Below, piece after piece: positions 1 to 64,000 of a stretch of 64,000 nt of DNA. The position numbers and the translations under genes were made by a program. Each line of letters starts with the position of its first letter. The first letter of the stretch is position 1. The notes beneath the pieces were generated by a model. It was not told the DNA's origin. It worked only from the letters and a program-made list of their open reading frames with translations, and searched no databases. This DNA is from Sphingopyxis panaciterrae (lineage in GTDB: Bacteria > Pseudomonadota > Alphaproteobacteria > Sphingomonadales > Sphingomonadaceae): positions 558,001 to 622,000 of the forward strand of contig NZ_JAASQN010000001.1 of the NCBI RefSeq assembly GCF_011762125.1, given 5' to 3'.

Positions 1-488
1 TGCCGAAGATAGGGCAATTGGAAATCCGTCCGGTCATCCTCGTCCGTCGACGAGCGGGTGAGAATGAGCTGGACGGGCCGATCGCGGAGCAGGCCGATAT
101 GCTGGCGCGTTTCGGCATCGAAGCCAAAGGTTCGGCCCGGCTGCATCAGATTGTCGAGATAGCGCTTCATCGCCCAGGGCACCGAATAATTCCACATCGG
201 GCAGGACAGCAGGATTTTGTCCGCCCGATCGAAGTCGCCGATCAGCCGCTCGGTCGCGACCCATGCCCGCTTTCCCTCTGCGGTCTGTGGTTCGCCGAAC
301 AGGGGCGCCAGCTTGTGAAAGGCATGGACGGCGCCGAACCCGGGATTGGCGCGGCCGTCGAACACGTCGACGTGGCGAATGTCATGACTGGGATGGCGGA
401 CGCGATAGCGTTCGAGAAACCGGGCCGCCAGCTTTCGCGAGTCCGACCGTTCGCCCTTCGGGCTTCCCGAAATATGAAGCACATTCAT
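1..488 (-). CDS. azoR: FMN-dependent NADH-azoreductase / NAD(P)H quinone dehydrogenase (3' end cut by window)
   Basis: Flavodoxin-like fold oxidoreductase that transfers two electrons from NAD(P)H through FMN to quinones or azo bonds in the cytoplasm. The reading frame begins MNVLHISGSPKGERSDSRKL, where SGSPKGERS is the phosphate-binding loop for FMN. At about residues 95-110 it has PMWNYSVPWAMKRYLDN, the conserved flavin-site motif of the AzoR family (PMYNFxIPxxLKxYxD). About 162 codons are visible against roughly 200 in the family, so only the C-terminus is missing. The ATG overlaps the stop of the MarR gene by one base (TAATG), so the two are co-transcribed and probably translationally coupled. 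The MarR neighbour suggests induction by quinones or electrophiles; that is inference. Confidence 0.85.
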   Translation of the reverse strand, partial: MNVLHISGSPKGERSDSRKLAARFLERYRVRHPSHDIRHVDVFDGRANPGFGAVHAFHKLAPLFGEPQTAEGKRAWVATERLIGDFDRADKILLSCPMWNYSVPWAMKRYLDNLMQPGRTFGFDAETRQHIGLLRDRPVQLILTRSSTDEDDRTDFQLPYLR

Positions 489-967
489 TATATTATCTCC
501 CTGCCATGCGGCTCCCGGCGGTCGAGGTTGGCGATGACGCGGCGCAGCAGCCGTTCGAGCGCCGTCACCTCGGCTCCCGCGATGCCGTCCGTCGCGAGGA
601 TATGGATGTCGCGGGTGACCGAAAGCAGGGCGCTTTCCAGTGCGCGCCCGCGCGGGGTCAGGAAGACCAGCACCTCGCGGCGGTTGCCCGCATTGCGGCG
701 GCGGTCGATCAATCCCTTCTTCTCTAGTTCGCGCAAGGTGACGGCGGCGGTCGCCTCCGACAGCGCCAGCCGTCCCGCGAGCTGGCGCTGGCAGATGCCG
801 TTGCCGTGCCACAATTGCCGCAGGAAGCGCCATTGACCGGGCGATACGCCATGCGCGACGGTCTCCCGCTCCAGCTGCCGCTGGAACGAGCGGAAGGCGC
901 GGCGGGCGAGGTCGTGCAGCGCTTCGTCGGTCCGCGCGCCGCACCCGTCCTTCCGCCGGCCCGCCAC
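488..967 (-). CDS. MarR-family transcriptional regulator
   Basis: A 159-residue winged helix-turn-helix repressor. Residues around 60-110 give the MarR core: a recognition segment (RQLAGRLALSEATAAVTLRE) followed by the beta-wing (LIDRRRNAGNRREVLVFLTPRG). The start is GTG, only seven bases after the stop of the upstream TonB receptor, with no strong Shine-Dalgarno, so it may depend on read-through translation from the receptor. Its stop overlaps the azoreductase ATG. MarR proteins usually repress their own operon and release DNA on binding phenolic or oxidising ligands; here the natural targets are the azoreductase and possibly the whole minus-strand unit that starts at 5122. Confidence 0.85.
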   Translation of the reverse strand: MAGRRKDGCGARTDEALHDLARRAFRSFQRQLERETVAHGVSPGQWRFLRQLWHGNGICQRQLAGRLALSEATAAVTLRELEKKGLIDRRRNAGNRREVLVFLTPRGRALESALLSVTRDIHILATDGIAGAEVTALERLLRRVIANLDRREPHGREII

Positions 968-974
968 GGCCGCG

Positions 975-3197
975 TCAGAAGCCCTTGGTGATTTCCAGCG
1001 CGATCGTCCGCGACGGATTGACGAACACCGCCCAGGTCTGCGCGACGAGCGGCACGCCGAACGACTGGCTGAAAGATATTTTGTTCGTCAGGTTGCGGCC
1101 GATCAGCGCGATCTCGAGATCGTTCGCCTCCGACGCGATCGCCAGCCGGGCGTCGAGCTTGGTATAGCCCGGCATGATATTGTTGGGGTTGCGATCATCC
1201 TGATAGATGGAGGCGCCGGTATAGTCGGCGGCGACGCGGCCGGTCAGCGCCCAGTCCGGCGACACCGGCACCCGGACCTCGGCATAGCTGTTCCATTTCC
1301 ATTCCGGCGCACGGGTCAGCCGGTATCCCGCAAGGTTCATCGTCGTGCAGCCGGCGGGCGCATTATAGACGCAGGCCGCGCCCGGATAGTCGGTATAATA
1401 GGCATCGAGATACGCGAGCGAACCGCCGATCGTCAGGAAATCCGCGACCCGCACCGACATGTCGCCCTCGATCCCGCGTGACCGGGCTTCGGCGGCGTTG
1501 CCGGTGGTGAAGGACGAACCGGTGAAGGACGAAACCTGCAAATTGGTGAAATCGGTCGTGAACGCCGCCATGTTGAGGTGGAGGCGATTGTCGAGCAGCC
1601 GCAGCTTGGCGCCGACTTCCCATGATTTCGCGCGTTCGGGTTCGAACTCGACCCGGCCGGTGAGGCCGAGGCGGCTGTCGTTCGACACATAACCGCCCCC
1701 CTTCGACCCGGTGGCGTAGCTGACATAGACTTGCGCCGCAGGACCGAATTTATAGCTGAGCTTTGCCGAATAATCCCACAATGCCTCGCTGCGCGAGCGG
1801 ACGAAGACATAGCTGGGATAGGCGAGCACGCCCATTTCGCCGGCAATGCGCGCCTGTTTCGATTCACGGTTGTAGCGCAGGCTGCCGCTGAAGGTCAGCG
1901 CGTCGGTCAGGTGCCAATCGACCGCGGCGAAGGGGGAAAGGGCCTCGCTCGTCTGGTGGAAGGGCAAGCGCGCGGTCCCTTGCAACAGCGGGCCGATCGG
2001 CGGCGTCAATATCTTGTCGGCGCCGTTCCAGTAGATTTCCTGCAATATATCCGAGCGGGCGTAGAAATAGGAACCGCCGGCGATCAGGTCGACCGGACCG
2101 ATCGCACCCGAGACGCGGATTTCCTGCGACATTTGTGCGCTGTTTTCGGTGTGGATCGAATCCGAAAAGCGGATCGGGCTGACGTCGATGTCGTTCTGCG
2201 TCCGCGCCCGGAGCCGCTGGTAACCCGAGATCGACGACAGCTCGAAGCCGCCGCCGAGGTCGAGCTTGGCGGTCAGCGTCAGGTTGAGATTGTTGGTGCG
2301 CGAGAATTCGGGATAGGTCGAACTTTGTGCGCGTTCGAAGGACGGACGCTCGGGCGGTCCGCCGACGGCGGCCGATGCGGCGCGGATCTGGTTGCAGAAG
2401 GTGCAGTTGCCGAGACCATTATAGGTCAGGTTGCCGCCCCTGTAATTATTTTCGCCATATTCGGCCTTGAGCAGGATCGAGCCGCCACCGCCCGCGGGTT
2501 CGAACAGCAATTGGCCCCGCACGCCGATATTGTTGTTGCTGTTGTCGTCGCGCCCGGTGACGCGATTATACATATAGCCGCCCTCATGCCCCGCCTGGAA
2601 GCTGAGCCGCGCGCTGAGGCTGTCGGTCAGCGGCCCCGACACGAAACCGCCGCCGCCATAGCCGCCATTCTCGAACTCGTAGCGGCCGCGCAGCTGGGCC
2701 TCGAACTGCCGCGTCGGGGCGCGGCTGATCACGCTGATCGCACCGGCGTTGGTATTCTTGCCGAACAGCGCGCCTTGCGGGCCGCGCACCACCTCGACCC
2801 GCGCAACGTCCATCATCGCGGTCTGCATCGATCGCGAGCGCCCCGAATAGACGCCGTCGATGAAGAAGCCGACCGACTGTTCGAACGCGAGGTTGCCGCC
2901 GCCCGAACCGAGCCCGCGCATCGACACGACGAAATTGCCGTTGGTCTGGTCGATCTGGAGGTTGGGGACGCTCGACTGAAGGTCGTTGAACTGGCGGATT
3001 CCCATCGCTTCCATGCCTTCGCCGCTGATCGCGGCGACCGACAGCGGGACGTCGAGCAGCGTCTGCTCGCGCTTCGTCGCAGTCACGACGATCTCGGCAT
3101 CCCGGTCGGCGGGTGACGTATCGGTCTGGGCAAAAGCGGTGACCGGAACGGTCAGGCCGGCGAGCAGTAGCGAACGGAACAATATAATCCGGTTCAT
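975..3197 (-). CDS. TonB-dependent outer-membrane receptor
   Basis: A 740-residue receptor. It starts with a Sec signal peptide (MNRIILFRSLLLAGLTVPVT, cleavage after AFA-Q), then a TonB box (AEIVVTATKREQ) and a plug domain to about residue 160 that contains VEVVRGPQGALFGKNTNAGA. The rest is a 22-strand beta-barrel ending in a C-terminal aromatic strand (TIALEITKGF). ATG is preceded by GGGAGGG. The plug type (LLDVPLSVAAISGEGME) is the broad sphingomonad class used for aromatics, sugars or peptides, not a specific siderophore class. It lies 136 bases downstream of a flavin monooxygenase on the same strand, so it may import that enzyme's substrate. The substrate cannot be read from sequence. Confidence 0.9.
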   Translation of the reverse strand: MNRIILFRSLLLAGLTVPVTAFAQTDTSPADRDAEIVVTATKREQTLLDVPLSVAAISGEGMEAMGIRQFNDLQSSVPNLQIDQTNGNFVVSMRGLGSGGGNLAFEQSVGFFIDGVYSGRSRSMQTAMMDVARVEVVRGPQGALFGKNTNAGAISVISRAPTRQFEAQLRGRYEFENGGYGGGGFVSGPLTDSLSARLSFQAGHEGGYMYNRVTGRDDNSNNNIGVRGQLLFEPAGGGGSILLKAEYGENNYRGGNLTYNGLGNCTFCNQIRAASAAVGGPPERPSFERAQSSTYPEFSRTNNLNLTLTAKLDLGGGFELSSISGYQRLRARTQNDIDVSPIRFSDSIHTENSAQMSQEIRVSGAIGPVDLIAGGSYFYARSDILQEIYWNGADKILTPPIGPLLQGTARLPFHQTSEALSPFAAVDWHLTDALTFSGSLRYNRESKQARIAGEMGVLAYPSYVFVRSRSEALWDYSAKLSYKFGPAAQVYVSYATGSKGGGYVSNDSRLGLTGRVEFEPERAKSWEVGAKLRLLDNRLHLNMAAFTTDFTNLQVSSFTGSSFTTGNAAEARSRGIEGDMSVRVADFLTIGGSLAYLDAYYTDYPGAACVYNAPAGCTTMNLAGYRLTRAPEWKWNSYAEVRVPVSPDWALTGRVAADYTGASIYQDDRNPNNIMPGYTKLDARLAIASEANDLEIALIGRNLTNKISFSQSFGVPLVAQTWAVFVNPSRTIALEITKGF

Positions 3198-3333
3198 GTT
3201 TCCCTCCCATATCCGGGAGCTCCTTGCCCCGCCTCGAGGCGGATTGTCGGGGAGCTTCCCTGTCGTTGACGTTGTCGTTGCGTTGGCGTTTCTGTTGCAG
3301 TCTTGCTTGCGTGGAGCGGCGAATGCGTCGCGG

Positions 3334-4599
3334 TCAGTAGATCAGCGAATTGGGTTCCATCCCGAGCAGGGCTCGGCCGTGCAGTTCGGAGGCCGCGTCG
3401 ATGTCGTAGATGACGTGGTTCGACATGACGTTGACGTCGCGCAGGTGCCGCTGCAGCGGGTTGCCGCGCATATGCGCCCCGGCGCCCGCCGCTTCGACCA
3501 GCGAGCGGATCGCGCCGCGGCAAATCTCGACCGCGCTCGCGATCTGCATCCGCATGAAGCTGCGCTGCTCGAAATTCGCCGGGACAGGCCCGCCCGCCAG
3601 TTCGACATTGCGGTTGACCGCGGCGCGCAGCAGCATCTCGGCGGTCGCGATCTGGACGTTCGCGTGACCGAGGCGCATTTGCGCGGCGGGCTTGTCCGCT
3701 TGCTTGTTCGTGCTGCCCGGGATGACCCGTTGCCCAAGCTGCTCGGCGAAGGTCGCGACCGCCGCGCGCCCGATCCCGACCGCGCCGATCGCGGCGGTGA
3801 CGCCCAGGAACGGCGTCATCGGCTGACGATAGATCGGGTTATCGTAAAGCCGCGCACCATGGCTGGTTCCGGCGCGCATGTCGTTCATGTTCATCGTACG
3901 ATATTCGGGGATGAAGGCGTCGGCGATGAACAGGTCGTGGCTGCCCGTGCCCTCCATTCCGTCGATGTGCCAGGTGTCGAGCACGACGACCTCGCTCGTT
4001 GGCAGCGCACAGAAGAGCGCGCGGCGATCGGGATCGTCGGGAATGGCGCAGGCCACCATCACCCAATCGGAATTCATGACCCCCGTGCCCCATTTCCAGC
4101 GGCCCGAAATGCGATAGCCGCCCTCGACCGGGATCGCCTTGCCCGGCGGCGCGGTCACCCCGGGGGCGATCACATAGGGGACATGATCGGCCCCGCCGCC
4201 GCCGAATATCTCATCCTGGAATGGCTCGGGGAATTGCGAGAGCATCCAGACATGCTCGACGCAGAAGGCAGCGACCCAGCCGGTCGAGGCGCAGCCCTCG
4301 GCGAGCGGCAGCATCGCGTCGAGGAAGCTGTCGACGTTGAACTCGAGCCCGCCATATTTGCGCGGCAGGAAATGATAGAAACAACCTGTTGCCCGGATCG
4401 CGTTCCAGACGGCGGGGACGGGGCGGCGTCCTCGCTCGCACTCCGTCGCGTGCCGCGCGAGCAGCGGTTTGAGCGCCGTGGTCCGCCGGACCAGTTCTGT
4501 GGGGGTAAGCACCGCCAGCCCGGCGCGCGACAGGAAATCATCTCCGGCCGGGATCGCCGGCTGCACCGTCGGGGGTAATTCCATGTCGGCCACTGCCAC
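3334..4599 (-). CDS. Class-D flavin-dependent monooxygenase (acyl-CoA dehydrogenase fold, HsaA/DszC-like)
   Basis: A 421-residue protein with the acyl-CoA dehydrogenase fold but lacking the usual catalytic-Glu context, as in reduced-flavin monooxygenases (HsaA, DszC, HpaB-type oxygenases). Landmarks are an N-terminal helical domain (AIRATGCFYHFLPRKYGGLE), a middle beta domain (GGYRISGRWKWGTGVMNSDW) and a C-terminal helical bundle with HLRDVNVMSNHVIYDIDAA, typical of the family. Such enzymes hydroxylate aromatic or steroid-like substrates using FADH2/FMNH2 supplied by a separate reductase; no classical flavin reductase is visible nearby. The start is GTG at 4599 with GGAGAGGAGA just upstream; an ATG five codons in is the alternative. 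A perfect operator palindrome lies immediately upstream, after the MarR gene. Confidence 0.8.
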   Translation of the reverse strand: MAVADMELPPTVQPAIPAGDDFLSRAGLAVLTPTELVRRTTALKPLLARHATECERGRRPVPAVWNAIRATGCFYHFLPRKYGGLEFNVDSFLDAMLPLAEGCASTGWVAAFCVEHVWMLSQFPEPFQDEIFGGGGADHVPYVIAPGVTAPPGKAIPVEGGYRISGRWKWGTGVMNSDWVMVACAIPDDPDRRALFCALPTSEVVVLDTWHIDGMEGTGSHDLFIADAFIPEYRTMNMNDMRAGTSHGARLYDNPIYRQPMTPFLGVTAAIGAVGIGRAAVATFAEQLGQRVIPGSTNKQADKPAAQMRLGHANVQIATAEMLLRAAVNRNVELAGGPVPANFEQRSFMRMQIASAVEICRGAIRSLVEAAGAGAHMRGNPLQRHLRDVNVMSNHVIYDIDAASELHGRALLGMEPNSLIY

Positions 4600-4626
4600 A
4601 ATCTCCTCTCCAGTTCTGAAGGGGAG

Positions 4627-4647
4627 TTTGTCAGGTAAACTGACAAA
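4627..4647. promoter_or_regulatory. Inverted-repeat operator in the monooxygenase promoter
   Basis: TTTGTCAG-N5-CTGACAAA is a perfect 8-bp inverted repeat in the 64-base gap between the MarR gene (stop 4664) and the monooxygenase start (4599). Reading toward the monooxygenase, a TTGACT hexamer (4650-4645) runs straight into the palindrome, so a bound dimer would block a sigma-70 promoter there. A second, weaker pair AATAGT-N6-ACTATT (4651-4668) overlaps the marR stop. The likely binder is the adjacent MarR protein; this is inferred from position. Confidence 0.65.
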
Positions 4648-4663
4648 GTCAATAGTATTCTAA

Positions 4664-5122
4664 CTATTTCCCTTGGCGCGGCCGCAGGTCCGGAATCGGC
4701 CCCCAATCCGTCGCAATTGCGTCATCGAGCGCGCGCAGATGATCCTCCCCGATGCGGGCTTCGAGATGCCGGTGCAGTCCCTTCATGACCGTTTCGGCGG
4801 CATGACGCAGCGGCGACGAGTCGGGGTGAAAGGTGATTTTCTGCGCGCGCTTGTCGCGTGGATCGGGTTCGGCGATCAGGACGTTGCGCTCGACCAGCGT
4901 CGCGATCAGCTGGCTCATCGACTGGCGCGTGATTCCGAGGTTCGCGGCGAGCCGCGCGGGACGCGTTTCGCCCATCGCGATGTTCGCGAACAGCATCGAT
5001 TGGGTGCGCGTCGGCGTCGGCCAGCCGTCGCGGCGCAGGTTGGACTGAAGCGCCTCGTCATACCAATAGACCGCTCGCAACAGGTGGATCATGGTCATGG
5101 GGTAGCTGGGTGGCTGCGTCAT
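4664..5122 (-). CDS. MarR-family transcriptional regulator
   Basis: A 152-residue winged-helix regulator. The helix-turn-helix is ARLAANLGITRQSMSQLIAT and the wing is VLIAEPDPRDKRAQKITFHP, both textbook MarR. I chose the ATG at 5122 (MTQPPSYPMT); the frame stays open 22 codons further upstream, but that segment is Arg/Ser-rich and unlike the family, and AAGGATC lies before 5122. It is the first gene of a minus-strand series (MarR, monooxygenase, TonB receptor, MarR, azoreductase). The operator at 4627 just downstream suggests it represses the monooxygenase, plausibly lifting on binding the aromatic substrate. Confidence 0.85.
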   Translation of the reverse strand: MTQPPSYPMTMIHLLRAVYWYDEALQSNLRRDGWPTPTRTQSMLFANIAMGETRPARLAANLGITRQSMSQLIATLVERNVLIAEPDPRDKRAQKITFHPDSSPLRHAAETVMKGLHRHLEARIGEDHLRALDDAIATDWGPIPDLRPRQGK

Positions 5123-5316
5123 CGGTTGATTTGATCCTTTTTTGGAACCGGCTGGCGATGGACCGGAAAATCTTGTCGAAGATCGCATTTCTTTCCGCCT
5201 TCGCCGCAGTATAGGGATTTCGGCGGGGGCGGCGCAACGGGCGCTTAACCTGATGCGCCTACATCTTCCGGATCATGCCGCTACCCTTCGGACTCGATAC
5301 ATTAAGGACCGGCTTC

Positions 5317-6867
5317 ATGCGCCACAGGGTCAAGATTTTCGACGCGGGGTTCATCTTCGTCGTGCTGCTCGCGGTCGGCCTCGTCGCCCTCGAAGTCGAC
5401 ATCATCCTGCATCAGGGCCATGTGACCCAGCACGAACAGACGATCGAACTCGACGAACTGCTGATTCTCGCCACGCTCTTCGTTTCGGGCGCCCTTTTCT
5501 ACACCTGGCGCCGCGCCCGCGAGCATAAGCGCGAGAATGCGGCGCGGATCGCCGCGGAAGGCGAAGTGCTCCAGCTCGCGCTGCACGACCCGCTCACCGG
5601 ACTGCCGAACCGCCGCCAGTTCGATCAGGCGCTGAAGGCCGCGCTGGAGGCGGTACCGGCGGCGCCCGAGGCGCATGCGGTGCTGCTTCTCGACCTCAAT
5701 GGCTTCAAGAAGATCAACGACGTCCACGGCCATCCGGTCGGCGACCAGGTGCTGATCCATGTCGGTCTGCGCTTGCTGAGGGCGGCGCGCGAAGGCGATC
5801 TGGTCGCACGCCTCGGCGGCGACGAATTCGTCGTCCTTGCGCGCAATGTCGCGGGCCCCGACGGTGCGGCATCGATCGGCCTGCGGATATTGGAGGGCTT
5901 GACCGAACCGGTCGCGATCGGCGGATTGCGGCACCAGGTCGGCGCATCGATCGGCATCGCGCTCGCGCCGCAAGATGGCGTCAATGCCGAAGAATTGCTG
6001 CGCAAGGCCGATGTGGCGCTTTACCGCGCAAAGTCCGAGAAGAAATCGGGCCTGCATTTCTTCGAGGAAGCGATGGACGAGCGGCTGCGCGAGCGCGACC
6101 GGCTCGAAAAGGCGCTGCTCGCCGATATGGGGGGCGCCGCGTTTCAGCTCTTCTTTCGCCCTGCTGCCGGTGCCGGGGGCGCCGCGGTCGCGCGTTTGGA
6201 GGCGCAACTCGTGTGGCGGAGCGCCGAATTCGGCGACCTCGCGCCCGAGCGCTTCGTCCCCGTCGCCGAAGAAGCCGGCGTCCTCGCCGAACTGGTCGAG
6301 GGCGCGCTCGCACGCGCCTGCGCCGAGGCGGTGCAATGGCCCGCCACGGTGCGGCTGGCGTATAATCTTCCCGGGCCGCTGCTGCACGACGCCGGCCTTG
6401 CCGAGCGCCTGCTGTCGGTCATCGCTGGGACGGGGTTGTCGCCGGCGCGGATCGAACTGGAGATCGACGAAGGCGCGCTGGTGCGCGACACCGCCGCCGC
6501 GCACGCGCTGATCGGTCCGCTGCGCGAGGCCGGGGTGGCGGTCGTCGCCGATCATTTCGGGACGGGCTATTCGAACATCCAGAATTTGCAGAAACTCAAG
6601 CTCGACGGCGTCAAGATCGACCCCAGTTTCGTCGCTGCGATGGTCGAGGACAGCAAGGCAGCGGCGATGGTGCGGGCGCTGGTTGCGGTCGGTCAGGGCT
6701 TCGAGCTGTCAGTGCGCGCCGACGGCGTCCGCACCGCGGCGCAGGAAGCCGCGCTCGCCGCGCAGGGGTGTCAGCTTACCCAGGGCGACCTGTATGGCGG
6801 CCCGCTCACCGCCGCACAGGCGCTGGCGGCCGTTCGGGGCGGCGGGACCGGCATGTCAGGCGACTGA
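5317..6867 (+). CDS. Membrane GGDEF protein with degenerate EAL domain (diguanylate cyclase)
   Basis: A 516-residue protein. Two N-terminal membrane helices (about residues 7-30 and 48-66) flank a short periplasmic loop. The GGDEF domain (about 90-250) has DPLTGLPNRR, an intact RLGGDEF active site (about 167-171) and an RxxD product-inhibition site (REGD) exactly five residues before it, so it should make c-di-GMP under feedback control. The following EAL domain (about 280-505) is decayed: EAL reads EAQ, the DDFG metal site reads DHFGTGYS, and the usual EGVE-type motif reads RADGVRT. It is therefore probably not a phosphodiesterase but a c-di-GMP sensor or a relic. ATG 5317 is chosen for the AAGGA eight bases upstream; an in-frame ATG at 5275 has no ribosome site. 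Confidence 0.85.
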   Translation: MRHRVKIFDAGFIFVVLLAVGLVALEVDIILHQGHVTQHEQTIELDELLILATLFVSGALFYTWRRAREHKRENAARIAAEGEVLQLALHDPLTGLPNRRQFDQALKAALEAVPAAPEAHAVLLLDLNGFKKINDVHGHPVGDQVLIHVGLRLLRAAREGDLVARLGGDEFVVLARNVAGPDGAASIGLRILEGLTEPVAIGGLRHQVGASIGIALAPQDGVNAEELLRKADVALYRAKSEKKSGLHFFEEAMDERLRERDRLEKALLADMGGAAFQLFFRPAAGAGGAAVARLEAQLVWRSAEFGDLAPERFVPVAEEAGVLAELVEGALARACAEAVQWPATVRLAYNLPGPLLHDAGLAERLLSVIAGTGLSPARIELEIDEGALVRDTAAAHALIGPLREAGVAVVADHFGTGYSNIQNLQKLKLDGVKIDPSFVAAMVEDSKAAAMVRALVAVGQGFELSVRADGVRTAAQEAALAAQGCQLTQGDLYGGPLTAAQALAAVRGGGTGMSGD

Positions 6868-6918
6868 TTGGAGCGGATTTGATCGTCAGGAAACGACCGG
6901 TTGCTGCCCTTCCTTTCA

Positions 6919-7044
6919 TCGTCACCCCGGACTTGATCCGGGGTCCCGCTTGTCCTTGAAAACTGCTGGTGCCCTCAAAAAAAGCGGGATCCCGGGTCAA
7001 GCCCGGGATGACGAAGGTGAGTGGAGCTCATGGCAGCTCCCCAC
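6919..7044. repeat. REP-like dispersed palindromic repeat, copy 1
   Basis: Two facing ~32-base arms (6919-6950 and 6983-7014) are imperfect inverted copies of each other, each itself palindromic around CCGGACTTGATCCGG or CCCGGGTCAAGCCCGGG. They are followed by a small third hairpin, GGAGCT-CATGGC-AGCTCC. The same composite unit, in the same orientation and nearly identical, recurs at 22571-22696. It sits between converging genes and could act as a bidirectional terminator. Related palindromes are common between genes in alphaproteobacteria. Confidence 0.85.
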
Positions 7045-7056
7045 CAAAACCGCCGT

Positions 7057-9336
7057 CTAGAATTGCGCCTTCGCGCTGATCCCGATCGTGCGGACCGAAT
7101 TATAGCCCCATTGCTGCTGGGTCGACGTGGCGCGGCGCAGCACCTGATCGACATTGTCATAGAAGATCGCGGTGGGGACCAGCTCGTTCGTGCAGTTTTT
7201 GCAGAACAGCGCCAGCTCGAACCCCGAATTGAGGCGCACACCGATGCTGGCCCCGAACACATCGGTCGCGCCCAGCGCGGTGGCCGGCGAATTGTTGGCG
7301 GAAAAATTGACTGCCGAGCGATGGTTGTAGCTGCCCTCGACAAAGGGCACCGCGCCGCCGGTTTCGGGGAATTCATAAATCGCCTGGACGGTCGAGGTGA
7401 AGCGGGCCGACGCGGGCGTACGCAGGCCCGCTGCGTCGAAGGTGCCGTTCGCGCCGCAGTTCGGCTGGCCCAGATAACAGGCCGCGCCGACATAGGAGCG
7501 GAACTTCGAATCGAGCCAGGTCGTGCTGGCGTTGATCGTCAGCCCGTTGACCGGCTTGACCACCGCGGTCGCCTCGACGCCCTGCGCGCGGACCCGGCCG
7601 GCATTGCCCACCGCGGTGACCCCGGTGCCGACGTTCAGCGCCTGGACCTGGAAATTCTTGAAATCCTCGCGGAACGCCGAAAGATTGAGGCGCAGGCGGC
7701 GGTCGAACAGCATTGATTTGATGCCGAATTCGATATCGCCGACGGTTTCGGGCAAGATCGCCAGATCCTGATTCGCGACCGCGAAGGTCGGGTTGAACGA
7801 TGGCCCCTTATAGCCGCGGCTATAGGTCACATAGCTCATCACATCGGGGGTCAGCTCATATTGGGCGCCCAGCTTCCAGCTGAAATTGGTGGCCTCGAAC
7901 GTCTGCCGCGCCGGCGGCGTGCGCGGGCCCAGGGTGGTGCCATAGGCGCGGTCATTCTGCCGCGTGTTGATCGTGATATAATCATTGGTCACGCGTCCGC
8001 CCGCGATCAGCTGCAGCGTGTCGGTCAGGTGGAGCTGGAACTGGCCGAACGCCGCGAGGCTGCGCAGCGTCTGGCGATAGGTCGCATCGCGGCCGAGCGC
8101 ATTGGCGACGCCGCTGCCCGCCGAACCCTGTAGCACGGTCGCGGTGTTGAGTTCGGAGTAGAAGCCATAGACGCCGACCTGGCCGTCGATCATCCCGCCC
8201 GGCGCGATCGCGAGCCGCAGTTCGTTCGAATATTGGTTATAATTGCTGTCGTTGCGGTTGATGTTGAGCAGATCGGCGCTGGTGCCGTCGCTGTCGATCG
8301 AGAGCGACAGGTCAAAGGCGCGCCACGCCGCGATATTGCTCAGCGTCAGCGCGTCGGACAGGACGAAGGTCGAATTGAGCGAGACGCCATAGGTGTTGAC
8401 GCTGCGATAGCCGTCGGCGTCGGACCCATATTCCAGATTGCCGGGCCCCGCGGTCACGCCGTCGCGCGTTTCGAGCGCTGGCCGGATCAAGCTGCCGGTC
8501 GCCGCGACCGAACGATAGCTGCGATCGAAAACGCCGCCGACGCCGCGCTCGCGGCTATAATCGCCGATCAGGTAGAAGCTGGCGCTCGCCGACGGCTCGA
8601 ACAACAGCTTGGCCTTGACCGCGGTGCGTTCCTGATTGGCGTCGAAGCGCGCGGGCGATCCGGCCACCATGCCGGCGATCGGGCTCTGGTTCGAATGGAG
8701 CGCGTTGACGCGCAGACCCAGCGTTTCGGACAGCGGCACATTGACGGTGCCCTTGACGATGATACCCGAACCGTCGCCGGGCACCTTGTCGCGATGGTTC
8801 GCCTCCAGGCTGATATGGCCCTCGGTGCGGCTGAGGTTGGGGCGATTGCTGACGATATTGAGCAATCCCGCCGACGCGTTGCGGCCGAACAGCAAGCCCT
8901 GCGGCCCCTGCAGCACCTCGACCCGCGCGACGTCGTCGAGGATGCCGTTGCTCATGAACAGCGGTACGCCGAGCGACACTTCGTCGACCGAAACGCCGAC
9001 GCTTGAATCGATATTCGGGCTGAAAACCATGCTTCCGACGCCGCGGATGCTGAACGAATTGTCGCCGCCGGTCGACAGGCTGGGCGCCGCCAGCGCGAGC
9101 TGCGACAGGTCGTTGAGCCGGCGCGAAGCCAGGTCGTCGGCGCTCACCACAACGACGGCGATCGGCACGACCTGGAGATTCTGCCGAGCCCGCTGCGCCG
9201 TGACGATGATCTCATCGACCTCATTCTTTTCTGCTGCACCATTCGCGTCGTCTGCGGATTGCGCGAAGGCGGGGGTGGTGGCGAGCAGGGTGGCGGCGGT
9301 AGCCAGGATCAACGTCTGCGAAGCGCGCTTTTTCAT
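7057..9336 (-). CDS. TonB-dependent outer-membrane receptor
   Basis: A 759-residue receptor with a signal peptide (MKKRASQTLILATAATLLAT, cleavage near AFA-Q), the TonB box DEIIVTAQRARQ, a plug with VEVLQGPQGLLFGRNASAGL and a barrel ending GISAKAQF. ATG 9336 follows GGAGAGGAAG. It is transcribed away from the carboxylesterase-GH1-SGNH operon across a 370-base AT-rich gap, which suggests joint control and that it imports the substrate or product of those secreted hydrolases. A CKNC pair (FCKNCTN) near the C-terminus could form a disulphide in a late barrel loop. Substrate not identifiable from sequence. Confidence 0.88.
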   Translation of the reverse strand: MKKRASQTLILATAATLLATTPAFAQSADDANGAAEKNEVDEIIVTAQRARQNLQVVPIAVVVVSADDLASRRLNDLSQLALAAPSLSTGGDNSFSIRGVGSMVFSPNIDSSVGVSVDEVSLGVPLFMSNGILDDVARVEVLQGPQGLLFGRNASAGLLNIVSNRPNLSRTEGHISLEANHRDKVPGDGSGIIVKGTVNVPLSETLGLRVNALHSNQSPIAGMVAGSPARFDANQERTAVKAKLLFEPSASASFYLIGDYSRERGVGGVFDRSYRSVAATGSLIRPALETRDGVTAGPGNLEYGSDADGYRSVNTYGVSLNSTFVLSDALTLSNIAAWRAFDLSLSIDSDGTSADLLNINRNDSNYNQYSNELRLAIAPGGMIDGQVGVYGFYSELNTATVLQGSAGSGVANALGRDATYRQTLRSLAAFGQFQLHLTDTLQLIAGGRVTNDYITINTRQNDRAYGTTLGPRTPPARQTFEATNFSWKLGAQYELTPDVMSYVTYSRGYKGPSFNPTFAVANQDLAILPETVGDIEFGIKSMLFDRRLRLNLSAFREDFKNFQVQALNVGTGVTAVGNAGRVRAQGVEATAVVKPVNGLTINASTTWLDSKFRSYVGAACYLGQPNCGANGTFDAAGLRTPASARFTSTVQAIYEFPETGGAVPFVEGSYNHRSAVNFSANNSPATALGATDVFGASIGVRLNSGFELALFCKNCTNELVPTAIFYDNVDQVLRRATSTQQQWGYNSVRTIGISAKAQF

Positions 9337-9708
9337 GATCTTCCTCTCCGGATCGGCTGCTCATGGATGCGGCAGCCCGTTTTCGTCGGCCTCTGCGGGC
9401 CGGGCGCTGCTTGCCTCGCCTGCCTCGCTACTGTCAATAAAATTAATTCATTCATTAATGAATATCTTTTATGGGCTGTTTGAGTGCGTCATTCTGCCCA
9501 GTTTTTCATGCAAAGGGGTAAGGGATGTTATGGGATATAATGTTCATTTAAGATTTAATGAATATATTGACCAAAGGTCGAGCTTGCTGCACGATGTGGG
9601 CTCATTTGCGGAAGCCGCGCCGACGAAGGATGCGGCAATAGGCAGGTCGACGAGTAAAGGGACGTTCGCGCGAAGGTGCGATCAGATCCGTGAAAATGGG
9701 AGATGATG
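9337..9708. promoter_or_regulatory. AT-rich divergent control region with paired TTCATT/AATGAA palindromes
   Basis: This 370-base gap between the receptor and the carboxylesterase has no gene I can support. Its centre (about 9430-9565) is far more AT-rich than the surroundings. It holds the perfect 14-base palindrome ATTCATTAATGAAT (9450-9463) and, about 90 bases on, the same arms spread apart (TTCATT-N8-AATGAA, 9543-9562). Two copies of one dyad in a divergent promoter region look like operator sites for a dimeric regulator (TetR/LacI/MarR size). No regulator gene is adjacent, so the binder is unknown. Confidence 0.45.
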
Positions 9709-11226
9709 ATGAAGCGCATGCTGTTCGCGATGCTGTTTTCGACTTCGCTGGCGATCGCGCCCGGGGTCACCGCGCAAACCTCCGTCGCCACCGATGCGGG
9801 TCGGGTTGCCGGGGCCACGAACGGCGAGGTCATCATGTTCAAGGGCATCCCCTATGCCGCGCCGCCGGTCGGTCCGCTGCGCTGGAAGGCGCCCGAACCG
9901 ACGGTGCCATGGACGGGCGTGCGCGATGCCAAAAGCTATGGCAACGCCTGCCCGCAGCTCGAGCGCAAGGAGGCTTGGGCCCAGGTCGGGCCGCAGAGCG
10001 AGGATTGCCTGTTCCTCAATGTCTGGCGGCCGAAAAAGCCCGGCAAATATCCGGTGATGGTCTTCCTCCATGGCGGCGGCTTCGTCTATGGCGCCGCAGG
10101 TGTGCCGCTGTACGAGGGTTCCGGGCTCGCCGCGCGCGGCGCGGTGGTCGTGACGATGAACTATCGCCTCGGCCGGCTCGGCTATTTCGCGCATCCGGCG
10201 CTGACGCGTGAGGACCCGGACGGCCGGCTCGGCAATTATGGCGTCATGGACCAGATTGCGGCGCTGCAATGGGTGAAGCGCAACGTCGCGGCGTTCGGCG
10301 GCGATCCCGATAACGTCATGCTGTTCGGCGAGTCCGCCGGGGCAGGCACGGTCCAGATATTGATGGGAGCGCCGGCAGCGGCCGGACTATTCCACAAGGC
10401 GGCGTCGCAATCGGGGTCGGGCGGCACGGTGCTGCCGCCGATCCGCGGCGGGGCGATCAATGCCGAAATGGTCGGCCAGAAATTCACCGACGATCTTGGT
10501 CTGAAGGACGCCACCGCCGAACAGCTTCGCGCCATTGCGGTGGCGGAGATCATCAAGGGCCGCGCCTTTCCGTTCATCGACGGCAAGGTCGTGACGATGA
10601 GCCCCGGCGAATCCTTCTATCAGAACAAGCAGATGCGCATCCCGCTGATCATCGGCTCGAACTCGAATGAATCGAGCCTCGGCGGCATGACCGAAGCGAC
10701 GGCGAAGATGGTGCTCGGCGCCGCCTTCCCCGAACTTCATGCCGGCTATGTCGCGCTGACCGGCAAGGCGCCCGACGCGGCGGCGGTCGACCTGGCCGAG
10801 GGGCTGGGGTTCGTGCTGCCGTCGCTTGCGGTCGCCGACCAACATGCGGCGACGGGCAACAAGGCCTTCGCCTATTTCTTCGACCAGGTGCCGGTCGATC
10901 AGCGGGCAACCGCGGCAGGAACCGACCATGGCGGCGAGCTGGAATATCTGTTCGGAAACAAGGCCGCCGAGCATCGCTGGGATGCCGAGGATCTGAAGGT
11001 GTCGAAGCAGATGGGCGATTATTGGGTGCGCTTCGCCACGACCGGCGACCCCAATGGCAAGGGCGCGGTGAACTGGTCGGCGGTCACGACCCTGCCCACC
11101 AGCTATCTGGTCATCGACGCCAAGCCACATGCGGCGCGGCTGGCCCCGGTCGAGGAACAGGCCAAGGCGGCGGCGATGGCGGCGGCGATCAAGGCATGGA
11201 CCGCACCGGCGCCCGTGAAGCCGTGA
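9709..11226 (+). CDS. Type-B carboxylesterase (secreted alpha/beta hydrolase)
   Basis: About 505 residues with a signal peptide (MKRMLFAMLFSTSLAIAPGV, cleavage after TA-Q). The order is canonical for the family (para-nitrobenzyl esterase/cholinesterase type): FKGIPYAAPPVGPLRWK, SEDCLFLNVWRP, the oxyanion HGGGFVYG, then nucleophile GESAGAG (Ser at about 209). A late His in AGTDHGGELEYLFGN completes the triad. It hydrolyses carboxylic esters in the periplasm. ATGs at 9703, 9706 and 9709 are consecutive; the last has the best spacing from GGGAGA. The GH1 gene follows 28 bases later, so ester removal and sugar removal are paired. A second family member is encoded at 42454. Confidence 0.88.
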   Translation: MKRMLFAMLFSTSLAIAPGVTAQTSVATDAGRVAGATNGEVIMFKGIPYAAPPVGPLRWKAPEPTVPWTGVRDAKSYGNACPQLERKEAWAQVGPQSEDCLFLNVWRPKKPGKYPVMVFLHGGGFVYGAAGVPLYEGSGLAARGAVVVTMNYRLGRLGYFAHPALTREDPDGRLGNYGVMDQIAALQWVKRNVAAFGGDPDNVMLFGESAGAGTVQILMGAPAAAGLFHKAASQSGSGGTVLPPIRGGAINAEMVGQKFTDDLGLKDATAEQLRAIAVAEIIKGRAFPFIDGKVVTMSPGESFYQNKQMRIPLIIGSNSNESSLGGMTEATAKMVLGAAFPELHAGYVALTGKAPDAAAVDLAEGLGFVLPSLAVADQHAATGNKAFAYFFDQVPVDQRATAAGTDHGGELEYLFGNKAAEHRWDAEDLKVSKQMGDYWVRFATTGDPNGKGAVNWSAVTTLPTSYLVIDAKPHAARLAPVEEQAKAAAMAAAIKAWTAPAPVKP

Positions 11227-11254
11227 CGCACGCCAAATCGAAACGGGAGAGCAT

Positions 11255-12601
11255 ATGACCATCACATCGAACCAGCCGACCCGGCGGCAAATCGTCGCGG
11301 GTGCGGCGGGCCTTGTCGCGGCCGTCGGCGCCCCCCTGTCCGGCGCCACTCCGGCCGGGGCGCTTGCCACGGCGGGGCGAACCGCGCCGAAGGGCTTCCT
11401 CTGGGGCACCGCGATCTCCGCGCACCAGAGCGAGGGCGGCAACACCGCGTCGGATAGCTGGCTGCTCGAAACGAACCGGCCGACCGCCTTCGTCGGCCCG
11501 TCGGGCGACGCCTGCGACAGCTATCATCGCTACGAGGAAGATCTCGACATCGCGGCTGGCCTGGAGCTCAACTGCTATCGTTTCGGTATCGAATGGGCGC
11601 GGATCGAGCCTGCCGAAGGCATGTTCTCCGAAGCGGCGCTCGATCATTATGCCCGCGTGCTCGAGGCGTGCCGCGCGCGGGGGCTGATGCCGATGGTCAC
11701 TTATAATCACTTCACCGTGCCCTTGTGGTTCGCGATGCGCGGCGGGTTCGAGGTGGCGGACGGCGCCGACCTGTTCGCGCGCTTCTGCGGCCGCGCGACC
11801 GAGCGGCTGGGGCATCTGATCGGCATGGCGACGACGTTCAACGAAGCGAATATCCTGGGGCTGCGCAAGGTGATCCCGCGCTTCGCCAGCGACGCCGCGG
11901 CGGAAAACGCTCGTGCGATGATCGCGGCCGCCGCGGCACGGACCAACTCGCCTCAATTCTCCTCGATGCTGTTCGGCGACCCCGACAAGATCGACCAGGT
12001 CATGCTCGATGCCCACGCCAAGGGCTATGCCGCAATCAAGGCGGCGCGCCCCGACCTGCCGGTCGGCGTGACGCTGTCGATGCAGGAGATACAAGGCGTC
12101 GGCGAGGGCAATCTCGCGGCGCAGGCCGAACAAACCATGTATGGCGGCTGGATCGATGCGGCGCGCCAGTCCGATTTCATCGGCGTCCAGACCTATTCGC
12201 GGCTGCGCATCGGGGCGAAAGGGCTGTTGCCGCCGACGCCCGGCGCGCCGCTCACCGACATGGGTTATGAAAATTATCCGCCCGCGGTCGGCCACACGAT
12301 CCGCTATGCCGCCAAACATATCGGCAAGCCGCTCTACCTGACCGAAACCGGGATCGGCACCACCGACGACGCCGCGCGCGTCGCCTTCATCAAGGCGACG
12401 CTGGATGAAGTCAGCAAGTGCATCGACGAGGGGATCGATGTGAAGGGCTATCTCTATTGGTCGCTGCTCGACAATTTCGAATGGACGTCGGGCTATGCCA
12501 AGAAATTCGGGCTGGTCGAGGTCGACCGCAAGACCTTCAAACGGACGCTGAAACCGAGCGCGCGTTATCTGGGCATGCGCGCCAAGGCCAACCGGATATG
12601 A
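11255..12601 (+). CDS. Glycoside hydrolase family 1 (beta-glucosidase-like) with Tat signal
   Basis: A 448-residue GH1 (beta/alpha)8-barrel enzyme that cleaves beta-linked sugars by the retaining mechanism. The acid/base is Glu197 in TFNEAN and the nucleophile is Glu364 in YLTETGIGT. The conserved sugar-site segments YNHFTVP and SLLDNFEW are present. The N-terminus TRRQIVAGAAGLVAAVGAPL is a twin-arginine signal, so the folded enzyme is exported; many bacterial GH1 enzymes are cytoplasmic instead. Length after signal removal (about 410) is short for GH1 (about 450). The gene overlaps the SGNH esterase gene by four bases (ATGA). Substrate probably a beta-glycoside of a lipid, phenolic or steroid; inference only. 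Confidence 0.88.
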   Translation: MTITSNQPTRRQIVAGAAGLVAAVGAPLSGATPAGALATAGRTAPKGFLWGTAISAHQSEGGNTASDSWLLETNRPTAFVGPSGDACDSYHRYEEDLDIAAGLELNCYRFGIEWARIEPAEGMFSEAALDHYARVLEACRARGLMPMVTYNHFTVPLWFAMRGGFEVADGADLFARFCGRATERLGHLIGMATTFNEANILGLRKVIPRFASDAAAENARAMIAAAAARTNSPQFSSMLFGDPDKIDQVMLDAHAKGYAAIKAARPDLPVGVTLSMQEIQGVGEGNLAAQAEQTMYGGWIDAARQSDFIGVQTYSRLRIGAKGLLPPTPGAPLTDMGYENYPPAVGHTIRYAAKHIGKPLYLTETGIGTTDDAARVAFIKATLDEVSKCIDEGIDVKGYLYWSLLDNFEWTSGYAKKFGLVEVDRKTFKRTLKPSARYLGMRAKANRI

Positions 12602-13470
12602 TGGATATCCTCCGCATCGGCGCCGTGCGGTGCGGGGCTTTGGGGGCGGCCGCATTACTGTCGCTCGTTGCCACGGGGGCGAGCGCCGAAGAGGTGGCCG
12701 AGCCGCCGGTGGGTATCGTCGAAAACCCCTGCATCGGTGCGCCCGTGCTGCCCGTGGTGGTTCGCGATTATTTCAGGGGCATCATGGATCCCGCGCTGTC
12801 GACGGGCGCGGCGATGCCCGCCGCCGAATATGCTGGCTACCGCACCGCCGCCGACGAGCACAAGAAGCGCGACTGGGCCGCCCTCTGCTATTACCGCGCC
12901 GACAATGCGCGCGTCGCGGCGTTGCCGCAGGACGAGCGCCGCGTCGTCTATATCGGCGATTCGATCACCGAATTATGGGGCGTCGCGGCCGGGGATTTCT
13001 TCCGCGATGGACGGATCAATCGCGGCATCAGCGGTCAGACTGGGGAGGGGATGGTTGTCCGGTTCGTGGCCGACGTTGTCGCATTGAAGCCGCGCATGGT
13101 GCATATTCTGGCGGGGACGAACGACATCGCGGGCAATGACGGGGCGCGTTCGGAGCAGGATTTGCGCAATAATATCATAGCGATGGCGAGCATCGCGCGC
13201 GCCAATGGCATCGCCGTCGTGCTCGCGTCGCTGCCCCCGGCGGCAGCATTCCCGTGGCGGCCGGGAATCAAGCCGGCGGCGCAGATTCGCGCTCATAATC
13301 GCTGGCTTGCCGATTATGCGCGGCAAACGGGCGCCGTTTTCGTCGATTATTACAGCCTGCTCGCGACCGAAGAGGGCGCGATGCAGCCGGCGCTGACCTT
13401 TGACGGCGTCCATCTGAACGCCGCCGGCTATCGCAAGATCGAGGCGCTCAGCCGCGCGGCGACGCGCTGA
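12598..13470 (+). CDS. SGNH/GDSL-family esterase (secreted)
   Basis: A 290-residue protein with a signal peptide (MMDILRIGAVRCGALGAAAL, cleavage near ASA-E). The SGNH blocks are in order: GDSITE with Ser122, RGISGQTGEG, AGTNDI, and DGVHLNAAGY with His272. Such enzymes deacylate acetylated sugars, lipids or arylesters. The ATG at 12598 overlaps the GH1 stop (ATGA), which fixes the start, although the frame is open further upstream. With the carboxylesterase and GH1 it makes a three-enzyme secreted set for an acylated glycoside. The gene ends at a long palindromic element shared with the converging peptidase gene. Confidence 0.85.
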   Translation: MMDILRIGAVRCGALGAAALLSLVATGASAEEVAEPPVGIVENPCIGAPVLPVVVRDYFRGIMDPALSTGAAMPAAEYAGYRTAADEHKKRDWAALCYYRADNARVAALPQDERRVVYIGDSITELWGVAAGDFFRDGRINRGISGQTGEGMVVRFVADVVALKPRMVHILAGTNDIAGNDGARSEQDLRNNIIAMASIARANGIAVVLASLPPAAAFPWRPGIKPAAQIRAHNRWLADYARQTGAVFVDYYSLLATEEGAMQPALTFDGVHLNAAGYRKIEALSRAATR

Positions 13471-13653
13471 GGCCCGCCGCTAGGGTCAGGACCCATTAAT
13501 GGCGCGATCGAGGTTTGAAGCGATTTTGCTCAGGGCTAGGAGGCAAGGCGCAGGCATATGTCGATATGTCCAGACTTGCCGACGATGCCATGGGCAAAAT
13601 CGGTCAAATCCCGCAGGGACGTGCCATTAATGGGTCCTGACCCTAGGCGGGCC
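13471..13653. repeat. Long palindromic MITE-like element at a convergent junction
   Basis: The ends are near-perfect inverted repeats of about 31-33 bases: 13471-13503 (GGCCCGCC, then TAGGGTCAGGACCCATTAAT, then GGC) against 13623-13653, differing by a two-base gap. Inside are further nested pairs: CGATTTTGC 13521-13529 with GCAAAATCG 13594-13602, and AGGCAAG with CTTGCC around a CATATGTCGATATG centre. The whole 183 bases can fold into one long interrupted hairpin. The right end includes the stop codon and last codons of the converging peptidase gene. It holds no transposase and no open frame worth calling. It could be a miniature inverted-repeat element, a bidirectional terminator, or both. 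Confidence 0.75.
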
Positions 13654-15655
13654 GCGTGAGTTCGTCGTAGAGGAAGGTCAGTTCCTCGATATCGCGCTGG
13701 ATCAGCAGTTCGCTCGTCATCTGGTTGTGACCGGCGCCGTGGCGAACGCGCAGCCGCACGCGCCGCCCCGATGTGCTCGCACCCTCGACCGCGGCGACCA
13801 TCTTGCGGCTGTGCCACGGCGGGCAGAGATTGTCGTCGGCCCCCGCATCGCAAAGCAGCGCCGGATAGGCGGTGCCGGGCCTGACGTTATGATAGGGCGA
13901 ATAGGCGTGCATCACCGGCGCGTCGGCGGGATCGTCCGGATTGCCGTAGTCGGCCATGGCGATGCCGAGCGTGGCGGGATCCTTGCGCATCTGCATCAGG
14001 TCGAGAATGGGCACCTGCGCGACCGCGGCGCCGAGCAGGTCGGGGCGCTGCGACACCGCGGCGCCGACGAGCAGGCCGCCGTTCGACGTTCCCCAGGCCC
14101 CGGTGCGTCCGGGAACCGCGAAGCCGCGTGCGTGCAGATCCTCGATCACCGCATAGAGATCGTCGAACGTCCCCTGTTTGCGGTGCATGCGCCCGGCCTC
14201 CCAAAAAGCCTTGTCGCGGTCGCCGCCGCCGCGCAGCTGGGTGTGGACCCAGATGCCGCCCAGTTCGGTCCACGCCGCCGCCATCGCGGTGTAATGCGGG
14301 ATTTCGGGGACGTTGAACCCGCCATAGCCCATCGCGATCACCGGCGCCGACCCGTCGAGCGGGGTCGAAGCCTTGCGCATCAGCCAATAGGATACCGATC
14401 CGTTCGGTCCTGCGGCGTCGAAACGCCGTACGTCGCGGTCGGCCAGCACATGCGCCGGGGCCTCGATCTCTTCGATCGACAGCGTCGCGAGGTCGGCGCG
14501 ATAGACCGCGGGCCCCTGGTCGAGCCGGCTGTGGACGAAAGTGCAGCCATTGCCGTCGGGCGCGACGATCGGCGCCAGCAGCGCGAGAATATAGCCAAGG
14601 CCGAACAGTCCGAAGGCGCCGTCGCCGGGCAGCGGGACATTGCCGACGTCGCGACCCGTGAGGTCGAGCGAACGGAGCCGCATGACGCCATATTCGATCG
14701 TCGAGAGCGCAATATAGTCGCCGCACTGGGTGATCGACAGCAGTTTATGGTCTTCGCGTGCGGGAACAAGCTCGCGCCAGCTCGCTTCGTCGGCGAAGCT
14801 GTCCAGCGGGATCGCGACAAGCCGGCACCAGCCCGACACATCGTCGGTGATCGCCCAATATTCGTCGCCGACGAAGATGCCCCGGTACATCGCCGTGGCG
14901 TCGGGGAGGAAACGGATCCATTCACCGCCGTCCACCCGCCGGATCCAGCGCGGCCGCACCGCGACCTGGCTTGCGTTGATCGCCGCCCAGCGCCCGTCGG
15001 CCGACACCACGGGGATGACCATGGGATGATCGAATTCGAGGTTTTGCTGTTCGGCATCGCCCGCCAGCGGTTGCCACCAGATCTGGTTCTGGCCGATGAC
15101 CTGGCCATCGGCATTTTGGGTGACCGCCATCGTCATGAAATAGAAGCCGCTGTTGTCGGGCATCCAGGCGGCGAAGGGCATGTTGGTGAAGGGGGCGAAA
15201 TCGTCGCGGACGGTCATGCCGTCGGCGACATTGACGATGCGGTAACTGTGCTCGCCATCCTTGACGATGCCGGCAAAGACCAGCGTGCCATCGGGCGAGG
15301 GGTAGGTGCCGGTGATGGTGGCATTGGCGCCGACACCGGCCGGATCGACGATCACGCGGCCCTTGCCGGCCGGACTGTCCGAAACGGTGAGCACGACGCC
15401 GGTGCCGCCGGGGGGCAGGATCTTGCGGAACCAGTTGTTGCCGAAGCGTTCGGGCGCGGTGCTCATCATGATGTCTTCGAAGGTCGCGCGCACCGCCGCC
15501 GCGACGGCGCCGGCATGGGGCGACGCGGCAAGTTCCTCGACGGTCTGCGCGTTCGCCCGGTTCTGCCACTCGGCGACCTTCGGATCGGCATCGTCCTCGA
15601 GCCAGCGGAACGGGTCCCGAACGGGTACGCCGCCAATCACTTCGGTCACGGTCAT
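13643..15655 (-). CDS. Prolyl oligopeptidase family serine peptidase (S9A)
   Basis: A 670-residue enzyme with the S9A layout: short N-terminal helix (DPFRWLEDDADPKVAEWQNR), seven-bladed beta-propeller (about 60-400), and an alpha/beta hydrolase domain with GTSNGGLLVG (Ser524), a downstream Asp (CDAGADDN) and HGAGHNQ (His643). It cleaves short peptides, typically after proline. No signal peptide is visible, so it is probably cytoplasmic and acts after import by the adjacent MFS carrier. ATG 15655 has AAGGAGAA upstream. It is the last gene of a minus-strand group (DUF885 enzyme, TonB receptor, MFS, this peptidase). Its final codons and stop lie inside the palindromic element. Confidence 0.9.
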   Translation of the reverse strand: MTVTEVIGGVPVRDPFRWLEDDADPKVAEWQNRANAQTVEELAASPHAGAVAAAVRATFEDIMMSTAPERFGNNWFRKILPPGGTGVVLTVSDSPAGKGRVIVDPAGVGANATITGTYPSPDGTLVFAGIVKDGEHSYRIVNVADGMTVRDDFAPFTNMPFAAWMPDNSGFYFMTMAVTQNADGQVIGQNQIWWQPLAGDAEQQNLEFDHPMVIPVVSADGRWAAINASQVAVRPRWIRRVDGGEWIRFLPDATAMYRGIFVGDEYWAITDDVSGWCRLVAIPLDSFADEASWRELVPAREDHKLLSITQCGDYIALSTIEYGVMRLRSLDLTGRDVGNVPLPGDGAFGLFGLGYILALLAPIVAPDGNGCTFVHSRLDQGPAVYRADLATLSIEEIEAPAHVLADRDVRRFDAAGPNGSVSYWLMRKASTPLDGSAPVIAMGYGGFNVPEIPHYTAMAAAWTELGGIWVHTQLRGGGDRDKAFWEAGRMHRKQGTFDDLYAVIEDLHARGFAVPGRTGAWGTSNGGLLVGAAVSQRPDLLGAAVAQVPILDLMQMRKDPATLGIAMADYGNPDDPADAPVMHAYSPYHNVRPGTAYPALLCDAGADDNLCPPWHSRKMVAAVEGASTSGRRVRLRVRHGAGHNQMTSELLIQRDIEELTFLYDELTRPA

Positions 15656-15707
15656 GACATCATTCTCCTTGCGGGCGAACGGGCCCGGTCAATCAAAACT
15701 TGCAAGA

Positions 15708-17072
15708 TCAGCCGCGGATCGCGGCGATCGTGGCGAGGAAGGGGCGGCGCGCCATCGACATCAGGATCGCCGCCAGAATCCATGCCGGCAGGCCGACGAT
15801 GACCATCGCGGTCAACAATCCGCGCTGCGGGTCGAGCAGCCCCGACATCGCGCCGACCATCATCGGCGCCAGTCCGCCGGCGATGGCGCCGGCGATGCCG
15901 AGCAGCGACAACAGGCGCGAGCGCAGATGCGGCGGCGACAATTGCTGCAACACGCCCGGCATCAGCGCGCCGGTGGCGAGCAACAGGGCGACCTGCACGC
16001 CGACCGCGGCATAGATCTGCCACGGCTGCCACGCGAACAGCATGACCATCACCGGCAAGGCGGCAATGGACAGCGAGAAGCGTGCCAGGCGCAAGGGTTT
16101 GAGGTCGGCATCGCCGCGCAGGACCTTCATGCCGACCGGCGCCATGATCAGGCCGGTGATCGAACCGATTCCCATCGCGATCCCAAGCTGGACCCCGACC
16201 GACGAGACGTCGACGCCTGCAAAAGCCCGCGGCATGGCGACGGGAAGCCACGCGCTCACCGCACCGAGCGGGAGGCTGTAGGCAAATATGGCGCCATAGA
16301 TGCATGCGATCGCCCGCCAATGTTCGCGCAGGAACGGCACGATCTTGTCGAAATCGGCGGCGCGTTCGGACGTGCCGGTGCCGGCCGGATGCCCGCTGTT
16401 GCCGGTCATGCGGATCGTCGTGAGCAGGATGACGAACAGGGGGCCGGGTGCTGCGACAAGGATCAGCGCGACGCGCCAGCTGTCCATCCGGGAAAAGATT
16501 GCGGGCAGGGCGTCATGATTGCTGGCGAGCAGGTCCAGTGTGAAACCGCCCAGCGCCAGGCCCAGCGCGGCGCCGAGCAGCGCGACCGCGAAAAAGATGA
16601 AGTTTGCGGTGTTGCGCTGGCGTTCGGGAAACAGGTCGGGCAGCATCGAGAAAATAACCGGCGTGAGCGCCGCCTCGCCGATCGCGATCCCCGCAGCCGC
16701 CGCGAAGATGCCCGAAAAGCTGGTCTGGAAGGCGCAGGCTGCGGTGGAAATCGACCAGACCATGATGCAGCAGCCGAGCACGAGGCGGCGGCCGAAGCGA
16801 TCCGAAAGCCAGCCGATCGGATAGGCGGCGAGGCTGGCGAACAAGGCGAAGCCAAGCCCCTGCAACAGGCCGAGCTGCAGATCGCTGATGCCAAGGTCGC
16901 GTTGCAGCGACGGCGCGATCAGGTTGATGATCTGCCGGTCGACAAAGGCGAACAGGGTGGTGCCGATGAGGATCGCCAGCGCATACCAGGCCGACGCGGG
17001 AGCCTTTTCGATGGCGCCCGCGTCCATTTGGTTCGTGCCTGCCGGTAATTCGATGTCGGCGAGGCCCGTCAT
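15708..17072 (-). CDS. MFS transporter (spinster-like family)
   Basis: A 12-helix major facilitator carrier of about 454 residues. Helix 1 carries FAFVDRQIINLIAPSLQRDL and the loop 2-3 signature is GWLSDRFGRR. This subtype, with the phrase LQLGLLQGLGFALFASLAAY, is abundant in sphingomonads beside TonB receptors and hydrolases. I prefer ATG 17072 (MTGLADIEL), which has GGAG nine bases before it; an ATG five codons earlier (17087) lacks a ribosome site. Position between the TonB receptor and the prolyl oligopeptidase suggests it carries peptides or their breakdown products across the inner membrane. A second carrier of the same subtype is at 54114. Confidence 0.85.
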   Translation of the reverse strand: MTGLADIELPAGTNQMDAGAIEKAPASAWYALAILIGTTLFAFVDRQIINLIAPSLQRDLGISDLQLGLLQGLGFALFASLAAYPIGWLSDRFGRRLVLGCCIMVWSISTAACAFQTSFSGIFAAAAGIAIGEAALTPVIFSMLPDLFPERQRNTANFIFFAVALLGAALGLALGGFTLDLLASNHDALPAIFSRMDSWRVALILVAAPGPLFVILLTTIRMTGNSGHPAGTGTSERAADFDKIVPFLREHWRAIACIYGAIFAYSLPLGAVSAWLPVAMPRAFAGVDVSSVGVQLGIAMGIGSITGLIMAPVGMKVLRGDADLKPLRLARFSLSIAALPVMVMLFAWQPWQIYAAVGVQVALLLATGALMPGVLQQLSPPHLRSRLLSLLGIAGAIAGGLAPMMVGAMSGLLDPQRGLLTAMVIVGLPAWILAAILMSMARRPFLATIAAIRG

Positions 17073-17195
17073 GACCGGGAGCTCCATATTGCCATTGTCA
17101 TGCCTTGGCCTTCCTCAAACATCGCCTGTCGTCATCGCTTTAGCAGTTGCAGCGGCCCCGAGGGACCGGGAACAGCTGCAATGCGCCGTGCTGTT

Positions 17196-17324
17196 GTTCA
17201 GGTTGTACCGACATTCAGCCCATGGCGGCCTGCAATGGCGATTTTCCGTGCTTCCGGTGCTCACGTACTGAAGTACGCTGCGCTCCGGGTCGCGAAAAAT
17301 CACCATTTTCGGCTCACCCTGAAC
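17196..17324. repeat. Dispersed-type hairpin repeat upstream of the MFS gene
   Basis: About 129 bases bounded by GTTCAGG (17196) and CCTGAAC (17324). Within it, AATGGCGATTTTCC (about 17234-17247) pairs imperfectly with the GAAAAATCACCATT segment (about 17293-17306), and the centre has CGTACT-GA-AGTACG (17264-17277). It therefore folds as one interrupted hairpin. Unlike the other repeats here it lies between codirectional genes (MFS and TonB receptor). Its look matches intergenic palindromes I associate with sphingomonad genomes; a genome search would be needed to count copies. No gene is supported in 17073-17340. Confidence 0.6.
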
Positions 17325-17340
17325 GGACTGTCGATACAAG

Positions 17341-19473
17341 CTAGAACCGACCGCTGGCGCTGATCCCGATCACGCGCGGGCGCTGTTCGATATCATCGGG
17401 AAAGAGCGAAAAGGGCCCAATGATGACCGGCGCATCCTCGTCGAACAGGTTGTTCGCGAACAGCGCGACTTCGACCGGCCCCACACCCACGCCGACGCGC
17501 AGGTTGACGAGATCGCGTTTCGGGCGCTCGATGACCTGGACGGGCTGGTTGCGCAGGGTGAACTGCCCCTTGCCCGCGTGCTGATAATCGATGCGGAAGA
17601 TGCCGGTGACGCTGTCCGAAAGCTGCGGACGATAGTCGAACGAGGCAGACCAGCTGTTGCGCACCGCGGCATCGACCGGATCGCCCACCGCCTTGTCGGC
17701 GGACGCTTCGTCGAACTTCAGATTATTCCAGCCATAGGTCGCGGTCAGCGTCAGGTCGCGGACCGGACGCATCGTCGCCGACAGGTCGACGCCCCAGCCC
17801 GAGACATGGCCCGAATTATTGATAATCGTGACCACGCCGCCGGGCGCGAAATTGTTCGACTGAACGTCCGACCACTCGCTGCGATAGACGCTGGCGTCGA
17901 GGATCAGCTTGTTGCCGAACAGCTGATGCTTGGTCCCCAGTTCATAGGTCCAGATCTTGTCGGGATCATAGGTCAGGGGGACATCGATGATGCCGCCGCC
18001 GGCCGAGGTCTGGTTGAAGCCGCCGCTGCGGAAGCCCTTGGCGACATTGGCATAGACCATGGAATCGGGCGTGAATTCATAGCTCAGATTGACCCGCGGG
18101 TTGACCGTCTCGAACGTCGCATCGCCGGTATCGGGCGAGGTGAGGCCGAAGTTGGTGCTGAGCACATCGCGCCTTTTCCGCTCGCGATAATAGCGCACGC
18201 CGACGATCGCCCTGAGCTGGGGGGTGAAGGCATAATTGGCCTCGCCATAGAGGGTGAAGGCTTTATTCTTGCGAACGTCATCGCTGGCGATGATCGCAAA
18301 GGGGAGGGTGCCCGGCGCGGTGAATGTTCCGCCATATTGGTGGATGTTCAGACTATTATAGGACGCGCCGACCTGCCAGCCGAACGGACCCTCGCTTTGC
18401 GATGCCAGCCGGATTTCGCTGTTGAATATTTCATAGTCGGTCGTCGCGACGATTCCGATCCGGTCGATGAAGCCGGCGGGGAAGCCGAAACCGTCCACGA
18501 GGACCGGCACAAAGGCATCCGACAGGTCGAATTGCGTCACATTGCGGCGATCGATCCAGCTGGCCGACGTGCTGAGTTCGGCGAAATCAAGGTCATAGCC
18601 GATCTTTCCCTGAACCAGCGTATAGCGATCCCGGAGCGGGGAAGGGAGGATGGAATTCGTCTGACGATGGGTGCCGCTGTCCTGATTGGCCTGGTCGGTT
18701 TTCTGGTAGAGGCCGAGGAGCGACAGCGAAAAACGGTCGGTCGGCTGTAACAGGAAGCTGCCGCGCACCGTATAGATGTCGGCCGAGTTGATATTGTTTT
18801 CGCCGGTCGTGACATTGTCGATGAAGCCGCCGACGCGTTCATAGCCGGCGACAAGGCGGATGCCCGCGACGCCGGTGGTCAGCGGCAGGTTCAGAACGCC
18901 CACCGCCTTGTAATTGCTCGCGCCATATCGCGTGGTCGAATATTCGCCGTCGAACGACCCGCTCACGTCGTCGAGCCGGGGCGCGGCGGGAATATAGCGG
19001 ATGGTGCCGCCCATCGATCCCTGCCCATAAAGCGTTGCCTGCGGCCCGCGCAGGACCTCGACCCGTTCGAGGTCGAGCAGGCGAACGTTGAAACCCTCGG
19101 TCGAGGCGTCGAGCGAGAGCGGGGTTTCGTCGAAATAGACACCCACCGTCGACGAGCCGATGGTGGTCGAGATGCCGCGCAGCTGGACGGTCGATCGGCC
19201 GACGCCGGTTTCATACATGGAAAAGCCCGGGACCGAATATTGCAGATCCTTCAGGTCTGTCGCGCCGCGTGAGGCGAGTTCGTCGCCGCTCACCGCGCTG
19301 ACCGACAAGGGAACGTCCTGCAGCCGCTGCTTGTAACGTTGTGCGGTGACGATGATGTCACCGCTCTGGCTTTCCGCACCTTCGCCGGCGCCGGCGCGCG
19401 CCGCATCCTGCGCATAGGCCGCCGCCGGAAGCATTGCCGTGCCGGCCATCAATGCCACGATCCATCTGTTCAT
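17341..19473 (-). CDS. TonB-dependent outer-membrane receptor
   Basis: A 710-residue receptor starting MNRWIVALMAGTAMLPAAAY with cleavage at AYA-Q; the frame extends 27 codons further upstream, but that part is not signal-like. It has the TonB box GDIIVTAQRYKQ, the plug motif VEVLRGPQATLYGQGSMGG and a barrel ending RVIGISASGRF. The neighbours are a DUF885 metallopeptidase-like enzyme 48 bases upstream and an MFS carrier plus prolyl oligopeptidase downstream. This argues for import of a peptide or amino-acid conjugate. The plug class (LQDVPLSVSAVSGDEL) is the general catabolic type, not a siderophore-specific one. Confidence 0.9.
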   Translation of the reverse strand: MNRWIVALMAGTAMLPAAAYAQDAARAGAGEGAESQSGDIIVTAQRYKQRLQDVPLSVSAVSGDELASRGATDLKDLQYSVPGFSMYETGVGRSTVQLRGISTTIGSSTVGVYFDETPLSLDASTEGFNVRLLDLERVEVLRGPQATLYGQGSMGGTIRYIPAAPRLDDVSGSFDGEYSTTRYGASNYKAVGVLNLPLTTGVAGIRLVAGYERVGGFIDNVTTGENNINSADIYTVRGSFLLQPTDRFSLSLLGLYQKTDQANQDSGTHRQTNSILPSPLRDRYTLVQGKIGYDLDFAELSTSASWIDRRNVTQFDLSDAFVPVLVDGFGFPAGFIDRIGIVATTDYEIFNSEIRLASQSEGPFGWQVGASYNSLNIHQYGGTFTAPGTLPFAIIASDDVRKNKAFTLYGEANYAFTPQLRAIVGVRYYRERKRRDVLSTNFGLTSPDTGDATFETVNPRVNLSYEFTPDSMVYANVAKGFRSGGFNQTSAGGGIIDVPLTYDPDKIWTYELGTKHQLFGNKLILDASVYRSEWSDVQSNNFAPGGVVTIINNSGHVSGWGVDLSATMRPVRDLTLTATYGWNNLKFDEASADKAVGDPVDAAVRNSWSASFDYRPQLSDSVTGIFRIDYQHAGKGQFTLRNQPVQVIERPKRDLVNLRVGVGVGPVEVALFANNLFDEDAPVIIGPFSLFPDDIEQRPRVIGISASGRF

Positions 19474-19520
19474 ACTGCAACTCCCACCCTGTTTCGTATA
19501 AAAATACATATATGTATAAA

Positions 19521-21212
19521 TCACTTGCCTGCGGCCAACCGTTCGGCGGCCCATTGGTCGAGGCTTTGTTCGAGCACCGTTATCGGCAGCGCGCCCTGAT
19601 CGAGAATCGCTTCATGGAAGTCGGCGAGGTCGAACTTCGGCCCCAGCGCGGCTTCGGCCCTGGCGCGCAATTCGCGGAATTTCAGGCAGCCCCAGCGATA
19701 GCAGAGCGCCTGCCCGGGAAGGTCGGTCGCATAGCGCAAGATGTCGCTGGTCACCTGTTCGGGCTTTTCGAGCGTGTTGGCGCTCATATAGGCGTGGGCT
19801 TCCTCCAGCGTCCAGCCGAGCGCATTGAGCCCGGTGTCGACCACCAGCCGCTGCGCGACGAAGCGCTGGTGCGACAGGAAGCCGTAATAATCATACGGAT
19901 CGTCGAACAGCCCGGCCTCTTCGCCCAGCCCCGACGCATATTCGGCCCAGCCTTCGTTGAAGGCGGTCGAAATGGGGAGGTTGCGGCGAATTTCGGGAAG
20001 CGCCGCATTTTCCTGCTGGCGCGAAAGATGGACATGATGGCCCGGGACCAGCTCATGGAAAATCAGCGCGGCGGCGTTCATCTGCATCCGGTCGGGAATG
20101 CCGTTGCCGCTGTAATAATAGATGCCGTCGGCGCCATCCTCGGGCGGCGCGGCATAATAGCCGAACGTCATTCCGGCTTCGAGTTCGAGCGGCAGGCGCT
20201 TCACGACCCCTCTGGCGCGCGGCGCCTTGCGGAACATCCGCGCAAAGACCGGTTTCATGCGGTCGAGGTGGCGGTTGTAGGTCGCCTCGAGCGCCTCGGG
20301 GCTCGATGCCATCGCCTTGGGATCGTGCCGCAATTGCTCGTGGAACGCGGCTTCGTCGCCGTCATGGCCGAACCGCTCGCTCCGGACGCGCGCCATCTCG
20401 GCCGCGAGCATCGCGACCTCGTTAAGACCGGTCCGGTGAATATCGGCGGGATCGCCGTCGAAGCCGAGGTGATAGCGCAGCCACAGCCGGTAGGCGTCCG
20501 CCCCGCCGGGCTGGTGCATCAGGCCGGCGGCTTCGGGCGCCGCCGCCTCATAATCGGGGCCGATCGCGGCGAGCAGGCGGCCGAAGGCGGGTTTCAGCCG
20601 CTCCTCGACGATCGCCGTCACCGCCGCCCGCGTTTCGCCGCCGGCGGTCCGGTCGTCGGCCAGCAGCACCGCCGCAACCGCCATCGATGCATTGCCTTCG
20701 AGCGCCCGGCGGGCGCCGGGCAGCGCCGGCCTGGGCAGCCGCCAGCCGCGCCCCGCCTGCGCCTCGACCCGCTCGCGCAGCGCGTCGACCGAAGCGCTGA
20801 AACCGGCGGCGAGCCGCAGATAGCGCGCGGCCTCGTCCGGATCTGCAAGGTCGATGGGCGGGAACAGCATTTTCGGGATCATCGACAGGAAAAGACCCGA
20901 ATAGGGCGCGATGCCGAAACTGGTCCACCAGCGCTGCGGCGCGTCGATTTCGGTGTCGAGCAGATTGCCCAGAAACGCGGCGGTCATCCGGTCGGTGCGG
21001 TCCAGCCCCGACACGTCGATGGCGTCGAGCCGATCGCGCCGGGCGCGGGCATCGGCCGCCGCCGCCTCCGCTTCGGCCAGGTCGCCGCATCCGAATGCCG
21101 CGACCTTCCGGCCCGCAGCGAGGGCGATATAGGGGTCGCGATCGAGAAGCGCTTCCCAGCTTTCGTCGACGAGCGCGTCGAGCGCCCTTTTTTGCTCGCA
21201 GTCGTTCTGCAC
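19521..21212 (-). CDS. DUF885 family protein (putative zinc metallopeptidase)
   Basis: A 563-residue protein of the DUF885 family. The signature is FHELVPGHHVHLSRQQE with His386, an HExxPGHH-type metal site related to M3-like gluzincins, followed by STAFNEGWAEYASGL, which supplies the third ligand Glu. A C-terminal YRWGCLKFRELRARAE helix is also family-typical. No signal peptide is obvious. The start is GTG with GGAGAGGATA upstream. The family is presumed to be peptidase-like; the true substrate is not established. First gene of the DUF885-TonB receptor-MFS-prolyl oligopeptidase group, divergent from an AraC regulator 117 bases away, which probably controls it. Confidence 0.85.
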   Translation of the reverse strand: MQNDCEQKRALDALVDESWEALLDRDPYIALAAGRKVAAFGCGDLAEAEAAAADARARRDRLDAIDVSGLDRTDRMTAAFLGNLLDTEIDAPQRWWTSFGIAPYSGLFLSMIPKMLFPPIDLADPDEAARYLRLAAGFSASVDALRERVEAQAGRGWRLPRPALPGARRALEGNASMAVAAVLLADDRTAGGETRAAVTAIVEERLKPAFGRLLAAIGPDYEAAAPEAAGLMHQPGGADAYRLWLRYHLGFDGDPADIHRTGLNEVAMLAAEMARVRSERFGHDGDEAAFHEQLRHDPKAMASSPEALEATYNRHLDRMKPVFARMFRKAPRARGVVKRLPLELEAGMTFGYYAAPPEDGADGIYYYSGNGIPDRMQMNAAALIFHELVPGHHVHLSRQQENAALPEIRRNLPISTAFNEGWAEYASGLGEEAGLFDDPYDYYGFLSHQRFVAQRLVVDTGLNALGWTLEEAHAYMSANTLEKPEQVTSDILRYATDLPGQALCYRWGCLKFRELRARAEAALGPKFDLADFHEAILDQGALPITVLEQSLDQWAAERLAAGK

Positions 21213-21329
21213 GTCCTATCCTCTCCGGTCGTTATGGCGCCAATCTAACTGGCGACTGGACCGGCGGCTTAGCTTATCGTACAAAACTGTTTGGTAATCG
21301 TCGGAATCAGGCCTGCCGAGGAGGATGTC

Positions 21330-22505
21330 ATGCGATCGCGTCATGCCCATGCCAGCGGTGCGCCCCGCGAACCGGCGCTGGCGGCCACCGGTCGCGCGCT
21401 TCGCGAAGCCGCGCCGGCCGCGGGGACCGTATCGGCGCCGCAGGCCGGTAGCGTGACTCAATTCCGCCGCTATGCGATCCCCGGCGACCTGCCGCCGCTG
21501 GCGCTTCGATATTCGATGCAGGAGTGGGCGGCCGCATGGGTAGGGGATGAGGAGCGTTCGGAGGTCGACGTGATCGAACCCATGGGCGATCCCGACCATT
21601 ACCGGGCCTATCCGGCAGAAAATGTCGCCGCCGGATATTTCGAGTATTGCGGATTATCCGACGGATTCCTGATCCATTTCAATGATATCACCCATAGCCG
21701 GCCTTATCCGATGACGGTGTCGGCCCCGGAGCTGCTCCGCGTCCGCATCGCCAGCGACGACGATGCCGAATATATCTCCGCGCGCGGCGACCGGCTCGAC
21801 CTCAAGGGCGCCGGCTGCTCGATCATCGTCGAGCCGGCGGGCATGCCGCCCGCCAAGGCGGTGCTGGCCGGCCATTGCCGCGCCGCCAATGTCTATATTC
21901 ACCGCAGCGCGCTCCAGCGCCTGTACAGCCAGCGCGAACATGAATTGCCCGTCGTGCTGCAAGCCTTCATCGCGGGCAATCTGCGGCAGACGGTCGCGCG
22001 GCGGCTGCCGCTCGCGGCGGGCCTGCTGCGCTGCCTCGACGATCTGCACGGCTGCGACCTCCACGAACATAGCCGCCGGCTGTTCATCCGTTCGAAGGCG
22101 ATCGAGATCCTCTGCCACGCCTTCAAGGCGATGGCGCAGGAGGAGGATTTCGGGTCGTCCGAGGCGTCGGCGCTGATGACGCGCGGCGTGCTGCGGGCGC
22201 AGCGGGTGCTGATCGACAATTTCGTCACGCCGCCATCGCTCGACGATCTCGCCCGGCAGGCGGGGCTCAGCCGCAGCAGCCTGTGCGCCGGTTTCCGGCA
22301 GATCGTCGGCCAGACGGTGTTCGACTATATCGCCGACCTCAGGATGCAACAGGCGCTCGCCTTGCTGAACCAGCGCGACGCATCGATCACCGAGATCGCC
22401 TATGCGGTGGGATACAGCCATCCGTCGAGTTTCTCGCTCGCCGTCCAGCGCCGCTTCGGAACGTCGCCGAGCGAATTGAGGCGACGCGGGCTGCCTGCGC
22501 TCTGA
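21330..22505 (+). CDS. AraC-family transcriptional regulator
   Basis: A 391-residue activator. The C-terminal hundred residues contain both AraC helix-turn-helix units: SLDDLARQAGLSRSSLCAGF and SITEIAYAVGYSHPSSFSLA, followed by RRFGTSPSELRR. The N-terminal 280 residues are a ligand domain without a motif I can name; the layout resembles PchR-type regulators. ATG 21330 is chosen for GAGGAGGA immediately upstream; an in-frame ATG at 21291 lacks one. It is divergent from the DUF885-TonB receptor-MFS-peptidase group and is the obvious candidate regulator. The inducer is unknown but is likely the imported compound. Confidence 0.88.
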   Translation: MRSRHAHASGAPREPALAATGRALREAAPAAGTVSAPQAGSVTQFRRYAIPGDLPPLALRYSMQEWAAAWVGDEERSEVDVIEPMGDPDHYRAYPAENVAAGYFEYCGLSDGFLIHFNDITHSRPYPMTVSAPELLRVRIASDDDAEYISARGDRLDLKGAGCSIIVEPAGMPPAKAVLAGHCRAANVYIHRSALQRLYSQREHELPVVLQAFIAGNLRQTVARRLPLAAGLLRCLDDLHGCDLHEHSRRLFIRSKAIEILCHAFKAMAQEEDFGSSEASALMTRGVLRAQRVLIDNFVTPPSLDDLARQAGLSRSSLCAGFRQIVGQTVFDYIADLRMQQALALLNQRDASITEIAYAVGYSHPSSFSLAVQRRFGTSPSELRRRGLPAL

Positions 22506-22570
22506 TCCTTTGGGGCGTTGCAAATATGGGCGGGAGTGGCTGGTTTCGGCCGATTGCAGCCATTACCCTT

Positions 22571-22696
22571 ATCGTCACCCCGGACTTGATCCGGGGTCCC
22601 GCTGGACGTCGAAACCTGCGCTACCTTCAAAAAAGCGGGATCCCGGGTCAAGCCCGGGATGACGAAGGTGAGTAGAGCTCATGGCAGCTCTCCACC
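22571..22696. repeat. REP-like dispersed palindromic repeat, copy 2
   Basis: Nearly identical in sequence and order to 6919-7044: the same two ~32-base inverted arms, the same A-run before the second arm (TTCAAAAAAGCGGGATCCCG) and the same small AGAGCT-CATGGC-AGCTCT hairpin, where a compensatory pair change (G:C to A:T) keeps the stem. That covariation argues that the structure, not only the sequence, is kept. Located between the converging AraC and ClC genes. Confidence 0.85.
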
Positions 22697-22721
22697 CCAA
22701 GGCAGCCATTCTTCCGCACCG

Positions 22722-24482
22722 CTACCCGCCAAACCGGGTTCGCCGCGTTTCCGCCGTCCGCTGCTCCCTTCGCGCTTTCAGCAGGTCCTGGCGCGAGAGG
22801 ATGCCCACGACCTTGTGCGTTTCGCGATCGACGATCGGGACGCGGGCGACCCCCGTTTCGACGATCATGTCGGCGATGAGGCCGCACGGAGTTTCGGGAT
22901 AGGCGATGGTTTGCGAGGCGTCCGACAGCGTGTCGGCCAGCGTCACCATTTCGTCGAACGCGCCGACCTTCCAGCGCAGCGCGTCCGATCGCGACGCGAG
23001 CCCGACCAGCCGTCCGTCGGGGTCGACGACCGGATAGCTGCGATTCGTCGCCTCTTCGGTAAAGAAACGCAGTGCCGCATCGATCGTCATGCCGGCGGGC
23101 AGGGTCGCCGGATCGGGCGTCATGAGCTGGCCCGCTTGCTGCAGGTCGAGCGGATCGACGGTATATTCCTGCAGGATGTGCCGGCCGCGGCGCGCGATCT
23201 TTTCGGTCAGGATCGAACGCCGCATGCACAGCACGCTGACCGCATAGGCAAATCCCGATGCCGCGATCACCGCGGGGAGGGCGTCGAACCGGCTGGTCAG
23301 TTCGGCCGCGAACAGGGCCCCGGTGAGCGGCGCGCGCATCGCGCCGCTCATGATGCCCGCCATGCCGATCATCGCCCAGAAACCCGGGGTGCCGGGAAGC
23401 CACAGCCCCGCGATATAACCTGCCGCCCCGCCGAGGATGAGGAGCGGCGCCAGCACCCCGCCCGAGGTTCCCGACCCCAGTGCGACGAGCCAGACGATCG
23501 CTTTTGTGACGAGCAACACGATCGCTGCACGCAAGACCATCGATCCATCGACCAGTGCCTCGATATTGCCATAGCCGGCGCCGAGGACGCGGGCATCGAC
23601 GAGCCCGCCGATGCCGACGACGACCGCACCGATCGCGGGCCACCACATCCAGTGGACGGGAAGGCGATGGAACAGATCCTCGACCCGGTAGAGGAGGCTG
23701 GAGAGCAAGGCCGCCAGCAGCCCCACGATCACGCCGACCCCAGCTGCAGCAGCGACGGTCCAGCCGGTTTCGGGGAGCGGCCAGGTGGCGGGAAACATCG
23801 GCCCGGCGCCGATCAGTCCGGGCCGCCACGCCGCGGCGACCAGCACCGCGATGACCACCGGTACGAAGCTTCGCGGTTTCCATTCGAACAGCAGGATTTC
23901 GACCGCCAGCAGGATCGCGGCCATCGGCGTGCCGAAGATCGCGGTCATCCCCGCCGCGGCCCCGGCGACGAGCAAGGTCTTGCGTTCGGCGGCGCTCAGC
24001 CGGAAACATTGGGCGAAGAGCGACCCGATGGCGCCGCCGGTCATGATGATCGGCCCCTCGGCCCCGAACGGCCCGCCGCTGCCGATCGAGATCGCCGCCG
24101 AAATCGGCTTGAGGATCGCGACCTTCAGCGACAGCCGGCTTTCGCCGAACAGGATCGTCTCGATCGCTTCGGGAATGCCGTGGCCGCGGATCTTCTCCGA
24201 CCCGAAGCGCGCCATGACGCCGATGATCAGGCTGCCGATCACCGGGATCGCGACGATCGCCAGCCCGACGGCGGAATCGGAGATTTCGGCGGTCTCGGCG
24301 GACAGGCGGCCGAACCAGAACAGGTTGGTGGCGATCGCGATCGATTTCAGCAGAATCCACGCGCCGAACGCGCCGCCCGTCCCGACAACCGGCGCCATGC
24401 AGGACAAAAGGATCATTCGGCGATCGACGCTATGGTCGCCCAGTTGATGCCCGTGGGCCGCTCGTGCAGGATGGTGGCTCAC
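22722..24482 (-). CDS. ClC-family chloride channel/antiporter with C-terminal CBS domains
   Basis: A 586-residue protein. The N-terminal 430 residues are the ClC membrane domain with the anion-site segments GHGIPEAIE, GSGGPFGAEGPIIMTGG (containing the gating Glu) and GSGTSGGVLAPLLILGG. The C-terminal 130 residues form a CBS pair (QLMTPDPATLPAGMTIDAAL through VPIVDRETHKVVGILSRQDL), a nucleotide-sensing module found in many but not all bacterial ClCs. It moves chloride (or another anion such as fluoride or nitrate), perhaps coupled to protons. It is divergent from a small MarR gene, with a perfect palindrome between them, so it appears to be regulated, which is unusual for ClC genes. Confidence 0.88.
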   Translation of the reverse strand: MSHHPARAAHGHQLGDHSVDRRMILLSCMAPVVGTGGAFGAWILLKSIAIATNLFWFGRLSAETAEISDSAVGLAIVAIPVIGSLIIGVMARFGSEKIRGHGIPEAIETILFGESRLSLKVAILKPISAAISIGSGGPFGAEGPIIMTGGAIGSLFAQCFRLSAAERKTLLVAGAAAGMTAIFGTPMAAILLAVEILLFEWKPRSFVPVVIAVLVAAAWRPGLIGAGPMFPATWPLPETGWTVAAAAGVGVIVGLLAALLSSLLYRVEDLFHRLPVHWMWWPAIGAVVVGIGGLVDARVLGAGYGNIEALVDGSMVLRAAIVLLVTKAIVWLVALGSGTSGGVLAPLLILGGAAGYIAGLWLPGTPGFWAMIGMAGIMSGAMRAPLTGALFAAELTSRFDALPAVIAASGFAYAVSVLCMRRSILTEKIARRGRHILQEYTVDPLDLQQAGQLMTPDPATLPAGMTIDAALRFFTEEATNRSYPVVDPDGRLVGLASRSDALRWKVGAFDEMVTLADTLSDASQTIAYPETPCGLIADMIVETGVARVPIVDRETHKVVGILSRQDLLKARREQRTAETRRTRFGG

Positions 24483-24512
24483 AAAATACCTCTTTTGGCG
24501 GGGACGGCCAAC

Positions 24513-24531
24513 TATATCGTGATACGATATA
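24513..24531. promoter_or_regulatory. MarR operator palindrome between clcA-like and marR genes
   Basis: TATATCGT-GAT-ACGATATA is a perfect inverted repeat in the 67-base gap between the divergent ClC (start 24482) and MarR (start 24550) genes. Length and A/T-rich arms fit a MarR dimer site. It lies 19 bases before the marR start and 31 before the ClC start, so one bound dimer could block both promoters. Confidence 0.7.
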
Positions 24532-24549
24532 ATTCAACCCGAGGATTTC

Positions 24550-24954
24550 ATGACTGCGAACTTGACCGATGATGATTATGCCGCGCTCGCCGAATTCCGC
24601 TTTGCGCTGCGGCAATTCCAGGTTTTCAGCGAAGAAAGGGCGGCGGAGGCGGGGCTGAAACCGCAGCAGCATCAAGCATTGCTGGCGATCCGCGCCGCCG
24701 GTCCCGACGATGCGACGGTGGGCTATGTCGCGCAGCGGCTGATCGTCAAACCGCATAGCGCGTCCGAACTGATCGACCGGCTGGAGGTGCAGGGGCTGGT
24801 ACGGCGCGAGCCGACGCAATCGGATCGCCGCCGCGCACTGATCCGGCTCACCCCCCAGGCAAGCCGGATCCTTTCTGATCTGTCATCGGTGCACCGCGAA
24901 GAAATCCGCCGATTGCAGCCGTCGCTCGTCGCGCATCTGAGCCGGCTGACGTAG
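24550..24954 (+). CDS. MarR-family transcriptional regulator (small)
   Basis: A 134-residue winged-helix protein. The HTH region is TVGYVAQRLIVKPHSASELI and the wing is LVRREPTQSDRRRALIRLTP, with the DRR motif typical of MarR. It is shorter than the 140-150 usual, with a trimmed N-terminus (MTANLTDDDYAALAEFRFAL). Divergent from the ClC gene with a shared 19-base palindrome, so it probably represses itself and the channel. Ligand unknown; a weak acid or anion-related signal would make sense. Confidence 0.85.
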   Translation: MTANLTDDDYAALAEFRFALRQFQVFSEERAAEAGLKPQQHQALLAIRAAGPDDATVGYVAQRLIVKPHSASELIDRLEVQGLVRREPTQSDRRRALIRLTPQASRILSDLSSVHREEIRRLQPSLVAHLSRLT

Positions 24955-24998
24955 CGCGTCAGGAGCGGGGCCGTTCGATGACCATCACATGCGTTTAT

Positions 24999-25101
24999 GG
25001 GCCCCTGCGAAGGCAGGGGCCCATCTCCCATGCCATGAATATCCGCGCCCTTCGCTGAAGAACGGAACGGCGGGAGATGGACCCCTGCCTTCGCAGGGGT
25101 A
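24999..25101. repeat. Palindromic intergenic repeat (third family)
   Basis: Arms of about 30 bases at 24999-25029 and 25072-25101 are inverted copies, each built on CCCCTGCGAAGGCAGGGG and continuing into CATCTCCC. They flank a 42-base non-repeated centre. Located between the converging MarR and DUF4198 genes; the rest of 24955-25212 holds nothing I can call. It resembles REP-type repeats but is unrelated in sequence to the 6919/22571 family. Confidence 0.75.
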
Positions 25102-25212
25102 CAGGCTCGTCTGAAATCATCTCGTGCACGATGAAAGCGACGCACGTTGAATACGCGTGGCTCTACGATCCGAGGCGCGAGCTTTCATCGGCTTGACGGC
25201 AGACCGTTTGCC

Positions 25213-25860
25213 CTATTGCGCGACGTAGGTGAGGGTCGATACATGGACCGCGCTGGCGACCGCTTTGCCGGCCAGCGTGCGTTCGCCGGCAACCTCGTGG
25301 CTCGTCGACAGCAGGTAGCGCCCGTTGCCGCGTGCGGGCGCGGTGATCACGCCCTTGTCGTCGGCGACATAGGATTTCGACCAGCGATCGGGATCGATGA
25401 CGGTCAATTTCGCGCCGGGCAGCGGCTTGCCCTGCCAGAGCACCGCGAAGCTGTCGCCGCCCGCCGCCACCGGCACGATTTCCAGTTCGAGTGCGTGGCG
25501 CGTTTCGCTGCGGCCAGCACGGGCGTGATAGACGACGCCCTGCAGCTTGCCGTCTTCGCCGGCCCAGGGCTCGAACACATTGTCGTCGACCAGCCGGACG
25601 TCGCCCGCCGCGGACACCGCGGCTTCGATATGGTTCGCGCGGCGCACCAGCGGGGCGGGGCGGTCGCGGCTTTCGACGAACAAGGTCGGCGCCTTGAGCT
25701 TGGCAAATTCGGGATCACCGCTTTCGGGAACGACGTCGGCCGGTTCGCCCAGATAGATGCGCGCGGGCGCGTTGGCGTCGCGTTCGATCCACACCTCATG
25801 CGCCGTGGCGGGCGATACGAAAAAACTGAAGGCGAGAAGGGCGCTGAAAAGCTTTTTCAT
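25213..25860 (-). CDS. DUF4198-type periplasmic protein
   Basis: A 215-residue exported protein (signal MKKLFSALLAFSFFVSPATA, cleavage before HEVWIE). The mature N-terminus HEVWIERDANAPARIYLGEP and a beta-rich body ending in a carboxypeptidase-regulatory-like fold (GAKLTVIDPDRWSKSYVADD) fit DUF4198. Family members are often found beside TonB receptors for metals. ATG 25860 is chosen because the signal peptide begins there, although the frame is open 31 codons upstream. It is divergent from a siderophore-type TonB receptor, which supports a role in metal or haem acquisition. A mature His at position 1 could bind copper or another metal, but that is speculation. Confidence 0.8.
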   Translation of the reverse strand: MKKLFSALLAFSFFVSPATAHEVWIERDANAPARIYLGEPADVVPESGDPEFAKLKAPTLFVESRDRPAPLVRRANHIEAAVSAAGDVRLVDDNVFEPWAGEDGKLQGVVYHARAGRSETRHALELEIVPVAAGGDSFAVLWQGKPLPGAKLTVIDPDRWSKSYVADDKGVITAPARGNGRYLLSTSHEVAGERTLAGKAVASAVHVSTLTYVAQ

Positions 25861-25962
25861 GAGGTGTCCTTGTTCCGAAAAGGTCCGAAAATCGGGTGTG
25901 GCCGACGGCCGCGGTCGTGACACCGCCGCTGCGGTTCGGCGCCTGTGTGGCAATCTGCCGGG

Positions 25963-25982
25963 ATTATTGCAAACGATTATTA
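25963..25982. promoter_or_regulatory. Possible Fur-type box before the siderophore receptor
   Basis: ATTATTGCAAACGATTATT matches 11 of 19 positions of the classical Fur box (including TnATnTG...ATTAT at conserved places). It lies about 80 bases before the ferrisiderophore-type receptor and 100 bases before the divergent DUF4198 gene, the right place for iron repression of both. The match is weak and needs testing. Confidence 0.3.
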
Positions 25983-26062
25983 CTAGCTGAAGGCTTGCTA
26001 CTGCGACTTAACCACCTTAACGGCGGGCGCCAGTTGAGATTGATTCGCAAAAGGGGAATGTC

Positions 26063-28153
26063 ATGAAGTTCGTCCGGACCGCCGCGCTGAGCGGAGCTGC
26101 CGCCATCGTCCTGTCTGCCGGAATTGCGCATGCGGCCGAGGCAGCGGACGCCGGGTCGGCGGCGGCATCGACCGACACGATGGACGGCGAGCAGATCGTC
26201 GTCACGGGCTATGCCGGAACCAAGACCGACACGGCGCTCACCGAATTGCCGCAGCCGGTCAAGGTCATCACCGCCGAGCAATATGAGGCGCAGGGCGCGA
26301 TCAGCATCAGCGACACGGTGAAATATGCCGCCGGCGTCCTCGCCAACCCCTATGGCCGCGACACCCGCGTCGACGGCTTCAACGTGCGCGGTCTCGACGC
26401 GCTGCAGTTCCGCGACGGCATGCGCGACATTTTCTCCTATTATGCCTCGATCACGTCCGACCCGTATAATTTCTCGCGCGTCGAAATCGTGCGCGGCCCC
26501 GCCTCGGTGCTGTTCGGCCAGGGGTCGATCGGCGGCATCGTCAACCTTGTCAGCAAGACCCCCGACTTCACCACGCGCGGCGAATTGAGCCTTGTCTATG
26601 GCAGCGATGATCGCAAGGAAGTGCTGGGCGACGTCAATGTCGCGCTCGCCGGCAATCTCGCGGTCCGGTTCGTCGGCCGCGCGCGCGATGCCGACACCTA
26701 TGTCGATCATGTCCCCGACGACCGCGTCATGTTCGCGCCCTCGATCCGCTGGCAGCCGACCCCCGACACCGACGTCGTGCTGACCGGCCTGTATCAGGAG
26801 GATGATACCGGCTCGACCTCGCAATTCCTGCCGATCGTCGGCACTTTTCTTCCGAATCCGGCCAATCCGTCGGGTCAGCTCGACAAATATACCTTCGTCG
26901 GCAAGGCGGGGTGGGACCGCTATGCCGGCCGCTCGCTGCAGGGCGGCGCCGCGATCACGCATAATTTCTCCGACGCGATCAAGCTCAGCTTCAAGGCCCG
27001 CTACATCGACAGCGATCTGGAATATAACACCCACTATGCCGACAGCTATTCCAACCCGCAGGATCCTTTTTCGGTCTATGGCACCGACGGGCGCACCATC
27101 GGTCTGTTCGCGGGTGCCAACGATGCGCGGATGAATGTCTTTTCGACCGACAATAATCTCCAGTTCAATTTCAACACCGGCGCGAATATCGAGCATAAGC
27201 TGCTGGTCGGTATCGATTATAGCTGGAACAAGGTCGCCAAACGCGCTGCCGACCGTTTCAACATCGTCGACCTTTATGACATCGACTATGACGCGCTGCC
27301 GACCTTCGAAGCCACGGGTCCGTTCATCACCGACAGCCAGAAGCAGCTCGGTATCTACGTCCAGGACCAGATCCGCTTCTGGGACCGCGTCTCGGTCGTG
27401 CTGGGTGCGCGTCGCGACCGGGTCACCGGCTCGTCGGGGCAGAAGGACAACGCCACGACCTTCCGCGCCGGGATCATCGGCGAGATCGGTGCGGGCATCT
27501 CGCCTTTCGTCAGTTACACCGAAAGCTTCCTGCCGGTCGCGGGCCGGATCGAAAATGTCGACGGCAGCTTCGGCGATCCCTACCGCCCCCAGACCGGCAC
27601 CCAATATGAAGCTGGCATGAAGTGGCAGCCGGACGTCAACACGCTGGTCACCGCCACCGTCTTCAAGATCAAGGAACGCAACCGCATCCTCTATCTCGCG
27701 GCCGGCGGCACGGCCCAGTCGGGCGTGCTCAACACCAAGGGTTTCGAAATCGAGGCGAGCCACACGCTGCCCGGCAATTTCGAGCTGCTGGCCAACTATG
27801 GCTATTCGAAGCTGAAGTCGGAAAGCAACACCAGCCTCGACTATATGCCGCGCCACATCGCGTCGCTGTGGTCGACCAAGACCTTCGGCCTTCCCGAGGA
27901 AGCGCAGCTCCGTTTGGGCGCCGGCGTCGTCTATAGCGGCAAGAGCGTCTCGACGAGCGACATCTGGTCGATCGTCACGCCATCGCGCACCACGGTCGAC
28001 GCGCTGGCGGAAATCAACTGGAACAATTGGCGCTTCGCGGTGAACGCGACGAACCTCCTCAACAACAAATATTTCGCCTCGTGCCTTGCGCGCGGCGACT
28101 GCTTCATCGGGGCGCCGCGCAACGTGATGGGGACGGTCGGCTACCGCTTCTGA
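26063..28153 (+). CDS. TonB-dependent ferrisiderophore receptor (FhuA-like)
   Basis: A 696-residue receptor with a signal peptide (MKFVRTAALSGAAAIVLSAG, cleavage near AHA-A) and the TonB box EQIVVTGYAGTKTDTALTEL. The plug is typical of hydroxamate-siderophore receptors: DGFNVRGLDALQFRDGMRDI and VEIVRGPASVLFGQGSIGG. The barrel end is the diagnostic YFASCLARGDCFIGAPRNVM, including the paired cysteines, then GTVGYRF. This class brings ferrichrome-like Fe(III) chelates across the outer membrane. ATG 26063 follows AAGGGGA. A weak Fur-like site lies upstream. Unlike the other receptors in the window it is not in a catabolic cluster. Confidence 0.9.
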   Translation: MKFVRTAALSGAAAIVLSAGIAHAAEAADAGSAAASTDTMDGEQIVVTGYAGTKTDTALTELPQPVKVITAEQYEAQGAISISDTVKYAAGVLANPYGRDTRVDGFNVRGLDALQFRDGMRDIFSYYASITSDPYNFSRVEIVRGPASVLFGQGSIGGIVNLVSKTPDFTTRGELSLVYGSDDRKEVLGDVNVALAGNLAVRFVGRARDADTYVDHVPDDRVMFAPSIRWQPTPDTDVVLTGLYQEDDTGSTSQFLPIVGTFLPNPANPSGQLDKYTFVGKAGWDRYAGRSLQGGAAITHNFSDAIKLSFKARYIDSDLEYNTHYADSYSNPQDPFSVYGTDGRTIGLFAGANDARMNVFSTDNNLQFNFNTGANIEHKLLVGIDYSWNKVAKRAADRFNIVDLYDIDYDALPTFEATGPFITDSQKQLGIYVQDQIRFWDRVSVVLGARRDRVTGSSGQKDNATTFRAGIIGEIGAGISPFVSYTESFLPVAGRIENVDGSFGDPYRPQTGTQYEAGMKWQPDVNTLVTATVFKIKERNRILYLAAGGTAQSGVLNTKGFEIEASHTLPGNFELLANYGYSKLKSESNTSLDYMPRHIASLWSTKTFGLPEEAQLRLGAGVVYSGKSVSTSDIWSIVTPSRTTVDALAEINWNNWRFAVNATNLLNNKYFASCLARGDCFIGAPRNVMGTVGYRF

Positions 28154-28200
28154 CCGGCGGCGCGCCGGGGCGGAGAGAGCCCCCGGCGCGCCGGCCGGTC
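28152..28200. terminator. Bidirectional hairpin containing both stop codons
   Basis: GACCGGC/GGCGCGCCGGGG (28152-28170) pairs with CCCCGGCGCGCC/GGCCGGTC (28180-28200) around a nine-base loop, a very stable stem. The TGA of the siderophore receptor and the TCA (reverse stop) of rhaT form the two feet of the stem. There is no clear T-run, so it may act as a structural or Rho-assisted terminator, or protect 3' ends. Confidence 0.7.
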
Positions 28201-29257
28201 AGGCCTGGCTGTTGGCGTAACCGATCACCACCGTCGACAGCATCAGCACCGCGATGCCGAACCAGACGAGGGTGCGGGTGCGCTTGCCCGCGGGCGCCCA
28301 TTCCCGGAGCGCAAAGCCCCAGAGCGTCGAGAAGAGGATGATGCTCGCCATGTGCAAGGTCCAGCTCGAAAAGCCGAAGCGCCCCATCTGGCTTTCGCCC
28401 ATCGTGTAGAAGAAGAATTGGAAATACCAGAGCGTCCCGCCGAGCGCGGCGAGGCCGTAGTTGAGCGCGAGCGGCGGCCGTCCGGTCGCGCCGGGCGCCG
28501 CCGCGCCGACGAACTGCCGCGCGCTGCGGTTGCGCGCGATCAACAGGCCGCACCAGATGAGGTTGGTGGTGAGGCCGCCGAGCAGCACGACGCACAGCAC
28601 CGGCAGCCCCTGCCACAGCGGCGCGGTTCCCGCCTTCAGCGTCAGGTCGCGGATCGGCTGGCCGGCGTCGAGGCCCCAGGCGAAACAGCCCGACATGATG
28701 CCCGAGAAGACGGCGATCGCCAGCCCCTTGCGCAGGTTGAATTCGGAGCCGGCGGGTGTGGTGCCGCCGCTCATCTCGCGCTCCTTGCGGCGCCCCGCCT
28801 GCGCGACGAGGAGGATGCCGGCGAGGGTGATCGCGATGCCGAGAAAGATGATCTGCCCGCTGGCGGTCGCCGCGAGGTCACCCAATGTGCCGCGAAAGAT
28901 CGGCGGCCCCATCGTCCCGATCACCGTGGTCAGCCCGAGCGCGACCGCCATGCCGAGCGACAGGCCGAGGTAACGCATGGTGAGCCCGAAGGTCAGTCCG
29001 CCAAGCCCCCACATCGCGCCCCAGAACCAGCACCAGAACCAGATATTGCCGGGGGTCGCCGAAAGGACGCCGATCAGGTCGTGGGTCTGGATCGATGCGA
29101 GCAGCCAGGGGGCGATCAGCCACGAGAAGATGCCGCCGGTGATCCAGAAAATCTCCCACGACCAGCCGCGAATCCGCTTGTACGGGACATAGAAGCTCGC
29201 CGACGACAGCCCGCCCAGCCAGTGAAAGAACACGCCAAGCAGCGGGTTCGCGTCCAT
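28199..29257 (-). CDS. rhaT: L-rhamnose:H+ symporter RhaT
   Basis: A 352-residue, ten-helix inner-membrane protein of the drug/metabolite transporter superfamily. The opening LLGVFFHWLGGLSSASFYVP, then GWSWEIFWITGGIFSWLIAP and GAMWGLGGLTFGLTMRYLGL, is highly characteristic of RhaT. It takes up L-rhamnose by proton symport. The start ATG has GAGGGGAGAG upstream. It is the third gene of a minus-strand operon: rhamnulokinase, L-lactate dehydrogenase, RhaT, with only 21 bases before it. It supplies free rhamnose released by the GH78 rhamnosidase encoded 10 kb away. Confidence 0.92.
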   Translation of the reverse strand: MDANPLLGVFFHWLGGLSSASFYVPYKRIRGWSWEIFWITGGIFSWLIAPWLLASIQTHDLIGVLSATPGNIWFWCWFWGAMWGLGGLTFGLTMRYLGLSLGMAVALGLTTVIGTMGPPIFRGTLGDLAATASGQIIFLGIAITLAGILLVAQAGRRKEREMSGGTTPAGSEFNLRKGLAIAVFSGIMSGCFAWGLDAGQPIRDLTLKAGTAPLWQGLPVLCVVLLGGLTTNLIWCGLLIARNRSARQFVGAAAPGATGRPPLALNYGLAALGGTLWYFQFFFYTMGESQMGRFGFSSWTLHMASIILFSTLWGFALREWAPAGKRTRTLVWFGIAVLMLSTVVIGYANSQA

Positions 29258-29278
29258 ATTTCTCTCCCCTCGTTCGGA

Positions 29279-30421
29279 TCAGGCGGCCAGCGTTTCCTGG
29301 CCGATTTGGTTGACTGCGGTCACGCCGGTCAGCGCCATCGCGACGCGCATTTCGGCTTCGATCAGTTCAAGCACATGACGCACCCCGCGTTCGCCATCCG
29401 CAGCCAGCGCGAACGCCCAGGCGCGGCCGAGCATGACGCCTTTCGCCCCGAGCGCGAGCATGCGGACGACGTCGAGCCCCGACCGTACGCCGCCGTCGGC
29501 CAGAACGGTGAGCCGGTCGCCGACCGCATCGGCGATCGCGGGCAGCGCGCGCGCCACCGACGGCACGCCGTCGAGCTGGCGTCCGCCATGGTTCGACACG
29601 ATGATCCCGTCGGCCCCCGCCGCCGCCGCGTGCCGCGCATCCTCGGCGTCCAATATGCCCTTGATGACGATCGGCCCCTGCCAGTGTGCGCGCACGAAAT
29701 CGAGATCGGCCCAGGTCACGCTGGCGTCGAAATTATCCTTCATCCAGCCGAGGAAATCCTCGAGCCCCGATTTGGGCCCCAGCAGCGGCGCGACATTGCC
29801 GAGCTGGTGCGGGCGGCCATGGATGCCGACGTCCCACGCCCAGCCGGGACGCCGCATCGCCTGGCCGACCCGGCGCAATTGCCCGGCGAGGCCCGGCGCG
29901 CCCGACAGTCCCGAGCGGACGTCGCGATAGCGCGCGCCGGGCAACGGCATGTCGACGGTGAAGACGAGCACGGGGCAAGCGGCGGCGCTTGCTTCTTCGA
30001 GCAGCGCGCGCAGAAAGCCGCGGTCGCGCACCATATAGAGCTGAAACCAGAAGGGGGTGGGGCATCCCTGCGCAACTTCGGAAAGCGAGCAGGCCGAAAC
30101 GGTGGAGAGGGTGAAGGGCACGTCCTTCGCCGCCGCGGCGCGCGCCGCCTGCACCTCGCCGCGCCGCGCCGCCATGCCGGCCAGCCCGATCGGACCGAGG
30201 GCGACGGGCATCGACAGCGACTGGCCGAACAGCGTCGTCGACAGGTCGATCGCCGACACGTCGTTCAGCACCCGCTGGCGCAGTGCGATATGCTGCAGAT
30301 CGTCGATATTGGCGCGCAGCGTCCGTTCGGCGTAGGAGCCGCCGTCGAAATATTCGAAGAGGAAGTGGGGAAGGCGGCGGCGGGCGGCTTCGCGATAATC
30401 GCCGATCGATGCGGCCCTCAT
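29279..30421 (-). CDS. lldD: FMN-dependent L-lactate dehydrogenase (LldD-like)
   Basis: A 380-residue alpha-hydroxy acid oxidase-family enzyme. Visible motifs are [20 protein letters not shown] at the start, [43 protein letters not shown] (catalytic His and FMN-binding segment) and [15 protein letters not shown]. It oxidises L-lactate to pyruvate with FMN, passing electrons to the respiratory chain at the membrane. The ATG at 30421 overlaps the rhaB stop (ATGA), fixing the start against a longer open frame. Its presence here makes sense because the fused aldolase/dehydrogenase turns rhamnulose-1-phosphate into DHAP and L-lactate. Confidence 0.88.
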
Positions 30422-31836
30422 GCGGCGTCTTCCATCTGCTGGGTTTCCTGCCGCCACCGGTCGCGATAGGGCGCGAGGTCGGCGCCCAGCGGCTCGACCA
30501 GTTCCAGTGCCTCGGCGGGCGGCAGCGCCGCGTCGAGCAGGCGCAGCGCGCCATAGGACACATCATTATGCGCCTTGCCGATATAGATGCGGAGGTCGGG
30601 GCGTAGCGCCGCGAGCGCGCGTACAAACACCTGCCCCTCGGCAAAGCGGCCTTCGATGAGCAATCTTTCCTGCGTGCCGACGAGTTCCAGCGACGCATCG
30701 GCGACGAGCGCGGCATAAAGCGACACCGCGGCGCGGCGCTGGACCGGGTCGGCGGGTTCGGCGGTCCATCGCCCGCGCGCTTTGGGAAACGGTCCGAACC
30801 CCGGGGCAAAGCTCGGCAGCGCCATCGCGCCGCTGGCAAGCACCTTGGGGAGCGCGGCGAGCAGGGCGGGCTGGTCGGGACCGATCGCGATCCGCCGCGT
30901 GTCGAGCCCGATCAGCGTCTCGATCTCGCGCCCGCCCATGAAGCGCGCCGACGGGATCGGCTTGCCCCAGGCGTCGACGTTGATCAGGCAGTCGCGCGCT
31001 TCGTCGAGGCGGCTGCGGTCCAGCGACGCCGCATCGCGGGGCGAGCGCATCGCGACGAACCAGGTGCCCGTCGACAGTATGGTCGATTCCTGCCCGGCGA
31101 TTTCGGCGAAGCCGCGCGCCGCAAGCAAAGCCGCGTTCGAATCGTGGAGGCCGCAATGCACTTCGGTATCGGCGGGCAGGCCGGTGCGCGCCGCCCAGGC
31201 CGGGGTCAGCGTCCCGAGGACCTCGCCCGCCCGGCGCAGCGGCGCCAGCCGCTTCGCCCAGCCGCGCCGCTCGGCCAGCCGCGATGGCGTTCCGGCGACC
31301 GGATGCCAGAGGTCGGTATGGCAGCCGAGGCTCGTCACTTCCGACGCCGCGACGCCGCAGAGCCGCCAGCTCCAATATTGCGCCCACGGCAAGATCTGCG
31401 TGCCCTGCGCAAGGCTGGGATCGAGCGCTTCGAGCCGGAAAAGCTGTGCGCCGAGGTTGAGTCCATCGGGAAGGCAGGGTGAGCCGGTTTCGGCGAAATC
31501 GTCGCGCAGGCTCTCGTAAGCGGCCCGCAGTTCGGGCGGCAGCGCGTCTTCATAGTCGAGCGGCGGGCAGGCGAGCCGGTCGCCGCGGATGATCGCCGCT
31601 GCCGCGCCATGGCCGACCGGGACGATCGCGCCGACATCGGCGCGCCGCGCGAAGTCGCGCAGCGTTTCGCCGACCCACGCCTCGATACCCGCCGCGTCGA
31701 GCGCGGCATAGGTCCCCGCCGCAACGCGGAGATTGGCGCGGGTGCAGCGTTCGATCAGTGCCCCGCCGGGCGACCAAAGGCTGAGTTTCGCCAAGCTTTT
31801 CCCGACATCGAGAATGATGGTGGCGCGACCTTTCAT
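30418..31836 (-). CDS. rhaB: Rhamnulokinase (FGGY family)
   Basis: A 472-residue FGGY carbohydrate kinase that phosphorylates L-rhamnulose at C1 with ATP. The N-terminal phosphate-binding loop is [28 protein letters not shown] and [14 protein letters not shown] are in the substrate domain. The catalytic Asp is in [13 protein letters not shown], and the C-terminal ATPase half has [17 protein letters not shown] 31836 has AAGGGAGA upstream. First gene of the leftward operon, divergent from the aldolase gene across a 115-base promoter region with repeated candidate operator half-sites. Confidence 0.85.
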
Positions 31837-31860
31837 CCGTCTCCCTTTTGCTTCTTTGCG

Positions 31861-31917
31861 ACTGAATTTGATTGAACTTTATCGAAACTGATTGCAACAT
31901 GCCAGTGAATTCGATAC
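31861..31917. promoter_or_regulatory. Divergent rhamnose promoter with repeated DeoR-type half-sites
   Basis: Two copies of TGAATTyGAT lie at 31863-31872 and 31906-31915. GATTGAAC (31870-31877) and GATTGCAAC (31890-31898) repeat at a 20-base step, two helical turns apart, on the same face. The same words recur before the DeoR gene (GATTGCAAC at 35404-35412) and before the rhamnoside TonB receptor (GTGAATTTGATCG at 36298-36310). Tandem direct half-sites of this kind fit DeoR/GlpR-type regulators, so this is the likely RhaR operator for both directions. Confidence 0.5.
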
Positions 31918-31951
31918 AGGCCGTCAAACACCGAAACAACGAGTTTCCTAC

Positions 31952-34066
31952 ATGCCCGATCTTCTGGACGTTACGCCCTCATCCGATGCCGCCGCGCTGC
32001 GTTTCGCGGTTCCGCCGAATCGCTGGTCGGACGATGTGGCGGCGGGGAAGGCGCCCGAAGACCTGCTGCTCTATCGCTCGAACCTGCTCGGTTCGGACCT
32101 GACCGTGACCAATTTCGGCGGCGGCAATACCTCGGCGAAAATCGACGGGCGCGATCCGCTCACCGGCGAAACCGTGCCCGTGCTGTGGGTGAAGGGGTCG
32201 GGCGGCGACATCGGATCGATGAAGCTCGACGGCTTTTCGACGCTGTATCAGGGCAAGCTGCTCGGCCTCGAAAAACTCTATCGCGGCCTTGCGCATGAGG
32301 ATGAGATGGTCGGCTATCTGCCGCATTGCACCTTTGCGCTCAACCCGCGCGCCGCGTCGATCGACACGCCGCTCCACGCCTATCTGCCCTTCGCGCATGT
32401 CGACCATGTCCACCCCGACGCGATCATCGCGCTTGCGGCATCGAGCGAGGGGGAGGCCGCGACGCAGGCGATCTGGGGCGGCGCGATCGGCTGGCTGCCC
32501 TGGCAACGCCCGGGGTTCGACCTGGGGCTGCGGCTGCGCGATCATGTCGCCGCCCACCCGGGGCTGCGCGGCGTGATGCTCGCCGGGCACGGCATCATCT
32601 GCTGGGGCGACAGCGCCAGGGCCTGTTACGACAACAGTATCGCGCTGATCGCCGATGCCGCCGATTATCTGAACGACAAGCTTGCGAGCGGCCCGGCCTT
32701 TGGCGGGCAGGCGGTCGCGGCGCGCCCTGCCGCCGATCGCGCCGCCGCCGCCGCGGCGTTGATGCCGGCGCTGCGCGGTCTGATGGGCGGGCGGCGCGTC
32801 GGCCATTTCGCCGACGATGCCGAAACGCTCGAATTCACCGGCAGCCGCGATTTCGCCAAGCTCGCCGCGATCGGCACCTCGTGCCCCGACCATTTCCTGC
32901 GCACCAAGATCGCGCCGCTGGTGCTCGATCCCGCGCGGATCGGCGACGCCGCCTATCTCGGCGAGCGGATCGAGGCTTATCGCGCCGATTATGCGGCCTA
33001 TTATCAGCGCTGCGCGCGGCCCCATTCGCCTGCGATGCGCGACCCCAACCCGGTCGTCGTGCTCGTTCCCGGCATCGGCCGCATGACTTTCGCGGGTGAC
33101 AAGACGACGGCGCGGCTCGCGGGCGAATTCTACGCCAATGCGATCAATGTCATGCGCGGGGCCGAGGCGATCGGCGCTTATGTCGGGCTCGACGAGCAGG
33201 AATCGTTCGATATCGAATATTGGCTGCTGGAGGAAGCGAAGCTCCAGCGCATGCCCAAACCCAAGCCGCTCGCGGGGCGCATCGCGCTCGTCACCGGCGG
33301 CGCGGGCGGGATCGGCGCGGCGACCGCCGAGCGCCTTGCCGCCGACGATGCGTGCGTGCTGCTCGTCGACCGCGACGCCGATGCGCTGAGCAAGGCGGCG
33401 CAGGAACTCGAAGGCCGGTTCGGCCGCGACCGCGTCCGGTCGGCGATGTGCGACGTCACCGACGAGGCACAGGTCGCTGCGGCCTTTGCAACCTGCGCGC
33501 GCGAATTTGGCGGGCTCGACATCCTCGTTGCCAATGCCGGCATCGCCTCGTCGGCGCCGATCGAGGAGACGACGCTCGACCTGTGGCAGCGCAATTATGA
33601 CGTGCTCGCGCAAGGCTATTTCCTGACCGCGCGCGCGGCTTTTCCGCTGATGAAGGCGCAAGAGGGCGGTTCGATCGTCTTCATCGGGTCGAAGAATGGC
33701 ATCGCCGCCGCGACCAATGCCTCCGCCTATGCGTCGGCGAAGGCGGCGGCGCTGCACCTCGCGCGCTGCCTCGCGCTCGAAGGGGCGCCGTTCGGCATCC
33801 GCGTCAACACGGTCAACCCCGACGCGGTGATCAAGGGGTCGCGCATCTGGGACGGCGACTGGCGCCGCGAGCGAGCGGGCGCGCATGGTATCGATGCGGG
33901 CAGCGAGCTTGAAGAACATTATCGCCAGCGTTCGATGCTCAAGCGCGACGTGCTGCCCGAGGATGTCGCCGAGGCGGTCTATTTCCTCAGCTGCGATATG
34001 TCGGCAAAGTCGACCGGCAACATGATCAACGTCGACGCGGGCAACGCGCAGGCGTTCACGCGCTAA
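31952..34066 (+). CDS. Bifunctional rhamnulose-1-phosphate aldolase / L-lactaldehyde dehydrogenase (aldolase-SDR fusion)
   Basis: A 704-residue fusion. The N-terminal 430 residues are a class-II aldolase domain with TNFGGGNTSAKIDG, the Zn-ligand segment FAHVDHVHPDAIIALA and HGIICWGDS. It splits L-rhamnulose-1-phosphate into DHAP and L-lactaldehyde. The C-terminal 270 residues are an SDR with ALVTGGAGGIGAATAERLAA, the catalytic YASAK motif (NASAYASAKAAALHLARCLA) and a C-terminal NMINVDAGNAQAFTR; it oxidises the lactaldehyde to L-lactate with NAD+. The ATG at 31952 (MPDLLDV) is taken because the upstream in-frame residues are unlike the family. Isomerase follows 22 bases later. Confidence 0.9.
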   Translation: MPDLLDVTPSSDAAALRFAVPPNRWSDDVAAGKAPEDLLLYRSNLLGSDLTVTNFGGGNTSAKIDGRDPLTGETVPVLWVKGSGGDIGSMKLDGFSTLYQGKLLGLEKLYRGLAHEDEMVGYLPHCTFALNPRAASIDTPLHAYLPFAHVDHVHPDAIIALAASSEGEAATQAIWGGAIGWLPWQRPGFDLGLRLRDHVAAHPGLRGVMLAGHGIICWGDSARACYDNSIALIADAADYLNDKLASGPAFGGQAVAARPAADRAAAAAALMPALRGLMGGRRVGHFADDAETLEFTGSRDFAKLAAIGTSCPDHFLRTKIAPLVLDPARIGDAAYLGERIEAYRADYAAYYQRCARPHSPAMRDPNPVVVLVPGIGRMTFAGDKTTARLAGEFYANAINVMRGAEAIGAYVGLDEQESFDIEYWLLEEAKLQRMPKPKPLAGRIALVTGGAGGIGAATAERLAADDACVLLVDRDADALSKAAQELEGRFGRDRVRSAMCDVTDEAQVAAAFATCAREFGGLDILVANAGIASSAPIEETTLDLWQRNYDVLAQGYFLTARAAFPLMKAQEGGSIVFIGSKNGIAAATNASAYASAKAAALHLARCLALEGAPFGIRVNTVNPDAVIKGSRIWDGDWRRERAGAHGIDAGSELEEHYRQRSMLKRDVLPEDVAEAVYFLSCDMSAKSTGNMINVDAGNAQAFTR

Positions 34067-34088
34067 GATACGGAATCAGGAGAGAGTT

Positions 34089-35384
34089 ATGGCTGGCGAT
34101 CTGCCGCTCGCACAGGATGATATCGAGCGGCTGAACGCCGGTCTGACCGACGCGCTCGACGATGATTATGGCAGCCTTGGCCGCCAGCTTGATCGCCGCG
34201 GCATCAATATCGGGGCGATCAAGGCGAAGGTCGCGGGCTTTTCGGTCGCGGTGCCGAGCTGGGGCGCGGGACGCGGGGGGACGCGCTTCGCCAAATTCCC
34301 GATCGCGGGCGAGCCGACCAGCATCCACGAAAAGCTGGAGGATTGCGCGGTCATCCAGCAGCTCGGCCGCGTCACCCCGCGCGTCAGCCCGCATTTCCCG
34401 TGGGACAAGGTCAGCGATTACCGGGCGCTGCGCGACGAAGCTGCGGGGCTCGGGCTTGGCTTCGATGCGATCAACAGCAACACCTTCCAGGATCAGCCGG
34501 GGCAGGCGGTGAGCTATGCGACGGGCTCGCTGTCGTCGACGCACGCCGAGGTGCGCGAACAGGCGGTCGCGCATAACATCGAATGCATCGAGATCGGCCG
34601 GCAACTCGGGGTTACCGACCTGACGGTGTGGGTCGGCGACGGCACCAATTTCCCGGGGCAGCAGGATCTTGGCCGCTCGCTCGATCGCTATCTTGATGCC
34701 GCGTCGCAAGTCTATGCCGCGCTGCCGGGCGACTGGCGGATGCTGATCGAGCACAAGATGTTCGAGCCGGCTTTCTATTCGACCGTCATTTCGGACTGGG
34801 GCAGCTCGATCCTCGTCGCGCAGGAGCTCGGCGACAAGGCGAAATGTCTTGTCGACCTGGGCCATCATGCGCCGAACGTGAACATCGAACAGATCGTTGC
34901 GCGGCTCCATCGCTTTGGAAAGCTGGGCGGTTTCCATTTCAACGACAGCAAATATGGCGACGACGATCTCGATTCGGGGTCGATCAATCCGCACCAGCTT
35001 TTCCTCGTCTTCAACGAGCTGATCGAGGCCGAACTGAATCCGCGCGGCGATTTTCGCCCCGCCTATATGATCGACCAGTCGCACAATGTGACCGACCCGA
35101 TCGAGAGCATGCTGTCGTCGGCCGAGGCGATCGCCGCGGCCTATGTCAAGGCGTTGCTGGTCGACCGCGACGCGTTGCGCGCGGCGCAGGACGCCAATGA
35201 CACGATGATGGCGTTCCAGGCGCTGCGCGCCGCGTACCGCACCGACGTCACCCCGATCCTTGCGATGGCGCGCGCCGATGCGGGCGGGGCGATCGACACG
35301 ATCGCCGCCTATCGCGCCAGCGGCTGGCGGACGCGCAAGGCGCAGGAACGCAAGGCGGCGGGGACCACGGCGGGGATCGTTTAG
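34089..35384 (+). CDS. rhaI: L-rhamnose isomerase (RhaI type)
   Basis: A 431-residue TIM-barrel isomerase that interconverts L-rhamnose and L-rhamnulose using a divalent metal pair. Metal-site segments are VWVGDGTNFPGQQ, IEHKMFEPAFYSTVISDWGS (ligand Glu), CLVDLGHHAPNVNIEQIVA (Asp/His) and GGFHFNDSKYGDDDLDSG (Asp). It belongs to the Pseudomonas/Rhizobium-like RhaI group rather than the E. coli RhaA group. ATG is preceded by CAGGAGAGAG. Lies just downstream of the aldolase fusion; together with rhaB they complete rhamnose to DHAP plus lactate. A rhamnose mutarotase gene is not seen in the window. Confidence 0.92.
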   Translation: MAGDLPLAQDDIERLNAGLTDALDDDYGSLGRQLDRRGINIGAIKAKVAGFSVAVPSWGAGRGGTRFAKFPIAGEPTSIHEKLEDCAVIQQLGRVTPRVSPHFPWDKVSDYRALRDEAAGLGLGFDAINSNTFQDQPGQAVSYATGSLSSTHAEVREQAVAHNIECIEIGRQLGVTDLTVWVGDGTNFPGQQDLGRSLDRYLDAASQVYAALPGDWRMLIEHKMFEPAFYSTVISDWGSSILVAQELGDKAKCLVDLGHHAPNVNIEQIVARLHRFGKLGGFHFNDSKYGDDDLDSGSINPHQLFLVFNELIEAELNPRGDFRPAYMIDQSHNVTDPIESMLSSAEAIAAAYVKALLVDRDALRAAQDANDTMMAFQALRAAYRTDVTPILAMARADAGGAIDTIAAYRASGWRTRKAQERKAAGTTAGIV

Positions 35385-35402
35385 ATGCTGACCCCGATCA
35401 TT

Positions 35403-35412
35403 CGATTGCAAC
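35403..35412. promoter_or_regulatory. Candidate DeoR half-site before its own gene
   Basis: CGATTGCAAC lies 46 bases before the DeoR start and matches GATTGCAAC at 31890-31898 in the rhaB/aldolase promoter. It suggests autoregulation; a short match on its own is weak evidence. Confidence 0.3.
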
Positions 35413-35457
35413 TCGGCGCAGCTCCCGTCAAATAGGCGCAATCAGACAGGGGCCGAC

Positions 35458-36243
35458 ATGCACGCAGCCGAACGCGAAAAAATGATCCTCGACAGCATGG
35501 GCGAGAGCGGTTTCGTCTCGTTCCGCGATCTTGAGGCACGCGTCGCGGCGTCGCCCGCGACGATCCGCCGCGATCTCGACCGGCTCGAGGCAACGGGCGT
35601 CATCACGCGCGTGCGCGGCGGGGCGAAGCGCGCGGGACAGGGGGCCGGCACCGCCGCGACTTCCGAAGAAGGCCTGACGGGCATTCCGTTTCACGAAAAT
35701 ATCGGCCGCAACCGCAGCGCCAAGGAAGCGATCGGGCGCGCGGCGGCGCAGTTTTGCGTGGCGGGCGAAGGCGTGATGATCGACGGCGGGTCGACGACGC
35801 TCCAGATGTGCCCGCACCTCGACGGCCTTGCGCTCCAGGTGCTCACCAACTCGCTCCATATCGTCAGTGCCTTATTGCCGCAGCCGACGACGCGCATCCT
35901 TTTGCCATCGGGGCAGGTGTTCCGCGAACAGAATATCGTCCTGTCGGCGGCCGGCGACGACGGCATGCCGCGCTTTCATGCGCCGAAACTGTTCATGGGC
36001 GCCGCCTCGATGGGCCCGGCGGGGCTGATGCAGGCCGACGTCATCCTCGTCGCCGCCGAACGCCGGCTGATCGAACGCGCCGACGAGATCATCGTGCTCG
36101 TCGACAGCTCCAAATTCTCGGGTCCGTCGGGCAATGTCGTCTGCTCGCTCGACGAGATCGACGTCGTCGTCACCGACTCCGCGATCGATCCGCGCCATGT
36201 CGCGATGATGGAGGCGGCCGGCATCCGCGTCGTCATCGCCTGA
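35458..36243 (+). CDS. DeoR-family transcriptional regulator (rhamnose operon)
   Basis: A 261-residue repressor. The N-terminal DeoR HTH is FVSFRDLEARVAASPATIRR DLDRL followed by GVITRVRGGAK. The C-terminal effector domain resembles phosphosugar-isomerase-type DeoR sensors, with VMIDGGSTTLQMCPHL and IVVLVDSSKFSG-like (IIVLVDSSKFSGPSGNVVC) segments. The inducer is likely rhamnulose-1-phosphate or rhamnulose. Located 73 bases after rhaI on the same strand. Repeated GATTGCAAC/TGAATTTGAT words before rhaB/aldolase, before this gene and before the TonB receptor at 36453 suggest it controls uptake, glycosidase and catabolic genes together. Confidence 0.88.
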   Translation: MHAAEREKMILDSMGESGFVSFRDLEARVAASPATIRRDLDRLEATGVITRVRGGAKRAGQGAGTAATSEEGLTGIPFHENIGRNRSAKEAIGRAAAQFCVAGEGVMIDGGSTTLQMCPHLDGLALQVLTNSLHIVSALLPQPTTRILLPSGQVFREQNIVLSAAGDDGMPRFHAPKLFMGAASMGPAGLMQADVILVAAERRLIERADEIIVLVDSSKFSGPSGNVVCSLDEIDVVVTDSAIDPRHVAMMEAAGIRVVIA

Positions 36244-36296
36244 TTTCTCTTTTCATCCAAAAACCTGCGATCTGCGGCTTTGCTTGCCTTGAAATG

Positions 36297-36310
36297 AGTG
36301 AATTTGATCG
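36297..36310. promoter_or_regulatory. Candidate DeoR site before the rhamnoside TonB receptor
   Basis: AGTGAATTTGATCG differs from ACTGAATTTGATTG (31861-31874) at two positions of 14. It lies about 140 bases before the receptor start, in the promoter region that should drive the whole 36453-50914 operon. This ties the glycoside-degrading operon to the rhamnose regulator. Confidence 0.4.
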
Positions 36311-36452
36311 TTGACGTGATTGGTAAAGACAAATAATGACCAATGATGCAAAAACGCTCTGGCGAGGCGTTGCATCGGAGGGGTATCGGTCGCTCGCGAC
36401 TTCCTCCGTGGAAATATGGGTCCCGCAAAGCGGGAACGCAGGGAGGAATGCG

Positions 36453-39146
36453 ATGAAGGCGATGATGGCAGCGGGTCCGGTTTTTCTTGCGCGGCGCGAA
36501 ACATGGCGGCGCGGTGTCTCGGCGCTGGCCTGTGCCGGCGCGCTGCTCGGCGCGAGCGGCGCCCGGGCGCAGGAGGCCGATAGCGATCCGGCGGGCGCCG
36601 CGGGCGATGCCGACATCGTCGTGACCGGAACATTGCTGCGCGGCGCTGCGCCGACGGGGACCAATGTGGTCGGGGTCAGCCGCGATGATGTGACCGTTTC
36701 GGGCGCCGCGAACGCGAACGAGCTTCTTGCCGCGATTCCCCAGGTTGGCAATTTCATGACCCAGCCCGTCGGCACCGGCCAATTCGGTGCCCCAACCGTT
36801 CGGCCCAATATCCGCAATCTCGGCTCGTCGGGCGGCGCGACCACGCTGGTGCTGATGAACGGCCACCGGCTCGTCGGCGCAGGCATCCTCCAGACCACCG
36901 TCGACCCTTCGATCATTCCGCCCGACGTTATCGAGCGGGTCGAGATCGTGCCCGATGGCGGTTCGGCGATCTATGGTTCGGATGCGATTGGCGGCGTGAT
37001 CAACTTCATCACGCGCAAGCGCTTCGACGGGATCGGCGCCAATGCCCGCTATGGCTTCGCCGACAATTACCAGAGCTTCGACGGCAATGTGACGGCGGGC
37101 AAGGATTGGGGCAGCGGTTCGCTGTTCGTGTCTTACGCTTATGCCTGGCACGACAATATCCAGGGCATCGACCGCGATTATTCGACGGCGGACAATAGCG
37201 CGCGCGGCGGCACGGATTTTCGCCAGACGACCTGCGCGCCGGGTAACGTCACCGATCTGCAGTCGCTTCTGTCGCCCTTGCTGCCCAATATCAATTATGC
37301 GCTGCCCGGCTTTACCCCCGGTGTGGTCAACAAATGCGATCAGACCGATTTTGCGGACATCTATCCGCGCGAGACGCGGCATTCGGTGTTCGCCGGGCTC
37401 AACCAGCAGCTGAGCGACGATATCGAATTCAACATGACCGCATACTGGTCGCGGCGCGACACGCAAATTCGCCAGGCGCAGGCCGGATTCACCGGCACGA
37501 TCACGGCGCTCAATCCCTATTTCCGACCCCTCAGCTTTTCTCCGGCGCAGAATATCGCGATCTCGTTCGCCGATGTGTTCGGCGACAGCCTGATCAGCAA
37601 CCAGCGCTTCGATTCCTGGGGCGTGACCCCCAGCTTTGCGATCAAGCTGGGCGGCGGCTGGCAGCTTCGCGCCGAGGGCAATTACGGGCGCAGCTATAAC
37701 CTCGTCCGCGAAGGCGCGATCAACGCCAGCGCCGCGACGCTGGCGCTCGCCGGCACGACGCTGGCGACCGCGCTCAATCCCTATAACCCCTCGGCCTCCA
37801 ATCCCGCGGTCCTCGCAGCGATCCGGGATTTCGAGAATTATGGCGAAGCCAAGCAGCAACTGGCCGAAGCGCGGCTGGTGCTCGACGGGTCGCTCGTGAC
37901 GATCGCCGGCGGGGACGTCCGCGTCGCGATCGGCGCCGAATATCATTATGAAGACCTCGCCTCGCGTATTTCGCTCGACCGCCGCAACGTTTTCACCAAC
38001 GCGATCAACTCGAAGGTCTCGCGCAATGTGAAGTCGGTTTATGGCGAATTGCTGGTGCCGATTATCGGCGAGGGCAACGGTTCGCCGGGGCTGCGCGGGC
38101 TGCAATTCTCGGGCTCGATCCGTCTCGACGACTATAATGACGTCGGCAGCACGACCAATCCGAAGATCGGTTTCAACTACAAGCCGTTCAACGACCTGAC
38201 GATCCGCGGCAACTGGGGCACGTCGTTCCATGCGCCAAGCCTCGCCGATACGACGAGCACCGCCGATGCGCGCGCGCAGATCCTGCTCAACAGCCCGTTC
38301 ATCCGGCCTGGCGACAGCCTGCTTAACTTCCTGCGGCCGACGATCGTCCTCGCGGGCGGCAATCCGAATCTGAAGCCCGAAAGGGCCGATACCTGGTCGC
38401 TGGGTTTCGACTGGAAACCCGATGCGGTTCCGGGTTTGCGCGCCAGCGCCACCTATTGGAACGTCAAGTTCAAGGACGCGATCGGGCTGGCCCCGTTCCT
38501 GTCTCCGACACTCTATACCGACCAGAATTTCGCGAGCTTCTATATATTGAATCCGACGCTCGCGCAGGCCCAGGCCGCGGTCGGCAACCTGCTGCTCAAC
38601 GGCGCACCGAGCCTTGCCAGCCTCTATCCCGGGCTCCCCGGCGCCGGCCCCTATGTGCTGATCGACGCGCGGCGCAACAATCTGGGGCGGGTGAATAGCG
38701 ATGGCTTGGACTTTGATGTGGCCTATGTTCGTCCGACGGGCTTTGGTTCGATCAACGCGAGCTTTGCCGGGACCTATACGCTGAATCGCGAGACGCAGGC
38801 GATCGCCGGCGGCGCGACCACCGACAATCTGAAGAACGGCACCGGTCGCTTCTTCTTCGTGGCCGGGCTGGGCGGCACCGTCGGCGATTTCACCGCGCAC
38901 GCCTCGCTCAACCATCGCGGCGGCTTTCCGATCGTCGCCACGACGCAGGATCATATTTCTTCGTTCAACACGGTCGATCTGTTTTTCAGCTATGATTTGA
39001 AGGCTTTGTTGCCCGACACGTCGCTGACGGTGAATATCGACAATGTGTTCGATCAGGATCCGCCCTTCTTCGATAGCCAGACAGGCTATACCAATGGCGG
39101 TACGCTGGGCCGGATGATCTCTTTTGGTATCCGCACCAAATTCTGA
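36453..39146 (+). CDS. TonB-dependent receptor of the rhamnoside utilisation operon
   Basis: An 897-residue receptor. The signal is a long Tat/Sec-like stretch (TWRRGVSALACAGALLGASG, cleavage near ARA-Q), then the TonB box ADIVVTGTLLRGAAPTGTNV. The plug has LVLMNGHRLVGAG and VEIVPDGGSAIYGSDAIGG, the large-receptor class seen with complex carbohydrate or glycoside import. The barrel ends MISFGIRTKF. ATG 36453 follows GGGAGG; a small TCCCGC-AAA-GCGGGA hairpin (36421-36435) sits just before the ribosome site and may tune translation. Nine bases separate it from the GH78 gene, so it probably imports the rhamnosylated substrate. Confidence 0.9.
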   Translation: MKAMMAAGPVFLARRETWRRGVSALACAGALLGASGARAQEADSDPAGAAGDADIVVTGTLLRGAAPTGTNVVGVSRDDVTVSGAANANELLAAIPQVGNFMTQPVGTGQFGAPTVRPNIRNLGSSGGATTLVLMNGHRLVGAGILQTTVDPSIIPPDVIERVEIVPDGGSAIYGSDAIGGVINFITRKRFDGIGANARYGFADNYQSFDGNVTAGKDWGSGSLFVSYAYAWHDNIQGIDRDYSTADNSARGGTDFRQTTCAPGNVTDLQSLLSPLLPNINYALPGFTPGVVNKCDQTDFADIYPRETRHSVFAGLNQQLSDDIEFNMTAYWSRRDTQIRQAQAGFTGTITALNPYFRPLSFSPAQNIAISFADVFGDSLISNQRFDSWGVTPSFAIKLGGGWQLRAEGNYGRSYNLVREGAINASAATLALAGTTLATALNPYNPSASNPAVLAAIRDFENYGEAKQQLAEARLVLDGSLVTIAGGDVRVAIGAEYHYEDLASRISLDRRNVFTNAINSKVSRNVKSVYGELLVPIIGEGNGSPGLRGLQFSGSIRLDDYNDVGSTTNPKIGFNYKPFNDLTIRGNWGTSFHAPSLADTTSTADARAQILLNSPFIRPGDSLLNFLRPTIVLAGGNPNLKPERADTWSLGFDWKPDAVPGLRASATYWNVKFKDAIGLAPFLSPTLYTDQNFASFYILNPTLAQAQAAVGNLLLNGAPSLASLYPGLPGAGPYVLIDARRNNLGRVNSDGLDFDVAYVRPTGFGSINASFAGTYTLNRETQAIAGGATTDNLKNGTGRFFFVAGLGGTVGDFTAHASLNHRGGFPIVATTQDHISSFNTVDLFFSYDLKALLPDTSLTVNIDNVFDQDPPFFDSQTGYTNGGTLGRMISFGIRTKF

Positions 39147-39154
39147 GGAAGAAT

Positions 39155-42100
39155 ATGTTGTTGCGGTTGTGGCGGAACGCGGTGCGAATGAGGGGAGGTC
39201 CGGTATCGGGCCTCCTTTTCATGCTGGCGCTGGCGCTCGGTCCCGGCGCCGCCAGTGCCGCCGAAAATGCGGCGGGCAACGCCGTCCCGACCGGCCTGCG
39301 CGTCGAATATAGCGCTGCGCCGCTGGGGCTCGATATGCCGGCGCCGCGGCTTGGCTGGCAGGCGCCGGTGGTCAGGCAGGCCGCCTATCGGTTGAAGGTT
39401 GCGACATCGCGTGAGGCGTTGGCACGGGGCGAATTATTCTGGGACAGCGGCCGGGTTGACTCGGCGGACAATGTCCAGATCGCTTATGCCGGGCCGGCGC
39501 TCGCGTCGCGCCAGCGCTATTGGTGGCAGGTGCAGGTCTGGGACGCCGATGGCACGGCGACCGGCTGGAGCACGCCTGCCTGGTGGGAGATGGGACTGCT
39601 CGCTCCCGCTGACTGGCAGGCGAAGTGGATTGCGGGGCCGGTCCGCCGCGACCATGACTGGGGCGACCTGACGCTGGATGCCGATCTGACGCTGACCGGC
39701 AAGAGCGTCGATATATTGTTCCGCGCGCTGCCGAACGGCAAGACCTATGGCGACGCCTATGTCTGGACGCTCGCCGACGACAAGAACGGTCCCGAACTGA
39801 TCCAGACCGTCCGCCGCTATCCCGGCGGCACCAGTTCGGCAGTCAAGATGGAGCGGCTGGCGCAGGTGAAGCTCGGCGCGCCGCTGAAGGGGCGGCGCAT
39901 CGCGCTGTCGATCCGGGCCGAGGGCGGCCGTATCGTCACCCGCATCGACGGCGTCGTCGTCGCGACGCTCGATGATGACGCGCACCGCCACGGCACGATC
40001 GGCTTTGCGGGCAAGGAAGCCGCGGCGGCGATCGTCCACAAGCTCCGCGTCGCGGGCACGCAAAGCCCGGCGGTCGCTTATGATTTCGCGGGCGGTGACA
40101 ATCCGTTCACCGGCGGCAGCGTGTCGAAGGACGGACTGGTCGTGGCCAGCGGCGTCCCCGGCGTCGACATCGTTTTGCCGATCGAGGCGCCGGCGCCGCT
40201 TGTTCGCCATGCTTTCCGTCTGGCGAAGCCGGTCGCGAGCGCGCGGCTCTATCATGCCGGCGCGGGCATGCCGCGGCTATCGGTCAACGGCACGGTCGTC
40301 GGCTCGGCGCTCGGCGCTGGGTTCACCGCTTATGACAAGCGCGTCCTCGGCTACACCCATGACGTGACCGCGCTGCTGCGCCGGGGCGACAATGTGATCG
40401 GCGCCGAACTGGGGCGCGGCTGGTACGGGCTGACCGATCCCAATGAATGGTATTTCCACGCCGCGCCCTGGCACGGCGAACCCGCGCTCAAGGCACAGCT
40501 CGAAATCACTTACGCCGACGGCACGCGCGAAACGGTTGCGACCGACGGCCGCTGGCGGACCATCTCGGGTCCGACGCTGGGCGATTCGGTGCATCGCGGC
40601 GAACGTTTCGACGCGCGGCTCGCGCCCATGGGCTGGGACCGGGCGGGGTTCGCCGACCGCAAATGGTCGCTGGCACCGGTCGTGACCGGACCCGCCGGGC
40701 GGATCGCCGCCGTCAATTCGGAAGCGATCGAGCCGGTCGAGGATATCGTGCCGGTCGCGATGACGACGGTTGCCCCCGGCATCCAGGTCTATGACTTCGG
40801 CCGTATCGTCGCGGGCTGGCCGGTGCTGAAGCTCAGCGGTCCGCGCGGGACCACCGTATCGATGGTCGCGAGCGAACGTATCGCCGACGACGGCCGGGTC
40901 GTTCCCGCTGCGGGGCTGATCGATGCGCAGCTTCAGACCGACCGCTACACGCTCGCGGGCAAGGGCGACGAACAATGGGAACCGCGCTTTGGCTATCGCG
41001 GCTTCCGCTATGTTCAGGTCGAAGGCTTTCCGGGTGATCCGCCCGCAGGCGCGGTGACCGCACGGATCGTCCATTCGGCGGTCGCGCGGACGGGAAGCTT
41101 CACGAGCGCCGATCCGCTGCTCAACCAGATCGACTTCGCGGCGATCGCCTCGATCCTCAACAATCTCCATGGCTTCCAGACCGACACGCCGACCTATGAA
41201 AAGAATGGCTGGACCGGCGATGCGCAGGCGTCGGCGGGGGCGGCGGCGCGCAGCCTCGACATCGCGCGCGTCTGGACCAAATGGCTCGCCGACTTTCGCG
41301 ACGGGCAGTCGGACAAGGGCGAAGTGCCCGAAATCGCGCCGACGACGCCCTTCTACGGCTATGAAAATACCCCCGGCTGGAACGTGATCTGGGGCCCGAC
41401 GACGCCGTGGGACGCCGCGGCGATGATCCTGCCGTGGGAGCTTTACACGACCTATGGCGACACGCGCATCCTCGCCGACAATCAGGACATGCAGCGGCGG
41501 CTGGTCGATTATACCGCGACCTTCATCAAAGCGCCCGATTATCAGCGGTCGGCGGGACTGTCCGAATGGGCGTCGGCGGGAGGCATGGATTACAGCAATG
41601 CGCGCGGCGGCGGCATCGACGCGGTGACGACGGCCTATTTCTTTCATGAGGCGGATCTGCTGGCCAAATCGTCGGCGATCGTCGGCAAGGCGGAGGATGC
41701 AGCGCGTTATGCCAAGCTCGCCGTCGACATCCGTGCCGCCTATAATGCGCGTTATTGGAATGGCGCGATGGGCTGGTACCGCACGATTGACAGCAAGGGC
41801 GCGGTCGGCCGGCCGACGCAAGTGCAGAATATCCTGCCGCTCGCCTTTGGCATGGTCCCTCCGGGCCGCGAGCAGGATGTGGCCAATGCGATCGCGAACG
41901 ACGTCGATCAACAAGGGCTGCGCACCGGCGTTTATGGCGCGCGTTACCTGCTCGACATATTGAGCGACTATGGCCATGCCAACCTCGCCTACCGTGTCGC
42001 GACGCGCACCGACGAGCCGGGCTGGGGCTGGTGGATCAGGAACGGCCACAAGACGATGTTCGAGACGTGGAGCCTGAACAGCCGCTCGCGCGACCATCAT

Positions 42101-42457
42101 TATTTCGCCTCGATCGCCGACTGGCTGCGCCAGCGGCTGGCCGGGCTGCGCCCCGGTGCGCCGGGATATAAGGTCGTGCTGGTCAAGCCCGCGATCCCCG
42201 ACGGCCTCGCCAGCGCCGAAGCGGCGATGGACACGATCCACGGCCGCGCGTTCTCCGGCTGGCAGGTCGGCTCGCACCGCAAGCTGACGCTCACCGTCGA
42301 GGTGCCGCCGAACACGACCGGCGAGATCTGGGTGCCGACGCGCTTCGGCGGGATCGCCGCGCCGTCGGGCGCCGAGGCCATGCGGCGCGAGGCGGATTAT
42401 GCCGTCTATCGGACCGGACCCGGCCGCTTTATCTTCAACACTGGAGGCACGCCATGA
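39155..42457 (+). CDS. Alpha-L-rhamnosidase, glycoside hydrolase family 78
   Basis: A 1100-residue exported enzyme that removes non-reducing terminal alpha-L-rhamnose by inversion. N-terminal signal (about residues 15-38), then beta-sandwich domains starting VPTGLRVEYSAAPLGLDMPA and LGWQAPVVRQAAYRLKVATS, which are standard GH78 openings. The (alpha/alpha)6 catalytic barrel carries TDTPTYEKNGWTGDAQASAG with Glu682 as the likely general acid, and later GAVGRPTQVQNILPLAFGMV and NGHKTMFETWSL. The C-terminal beta-sandwich ends FIFNTGG. Large, complete multi-domain form. RBS GAGGAAGA. It overlaps the next gene by four bases (ATGA). It feeds rhamnose to RhaT and the Rha enzymes encoded just upstream. 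Confidence 0.92.
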   Translation: MLLRLWRNAVRMRGGPVSGLLFMLALALGPGAASAAENAAGNAVPTGLRVEYSAAPLGLDMPAPRLGWQAPVVRQAAYRLKVATSREALARGELFWDSGRVDSADNVQIAYAGPALASRQRYWWQVQVWDADGTATGWSTPAWWEMGLLAPADWQAKWIAGPVRRDHDWGDLTLDADLTLTGKSVDILFRALPNGKTYGDAYVWTLADDKNGPELIQTVRRYPGGTSSAVKMERLAQVKLGAPLKGRRIALSIRAEGGRIVTRIDGVVVATLDDDAHRHGTIGFAGKEAAAAIVHKLRVAGTQSPAVAYDFAGGDNPFTGGSVSKDGLVVASGVPGVDIVLPIEAPAPLVRHAFRLAKPVASARLYHAGAGMPRLSVNGTVVGSALGAGFTAYDKRVLGYTHDVTALLRRGDNVIGAELGRGWYGLTDPNEWYFHAAPWHGEPALKAQLEITYADGTRETVATDGRWRTISGPTLGDSVHRGERFDARLAPMGWDRAGFADRKWSLAPVVTGPAGRIAAVNSEAIEPVEDIVPVAMTTVAPGIQVYDFGRIVAGWPVLKLSGPRGTTVSMVASERIADDGRVVPAAGLIDAQLQTDRYTLAGKGDEQWEPRFGYRGFRYVQVEGFPGDPPAGAVTARIVHSAVARTGSFTSADPLLNQIDFAAIASILNNLHGFQTDTPTYEKNGWTGDAQASAGAAARSLDIARVWTKWLADFRDGQSDKGEVPEIAPTTPFYGYENTPGWNVIWGPTTPWDAAAMILPWELYTTYGDTRILADNQDMQRRLVDYTATFIKAPDYQRSAGLSEWASAGGMDYSNARGGGIDAVTTAYFFHEADLLAKSSAIVGKAEDAARYAKLAVDIRAAYNARYWNGAMGWYRTIDSKGAVGRPTQVQNILPLAFGMVPPGREQDVANAIANDVDQQGLRTGVYGARYLLDILSDYGHANLAYRVATRTDEPGWGWWIRNGHKTMFETWSLNSRSRDHHYFASIADWLRQRLAGLRPGAPGYKVVLVKPAIPDGLASAEAAMDTIHGRAFSGWQVGSHRKLTLTVEVPPNTTGEIWVPTRFGGIAAPSGAEAMRREADYAVYRTGPGRFIFNTGGTP

Positions 42458-43917
42458 TCCGCGGTTTATTCCTTTCGGCCGCGGTCGTGGCGTCACCCGT
42501 TGCCGCGCAGCAGGTGACGGTCGACAGCGGCGCGGTGACCGGGGCGAGTGCCGACGGCGTGGCGTCGTTCAAGGGCATAGCTTATGCCGCCCCGCCGGTC
42601 GGCGCGGGCCGCTGGCGCGCCCCGGCGCTGGTCGCCGATTGGAACGCCCCGCGCGACGCGACGTCTTACGGCCCCGACTGCATGCAGAACCCGCTGCCGG
42701 GTATCCAGCCCGGGTCGCGGCCGATGAGCGAGGATTGCCTGACGCTCAACGTCTGGACGCCGAAGCCCGCCAAGGGCGCGAAGCTGCCGGTGATGGTCTG
42801 GATCCACGGCGGCGGCTTTGTCGGCGGATCGGGCACGCTGCCCGAAACCGACGGCGGCCTGCTGGCGAAGCGCGACGTCGTCATCGTCAGCTTCAACTAT
42901 CGCCTCGGCCGCTTCGGCTTTTTTGCGCACCCGGCCCTGGGCAAGGATGGCAATTGGGGGCTGATGGACCAGATCGCGGCGCTGAAATGGGTCCAGCGCA
43001 ACATTGCGGCCTTCGGCGGCGATCCGGCGAAGGTTACGGTCTTTGGCGAGAGCGCGGGCGGGGAATCGGTGTCGCGGCTGATGGCGTCTCCCCTGGCGAA
43101 GGGGTTGTTCGCGCGTGCCATCGTCGCCTCGGGCGGCGGCCGCGACGACTGGCCGACGCTGGCCGAAGCGCAGGTGAAGGGGCAAGCGTTTGCCGCGCGG
43201 GCAGGGGCGGCCGATGCGGCGGCGCTGCGCGCGCTTCCCGCCGATGCGGTGCTGGGCAGCATCGCGCTGATGAGCAAGGAAGAGGATCGCTATTCGGGGC
43301 CGATGACCGACGGGACGATCGTTCCGTCGGGTGCCGAGACCATCTTTGCCGCGGGCAAGCAGGCGCGCATTCCTTACATCATCGGCAGCAATGACGATGA
43401 ACTCGGCTTCATTCCGGCGCCGTTCCGCGCGATGGTCAACGGCCCGGTCGAAAAGGGGCTGGGGGCGTCCGCAGCGACCGTGAAGGCGGCTTATGCGAGC
43501 GAGGACGAAGCGAACCGGCGGCTTGGCGGCGACGCGATCTTTGCCGAACCGGCGCTGGCGTTCGGCCTGTGGCAGGCGCGATCGGGCGCCACGGCCTGGC
43601 TCTATCGCTTCGGCTATGTTGCCGAGGCTCAGCGCAAGCCTGATGTCGGCGCGGTGCATGCCTCTGACGTCGCGTTCCAGTTCGGCAACCTTGGCGCCGA
43701 CGCCACGCCCGCCGACCGTGCGGCGGCGAAGCTGATCGGCGATTACTGGACCAATTTCGCCAAGACGGGCGATCCGAACGGCAGCGGACTGCCCGCCTGG
43801 TCGCGCCTCGACCCCGCCGCGCCGCAACTGCTTTCGATCGGCATCGCCGCGACCGCGATGGCGCCCGCGAGCACGCCCGCGCTCACGGCGATCGCTGCTG
43901 CACGGGACGGAAAATGA
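42454..43917 (+). CDS. Type-B carboxylesterase (secreted)
   Basis: A 487-residue alpha/beta hydrolase with a short signal (MIRGLFLSAAVVASPVAAQQ). Order: SFKGIAYAAPPVGAGRWRAP, SEDCLTLNVWTP, oxyanion HGGGFVGG, nucleophile FGESAGGES (Ser200), and a triad His near ASDVAFQFGN where the usual AHGxE reads VHASDV. ATGA overlaps with GH78 before it and with the next hydrolase after it show one translation-coupled operon. Probably strips acyl groups from the glycoside. A relative at 9709 lies in the other glycoside cluster, though the two are clearly not recent duplicates. Confidence 0.87.
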   Translation: MIRGLFLSAAVVASPVAAQQVTVDSGAVTGASADGVASFKGIAYAAPPVGAGRWRAPALVADWNAPRDATSYGPDCMQNPLPGIQPGSRPMSEDCLTLNVWTPKPAKGAKLPVMVWIHGGGFVGGSGTLPETDGGLLAKRDVVIVSFNYRLGRFGFFAHPALGKDGNWGLMDQIAALKWVQRNIAAFGGDPAKVTVFGESAGGESVSRLMASPLAKGLFARAIVASGGGRDDWPTLAEAQVKGQAFAARAGAADAAALRALPADAVLGSIALMSKEEDRYSGPMTDGTIVPSGAETIFAAGKQARIPYIIGSNDDELGFIPAPFRAMVNGPVEKGLGASAATVKAAYASEDEANRRLGGDAIFAEPALAFGLWQARSGATAWLYRFGYVAEAQRKPDVGAVHASDVAFQFGNLGADATPADRAAAKLIGDYWTNFAKTGDPNGSGLPAWSRLDPAAPQLLSIGIAATAMAPASTPALTAIAAARDGK

Positions 43918-44780
43918 TGAAGGATATGACCATGCGCCTCTCCGTCCTGATCGCCGGTGCGCTGGCCATCGTCGCAATCCCCGCCTGCGCGTGGGAAGTC
44001 GTTCGCCTGTCGAGCGATCCCGTGCCCGCGACGTCGAAGGAAGTGCGCGAAACCGGTCCCTTCGGCACGATCGTGCGCGACGTGTCCGATGCGACGCTGA
44101 CCCCCTATGTGGCGGACAAGCCGAACGGTACGGCGGTGATCGTCGCGCCGGGCGGCGGCTTTCACATGCTGTCGATCGACAATGAGGGGGAGGCGGTCGC
44201 GAAGTGGCTGAACAGTCAGGGCGTCACCGCTTTCGTGCTCAAATATCGCCTGCTCGAAACCGGCGCCGATTTTCCGATCCAGATGATGCGCTATCTGGCC
44301 GATCTTCCCGCGCTGCGCACCGCGGTCGAGCCGCTGCGCCCGCTCGCGACCGCCGATGGCGAGAATGCGGTGGCGTGGGTGCGGGGGAATGCGAAGCGCT
44401 TTGGCATCAAGCCGGACCGCGTCGGGCTGATGGGCTTTTCGGCCGGCGGCGCGGTGACGGTGTGGACGCTGATGGCGGACAAGCCCGCCGGTCGCCCCGA
44501 TTTCGCCATCGCCATCTATCCCGGCCTGTTACCCGACACGATCGCGGTGCCGAACAAGGCGCCGCCGCTGTTCGTCGCCGCGGCGAAGGACGACAAGCTC
44601 GCCTATGACGACAGCGTCCGCCTCGCCGATGCGTGGCAGAAGGCGGGGATGAGCAGCACGATCGTCACCTACGAAAACGGAGGACATGGTTTCGGCATGA
44701 AGAAGAGCGGCAAAGCGAGCGATGCGTGGACCGATGCGATGGCGGCGTGGATGCGCAATCAGGGACTGGTCGGCCAATGA
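43914..44780 (+). CDS. Alpha/beta hydrolase, acetyl-xylan-esterase-like (BD-FAE type)
   Basis: A 288-residue exported hydrolase (signal MRLSVLIAGALAIVAIPACA; the frame starts MMKDM four codons earlier at the ATGA overlap). Motifs are TAVIVAPGGGFHMLSIDNEG (oxyanion), GLMGFSAGGAV with Ser176, and a C-terminal ENGGHGFGM carrying the His. This is the small esterase type annotated as acetyl-xylan or feruloyl esterase. In this operon it offers a second ester-cleaving activity alongside the type-B carboxylesterase and the tannase-family enzyme, so the substrate may carry more than one kind of acyl group. Confidence 0.85.
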   Translation: MMKDMTMRLSVLIAGALAIVAIPACAWEVVRLSSDPVPATSKEVRETGPFGTIVRDVSDATLTPYVADKPNGTAVIVAPGGGFHMLSIDNEGEAVAKWLNSQGVTAFVLKYRLLETGADFPIQMMRYLADLPALRTAVEPLRPLATADGENAVAWVRGNAKRFGIKPDRVGLMGFSAGGAVTVWTLMADKPAGRPDFAIAIYPGLLPDTIAVPNKAPPLFVAAAKDDKLAYDDSVRLADAWQKAGMSSTIVTYENGGHGFGMKKSGKASDAWTDAMAAWMRNQGLVGQ

Positions 44781-46375
44781 GGGGGGCATCGATCCTGCTG
44801 CTCGCCGGCGGCTCATTGCTTGCGGCGTGCACCGCGAACGAACCCGCCCCGGCGCCGACGCCGGTCGCCCAAAAGGCCGGGAGCTGCGAAGCGCTGGCCG
44901 GTATGGCGCTGAAGAACGGCAAGATCGACGCCGCGGCCCCGCTTGCGGGCGGTGCGATGGTCGATCTCGAAGCGGGCAAGCCGGGGCTTCCCGCCCCCGC
45001 CGCCTTCTGCCGCGTCCAGGCGACGTTGTCGCCGGTGCCGGGATCGTCGATCAAGGTCGAGGTGTGGCTGCCCGAGCGTGCCGGCTGGAATGGCAAGCTG
45101 CTCGGCGCAGGCAATGGCGGCTTTGGCGCGAACATGCTGCTGCCGTCGCTGTTGATGCGCGGCGCGGTGCAAAAGGGCTATGCCGCGGTCGGCACCGACA
45201 TGGGGCATTTCGGCGAAGCCGATGTCGATGCGAGCTGGGCGCTGAACGCGCCCGAAAAGATCCGCGACTATGGCTGGCGCGCCAATCATGTCGGCGCCGA
45301 GACCGCGAAACAGGTCATTGCGGCCTATTATGACGGCGCGCTCGGCGCGAGCTATTTCCACGGCTGCTCCGACGGCGGGCGCCAGGCGCTGACCCTCGCG
45401 CAGCGCTATCCTGCCGATTATGACGCGATCATCGCCGGCGCCCCCGCCATGCCCTGGACGCGCATGGCGAGCGCCTTTGCGAACAACGCCGCCCAAGCAG
45501 GCAAGCCCGGCGGCGACCTGTCGATGGCGAAATTGAAGCTGCTCCAAACCGCGTCGCTCGGCCAGTGCGATGCGCTCGACGGCGTCAAGGACGGCGTGAT
45601 CGACGATCCGCGCGCCTGCCGTTTCGATCCGGCCAAGCTCGCGTGCAAAGGCGGCGACGGCGCCGATTGCCTGACGGCGGGCGAGGTCGCGACCGCGAAG
45701 CTGTTCTACGACGGTGCGAAGAGTGCCGACGGCAAAAGCTTCTATCCCGGCTTTGCACCCGGTGCCGAAGCCGAAGCTGGGACCTGGTCTATGTGGCTGA
45801 CGGGCAAGACTTCGCAGCATGTGAAGTTCGGCACCGCCTTCTTCCGCTATTTCGTCCACGCCGATCCCGACTGGCAGCTTGCGGACTTCAATCTCGAGCG
45901 CGACTATGCGCTGGCCAAGGCGCGCGTCGGCGGCGACCTCGACGCCGACCGCACCGATCTCGGCGCCTTCTTCAAGCGCGGCGGCAAGCTGATCCTCTAT
46001 CATGGCTGGAACGACGCGGGCATTCCGGCCGAGAATACGCTGGATTATTATCAGCGCCTTGTCGCCGCGAACCCGCGTGCGGCGGCGACCTCGGTTCGCT
46101 TGTTCATGGTACCCGGCATGTCGCATTGCCTGGCCGGACCCGGACCCAATATCTTCGATCCGCTCACCCCGCTCGACGGCTGGCGGCAGGGCGGGCCCGC
46201 GCCCGAACGGATCGTCGCGACCAAATATGACAACGACCTGTTCGCCTATATCGGGCTGCCCGCCAAGGCCGGGCGGACGCGGCCGCTCTGCCCGTTCCCG
46301 AAGGTCGCGAAATGGGATGGCAGGGGTTCGACCGACGACGCGGCAAGCTTTGCCTGCGAGGCGCCCGGGAAATGA
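44777..46375 (+). CDS. Tannase/feruloyl esterase family lipoprotein
   Basis: A 532-residue enzyme of the tannase and feruloyl esterase family, which cleaves galloyl, feruloyl or related aromatic esters. The nucleophile is Ser198 in [13 protein letters not shown]; the acid is probably Asp in [11 protein letters not shown]; the His is 450 in [11 protein letters not shown]. Cysteines in the GCS and SHC motifs form the family's catalytic disulphide. The N-terminus [20 protein letters not shown] has a lipobox (LAAC, Cys18), so it is membrane-anchored. ATG 44777 overlaps the preceding stop. It is the strongest hint that the substrate is an aromatic-acylated glycoside. Confidence 0.9.
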
Positions 46376-48045
46376 CGAGTCACGTCCAGGGCGCGACCGA
46401 GCCGCCGTTGATCGACCACACGATCGGCGACGCGCTGGCGCTGGCCGCCGCACGCTGGGGCGATCGCGATGCGCTCGTCTCGGTCGGGCAGGGGATCGGC
46501 TGGAGCTTCGCCGAACTGCTCGAACGATCCGACGCCTTCGCCGCGGGCTTGCTCGCGCTGGGGCTGAACCCCGGCGACCGGATCGGCATCTGGGCCCCCA
46601 ATTGCGCCGAATGGGCGCTGACCCAGTTCGCCGCCGCGCGCGCCGGGCTGATCCTCGTCACGATCAATCCCGCCTACCGGCTGTCCGAGGTCGAATATAC
46701 GATCAACAAGGTCGGGCTGGCGGCGCTGGTCGCGGCGACGCGCTTCAAGGCCAGCGACTATCCGGCGATGATCGAGGAGCTCGCGCCCGAGGCGGCGGCG
46801 AGCGTGTCCGGCCAGCTTGCCGCCGCGCGCTTGCCGACACTGCGGTCGCTGATCCTGATCGGTGCCGACGCGCGCCCCGGCTGGCTGCGTTTCGATGATG
46901 TGGCAGGGCTGGGGGGCGATAGCGATCGCCAACGCCTGGCCGCGATCGGGCCGACGCTGAACCCGGGTGATGCGATCAATATCCAGTTCACCAGCGGCAC
47001 CACCGGCCTGCCGAAGGGCGCGACGCTCAGCCACCGTAATATCCTCAACAACGGCTATTTCGTCGGCCGGACGCAGGGGCTGGAGGAAGGCGACCGCATC
47101 TGCATTCCGGTGCCGCTCTATCATTGTTTCGGCATGGTGATGGGCAATCTGGCCGCGATCACCCATGGCGCGGCGATGGTCTATCCGTCCGAGGGCTTCG
47201 ACCCCGAAGCGGTGCTGCACGCGGTGGCGGCCGAGCGCTGCACCGCGCTCTACGGCGTGCCGACGATGTTCATCGCGCTCCTCGCGCATCCCGATTTCGA
47301 CCGCTTCGACGTCTCGTCGCTGCGCACCGGCTGCATGGCGGGGGCGATCTGCCCCGAGCCGCTGATGCGGCAGGTGGTCGAGCGGCTGAACATGCGCGAC
47401 GTGACGATCGCTTATGGGATGACCGAAACCAGTCCGGTGAGCTTCCAGACCGCGCCCGACGATCCGTTCGAACGGCGCGTCGGTTCGATCGGCCGCGTCC
47501 AGCCGCATCTTGAATGCAAGATCGTCGACGCGGGCGGCAACATCGTGCCGTCCGGCGCGCCGGGCGAGCTTTGCACCCGCGGTTATTCGGTGATGATCGG
47601 TTATTGGGACGAGGCCGAACGCACCGCGGATTCGATCGATGCCGATGGCTGGATGCATTCGGGCGACCTCGCGACGATCGATGCGCAGGGCTATGGCAAT
47701 ATCGTCGGCCGCCTCAAGGATATGGTGATCCGCGGCGGCGAGAATATCTACCCGCGCGAGATCGAGGATTTTCTCTATCGCCACCCCGCGGTCGAGGATG
47801 TCGCGGTGGTCGGCATTCCCGATGAGCGCATGGGCGAGGAGCTTTGCGCCTGGGTGCGGCTGAAGCCCGGGGCCGATGTCACCACCGACGCGATCCGCGA
47901 TTTCTGCCGCGGCCAGATCGCCCACTATAAAATCCCGCGATATCTGCGCATTGTCGACGCATTCCCCACGACGGTGACGGGGAAGATCCAGAAATATATG
48001 ATCAGAGAAACGATGGTCGCCGAATTTGGAAAGGAAGACGCATAA
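46372..48045 (+). CDS. Acyl-CoA synthetase (AMP-forming, FadD-like)
   Basis: A 557-residue cytoplasmic ligase that activates a carboxylic acid to its CoA thioester with ATP. Motifs are [20 protein letters not shown] (P-loop), [45 protein letters not shown] and a C-terminal catalytic Lys in [14 protein letters not shown]. It resembles medium-chain or aryl acyl-CoA ligases. ATGA overlap with the tannase gene sets the start at 46372. In this operon it would trap the acid released by the three esterases and send it to beta-oxidation or aromatic degradation. No hydratase/aldolase for ferulate is in the window. Confidence 0.9.
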
Positions 48046-48386
48046 TGAAATATCTCCTGCTTGGGGCCGCCCTGCTGGCTGCCTCTCCCGCCTTCGCGCA
48101 GGATGCGAGCGCGCCTGCGGATGCGGCAAAGCCCGCCGATGCGGCGCCCGCCGCGACGGCGCCGGCAACCGACGCCAAGTTCAACCTCGACACCCCGCTC
48201 CAGGACATCGTCGCCGACGAAAAGGGCAAGGCGGTGATCGAAAAGCATTTCCCCGGCATGATCGCGCTGCCCGAATATGAGATGTTCAAGGCGATCAGCC
48301 TGACCCAGCTGCAGCCCTATTCGAACGGCAAGATCACCGACGAGATGCTGGCCGCGACGGCCAAGGATCTGGCGGAGGTCAAGTAA
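48045..48386 (+). CDS. Small secreted protein of unknown function in the rhamnoside operon
   Basis: A 113-residue protein. A Sec signal ([19 protein letters not shown]) is followed by an Ala/Pro/Asp linker (about 20-45, ADAAKPADAAPAATAPATDA) and a compact acidic C-terminal domain of about 65 residues (FNLDTPLQDIVADEKGKAVI then LPEYEMFKAISLTQLQPYSN). I do not recognise a named family. The segment resembles short modules I associate with sphingomonad glycosidase and esterase genes, as separate proteins or tails, but I cannot verify that. One-base overlaps (TAATG) on both sides lock it between the acyl-CoA synthetase and GH3 genes. It could be a chaperone or docking partner of the GH3 enzyme. 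Confidence 0.8.
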   Translation: MKYLLLGAALLAASPAFAQDASAPADAAKPADAAPAATAPATDAKFNLDTPLQDIVADEKGKAVIEKHFPGMIALPEYEMFKAISLTQLQPYSNGKITDEMLAATAKDLAEVK

Positions 48387-50914
48387 TGATGCGCCGGACA
48401 GCCTATCTGGCAGCGAGTTTGCTGTCTTCCACGGTGGCGCTGTCCGGCGCCCACGCACAGGATATGGTCTATAAGGACAAGGCGGCGCCGCTCGAAGCGC
48501 GCGTCGATGATCTGATGGGCCGGCTGACGCTCGACGAGAAGATCCTGCTGCTCGCGGGCGAAACGTCGATGACGCTGAATCCGATCGAGCGGCTTGGCAT
48601 CCCGTCGATCCGCATGACCGACGGGCCGACCGGCGTCCGCTCGCCTGACGGCAAGCCGGCGACGGTATTCCCTGTCGGTGTCGCGCTGGCGGCGACGTGG
48701 AACCCCGATCTCACCGCCAAAGTCGGCGCGGCGATCGGCAAGGAAACGCTGGCGCATGGTGCCGACGCACTGCTCGCGCCGACGGTCAATATCGTCCGCA
48801 CCCCGCGCTGGGGCCGCAATTTCGAAACCTATTCCGAAGACCCGTATCTGGCCGGCCAGATCGGGCTGGGCTATGTGACGGGCGCGCAGGGCGCGGGCAT
48901 TGGCGTCTCGCTCAAGCATTTCGCGGCGAACAACCAGGAAACCAACCGTTTCATCGTCGATTCGGTGGTCGACCAGCGGGCGCTGCACGAAATCTATCTC
49001 CCGGCGTTCGAAACGGTGATCAAGCAGGGCGACCCCTGGTCGGTGATGGCGTCGTACAACAAGATCAACGGGACGCATGCCGCCGAGAACCGCTGGCTGC
49101 TGACCGACCTTTTGAAGACCGAATGGGGTTACAAGGGCTTCGTCGTGTCCGACTGGGGCGCGGTCCATTCGACGGTGACCACCGCCAATGCCGGCATGGA
49201 CCTCGAAATGCCGGGACCGCCGAACCATTTCGGCGCCAAGTTGCGGAAAGCGGTCGACGAGGGCAAGGTCACGGCCGCGCAGATCGATGACAATGCGCGC
49301 CGCATGGTGCGGCTGATCGTGCGCAGCGGCGCGATCGAACGCGGCGTGGCGCGCCCGATCGCCGAGGTGACCCCGCGCAACGCGGCGCTGGCGCAGAGCG
49401 CGGCGGAAGAGGCGATCGTGCTGCTCAAGAACAGCGGCGTCCTGCCGCTGCCGTCGTCGATCAGGTCGCTGGCGGTGATCGGCCCGAACGCCGACGTCGT
49501 GCGTATCCAGGGCGGCGGCAGTTCGGCGGTGGTGCCGTTCGAGACGAGCACGCCGCTCGCCGCGCTCAGGGCGGCGTTGCCGGGGGTGAAGATCAGCTTC
49601 GCCAAGGGTGTCGACAATGACGAGACGCCGCCGGCCGCGAATGCCAGGCTGTTCAGCCCCGGCACCGACCGCGGCATCGCCGGGCTTGCGGCGACCTATT
49701 ATGCCCATGCCGACATGAGCGGCGAGCCCGTGAAGCGCGAAACCGCGACCAGCTTCCTGAAGCGGATCAGCGGCAATATCGCGGGGCCGCAAGTCACGGG
49801 CTATGCGGCGTTCCGCTGGGAAGGGCTGTTCTGGCCCGAGCAGAGCGGCACCTATGAGTTCAGCACCCGCGGCACCGGCAATGCGACGATCACGCTCGAC
49901 GGCAAGACATTGCTGTCGAAGGACAGCGCGTCGAAGCCCGACATCCGCGACGTGCTCGGCTTTCCGATCCCGCGGCGCACCGTCGCGGTCGACCTCGAAG
50001 CGGGGCGCGGCTATCCGATCCGCATCGACTATGTGACCGGGCAGACCCCCTATGAATATCTGAGCTTCGGGGTGCGCGAGCCGCTGCCTTCGTTCGACGA
50101 AGCGGTTGCGGCGGCGCGCGGCGCCGATGCGGCGCTGGTGTTCGTCGGCTCGTCGTCGACGACCGAGGGCGAGGGTTATGACCGCACCTCGCTCGACCTG
50201 CCCGGCGATCAGGACCGGCTGGTCGACGCGATCATCGCCGTCAACCCGAAAACCGCGGTGGTCGTCAACGCCGGGGCGGCGATGACGATGCCCTGGGCCG
50301 AAAGGGCGCCGGCGATCGTCGACATGTGGCTGCCGGGCGAGGGCGGGGCGGCGGCGCTCGCCAATGTTCTGACCGGCAAGGTCAACCCGTCGGGGAAGCT
50401 GCCTGTCACCTTCCCGATGCGTACCGAGGACGATATGGTCAATCTGAAGGGCGCCAAGACGCCCTATTCGGAAGGCCTGCTCGTCGGCTATCGCGGCTAT
50501 GTGGCGAAGGGCGTCAAGCCGCTGTTCGCGTTCGGCCATGGCCTCAGCTACACCAGCTTCGCCTATTCGGGGCTTATTGTCCCCGCGCGGATCCGCGGCG
50601 GCGATGCCGTCCCGGTGCGCGTGACGCTGCGCAACGACGGCCAGCGCGCGGGCAAGGAAGTGGTGCAATTCTACGTCGCGGCGGTCGCGCCCGGCGAGGG
50701 CGATGCGCCGATCGCGCTGCGCGGTTTCGCGAAAGTCGACCTTGGGCCCAAAGCGCGCCGGACGGTGGCCGTCACGCTCGACCCGCGCGCCTTTTCGCGC
50801 TTCGACGCGGCGGCCGGGCAGTGGCGCGTGGTGCCGGGCCGCTACCGGATCATGGCCGGGGCGTCATCGGACGATCTTCGCGAAACGCGCGAGGTCGAGG
50901 TCGTCGCCGAGTGA
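48386..50914 (+). CDS. Beta-glucosidase, glycoside hydrolase family 3 with PA14 insert
   Basis: An 842-residue exported enzyme (signal near MMRRTAYLAASLLSSTVALS, cleavage before QDMVY). The (beta/alpha)8 domain has RMTDGPTGVRSP, KHFAANNQETNRF and the nucleophile Asp256 in GFVVSDWGAVHS. The (alpha/beta)6 domain opens EEAIVLLKNSGVLPLP. A PA14 domain is inserted at about 430-570 (IAGLAATYYAHADMSGEPVK to GYPIRIDYVTGQTPYEYLSF). It ends with a fibronectin-III-like domain (GHGLSYTSFAYSG onward). It releases beta-linked glucose; with GH78 it could dismantle rutinoside- or neohesperidoside-type rhamnosyl-glucosides. Last gene of the operon. Confidence 0.92.
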   Translation: MMRRTAYLAASLLSSTVALSGAHAQDMVYKDKAAPLEARVDDLMGRLTLDEKILLLAGETSMTLNPIERLGIPSIRMTDGPTGVRSPDGKPATVFPVGVALAATWNPDLTAKVGAAIGKETLAHGADALLAPTVNIVRTPRWGRNFETYSEDPYLAGQIGLGYVTGAQGAGIGVSLKHFAANNQETNRFIVDSVVDQRALHEIYLPAFETVIKQGDPWSVMASYNKINGTHAAENRWLLTDLLKTEWGYKGFVVSDWGAVHSTVTTANAGMDLEMPGPPNHFGAKLRKAVDEGKVTAAQIDDNARRMVRLIVRSGAIERGVARPIAEVTPRNAALAQSAAEEAIVLLKNSGVLPLPSSIRSLAVIGPNADVVRIQGGGSSAVVPFETSTPLAALRAALPGVKISFAKGVDNDETPPAANARLFSPGTDRGIAGLAATYYAHADMSGEPVKRETATSFLKRISGNIAGPQVTGYAAFRWEGLFWPEQSGTYEFSTRGTGNATITLDGKTLLSKDSASKPDIRDVLGFPIPRRTVAVDLEAGRGYPIRIDYVTGQTPYEYLSFGVREPLPSFDEAVAAARGADAALVFVGSSSTTEGEGYDRTSLDLPGDQDRLVDAIIAVNPKTAVVVNAGAAMTMPWAERAPAIVDMWLPGEGGAAALANVLTGKVNPSGKLPVTFPMRTEDDMVNLKGAKTPYSEGLLVGYRGYVAKGVKPLFAFGHGLSYTSFAYSGLIVPARIRGGDAVPVRVTLRNDGQRAGKEVVQFYVAAVAPGEGDAPIALRGFAKVDLGPKARRTVAVTLDPRAFSRFDAAAGQWRVVPGRYRIMAGASSDDLRETREVEVVAE

Positions 50915-50915
50915 T

Positions 50916-50933
50916 GGCCGGCGCGGTCCGGCC
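50916..50933. terminator. Short hairpin between converging GH3 and esterase genes
   Basis: GGCCGG-N6-CCGGCC, a six-pair GC stem in the 29-base gap, with no T-run. A plausible but weak bidirectional end signal. Confidence 0.4.
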
Positions 50934-50943
50934 GCAATAATCG

Positions 50944-51885
50944 CTACGGCTTGTCGGCAAACGCCAGCCGGAGCGCGTCGCGAAGCGCCGGCCAATTGCC
51001 CGATCCGTGGGTCTCGCCCGGCGCGACGTGAAATTCGACGTCGATGGGCGCGGGCCGGAGACGATCGGCCAGTTCGCGCGCGTTGTCGACCATCCTCGCA
51101 CGCCGGCTGAGATCGGCGATGCGCAGCCATTCCGGATCCTGCTCCGTTCCGGGGGCGGGCGACTGTTCATATTGCCCGGCGCTCAGCAACAATGTGCGGC
51201 GGGACGGCAAGGCGGTCAGCCGATCGGCCAGGCCCGGCAGCAGCTTCAGGACCTGCTGGTCGCCGTACCAGATCGAGGGGCTGGAGGCGGCATAAGCGCG
51301 GAACAGGCCGGGGCGCTTGAACAGGGCCTGCAAGGTGAAGAGGCCGCCAAGGCTATACCCCGCCAAGGTTCGCCGTTCGGGATTGACGGGATATTCCGCC
51401 TCGACGGCGGGAATCACCTTTTCGGCCAGAAAGTCGAGAAATTGGTCGGCGCCGCCGGCCGGGCCCGCGCTGGGCATCAGCTTGTCGCCGCCGGGGACGG
51501 CGGGCGTATAATCGAAACCGCGGCGCGATGCGCCCGGATAGCCGATGCCGACGACGATGCCCGGTTCCAGACCCGCATAGCCGCCCAGCCGGTTCTGATA
51601 TTCGGCCGCGATCGCGAAGCTTTCGGTGCCGTCGAGCAGATAGAGGATGGGATATCCTTCGGGGGGCGGCGGTTGCTGGGGCCAGGCGATGAAGATGAGA
51701 TAGTCGCCGCCCGCGTCGGAGCTCATGCGCCGCACGTCCGAGCGCGGCATGACATAGGGCTCGCCCTGCGCGGCGGCCGGTGCCGCGACCGGCGCCGGGT
51801 TCGCGTGGAGGAGCGATGGCTGCATCGCGGCGATCGTCGCGGCGAGCGCCAGCGGGAAATGCGCGCGAATGGATTTTCCGGTCAT
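50944..51885 (-). CDS. Alpha/beta hydrolase, IroE/esterase-D-like (secreted)
   Basis: A 313-residue exported esterase (signal MTGKSIRAHFPLALAATIAA, cleavage near LHA-N). Family pointers are GYPILYLLDGTESFA, RRGFDYTP, and the nucleophile elbow LAGYSLGGLF; the His is probably in APGETHGSGNW. It belongs to the putative-esterase group that includes IroE and BesA, which cut siderophore trilactones, and many lipid or sugar esterases. ATG 51885 has GGGAGATAT upstream; the frame is open 16 codons further. It faces the GH3 operon and is divergent from the deacylase at 52133 across a 247-base gap. Substrate not determinable. Confidence 0.82.
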   Translation of the reverse strand: MTGKSIRAHFPLALAATIAAMQPSLLHANPAPVAAPAAAQGEPYVMPRSDVRRMSSDAGGDYLIFIAWPQQPPPPEGYPILYLLDGTESFAIAAEYQNRLGGYAGLEPGIVVGIGYPGASRRGFDYTPAVPGGDKLMPSAGPAGGADQFLDFLAEKVIPAVEAEYPVNPERRTLAGYSLGGLFTLQALFKRPGLFRAYAASSPSIWYGDQQVLKLLPGLADRLTALPSRRTLLLSAGQYEQSPAPGTEQDPEWLRIADLSRRARMVDNARELADRLRPAPIDVEFHVAPGETHGSGNWPALRDALRLAFADKP

Positions 51886-52132
51886 CGATATCTCCCGTTC
51901 ATTCCTGCCGTCACGAGCGAGCGACTGCTGCAACTTTGCGAACTTCGACGTTGTTTCGTCGCAAACCCTATTGACTGCCGACGAGAAAAATACAAGATGT
52001 ATACAATAATTATCAGTAGCATCCGTAGGCAGGGGTTTTCATGCAAGAAGGTTTTGAACGGCGCGCGCGGACGGGAAGCGCGCGGCGGTCTTTCGCGTCG
52101 CCGGCGGCGCCGCGGGCACAGGGGCGCGGCCG
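51886..52132. promoter_or_regulatory. Divergent intergenic region with a possible GntR site
   Basis: No gene is supported. The AT-rich stretch 51985-52015 contains the palindrome TGTATACA (51998-52005). On the reverse strand it reads ATTGTATACATCTTGTAT, which resembles ATTGTGTATAATCTGTGTAG before the TonB receptor/thioesterase pair (59633 onward). FCD-type GntR regulators often bind GTnTAC-like sites, so this could be an operator for the GntR protein at 53339. Weak evidence. Confidence 0.3.
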
Positions 52133-53329
52133 ATGACCGGTGCGCCGCGGAGCGACGACAATCTGGCGCCCGCGCTCGCGGCGTCGGCAATCGAGATTCT
52201 CGCGCGCCTGATCGCGTTCGACACGACGTCGAGCGCATCGAACCTGGCGCTGATCGATTATGTCGAGGCGTATCTGGCGGAGCATGGCGTCGCCGCGCGG
52301 CGGATCGCCAACGCCGACGGCAGCAAGGCCAACCTGCTCGCCACGATCGGCCCTGCCGAAGCGCGCGGGCTGGTGTTGTCGGGGCATACCGACGTCGTCC
52401 CCGTCGCGGGCCAGCCGTGGAGCCGCGACCCGTTCACGCTCGCCGAGCATGAAGGGCGGCTCTACGGGCGCGGCACCGCCGACATGAAGAGCTTCATCGC
52501 GCTGGCGCTTGCCGCGGTGCCCTATCTGACGCCGCGCGCGATGACGCGCCCGGTCCATCTCGCCTTTTCCTACGACGAGGAAATCGGCTGCCTCGGTGCG
52601 CCCGACCTGATCGACGCGCTGGTCGCCGAGGGGCATCGCCCGGTCGCCGCGATCATCGGCGAACCGACCGAGATGGCGATCATCAACAGCCACAAGGGCA
52701 TCCACCTGTACGAAGTCGTCGTCACCGGGCGCGAGGCGCATTCGAGCCTGGTGCACGAGGGTGTGTCGGCGAACATGATCGCGATCGGGATTTTGAGCGT
52801 GCTGGGCCGGATTGCCGAAAGCGAGCGGGCCGACCATCGCGATGCGCGCTTCGATCCGCCGTGGTCGACGCTGACGGTGGGGACGATCCACGGCGGCACG
52901 GCGGCGAATATTCTCGCGCGCGAATGCCGCTTCACCTTCGACCTGCGCACGGTGCCCGACCGCGACGTCGATGCGGTGCTCGCGCCCTTCTGGGCGGCGG
53001 TCGAGGATGCGCGAACCCGGCTGAAGGACGAGGGCGAGGAAACCGGGGTCGCGGTGCAGGTGATTGCCGAGGTCCCGCCACTGCGGCGCGAGGAGGAAGG
53101 CGCGGCCGAACGGCTGGCCGCGATGCTGAGCGAAGTCGCGGCGCCCGCGGGCGCGGTATCCTATGGTGCCGAGGCGGGGCAGTTCCAGACGGCGGGCATG
53201 TCGACGGTGATCTGCGGCCCGGGCTCGATCGTCCAGGCGCACCGCCCCGACGAATATATCGAGGTGGCGCAGATCGAGGCGGGCGCGCGGTTCATGTCGA
53301 GGTTGATTGCGATGACCCATGCGGAGTAG
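52133..53329 (+). CDS. M20 peptidase, acetylornithine deacetylase (ArgE)-like N-acyl-amino acid hydrolase
   Basis: A 398-residue zinc amidohydrolase. M20 landmarks in order: SGHTDVVPVAGQPWSRDPF (His ligand), GRGTADMKSF (bridging Asp), SYDEEIGCLGAPD (catalytic Glu and ligand Glu), IGEPTEMAIINSHKG (Asp/Glu ligand region), a dimerisation lid with AHSSLVHEGVSAN, and the final ligand His in QAHRPDEYIEVAQ. It matches ArgE more than DapE. Located beside peptide/amino acid catabolic genes and not with arginine genes, so it probably deacylates an N-acyl amino acid substrate of this cluster. A weak ribosome site precedes ATG 52133. Confidence 0.87.
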   Translation: MTGAPRSDDNLAPALAASAIEILARLIAFDTTSSASNLALIDYVEAYLAEHGVAARRIANADGSKANLLATIGPAEARGLVLSGHTDVVPVAGQPWSRDPFTLAEHEGRLYGRGTADMKSFIALALAAVPYLTPRAMTRPVHLAFSYDEEIGCLGAPDLIDALVAEGHRPVAAIIGEPTEMAIINSHKGIHLYEVVVTGREAHSSLVHEGVSANMIAIGILSVLGRIAESERADHRDARFDPPWSTLTVGTIHGGTAANILARECRFTFDLRTVPDRDVDAVLAPFWAAVEDARTRLKDEGEETGVAVQVIAEVPPLRREEEGAAERLAAMLSEVAAPAGAVSYGAEAGQFQTAGMSTVICGPGSIVQAHRPDEYIEVAQIEAGARFMSRLIAMTHAE

Positions 53330-53338
53330 AGATCGGCG

Positions 53339-54097
53339 ATGCGCGCCGCCCGAACCAGATCCGATAAATCCGCCGAGCCGGCGGAGGTCCTCGACATAAG
53401 CGACGAGGTCGCCCGCCAGTCCTCGGGACAGAAGGTCTATGCCTTGCTGCGCGAGCAGATCCTGAATCTCGACCTGCCGCCGAATACCGAGCTCGACGAG
53501 GTTCAGTTCAGCCGCGAGCTGGGCTTTTCGCGCACCCCGATCCGCGAGGCGCTGATCCGGCTCGCGTCGGACAGCCTGGTCGTGCTGGCGCCGAACCGCG
53601 GCGCGCGCGTCGCACCGCTCGACCTCGATCAGGTGCCGCAGGTTCTGGAGGCGCTCGAGCTGTATGAGCGCGCGACGACGCGCTGGGCGGCGCTGCGCCG
53701 GCAGCCGCACCACCTCGACCTGCTCGAACAGCGCAACCGCGAGTTCGCCGTCGCGAGCGAAACGCGCGATCCGCGCCTGATCGTCGAGGCCAACTGGGCC
53801 TTTCACGACGCGATCAACCAGGCGTGCGGGAACAAGTTTTTGGCCGCGGACTGCTCGAAAATGCTGCGCGGGGTGATGCGCTTGTCGCTGCTGGCCTTTC
53901 GCCAGAATGGCGCGGCGCTGCTGAGCTATTCGGACGTCATCGAACAGCATGATCAGATGATCGACGCGATCCGCCGTGGCGACGCCGCCGAGGCCGAACG
54001 GCTGGTCTATGAGCATTCGGACGAATTCCGCGAGCGGATGAAGACCTTTGTCGCCGGTGCGAGCACCGCCGATTTCTCGCTGAACGGTCGCGGCTGA
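53339..54097 (+). CDS. GntR-family regulator (FadR/FCD subgroup)
   Basis: A 252-residue regulator. The N-terminal GntR winged helix is KVYALLREQILNLDLPPNTE with ELGFSRTPIREALIRLASDS as the recognition part. The all-helical FCD effector domain (about 105-235) has ELYERATTRWAAL, NWAFHDAINQACGN (metal-ligand Asp/His) and a late HDQMIDAIRRGDAAEAERLV His. FCD regulators bind carboxylate or amino acid ligands through a metal. It follows the M20 gene by nine bases and faces the MFS-S9-TonB receptor operon; it probably controls the whole 52133-64000 cluster. Confidence 0.88.
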   Translation: MRAARTRSDKSAEPAEVLDISDEVARQSSGQKVYALLREQILNLDLPPNTELDEVQFSRELGFSRTPIREALIRLASDSLVVLAPNRGARVAPLDLDQVPQVLEALELYERATTRWAALRRQPHHLDLLEQRNREFAVASETRDPRLIVEANWAFHDAINQACGNKFLAADCSKMLRGVMRLSLLAFRQNGAALLSYSDVIEQHDQMIDAIRRGDAAEAERLVYEHSDEFRERMKTFVAGASTADFSLNGRG

Positions 54098-54106
54098 ACC
54101 GCGGCC
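54086..54106. terminator. Hairpin over the GntR stop at a convergent junction
   Basis: GGTCGCGG-CTGAA-CCGCGGCC, eight pairs (one G:T), with the GntR stop in the loop. The MFS gene ends eight bases later on the other strand. No T-run. Confidence 0.45.
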
Positions 54107-54113
54107 GCCCGCT

Positions 54114-55415
54114 TCAATCCTCCAGATCGTCCGCGACCTTGGCACTTGCGCGGTAGAAGAAGAAGGCGGTCGGCACGGTCAGCGCCATGACGATGATCAG
54201 CGCGTAGCGCAGCCCTGCGGGGCCGTGGATCGCGCTGAAATGATCGCTGAGCGCGCCGGTGATCACCGGCCCGAGGCCGAAGCCCAGGAGATTGCCGAAG
54301 AAGAGCACGACCGCGATCGCCGTCGCCCGCCGCGCGCTGCCGCACACCGCGTGGATCGCGGCGAAGGCCGCAGGTAGCGCGGCGTAGAGCAGGATGCCGC
54401 CGATCGTGCTGACGACGAGGAAGGTCGGCAGGTCGTCGATCAGGAACATCGCGCAATTGGGCACCGCCGCGAGGCCGAAGGCGATGGCGGGGAAACGGAC
54501 GATCCAGCGCGGATCGCGCCGCGACAGCGCATCCTGGATCGCGCCGCCGGCGAGGCTGCCGATCAGCACCCCGAGCGCCGAAGTGGCGCCGTAATAGAGC
54601 CCGGCCTGCTCGATCGGGCTTTCGATCACGCGCACGAGATAGGAGGGGACGAAGACGAGCGAGCCATAGGCGGCGAAATGATAGAGGGTGAAGCCCGCGA
54701 GCATCAGCACGAACGAGCGTTTTCCGGCGAGGCGGCTGACCGACGTGCGAAAATCCTCGGCACTGCCGCGCGACACCGCGGCATCGACGCGCGAGCGTGG
54801 TTCGTCGAGCACCCAATAGACGAGCGCGGCGATCAGGAGGCCGGGCAGACCGAAAGCGATGAGCGTGGTGCGCCAGCCATAGGCGGCGACGAGCTGCGAT
54901 CCCGCCGACAGGCCGATCAGATAACCGACGGTCCCCGATGTCGCGAAGATGCCGATCGCGCGGGCGCGTTGCGCGGTCGGGAAATAATCGACGATCAGCG
55001 ACTGGGCGGGCGGCGTCGCGCCGGCTTCGCCGACCCCGACCCCGATGCGCGCGAGCAGCAGCTGCCAGAAGCTGGCCGCGGCGGCGCACAGCATTGTCAT
55101 GACGCTCCACACCGAGATCGCGACCGCGATCAGCTTCTTGCGATTGCCGCGATCGGCAAAGCGCGCGATCGGCAGGCCAAAGGCCGAATAGAGCAAGGCG
55201 AAGGAAAGACCGCTGAGCAGGCCGAGCTGGGTGTCGGAGACCTGGAATTCATGCTTGATCGGTTCGAGCAGCACCGAAATGACGACACGGTCGATCGAAC
55301 TCGACGCGCCGACGAGGAACAGGATCGCGAGGAACAGCCAGCGGCGCGAGGGGGTATAGAGATGCGCCGCGCCGCCGCCCGCTGCGGCGGCGGGGGGTGG
55401 GTTAGCGGCCGCCAT
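54114..55415 (-). CDS. MFS transporter (spinster-like family)
   Basis: A 12-helix carrier of about 433 residues. Opening helix ILFLVGASSSIDRVVISVLL, then LGLLSGLSFALLYSAFGLPI and the loop ARFADRGNRKKLIAVA. Same subtype as the carrier at 15708. The ATG at 55415 (MAAANPPPAA) overlaps the end of the S9 peptidase gene by 14 bases, so the two are coupled; the longer frame upstream lies inside the peptidase gene. Probably carries peptides, amino acids or their derivatives over the inner membrane for the same pathway. Confidence 0.85.
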   Translation of the reverse strand: MAAANPPPAAAAGGGAAHLYTPSRRWLFLAILFLVGASSSIDRVVISVLLEPIKHEFQVSDTQLGLLSGLSFALLYSAFGLPIARFADRGNRKKLIAVAISVWSVMTMLCAAAASFWQLLLARIGVGVGEAGATPPAQSLIVDYFPTAQRARAIGIFATSGTVGYLIGLSAGSQLVAAYGWRTTLIAFGLPGLLIAALVYWVLDEPRSRVDAAVSRGSAEDFRTSVSRLAGKRSFVLMLAGFTLYHFAAYGSLVFVPSYLVRVIESPIEQAGLYYGATSALGVLIGSLAGGAIQDALSRRDPRWIVRFPAIAFGLAAVPNCAMFLIDDLPTFLVVSTIGGILLYAALPAAFAAIHAVCGSARRATAIAVVLFFGNLLGFGLGPVITGALSDHFSAIHGPAGLRYALIIVMALTVPTAFFFYRASAKVADDLED

Positions 55416-57405
55416 TGCGGCCTTCCCACTGTGCGAACCAGCGCAGCACGCGCGTTCCCTGATCGATCTGTGCTTCGTAGCGCGCCGCGGCATGGCCTTC
55501 CTCGGGATAGAGGACCAGTTCGGTCGGCACGTCGGCGAGGACGAGGGCGTGGTGAAACTGCACCGCCTGCGCCGGCGGCGTGGTCTTGTCCATCTCGCCC
55601 GCGATCAGCAATGTCGGGGTCGTCACCTTGTTGGCATGGGCGAGCGGGCTGCGCTGGTCGAAGGTGCCGCCGACGTCATAGGGATCGCCGCCCGAATATA
55701 TCGAAAGGAATTCGGGATGGTGCGCGGTGAAATATTGGCTGCGCATGTCGGTCAGCGGTGCGATCGCGCAGGCGGCCTGGAAGCGCTGCGTCTGGCCGAC
55801 GAGCCAGGTCGTCATGAAGCCGCCATAGCTGCCGCCGGTGACGAACAGCCGGCTGCCGTCCACCGAATGGTGGGCGATCACATGGTCGATGCCCGCCAGA
55901 ATGTCGTGCATATCCTCGCCCGCCATGTCGCCGATCACGCGCGACGCGAAATCGAGCCCGCGCCCCGAACTGCCGCGCGGGTTGGGGAAGAGCACGGCAT
56001 AACCCGAACTGACGAGCAGCGCCGCGAGCGGGTTGTCGAACGTCCAGCTATCGCGGAACAGGTGCGAGGGGCCGCCGTGGATGAAGGCGACGAGCGGCGG
56101 GCGTTCGACCCCCTCGGGCATTGCGAGATAGCCAAGAATGTCGAGCCCGTCGCGACCCTGCCAGCGTACGACTTCGGCGGGCTTCATCCTTGCCTGGACG
56201 GTCGCGAGGCCGGGCGGGGTGAGGTCGAGCAACATCCGTTCGCCCGCTGCGTCCGAGCGCGCGAGATAGGGATAGCGGTCGAAGGCATGGCCGGGGACAA
56301 GCACGGTATCGTGCTCTGCGGGGACCGCATAGGGCACCTTGCGGCCCGCCGTGCCCGATGCCTGCCATTCGATGGTGACGGTGCCGCTTGCGACGTCGAG
56401 CGTTCCCGCAACCGACCCCGGCGCGGCGAAGCCCGTGAAGAAGAGGCGGTTCGCGTCGCGCCAGGCGAGCGCCGAGACCTGCGCGCCGATATCGGGTTCG
56501 CGCGCCGCGCCGGTCGCGCGGTCGTAGAGGGTCAGCGAGCCGAGCTGGACGGTGCGGTGGAAGCGGCCTTCGATCACCGCAATCGTCCGGCCATCGGGTG
56601 ACGCGGTCACGCCCGCGAGTTCAACCTGGGGGGCGGCGAAGCGTTCGAAGGCGCCGCCCGCCGCCGGGGCGATCGCAATTTCGGTCTGGTACCAGCCGCC
56701 TTCGGTCGGGCTGGCCGAGGTGATCGCGACGACCGCGCCGGGGCCGCACCAGTCGGCTTCCCACACATTCTGGCCGTCGGCGCCGACGCGGGTCAAGGCG
56801 CCGGTCCCGATGTCGAGGATGCGCGCGTGGCGCCACAGCCCGTCATGGCTGCCGGTTTCGACCGTCGGCATCCACGAGGGGCGTTCGCCGCCGTCACCGC
56901 CGCCGATCCGCGCCGTCGCCGCCGACCCCGCGGCATCGGCGCCCGCGTCGGCGCTCTGGATCAGAATCTGGCGGCTATCCGCCGCCCAGACGAAAGCTTC
57001 CACCGCCTCGCCGGCGATCGGCGCGGGCGCCACGGCGCGGCCGGGGGTGTCGGCCGATGCGATCATCAACTGGAAATTGCCCGCGCCATGGTTGCGGTCG
57101 GACAGGAAGGCGAGCCAGCGGCCGTCGGGCGACCATTTCGGCTGGCTGTCGTTTGCGTCGTCGCTGCCGAGCAGGGTCACCCCGCCGCCGGGCGCAAGCA
57201 AGCCGATCCGCGTGACCGGGAAGCCGCCGCCTTCGCGCATCATCGGGCCCGAAAAGGCGATGACGCCGCTGACCGGGTTCGCCGCGACATGGACGATGCC
57301 GTGAAATTGCGCTGCGCCGGGGCGATAGAGCCGCTCGAAATAATCGCGCACCTGCGCTTCGATGGAGTCGGCGGAAGAGGGGAGATCGCTATCGGGGGAG
57401 GCCAC
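55402..57405 (-). CDS. S9 serine peptidase (acylaminoacyl-/dipeptidyl-peptidase type)
   Basis: A 667-residue enzyme. The N-terminal beta-propeller has PD40-like blades (SQPKWSPDGRWLAFLSDRNH, TASPDGRTIAVIEGRF). The hydrolase domain has PPLVAFIHGGPSHLFRDSWT, nucleophile RLFVTGGSYGGFMTTWLVG (Ser526), an Asp in LIAGEMDKTTPPAQ and His in LVLYPEEGHAAARYE. It removes acylated or plain N-terminal residues from small peptides. No signal peptide. I chose GTG 57405 (reads VASPDSDLPS) because AAAGG sits seven bases before it; a TTG at 57459 overlaps the receptor stop but is less likely. A terminator-like hairpin lies between the receptor stop and this start. Confidence 0.87.
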   Translation of the reverse strand: MASPDSDLPSSADSIEAQVRDYFERLYRPGAAQFHGIVHVAANPVSGVIAFSGPMMREGGGFPVTRIGLLAPGGGVTLLGSDDANDSQPKWSPDGRWLAFLSDRNHGAGNFQLMIASADTPGRAVAPAPIAGEAVEAFVWAADSRQILIQSADAGADAAGSAATARIGGGDGGERPSWMPTVETGSHDGLWRHARILDIGTGALTRVGADGQNVWEADWCGPGAVVAITSASPTEGGWYQTEIAIAPAAGGAFERFAAPQVELAGVTASPDGRTIAVIEGRFHRTVQLGSLTLYDRATGAAREPDIGAQVSALAWRDANRLFFTGFAAPGSVAGTLDVASGTVTIEWQASGTAGRKVPYAVPAEHDTVLVPGHAFDRYPYLARSDAAGERMLLDLTPPGLATVQARMKPAEVVRWQGRDGLDILGYLAMPEGVERPPLVAFIHGGPSHLFRDSWTFDNPLAALLVSSGYAVLFPNPRGSSGRGLDFASRVIGDMAGEDMHDILAGIDHVIAHHSVDGSRLFVTGGSYGGFMTTWLVGQTQRFQAACAIAPLTDMRSQYFTAHHPEFLSIYSGGDPYDVGGTFDQRSPLAHANKVTTPTLLIAGEMDKTTPPAQAVQFHHALVLADVPTELVLYPEEGHAAARYEAQIDQGTRVLRWFAQWEGRNGGR

Positions 57406-57417
57406 GGGCAAACCTTT

Positions 57418-57447
57418 AAAAAGCAGGGGCCGGATCGCTCCGGCCCC
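57418..57447 (-). terminator. Rho-independent terminator or attenuator between TonB receptor and S9 peptidase
   Basis: On the minus strand a perfect nine-pair stem GGGGCCGGA/TCCGGCCCC (57426-57447, four-base loop) is followed by TGC and five Ts (57422-57418). It starts nine bases after the receptor stop and ends before the peptidase ribosome site, so it would lower transcription of the peptidase and MFS genes relative to the receptor. Confidence 0.7.
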
Positions 57448-57455
57448 CAGGAGAC

Positions 57456-59573
57456 TCAATAACGGAATTCGAACTGCAGGCCCACGGTGCGTGGACGCAC
57501 GCGATATTCCTGGCTGATGTCCGTCGGCGGCTGGGTGATGCCGTTCCAGTTGCCGATATTTTCGACATAGAGCGAGGCGGTCCAGTTGTCGGGCGATTCG
57601 AGCCCGATGCTGCCGCGCGCCAGCAGCGGTTCGTCGCTGAGGAAATAGCGCGCGGCGCCCGACGCGAGCAGGCGTGCGGGGATCTTCGACCGATAGGTCA
57701 GCGATCCCGACAGCACGCCCTTCAGCCCCGCCTTGCCGACCGGGAAGCGATAATCGAGGAAGCCGCTCGCCGTATATTCGGGCGAGAAGGCGAGCCGGTC
57801 GCCCTTTTGGTAGAGGGTGACGGGGCCGCCCGCGGTCTGGGTGATGATCGGACCCGACAGGTCGAGGCCGTTCCAGCTGAAGGTGCCGCCGATGTCGAGC
57901 CCTTCGATCGGGTGCGCGGTCAGCGCGAGGTCGGCGCCGAAGCCGCTCGCCTTCGGCCCGTTGACCGACGCCGCGAAGACGACGCCGTCGATATCGACGT
58001 TCAGATTCTGCTGAATATCCTTCCAGTCGATATAATAGACGGCGGCATCGAAGGTCAGCGCGCCGTCGAGCAGGCTGCCCTTGGCGCCGACTTCATAGTT
58101 GGACAGGCGGTCGGCCTTGACCGGCGGGATGCCGGGGGCGGTGCGGATGATCGTCGGGCTCTGGTTGAAACCGCTGCGGAAGCCCTGCGAATAGGAGGCA
58201 TAGGCGGTGAACTTGCGGCTCGGCAGCCAGGTGATCACCGCGCGCGGGGTGATCGCGTCGAAGGTGTCGGTGCGGCGCGCGAGCGGCTGGTCCGGGTTGC
58301 CGGTCGTCGGCGTCAGTTCGATCTGCGTCACGCGATCCTTGAAATAGCGCAGCCCGCCGGTGACTTCGAGCGTGCCGTCCATGAAGCGCCGGGTGACTTC
58401 GCCGAACGCCGCGAACGAGCGCGACTTGTCGCGGAAGTTGATCGGCGCGGGGAGGACGAACAGCGTCTGGTGGAGGAGATCGGACGCGTCGCGATAAAAG
58501 CCGCCGACCGACCAGCGCCAGTCGCCGCTGCCGGTCGAATTGATCAGCACTTCCTCGGTGAAGATCTTTGATTCGATTTCGGTGTGCAGCGTCTGGTTGG
58601 CGCCGAGGTTGGTATAATCGCGCTCGCTCAAATTGGAGAATTTGAGGTAGCTTGTGGCGCTCGACACTTCGAAGCTGCCGAAATCATAGCCAAACTTGCC
58701 GCTGAACGCGTCATAGTTGAGCTTTTGCGGCAGCGCGACGGTCGTCGTCTGGAGGCCGGCATCGTTCGCATAATTGGGCGAATCCTGGTCGATGCGCGAA
58801 ATCCACGCCGACAGGCCGAAGCTGAAATTGTCGGTCGGCTGGCCGTTGAGCTTGATGCGGATGTTGCGCGACTGGCTGTCGTTCGCATTCTTCACCCCGC
58901 GCGCCGGCTGTTCGATCCAGCCGCCCGAATTTTCGAAGCCGCCGACGACGCGAAGGCCAAGCTTGCCTTCGACGAGCGGGATGTTGACCGCCATGTCGCC
59001 GCGATAGCTGGGGTCGCCATTCTGGGTCGCCGCGACGCCGGCGCGCGTCTTGATTTCGAAGCGGTCGAGGTTGGCGTCGTTGGTGAGGACGCGCACGACG
59101 CCGTTCAGCGCGTTGGCGCCGTAAAGCGTGCCCTGCGGCCCGCGCAGCACTTCGATCCGCGACATGTCATAGGCGTTGGTGTCGGGCAGGATCGCCGACT
59201 TGACGAGGCCGAACGGGACCGAATCGATATAGAAGGCCGAGGTGCTCGACCCCGCGAGCGTCGCACCGTTCGCGGCGACGCCGCGGATCGTCAGCTGGGT
59301 CGCGCCGCCCTGCGGCGAATTGGTGATCGAGATGCCGGCGACCGAACGCAGCGCTTCCGAAACGCCGCCGCTGGCCTGCGCGTCGAGATCCTTGCCGCCG
59401 AGCGAGGTGATCGAGATCGGCACGTCCTGGAGCCGTTCCTCGCGCTTTTGCGCGGTCACGACGATCTCGTCCGCACCCGCGCCATCTTCGGCGGTCTGCG
59501 CCGCCGCGGGCATCGCCCAGAGCAGCGCGCCCACGACGCAAAGGCCCGTTCCGGTCTTCAACTTGTTACGCAT
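57456..59573 (-). CDS. TonB-dependent outer-membrane receptor
   Basis: A 705-residue receptor: signal MRNKLKTGTGLCVVGALLWA (cleavage at AAA-Q), TonB box DEIVVTAQKREERLQDVPIS, plug with IEVLRGPQGTLYGANALNG and a barrel ending VGLQFEFRY. ATG 59573 follows AAGGGGAC. The downstream genes on its strand are the S9 peptidase and MFS carrier; on the other strand lie the thioesterase-SDR-BKACE-OCD-AcnX genes 178 bases away. It probably brings in the peptide or amino acid conjugate degraded by this cluster. Confidence 0.9.
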   Translation of the reverse strand: MRNKLKTGTGLCVVGALLWAMPAAAQTAEDGAGADEIVVTAQKREERLQDVPISITSLGGKDLDAQASGGVSEALRSVAGISITNSPQGGATQLTIRGVAANGATLAGSSTSAFYIDSVPFGLVKSAILPDTNAYDMSRIEVLRGPQGTLYGANALNGVVRVLTNDANLDRFEIKTRAGVAATQNGDPSYRGDMAVNIPLVEGKLGLRVVGGFENSGGWIEQPARGVKNANDSQSRNIRIKLNGQPTDNFSFGLSAWISRIDQDSPNYANDAGLQTTTVALPQKLNYDAFSGKFGYDFGSFEVSSATSYLKFSNLSERDYTNLGANQTLHTEIESKIFTEEVLINSTGSGDWRWSVGGFYRDASDLLHQTLFVLPAPINFRDKSRSFAAFGEVTRRFMDGTLEVTGGLRYFKDRVTQIELTPTTGNPDQPLARRTDTFDAITPRAVITWLPSRKFTAYASYSQGFRSGFNQSPTIIRTAPGIPPVKADRLSNYEVGAKGSLLDGALTFDAAVYYIDWKDIQQNLNVDIDGVVFAASVNGPKASGFGADLALTAHPIEGLDIGGTFSWNGLDLSGPIITQTAGGPVTLYQKGDRLAFSPEYTASGFLDYRFPVGKAGLKGVLSGSLTYRSKIPARLLASGAARYFLSDEPLLARGSIGLESPDNWTASLYVENIGNWNGITQPPTDISQEYRVRPRTVGLQFEFRY

Positions 59574-59751
59574 GATGTCCCCTTTTGCATGTTTTCATGA
59601 TTGTGACGAGAGTGCGGATAATCAATGAACACATTGTGTATAATCTGTGTAGACAAGTCAAGCGGGGGGGATTAATTCGGTCGGCACCGGCCGGCAAAGG
59701 CCCGGAACATGGCTGGCAAGCGGCCGGCAAAAGGCTGACGAAAGGGATGAT

Positions 59752-60216
59752 ATGGAGCCGGAAACGGTCATCGAAACAGTGGGAAGCGTGCCCGTCGCGA
59801 CCTTTCGCGGAGTCGTTTTTCCGTGGCACTGCGATGCGATGGGCCATATGTCGGTGCAGCATCAGATGCCGCTGCTCGACAATGCGGTCTATCATCTGCT
59901 CGCCTATTTCGGTCCCGTGGCGGGGATTGCCGATGGGCGCCGCGCCGGCTGGGCCGACGTGTCGCACGAGATTCGCTATCTGCACGAGCTGGTGGCGGGC
60001 GATCTGCTGATCCTTGCCAGCGGCATCGTGTCGGTGGGGCGCACGTCGATCCGCCATCGCACGATCATGACGCGGCGGCCCGATGCGACCGCCTGCACGA
60101 TATTGGAGGGCGTCACCGTCCGCTTCGACCTTGATGAACGCAAGGCGACGCCGCTGTCCGAGCGCGAGCGCGCCATCGCCGCGCGGCTGATGCTGCCCGC
60201 CGGGCAAGCCGACTGA
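59752..60216 (+). CDS. Hotdog-fold acyl-CoA thioesterase (4HBT-like)
   Basis: A 154-residue hotdog protein. The 4-hydroxybenzoyl-CoA thioesterase-type active-site region is FPWHCDAMGHMSVQHQMPLL, with the DxxGHM motif. VSHEIRYLHELVAGDLLIL gives the central beta strands. ATG 59752 has AAGGGATG just upstream. In carnitine-degradation operons a thioesterase of this kind hydrolyses betainyl-CoA made by a BKACE enzyme; an SDR and a BKACE follow here, so it likely cuts the CoA ester those produce. First gene of the rightward operon. Confidence 0.82.
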   Translation: MEPETVIETVGSVPVATFRGVVFPWHCDAMGHMSVQHQMPLLDNAVYHLLAYFGPVAGIADGRRAGWADVSHEIRYLHELVAGDLLILASGIVSVGRTSIRHRTIMTRRPDATACTILEGVTVRFDLDERKATPLSERERAIAARLMLPAGQAD

Positions 60217-60230
60217 ACACAGGAGATATT

Positions 60231-60989
60231 ATGGAACGAGTGCTGGTTACGGGCGCGGGAGACAGCGTCGGACGCGCGATCGCCGAACGCTTTCTGAAAA
60301 AGGGCGCCAAGGTGCACATCTGCGACGTGCGCGGCGATGCCGTCGCTGCGACGCTGGCGGCCAATCCGGGAATGAGCGGCAGCGTCACCGACGTCGGGGT
60401 GCGCGCCGAGGTCGACGCCTTGTTCGCCGACGTCCGCGCGCATGTCGGCGAACTGACGATCCTGGTCAATGTCGTCGGCATGGCGGGTCCGCGCGCGCCG
60501 ATCGAGGACATCGACGAGGACGAATGGGACAAGACGATCGCGGTCAACCTGTCGGGCATGTTCTACACGATGAAGCGCGCCGTCCCGATGCTGAAAGCGA
60601 ATGGCGGCGGGTCGATCGTCAATTTCTCGACCTGTTCGACGCGCACCGGCATTCCGTTCCGCGCCCCCTATATCGCGTCGAAGGCGGGGGTCGAGGGGCT
60701 GACGAAGAACAGCGCGCGTGAGCTGGGCCCGTCGGGCATTCGCGTCAACGCGATCCTGCCCGGGATCATCAACAACGACCGCTTCCGCTTCATCGTCCAG
60801 CGCAACGTCGATGCGACGGGGCGCAGCTTCGAAGACATTGAGAACGACTATCTCAAATATGTGTCGCTGCGCTGCAAGGTCGAACTCGAGGAGTTCGCCG
60901 ACATGGTCGAATTCATCACCTCGGACGCCGGCAAGAAGATCACCGGCGAGGTCATCGCGGTGAGCGGCAATATGGAATGGGAAGAATGA
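60231..60989 (+). CDS. Short-chain dehydrogenase/reductase (beta-hydroxy acid oxidation, inferred)
   Basis: A 252-residue classical SDR. NAD(P) loop VLVTGAGDSVGRAIAERFLK, with Asp in IHVCD-like position (VHICDVRGDA) favouring NAD+. Catalytic residues: Ser in IVNFSTCSTRTG, Tyr and Lys in APYIASKAGVEGLTK. The C-terminus ends in the usual SGNMEWEE. RBS CAGGAGAT. The BKACE gene overlaps its stop by four bases (ATGA). By analogy with carnitine dehydrogenase before BKACE, it would oxidise a beta-hydroxy acid to the beta-keto acid; the true substrate is unknown. Confidence 0.85.
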   Translation: MERVLVTGAGDSVGRAIAERFLKKGAKVHICDVRGDAVAATLAANPGMSGSVTDVGVRAEVDALFADVRAHVGELTILVNVVGMAGPRAPIEDIDEDEWDKTIAVNLSGMFYTMKRAVPMLKANGGGSIVNFSTCSTRTGIPFRAPYIASKAGVEGLTKNSARELGPSGIRVNAILPGIINNDRFRFIVQRNVDATGRSFEDIENDYLKYVSLRCKVELEEFADMVEFITSDAGKKITGEVIAVSGNMEWEE

Positions 60990-61891
60990 CGATGAGCAAG
61001 AAGACGATCCTGACCTGCGCGGTCACCGGCGGCGCGCCCTATAACAAGAAGCATCCGTCGATGCCGGTCACGCCGAAGCAGATCGCCGATGCCTGTATCG
61101 AAGCGGCATCGGCGGGGGCGAGCATCGTCCATATCCACGTCCGCGATCCCGAAACGGGCGAGGGTAATCGCGACCGCGCGCATTTCCGCGAAGTCGTCGA
61201 CCGCGTCCGCCAGACGGGGACCGACACCGTGCTCAACCTGACCTGCGGCATGGGCGCCTATTTCCTGCCCGATCCCGAAAATGAGGGGCATATGCTGCCC
61301 GGCAGCGACGTTGTCGGCGTCGACGAACGCGTTGCGCATGTCGAGGAATTGCTGCCCGAGATCGCAACGCTCGATATCGTCACCAACAACCAGGTCGAAG
61401 GGCCGACCGAATATATATATTTCAGCCCGACGCACACGCTGCGCGCGATGGCGAAGCGGTTCCAGGCGGCGGGGGTGAAGCCCGAACTCGAAGTCTTCGG
61501 CCCCGGCGACATATTGTTCGGCAACAAGCTGGTCGAGGAAGGGCTGATCGACGGCCCGGCGATGATGCAGATGGTGCTGGGCGTGCAATGGGCGGCGCCG
61601 CACGGGGTCGAAACGATCCTCTATCAGAAAAGCCTGATGGCACCCGGCACGATCTGGGGCGCGTTCGGCATCGGCCGCGAACAGATGCCGATGCTGGCGC
61701 ATACGCTGCTGCTCGGCGGCAACATCCGCGTCGGGCTGGAGGATAATCTTTATATGTCGCGCGGCGTGTGGGCGACCAACGGCCAGCTGGTCGAGCGTGC
61801 CTATACGCTCGTCAACGCGGTCGGCGGTTACGAGGTCGCGACGCCCGCCGAGACGCGCGAGATATTGAAGCTGCGAACGCCGGGCGCATGA
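60986..61891 (+). CDS. Beta-keto acid cleavage enzyme (BKACE, DUF849)
   Basis: A 301-residue TIM-barrel Zn enzyme. BKACEs condense a beta-keto acid with acetyl-CoA and cleave it to acetoacetate and a new acyl-CoA. Signatures: TCAVTGGAPYNKKHPSMPVT, the Zn pair His49/His51 in IVHIHVRDPETGEGNRD, LNLTCGMGAYFLP, LEVFGPGDILFGNKLVEEG, and RVGLEDNLYMSRGVWATNGQ with the third ligand. Substrate-pocket residues decide the substrate and cannot be read reliably by eye. ATG 60986 overlaps the SDR stop. Upstream thioesterase and SDR complete a three-step module like carnitine to betaine. Confidence 0.9.
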   Translation: MTMSKKTILTCAVTGGAPYNKKHPSMPVTPKQIADACIEAASAGASIVHIHVRDPETGEGNRDRAHFREVVDRVRQTGTDTVLNLTCGMGAYFLPDPENEGHMLPGSDVVGVDERVAHVEELLPEIATLDIVTNNQVEGPTEYIYFSPTHTLRAMAKRFQAAGVKPELEVFGPGDILFGNKLVEEGLIDGPAMMQMVLGVQWAAPHGVETILYQKSLMAPGTIWGAFGIGREQMPMLAHTLLLGGNIRVGLEDNLYMSRGVWATNGQLVERAYTLVNAVGGYEVATPAETREILKLRTPGA

Positions 61892-62829
61892 CCGGCGGCG
61901 CCGCGACGATCCCCTATCATGACGCCGATGCGGTCGCGCGGGCAACGCCGATGCCCGCGCTGATCGCGGCGTTGCGCCAGGCGTTTGCGTCCGGCGCATA
62001 TCGGGCGCCGCCGCGGCTCGCCGCCGATATGGAGGGCGCATCGCTGCTGGTCATGCCGGCGTGGAAGGCCGGCGCGCGGCTGGGCACGAAAATCGTCACC
62101 ATCGATCCGCATGTGCGCCCGTCGGTGCGCTCGGCCTATATCCTGATTGACGCCGCTTCGGGTCTGCCGGTCGCGGCGATGGACGGCGCGGCGCTGACCC
62201 GCCGGCGGACCGCGGCGGCTTCGGTTCTCGCGGCATCGCGGCTGGCGCGGCGCGATGCCGTGACCTTGCTTGTTCTCGGGACCGGCGCGCTCAATGCGCC
62301 GATCATCGAAGCCTATGCCTCGGCCTTTGCGCTCGAGCGGATCCTGATCTGGGGACGCGATGCGGCGAAGGCGGAGGGGGCGGCCGCCGCGGCGCAAATG
62401 CTGGGTTATCCCGCCGTGACGGTGGCCACGGTCGGCGACGGTTTGGCCGCGGCCGACATCGTTTCCGCCGCAACGCTCGCAACGGCGCCGTTGATCGCAG
62501 GGACGGCGCTGCGTCCCGGGATGCACGTCGACCTCATCGGCGCCTTTCGGCCTGACATGGGCGAGGCCGACGCCGGCAGCTTCGCCCGTGCGCGCGTCTT
62601 CGTCGATACTCGCGAAGGCACGCTGGAGGAGGCGGGCGACCTGTTGCAGGCGATCGCCGCGGGGGCGATCACCGCCGACGCGATCGAAGCCGATCTCGCC
62701 GCCCTCTGCGCCGGTGCTCATCCGGGACGCGGCGGCGATGATGCGGCGATCACCCTGTTCAAATCGGTCGGCACCGCGATCGAGGACCTCGCGGCGGCCG
62801 AACTGGTCGCGGGGTCGATCGCGCGGTGA
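61888..62829 (+). CDS. Ornithine cyclodeaminase/mu-crystallin family protein (pyrroline-2-carboxylate reductase-like)
   Basis: A 313-residue NAD(P)-dependent enzyme. N-terminal catalytic segment ARLGTKIVTIDPHVRPSVRS with the conserved Lys, ALTRRRTAAASVLAASRLAR, then the Rossmann loop LLVLGTGALNAPIIEAYASA and DLIGAFRPDMGEADAGSFAR. ATG 61888 overlaps the BKACE stop (ATGA) and its own stop overlaps the next GTG start. Members of this family next to aconitase X reduce delta1-pyrroline-2-carboxylate to L-proline in cis-3-hydroxyproline degradation; that is the best assignment. Ornithine cyclodeaminase itself or a ketimine reductase are alternatives. Confidence 0.85.
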   Translation: MTGGAATIPYHDADAVARATPMPALIAALRQAFASGAYRAPPRLAADMEGASLLVMPAWKAGARLGTKIVTIDPHVRPSVRSAYILIDAASGLPVAAMDGAALTRRRTAAASVLAASRLARRDAVTLLVLGTGALNAPIIEAYASAFALERILIWGRDAAKAEGAAAAAQMLGYPAVTVATVGDGLAAADIVSAATLATAPLIAGTALRPGMHVDLIGAFRPDMGEADAGSFARARVFVDTREGTLEEAGDLLQAIAAGAITADAIEADLAALCAGAHPGRGGDDAAITLFKSVGTAIEDLAAAELVAGSIAR

Positions 62830-64000
62830 AGCTCGAAGCGATCGACCGCGCGCTGCTGGCCGGCGAACAGGGAGCGGCGGCGCGGCGTGCGATGACGCTG
62901 CTCGTCCGCTATGGCGAGGCTTGCGGCGCCGAGCGCTTCATTTCCATTCAATCGGCGCACATCGACGGCTGCCTTTATCATGGTCCGTCGAGCATCGATT
63001 TCGTCCGGCGCTTCGTTGACCTGAAGGGCAAGGTACGCGTTCCGACCACGCTCAACGTCGCGGCGGTCGATGTCACCCATCCCGGCTGGCATTGCGGCGC
63101 GCGCGGCCTCATTGCGCAGCAGAAGAAGCTGACGCGGCTGCACGAGAAACTCGGCTGCCTGCCGACGCTGACCTGCGCCCCCTATCAGCGCATGGTCCGC
63201 CCGCTGCGCGGCGAACATGTCGCCTGGGCCGAATCGAACGCGATCGTCTTCATCAACTCGGTGCTCGGCGCGCGCACCGACCGCTATGGCGATTTCACCG
63301 ACCTGTGCGCGGCGTTGACCGGGCGGGTGCCGCTGGCGGGTTTTCACTGCGACGAGGCGCGGCGGCCGGCGATCGTGCTGATGCTGCCTTCGCCCGAAGC
63401 GGCAGGCCTGCCGCGTGACCTGTATTTCGCCGCGATCGGCTATGTCGTCGGCCGCCGGTCGCGGGGCGCCGTGCCCTATTTGCGCGGGGTGCCGCAGGGC
63501 GCGAGCGAAGACGAACTGAAGGCGCTCGGCGCCACCGGCGCGTCGTCGGGCGCGCTGGCGCTGTTCCATGCCGAACATATCACGCCCGAGGCGGCGGACA
63601 TGCCGACCGCCGGGGTGCCGGTCGAGACGGTGACGCCCGACGAGGTTCGCGCCGCGATCGACCGCCTGTGCGCCGCGGCGGAGGGCGAAGCGGTGGCGGC
63701 GATCTGTCTGGGCACGCCGCATTATTCGCTGGCCGAATTCGCCGCGTTGAACCGCGCGGTGGACGGACGCCGCCGCGCGGATGCGACCGAAATCTATGTC
63801 TCGACCTCGCGCGAGATCGCGGCCGAGGTCGAAAGCGATGCGTCGTTCGATGGCTTGCGCGCCTTTGGTATCCGTATCGTCGTCGACACCTGTACCTATC
63901 TGGCGCCGGTGGTACGCCAGACAAGCGGTTTGATCCTGACGACATCGGGCAAGTTCGCGCATTATGGCCCCGGAAATCTGGGGCGGCGCGTCGCGTTGAT
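62826..64000 (+). CDS. Aconitase X catalytic subunit (cis-3-hydroxy-L-proline dehydratase), cut by window end
   Basis: A GTG start overlapping the previous stop (GTGA) gives MKLEAIDRALLAGEQGAAAR and an open frame to the window edge (391 codons). Family marks: GAERFISIQSAHIDGCLYHG, GKVRVPTTLNVAAVDVTHPG, cysteine-bearing segments GWHCGARG, CLPTLTCAPYQ and VVDTCTYLAP (likely Fe-S ligands or site), AWAESNAIVFINSVLGARTD and, at the end, TTSGKFAHYGPGNLGRRVAL. AcnX enzymes dehydrate cis-3-hydroxy-L-proline. The frame starts with the large domain, so the small swivel subunit should be separate, most likely just downstream. The whole stretch has no competing credible gene. Confidence 0.88.
   Translation, partial: MKLEAIDRALLAGEQGAAARRAMTLLVRYGEACGAERFISIQSAHIDGCLYHGPSSIDFVRRFVDLKGKVRVPTTLNVAAVDVTHPGWHCGARGLIAQQKKLTRLHEKLGCLPTLTCAPYQRMVRPLRGEHVAWAESNAIVFINSVLGARTDRYGDFTDLCAALTGRVPLAGFHCDEARRPAIVLMLPSPEAAGLPRDLYFAAIGYVVGRRSRGAVPYLRGVPQGASEDELKALGATGASSGALALFHAEHITPEAADMPTAGVPVETVTPDEVRAAIDRLCAAAEGEAVAAICLGTPHYSLAEFAALNRAVDGRRRADATEIYVSTSREIAAEVESDASFDGLRAFGIRIVVDTCTYLAPVVRQTSGLILTTSGKFAHYGPGNLGRRVAL

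Follow-up and report, generated by a model that had tools for sequence, protein, structure and literature searches.

A miniature mobile element at the end of a peptidase gene in Sphingopyxis panaciterrae and the predicted RNA domain that it appears to share with other elements of Pseudomonadota

In the stretch of Sphingopyxis panaciterrae DNA analyzed here (64,000 nucleotides, contig NZ_JAASQN010000001.1, positions 558,001 to 622,000; hereafter, the window), a long palindrome occupies the junction of two convergent genes, and one of its arms contains the stop codon of a prolyl oligopeptidase. The locus thus raises the question of what the palindrome is and whether it made the gene end at which it lies. 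The sequence-only reading took it for a 183-base near-complete palindrome (13471-13653), a miniature mobile or REP-type element that supplies the stop codon of the peptidase and now defines its end.

The palindrome and its family

The near-complete palindrome proved to be real: its 27-nt arms (13480-13506 and 13620-13646) show 96% complementarity and the nested 25-nt arms (13512-13536 and 13587-13611) 76%, and the fold of 13461-13663 reaches -128.3 kcal/mol versus a mean of -74.2 (sd 4.35) for shuffled sequences (z -12.4), with none of the 200 shuffles being as stable. As for its extent, the 183 bases stand as an inverted repeat, but the element proper comprises 161 bp (13483-13643, plus strand), and the rest includes a palindromic target. 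The exact borders could be given because they were read off from relatives. Outside them lie TA at 13481-13482 and TA at 13644-13645, regarded as the left and right TA of a target duplication in view of the flanks and the single-TA empty sites of other copies described below. The left terminal inverted repeat (GGGTCAGGACCCATTAATGGCGCG, 13483-13506, plus strand) coincides with the right one (13620-13643, minus strand, placed by the relatives' ends) at 23 of the first 24 positions, of which the first 21 are identical. Further inside, a conserved folded domain (the left one, 13519-13607, plus strand) is matched by model R2 with 80.0 bits (E 2.1e-20) and by model R1 at 13509-13620 with 111 bits. 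Its internal loop consists of GGAG (13539-13542) and the partner strand CGAC (13580-13583), both on the plus strand and located by columns 23-26 and 67-70 of domain alignment A4 and by the R1 model alignment; here G13540 and A13541 face the GA at 13581-13582 as a tandem G.A. The full element contains an inverted pair of one such domain of ~90 nt, and the window copy keeps one: it is devoid of the right-hand domain, which in the 264-bp relatives precedes the right terminal repeat. The neighbour on the opposite side, a GDSL hydrolase gene, ends with its own TGA at 13468-13470, independently of the element. Without the element, the target in the window would itself read as a small palindrome at the convergent gene junction, GGCCCGCC-GCTA-GGCGGGCC (13471-13478 joined to 13646-13653), so that the element apparently entered the loop of a small hairpin.

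Judged by its sequence, the palindrome is a MITE, a non-autonomous transposable element whose end repeats match those of IS5-family insertion sequences (IS). The sequence-only reading had named a single genomic copy without structural conservation in relatives as the finding that would speak against mobility; what was found instead is an element of 161-264 bp, multi-copy and without a transposase gene, with long matches in at least 9 places of its own genome, counting the window (40 out of 75 first-look candidates were scored), with relatives in no fewer than 65 of the 80 genomes searched within the genus (10 candidates being scored in each), and with a fold conserved in these relatives, so that its interpretation as a miniature mobile element was borne out. 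A plasmid of S. alaskensis RB2256 (NC_008036.1) also matches the window element at 26440-26582. Among 137 extracted copies, which had to possess the core motif and both recognizable ends (up to 3 substitutions in 12), so that decayed copies are under-represented, 110 are exactly 264 bp long, 9 are short (161-179 bp) and 3 have other lengths (256, 279 and 313 bp). A copy can become short without leaving its site, since one and the same site holds 264 bp in genome G039 and 170 bp in G021 (loci L073 and L234).

TA is present on both sides of 94 of the 137 extracted copies, and the target of 86 of these 94 is YTAR, CTAG being found in 50. The search for empty sites that had been proposed was successful: the insertion site of L292 appears without an element, as a single CTAG, in L349 and L350; the same is true of L357, where one 3-base gap lies a few bases upstream, and the remaining five homologues listed contain indels at or beside the site. 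For the L228 copy no clean empty site was obtained, the nearest sequence (L339) having indels there. The search for a locus homologous to that of the window and collinear with it found none. The closest peptidase homologue (77%, locus L199 of genome G047) ends three residues later and is followed by a different gene, by eye a regulator.

The candidate partner of the MITE is an ~841-bp IS5-family element of the same genus, which presumably deserves the label IS427-like and for which we take YTAR to be an IS5-type target. Its GGGTCAGGACYCATTGAT ends match the MITE end GGGTCAGGACCCATTAAT as terminal inverted repeats. Four loci (L064, L066, L070 and L071) hold such elements of 840-865 bp with the ends GGGTCAGGACCCATTGAT and GGGTCAGGACTCATTGAT and a transposase whose coding sequence is divided between two frames; three of the four are flanked by TA on both sides. 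In L066 (1503-2343) and its relatives the two transposase frames are arranged around an A/G run, as if by a programmed frameshift. The C-terminal half of the L071 transposase scores 163.9 bits against NF033580 (cut-off 110), the N-terminal half alone scores 108.4 bits, just below this cut-off, and the Pfam matches are DDE_Tnp_1 and DUF4096. The IS occurs whole or as fragments in at least 58 of 80 genus genomes (6 candidates scored per genome), the best of 3 matches in the window's own genome being a 110-bp fragment (6 of 78 first-look candidates scored). Thus, IS5-family elements (NCBIfam NF033580) resemble the MITE in the type of terminal repeat and in TA flanks, but unlike it they encode a transposase and are devoid of the folded domain: the search of 14 IS loci (12 distinct places) gave one weak match (E 0.32), located in a flank.

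Insertion at stop codons

The stop codon of the S9 prolyl oligopeptidase (gene 13643-15655, minus strand) is a TAG read from 13645 to 13643, its T and A coming from the right TA of the target and its G being the outermost base of the element. If the element is removed and one TA is kept, the minus strand reads ...CGG CCC GCC TAG, i.e., the same stop at the same codon. The joined sequence thus argues that the window element did not create the peptidase end and that the protein was unchanged by the insertion.

The same holds in the family. Among 136 copies with enough flanking sequence, for which the gene context was derived from a GC-position heuristic and not from annotation, an open frame runs into the element at 56 junctions, and at 51 of these TA occupies the first two codon positions (phase 0), so that TA and the G of the element make TAG; the excess over one third corresponds to a binomial p of about 2e-19, relatedness being uncorrected. 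Where both TA are intact (7 junctions with a damaged TA were excluded), the codon of the empty site was already a stop in 44 of 44 cases, TAA in 12 and TAG in 32. Since the element begins with G, insertion into TAA or TAG rebuilds TAG and leaves the protein untouched; given the pre-existing stop at each of these junctions, the element inserts into stop codons and restores them. Such restoration concerns at least one side of 46 of the 136 copies and both sides of 5. The claim that the palindrome defines the gene end was accordingly not upheld.

In 400 kb of the own genome the available YTAR sites number 56 at stops, 193 between genes and 198 in coding sequence, and the TA/TA copies are distributed as 39 at stops, 50 intergenic and 5 elsewhere. 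Weighted by motif, about 20 stop-sited copies would be expected among the 81 YTAR copies at stop or intergenic sites, and 38 are seen. The element thus avoids coding sites and occupies stop codons at about double the frequency predicted from intergenic sites. We read this bias as target choice combined with purifying selection, without a special sensor of stop codons. A YTAR target together with a G-first end makes TAA and TAG stops traceless landing sites, by which the element could spread with little harm. Two further contexts were observed: in two species (L420 and L408, about 1231-1503) an element lies at the stop of a gene that by eye is sensor-kinase-like, with the next operon gene directly after it, and in L410 the matching empty site is an overlapping TAATG.

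A folded domain with unrelated ends and its strand

The terminal repeat of the Sphingopyxis family was also detected in at least Chelatococcus, Brucella gallinifaecis, Labrenzia, Roseibium, Novosphingobium, Nitratireductor, Rhodobacteraceae and Rhodospirillales. Most of the elements there measure 261-279 bp, and they are only about 0.6-0.75 identical to the Sphingopyxis consensus, the low end being near the chance level for such a global alignment; among those listed, most folds look alike. Alignment A1 of 27 left domains, taken from 41 elements by leaving out near-duplicates and, on purpose, six divergent Rhodospirillales-type elements, showed double-sided changes in 25 of 28 pairs and a covariation score of 0.716 versus 0.213 for shuffled and at most 0.157 for slid alignments. 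Model R1 recovers elements excluded from A1, several of which carry a second R1 match some 100 nt distant on the other strand. Within the class, at least 20 of 385 genomes were matched by R1, the window's own included (strict filters; 9 candidates scored per genome), and the members found often have other terminal repeats. In the wider alignment A4 (46 of 67 domains, picked by eye; mostly near-duplicates and second-strand matches were dropped) double-sided changes affect 29 of 29 pairs, and the covariation score is 0.780, compared with 0.220 ± 0.013 after shuffling and no more than 0.204 after sliding.

Model R2, derived from A4, matched at least 130 of 398 genomes and 72 of 212 genera of the phylum Pseudomonadota at E <= 0.001, the E-values of both models being rough and the counts being lower bounds (10 candidates scored per genome); 28 of these genomes belong to the window's class, some of them having contributed to A4, and 102 to other classes. 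As a control, in 464 kb of the own genome, the window included, R2 matched nothing beyond the window copy apart from one hit at E 0.91, and 150 kb of E. coli K-12 gave no match at E <= 1. Both domains were found on a plasmid of the gammaproteobacterium Azotobacter chroococcum (E 1.7e-13 and 5.2e-12), and a plasmid search with L491 returned no matches. The own genome contains at least 10 R2 domains. Two more of them (contig C1, 457803-457892, and contig C6, 57784-57873) are absent from the list of the DNA search and probably represent other element families.

Inverted repeats with a score of 13 or more flank the domain in 39 of 40 distinct elements (41 loci, L452 and L483 being the same place; L490 and L497 are doubtful members), the median score being 23.3; only 1 of 200 shuffled flanks reached 13 (mean 6.75). 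Of the 39, 27 are bordered by TA on both sides, 5 on one side only and 7 on neither. More than 20 different end sequences were distinguished by eye, a second domain on the opposite strand is present in 20 of the 40 elements, and the end-to-end distance is 255-272 bp in 30 of them. These comparisons indicate that the domain is common to mobile elements with unrelated ends across Pseudomonadota.

The pattern of substitutions suggests on which strand the fold matters. Structure counts were made on the 110 Sphingopyxis copies of exactly 264 bp, where copies and cells are not independent events, and pairs that are wobble by consensus (one such pair in A4) were excluded from the wobble counts. In the left hairpin G.U exceeds A.C (59 vs 15; per pair, 12 vs 7), and in the right hairpin the ratio is reversed (10 vs 146; per pair, 2 vs 19); A4 also favors G.U (95 vs 29; 15 pairs vs 3). 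Because of these opposite biases, each hairpin looks to have been kept on its own strand, namely as a fold of the strand where it sits nearer the 5' end. The idea that the entire cloverleaf has been selected as a single RNA was rejected, since the right hairpin keeps A.C and not G.U on the plus strand. The internal loop GGAG/CGAC is conserved in the domain. Its inner non-canonical pair in A4 is A.G in 34, C.A in 11 and T.A in 1 of 46 domains, crossed combinations being absent, and in alignment A5 (63 domains fitted to the model) it is A.G in 40, C.A in 20 and other in 3. RNA loops typically show non-Watson-Crick pairs replaced in step in this way. For the first internal loop a strict kink-turn was also considered; the pattern is a tandem G.A beside a 2x3 loop and not a clean three-nucleotide bulge. 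Between co-directional genes the left domain, which is the better-conserved one, meets incoming transcription 46 times versus 20 (p 0.002). By the gene heuristic, 28 of the 136 copies lie between genes both pointing towards the element and 39 between genes both pointing away, where no neighbour transcript enters; the RNA reading does not explain these divergent-gene copies. Considering the strand bias of wobble pairs, the coupled loop exchange, the IS without the domain and the left domain facing transcription, we infer that the domain acts as a single-stranded, strand-specific fold, most likely in RNA.

We regard it as fairly probable that the window element is a MITE with IS5-type ends carrying a predicted RNA domain that acts on the host transcript after the stop codon. 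On insertion at the TA of YTAR the element would duplicate this TA, and its G-first end would rebuild TAG from a TAA or TAG stop. An mRNA entering from either side would meet the terminal repeat and then a correctly oriented domain just 3' of the stop, and in the mRNA this domain would form the conserved hairpin, whose two internal loops are rich in purines. The folded domain may influence how stable the 3' end of the transcript is, promote Rho-dependent termination or bind a host RNA-binding protein. Such an effect would make the insertion harmless or useful, for which reason, as we propose, mobile elements with different ends would carry the same domain. Our belief stops a little short of an even balance for the broader proposal of a phylum-wide mobile RNA module, an inverted pair of one domain with a tandem G.A motif carried as shared cargo by many unrelated families of TA-target MITEs, which would control or protect the host transcript or recruit an RNA-binding protein and settle cost-free at stops. 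If true, the common 'junk' palindromes of Pseudomonadota carry one undescribed structured RNA domain kept across classes, and it becomes testable whether bacterial MITEs persist by offering something to host transcripts.

Alternative explanations and known systems

Truncation of the peptidase by the insertion, with a new stop as the outcome, is highly improbable: the third base of the present stop does belong to the element and the closest homologue does end three residues later, yet the joined flanks with one TA give the same TAG and a prior stop existed at every comparable junction; a gene end created by insertion was therefore rejected, as the empty site reads TAG. That the palindrome is an intrinsic terminator serving both convergent genes, which a very stable hairpin at such a junction would suit, is very unlikely: no terminator-like site (a G+C-rich stem followed by a T-run) was found in window positions 13300-13800, on which ground it was rejected, and only the above 28 of 136 copies, as judged by the heuristic, lie between genes both pointing inward. 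Scarcely credible is a REP/REPIN element moved by RAYT. Multi-copy inverted hairpins near gene ends are shared with it, and REP/REPIN-RAYT systems, as presented in PMC3733652, resemble the window element in inverted hairpin pairs often located downstream of genes and differ from it in size, terminal repeats, TA duplication and the type of transposase. The defining REP features, a tagged palindrome of 20-40 nt without terminal repeats or TA duplication, are not those of an element of 161-264 bp with long terminal inverted repeats, a TA duplication, empty sites and an IS5-family partner having the same ends, so that 'REP-type' had to be dropped from the sequence-only reading and the RAYT assignment was rejected.

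Two other explanations bear on the domain itself. An ordinary MITE without a function of its own, its hairpins stemming from palindromic ends and its arms being kept alike by template switching (quasi-palindrome correction), appears improbable, while some of the data speak for it. At terminal repeat positions 1-21 the arms match within a copy at 2478 of 2562 cells (96.7%, 122 copies of 263-265 bp) versus 81.7% when permuted; the inner repeat positions vary between copies and agree within a copy, and many of the matched changes in the outer stem are of the transversion type. Among sites shared by two genomes, L004 of the own genome and L316 of G035 (flank 89% identical) differ by five coupled two-arm changes and one single-arm change, L277/L278 by one coupled and two uncoupled, L240/L272 by three uncoupled, and no arm position differs in L319/L320 or in L325/L326. 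Since wobble pairs of the outer stem show little strand preference (G.U 70 vs A.C 57; per pair, 10 vs 10), arm copying at the DNA level may contribute there. Such copying leaves unexplained the conserved internal loops, the opposite wobble bias of the two hairpins (59:15 and 10:146), the coupled exchange of the non-canonical pair and the occurrence of one domain with many different ends. Alternatively, the domain could be a DNA hairpin recognized in transposition by an IS5-type transposase or by a host factor on single-stranded DNA, which we consider unlikely. It would agree with the location of the domain, which belongs to mobile elements and lies inverted close to each of their ends, and G.T is tolerated in single-stranded DNA too. 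Against it stand the ~841-bp IS without the domain, the pairing of the same domain with unrelated ends, and the nine short copies, the window's included, which by their length have one domain and still have recognizable ends. The reading of the domain as an RNA fold acting on host transcripts is thus preferred to both.

Small non-coding bacterial elements with IS terminal repeats, direct repeats and a stable fold, like the window element, are known: MITEPye1 of Paracoccus, linked to IS1182 (PMC11578231), and QMITE2 and others (reviewed in PMC10969869) have predicted hairpin transcripts, and in the accessible portions of these two papers no MITE is described with a phylum-wide covarying, end-independent core doubled on both strands. 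ERIC of enterobacteria is similar to the window element in being palindromic and intergenic and in possessing a CCAGGAG-like string. ERIC elements likewise insert at TA. Kinship with ERIC was rejected, as the one E. coli ERIC searched (1501-1586 of L498, filters off) gave no R2 match; the best score in this 3-kb locus, 9.6 bits, lies away from the ERIC, and weak matches of 5.5-5.8 bits begin at its edge. Bru-RS1/Bru-RS2 and RIME are likewise palindromic intergenic repeats of Alphaproteobacteria. Among the open-licence papers listed by a literature search, none named the element in its title or the start of its abstract, and it may have been described before in ISfinder or in subscription journals. 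We would call the type of element, a MITE, a known kind, and the shared, strand-specific, end-independent domain new. Rfam gave for window positions 13000-14100 at E <= 1 one match (E 0.61) far below the gathering score, and for 10 + 20 loci at gathering thresholds the sole match was a neighbouring tRNA in L443, where the tRNA gene (1651-1724) adjoins an AT-rich family member. Outside the class, in family f188, some small genomes are rich in the domain, several of them having at least 10 copies and others one.
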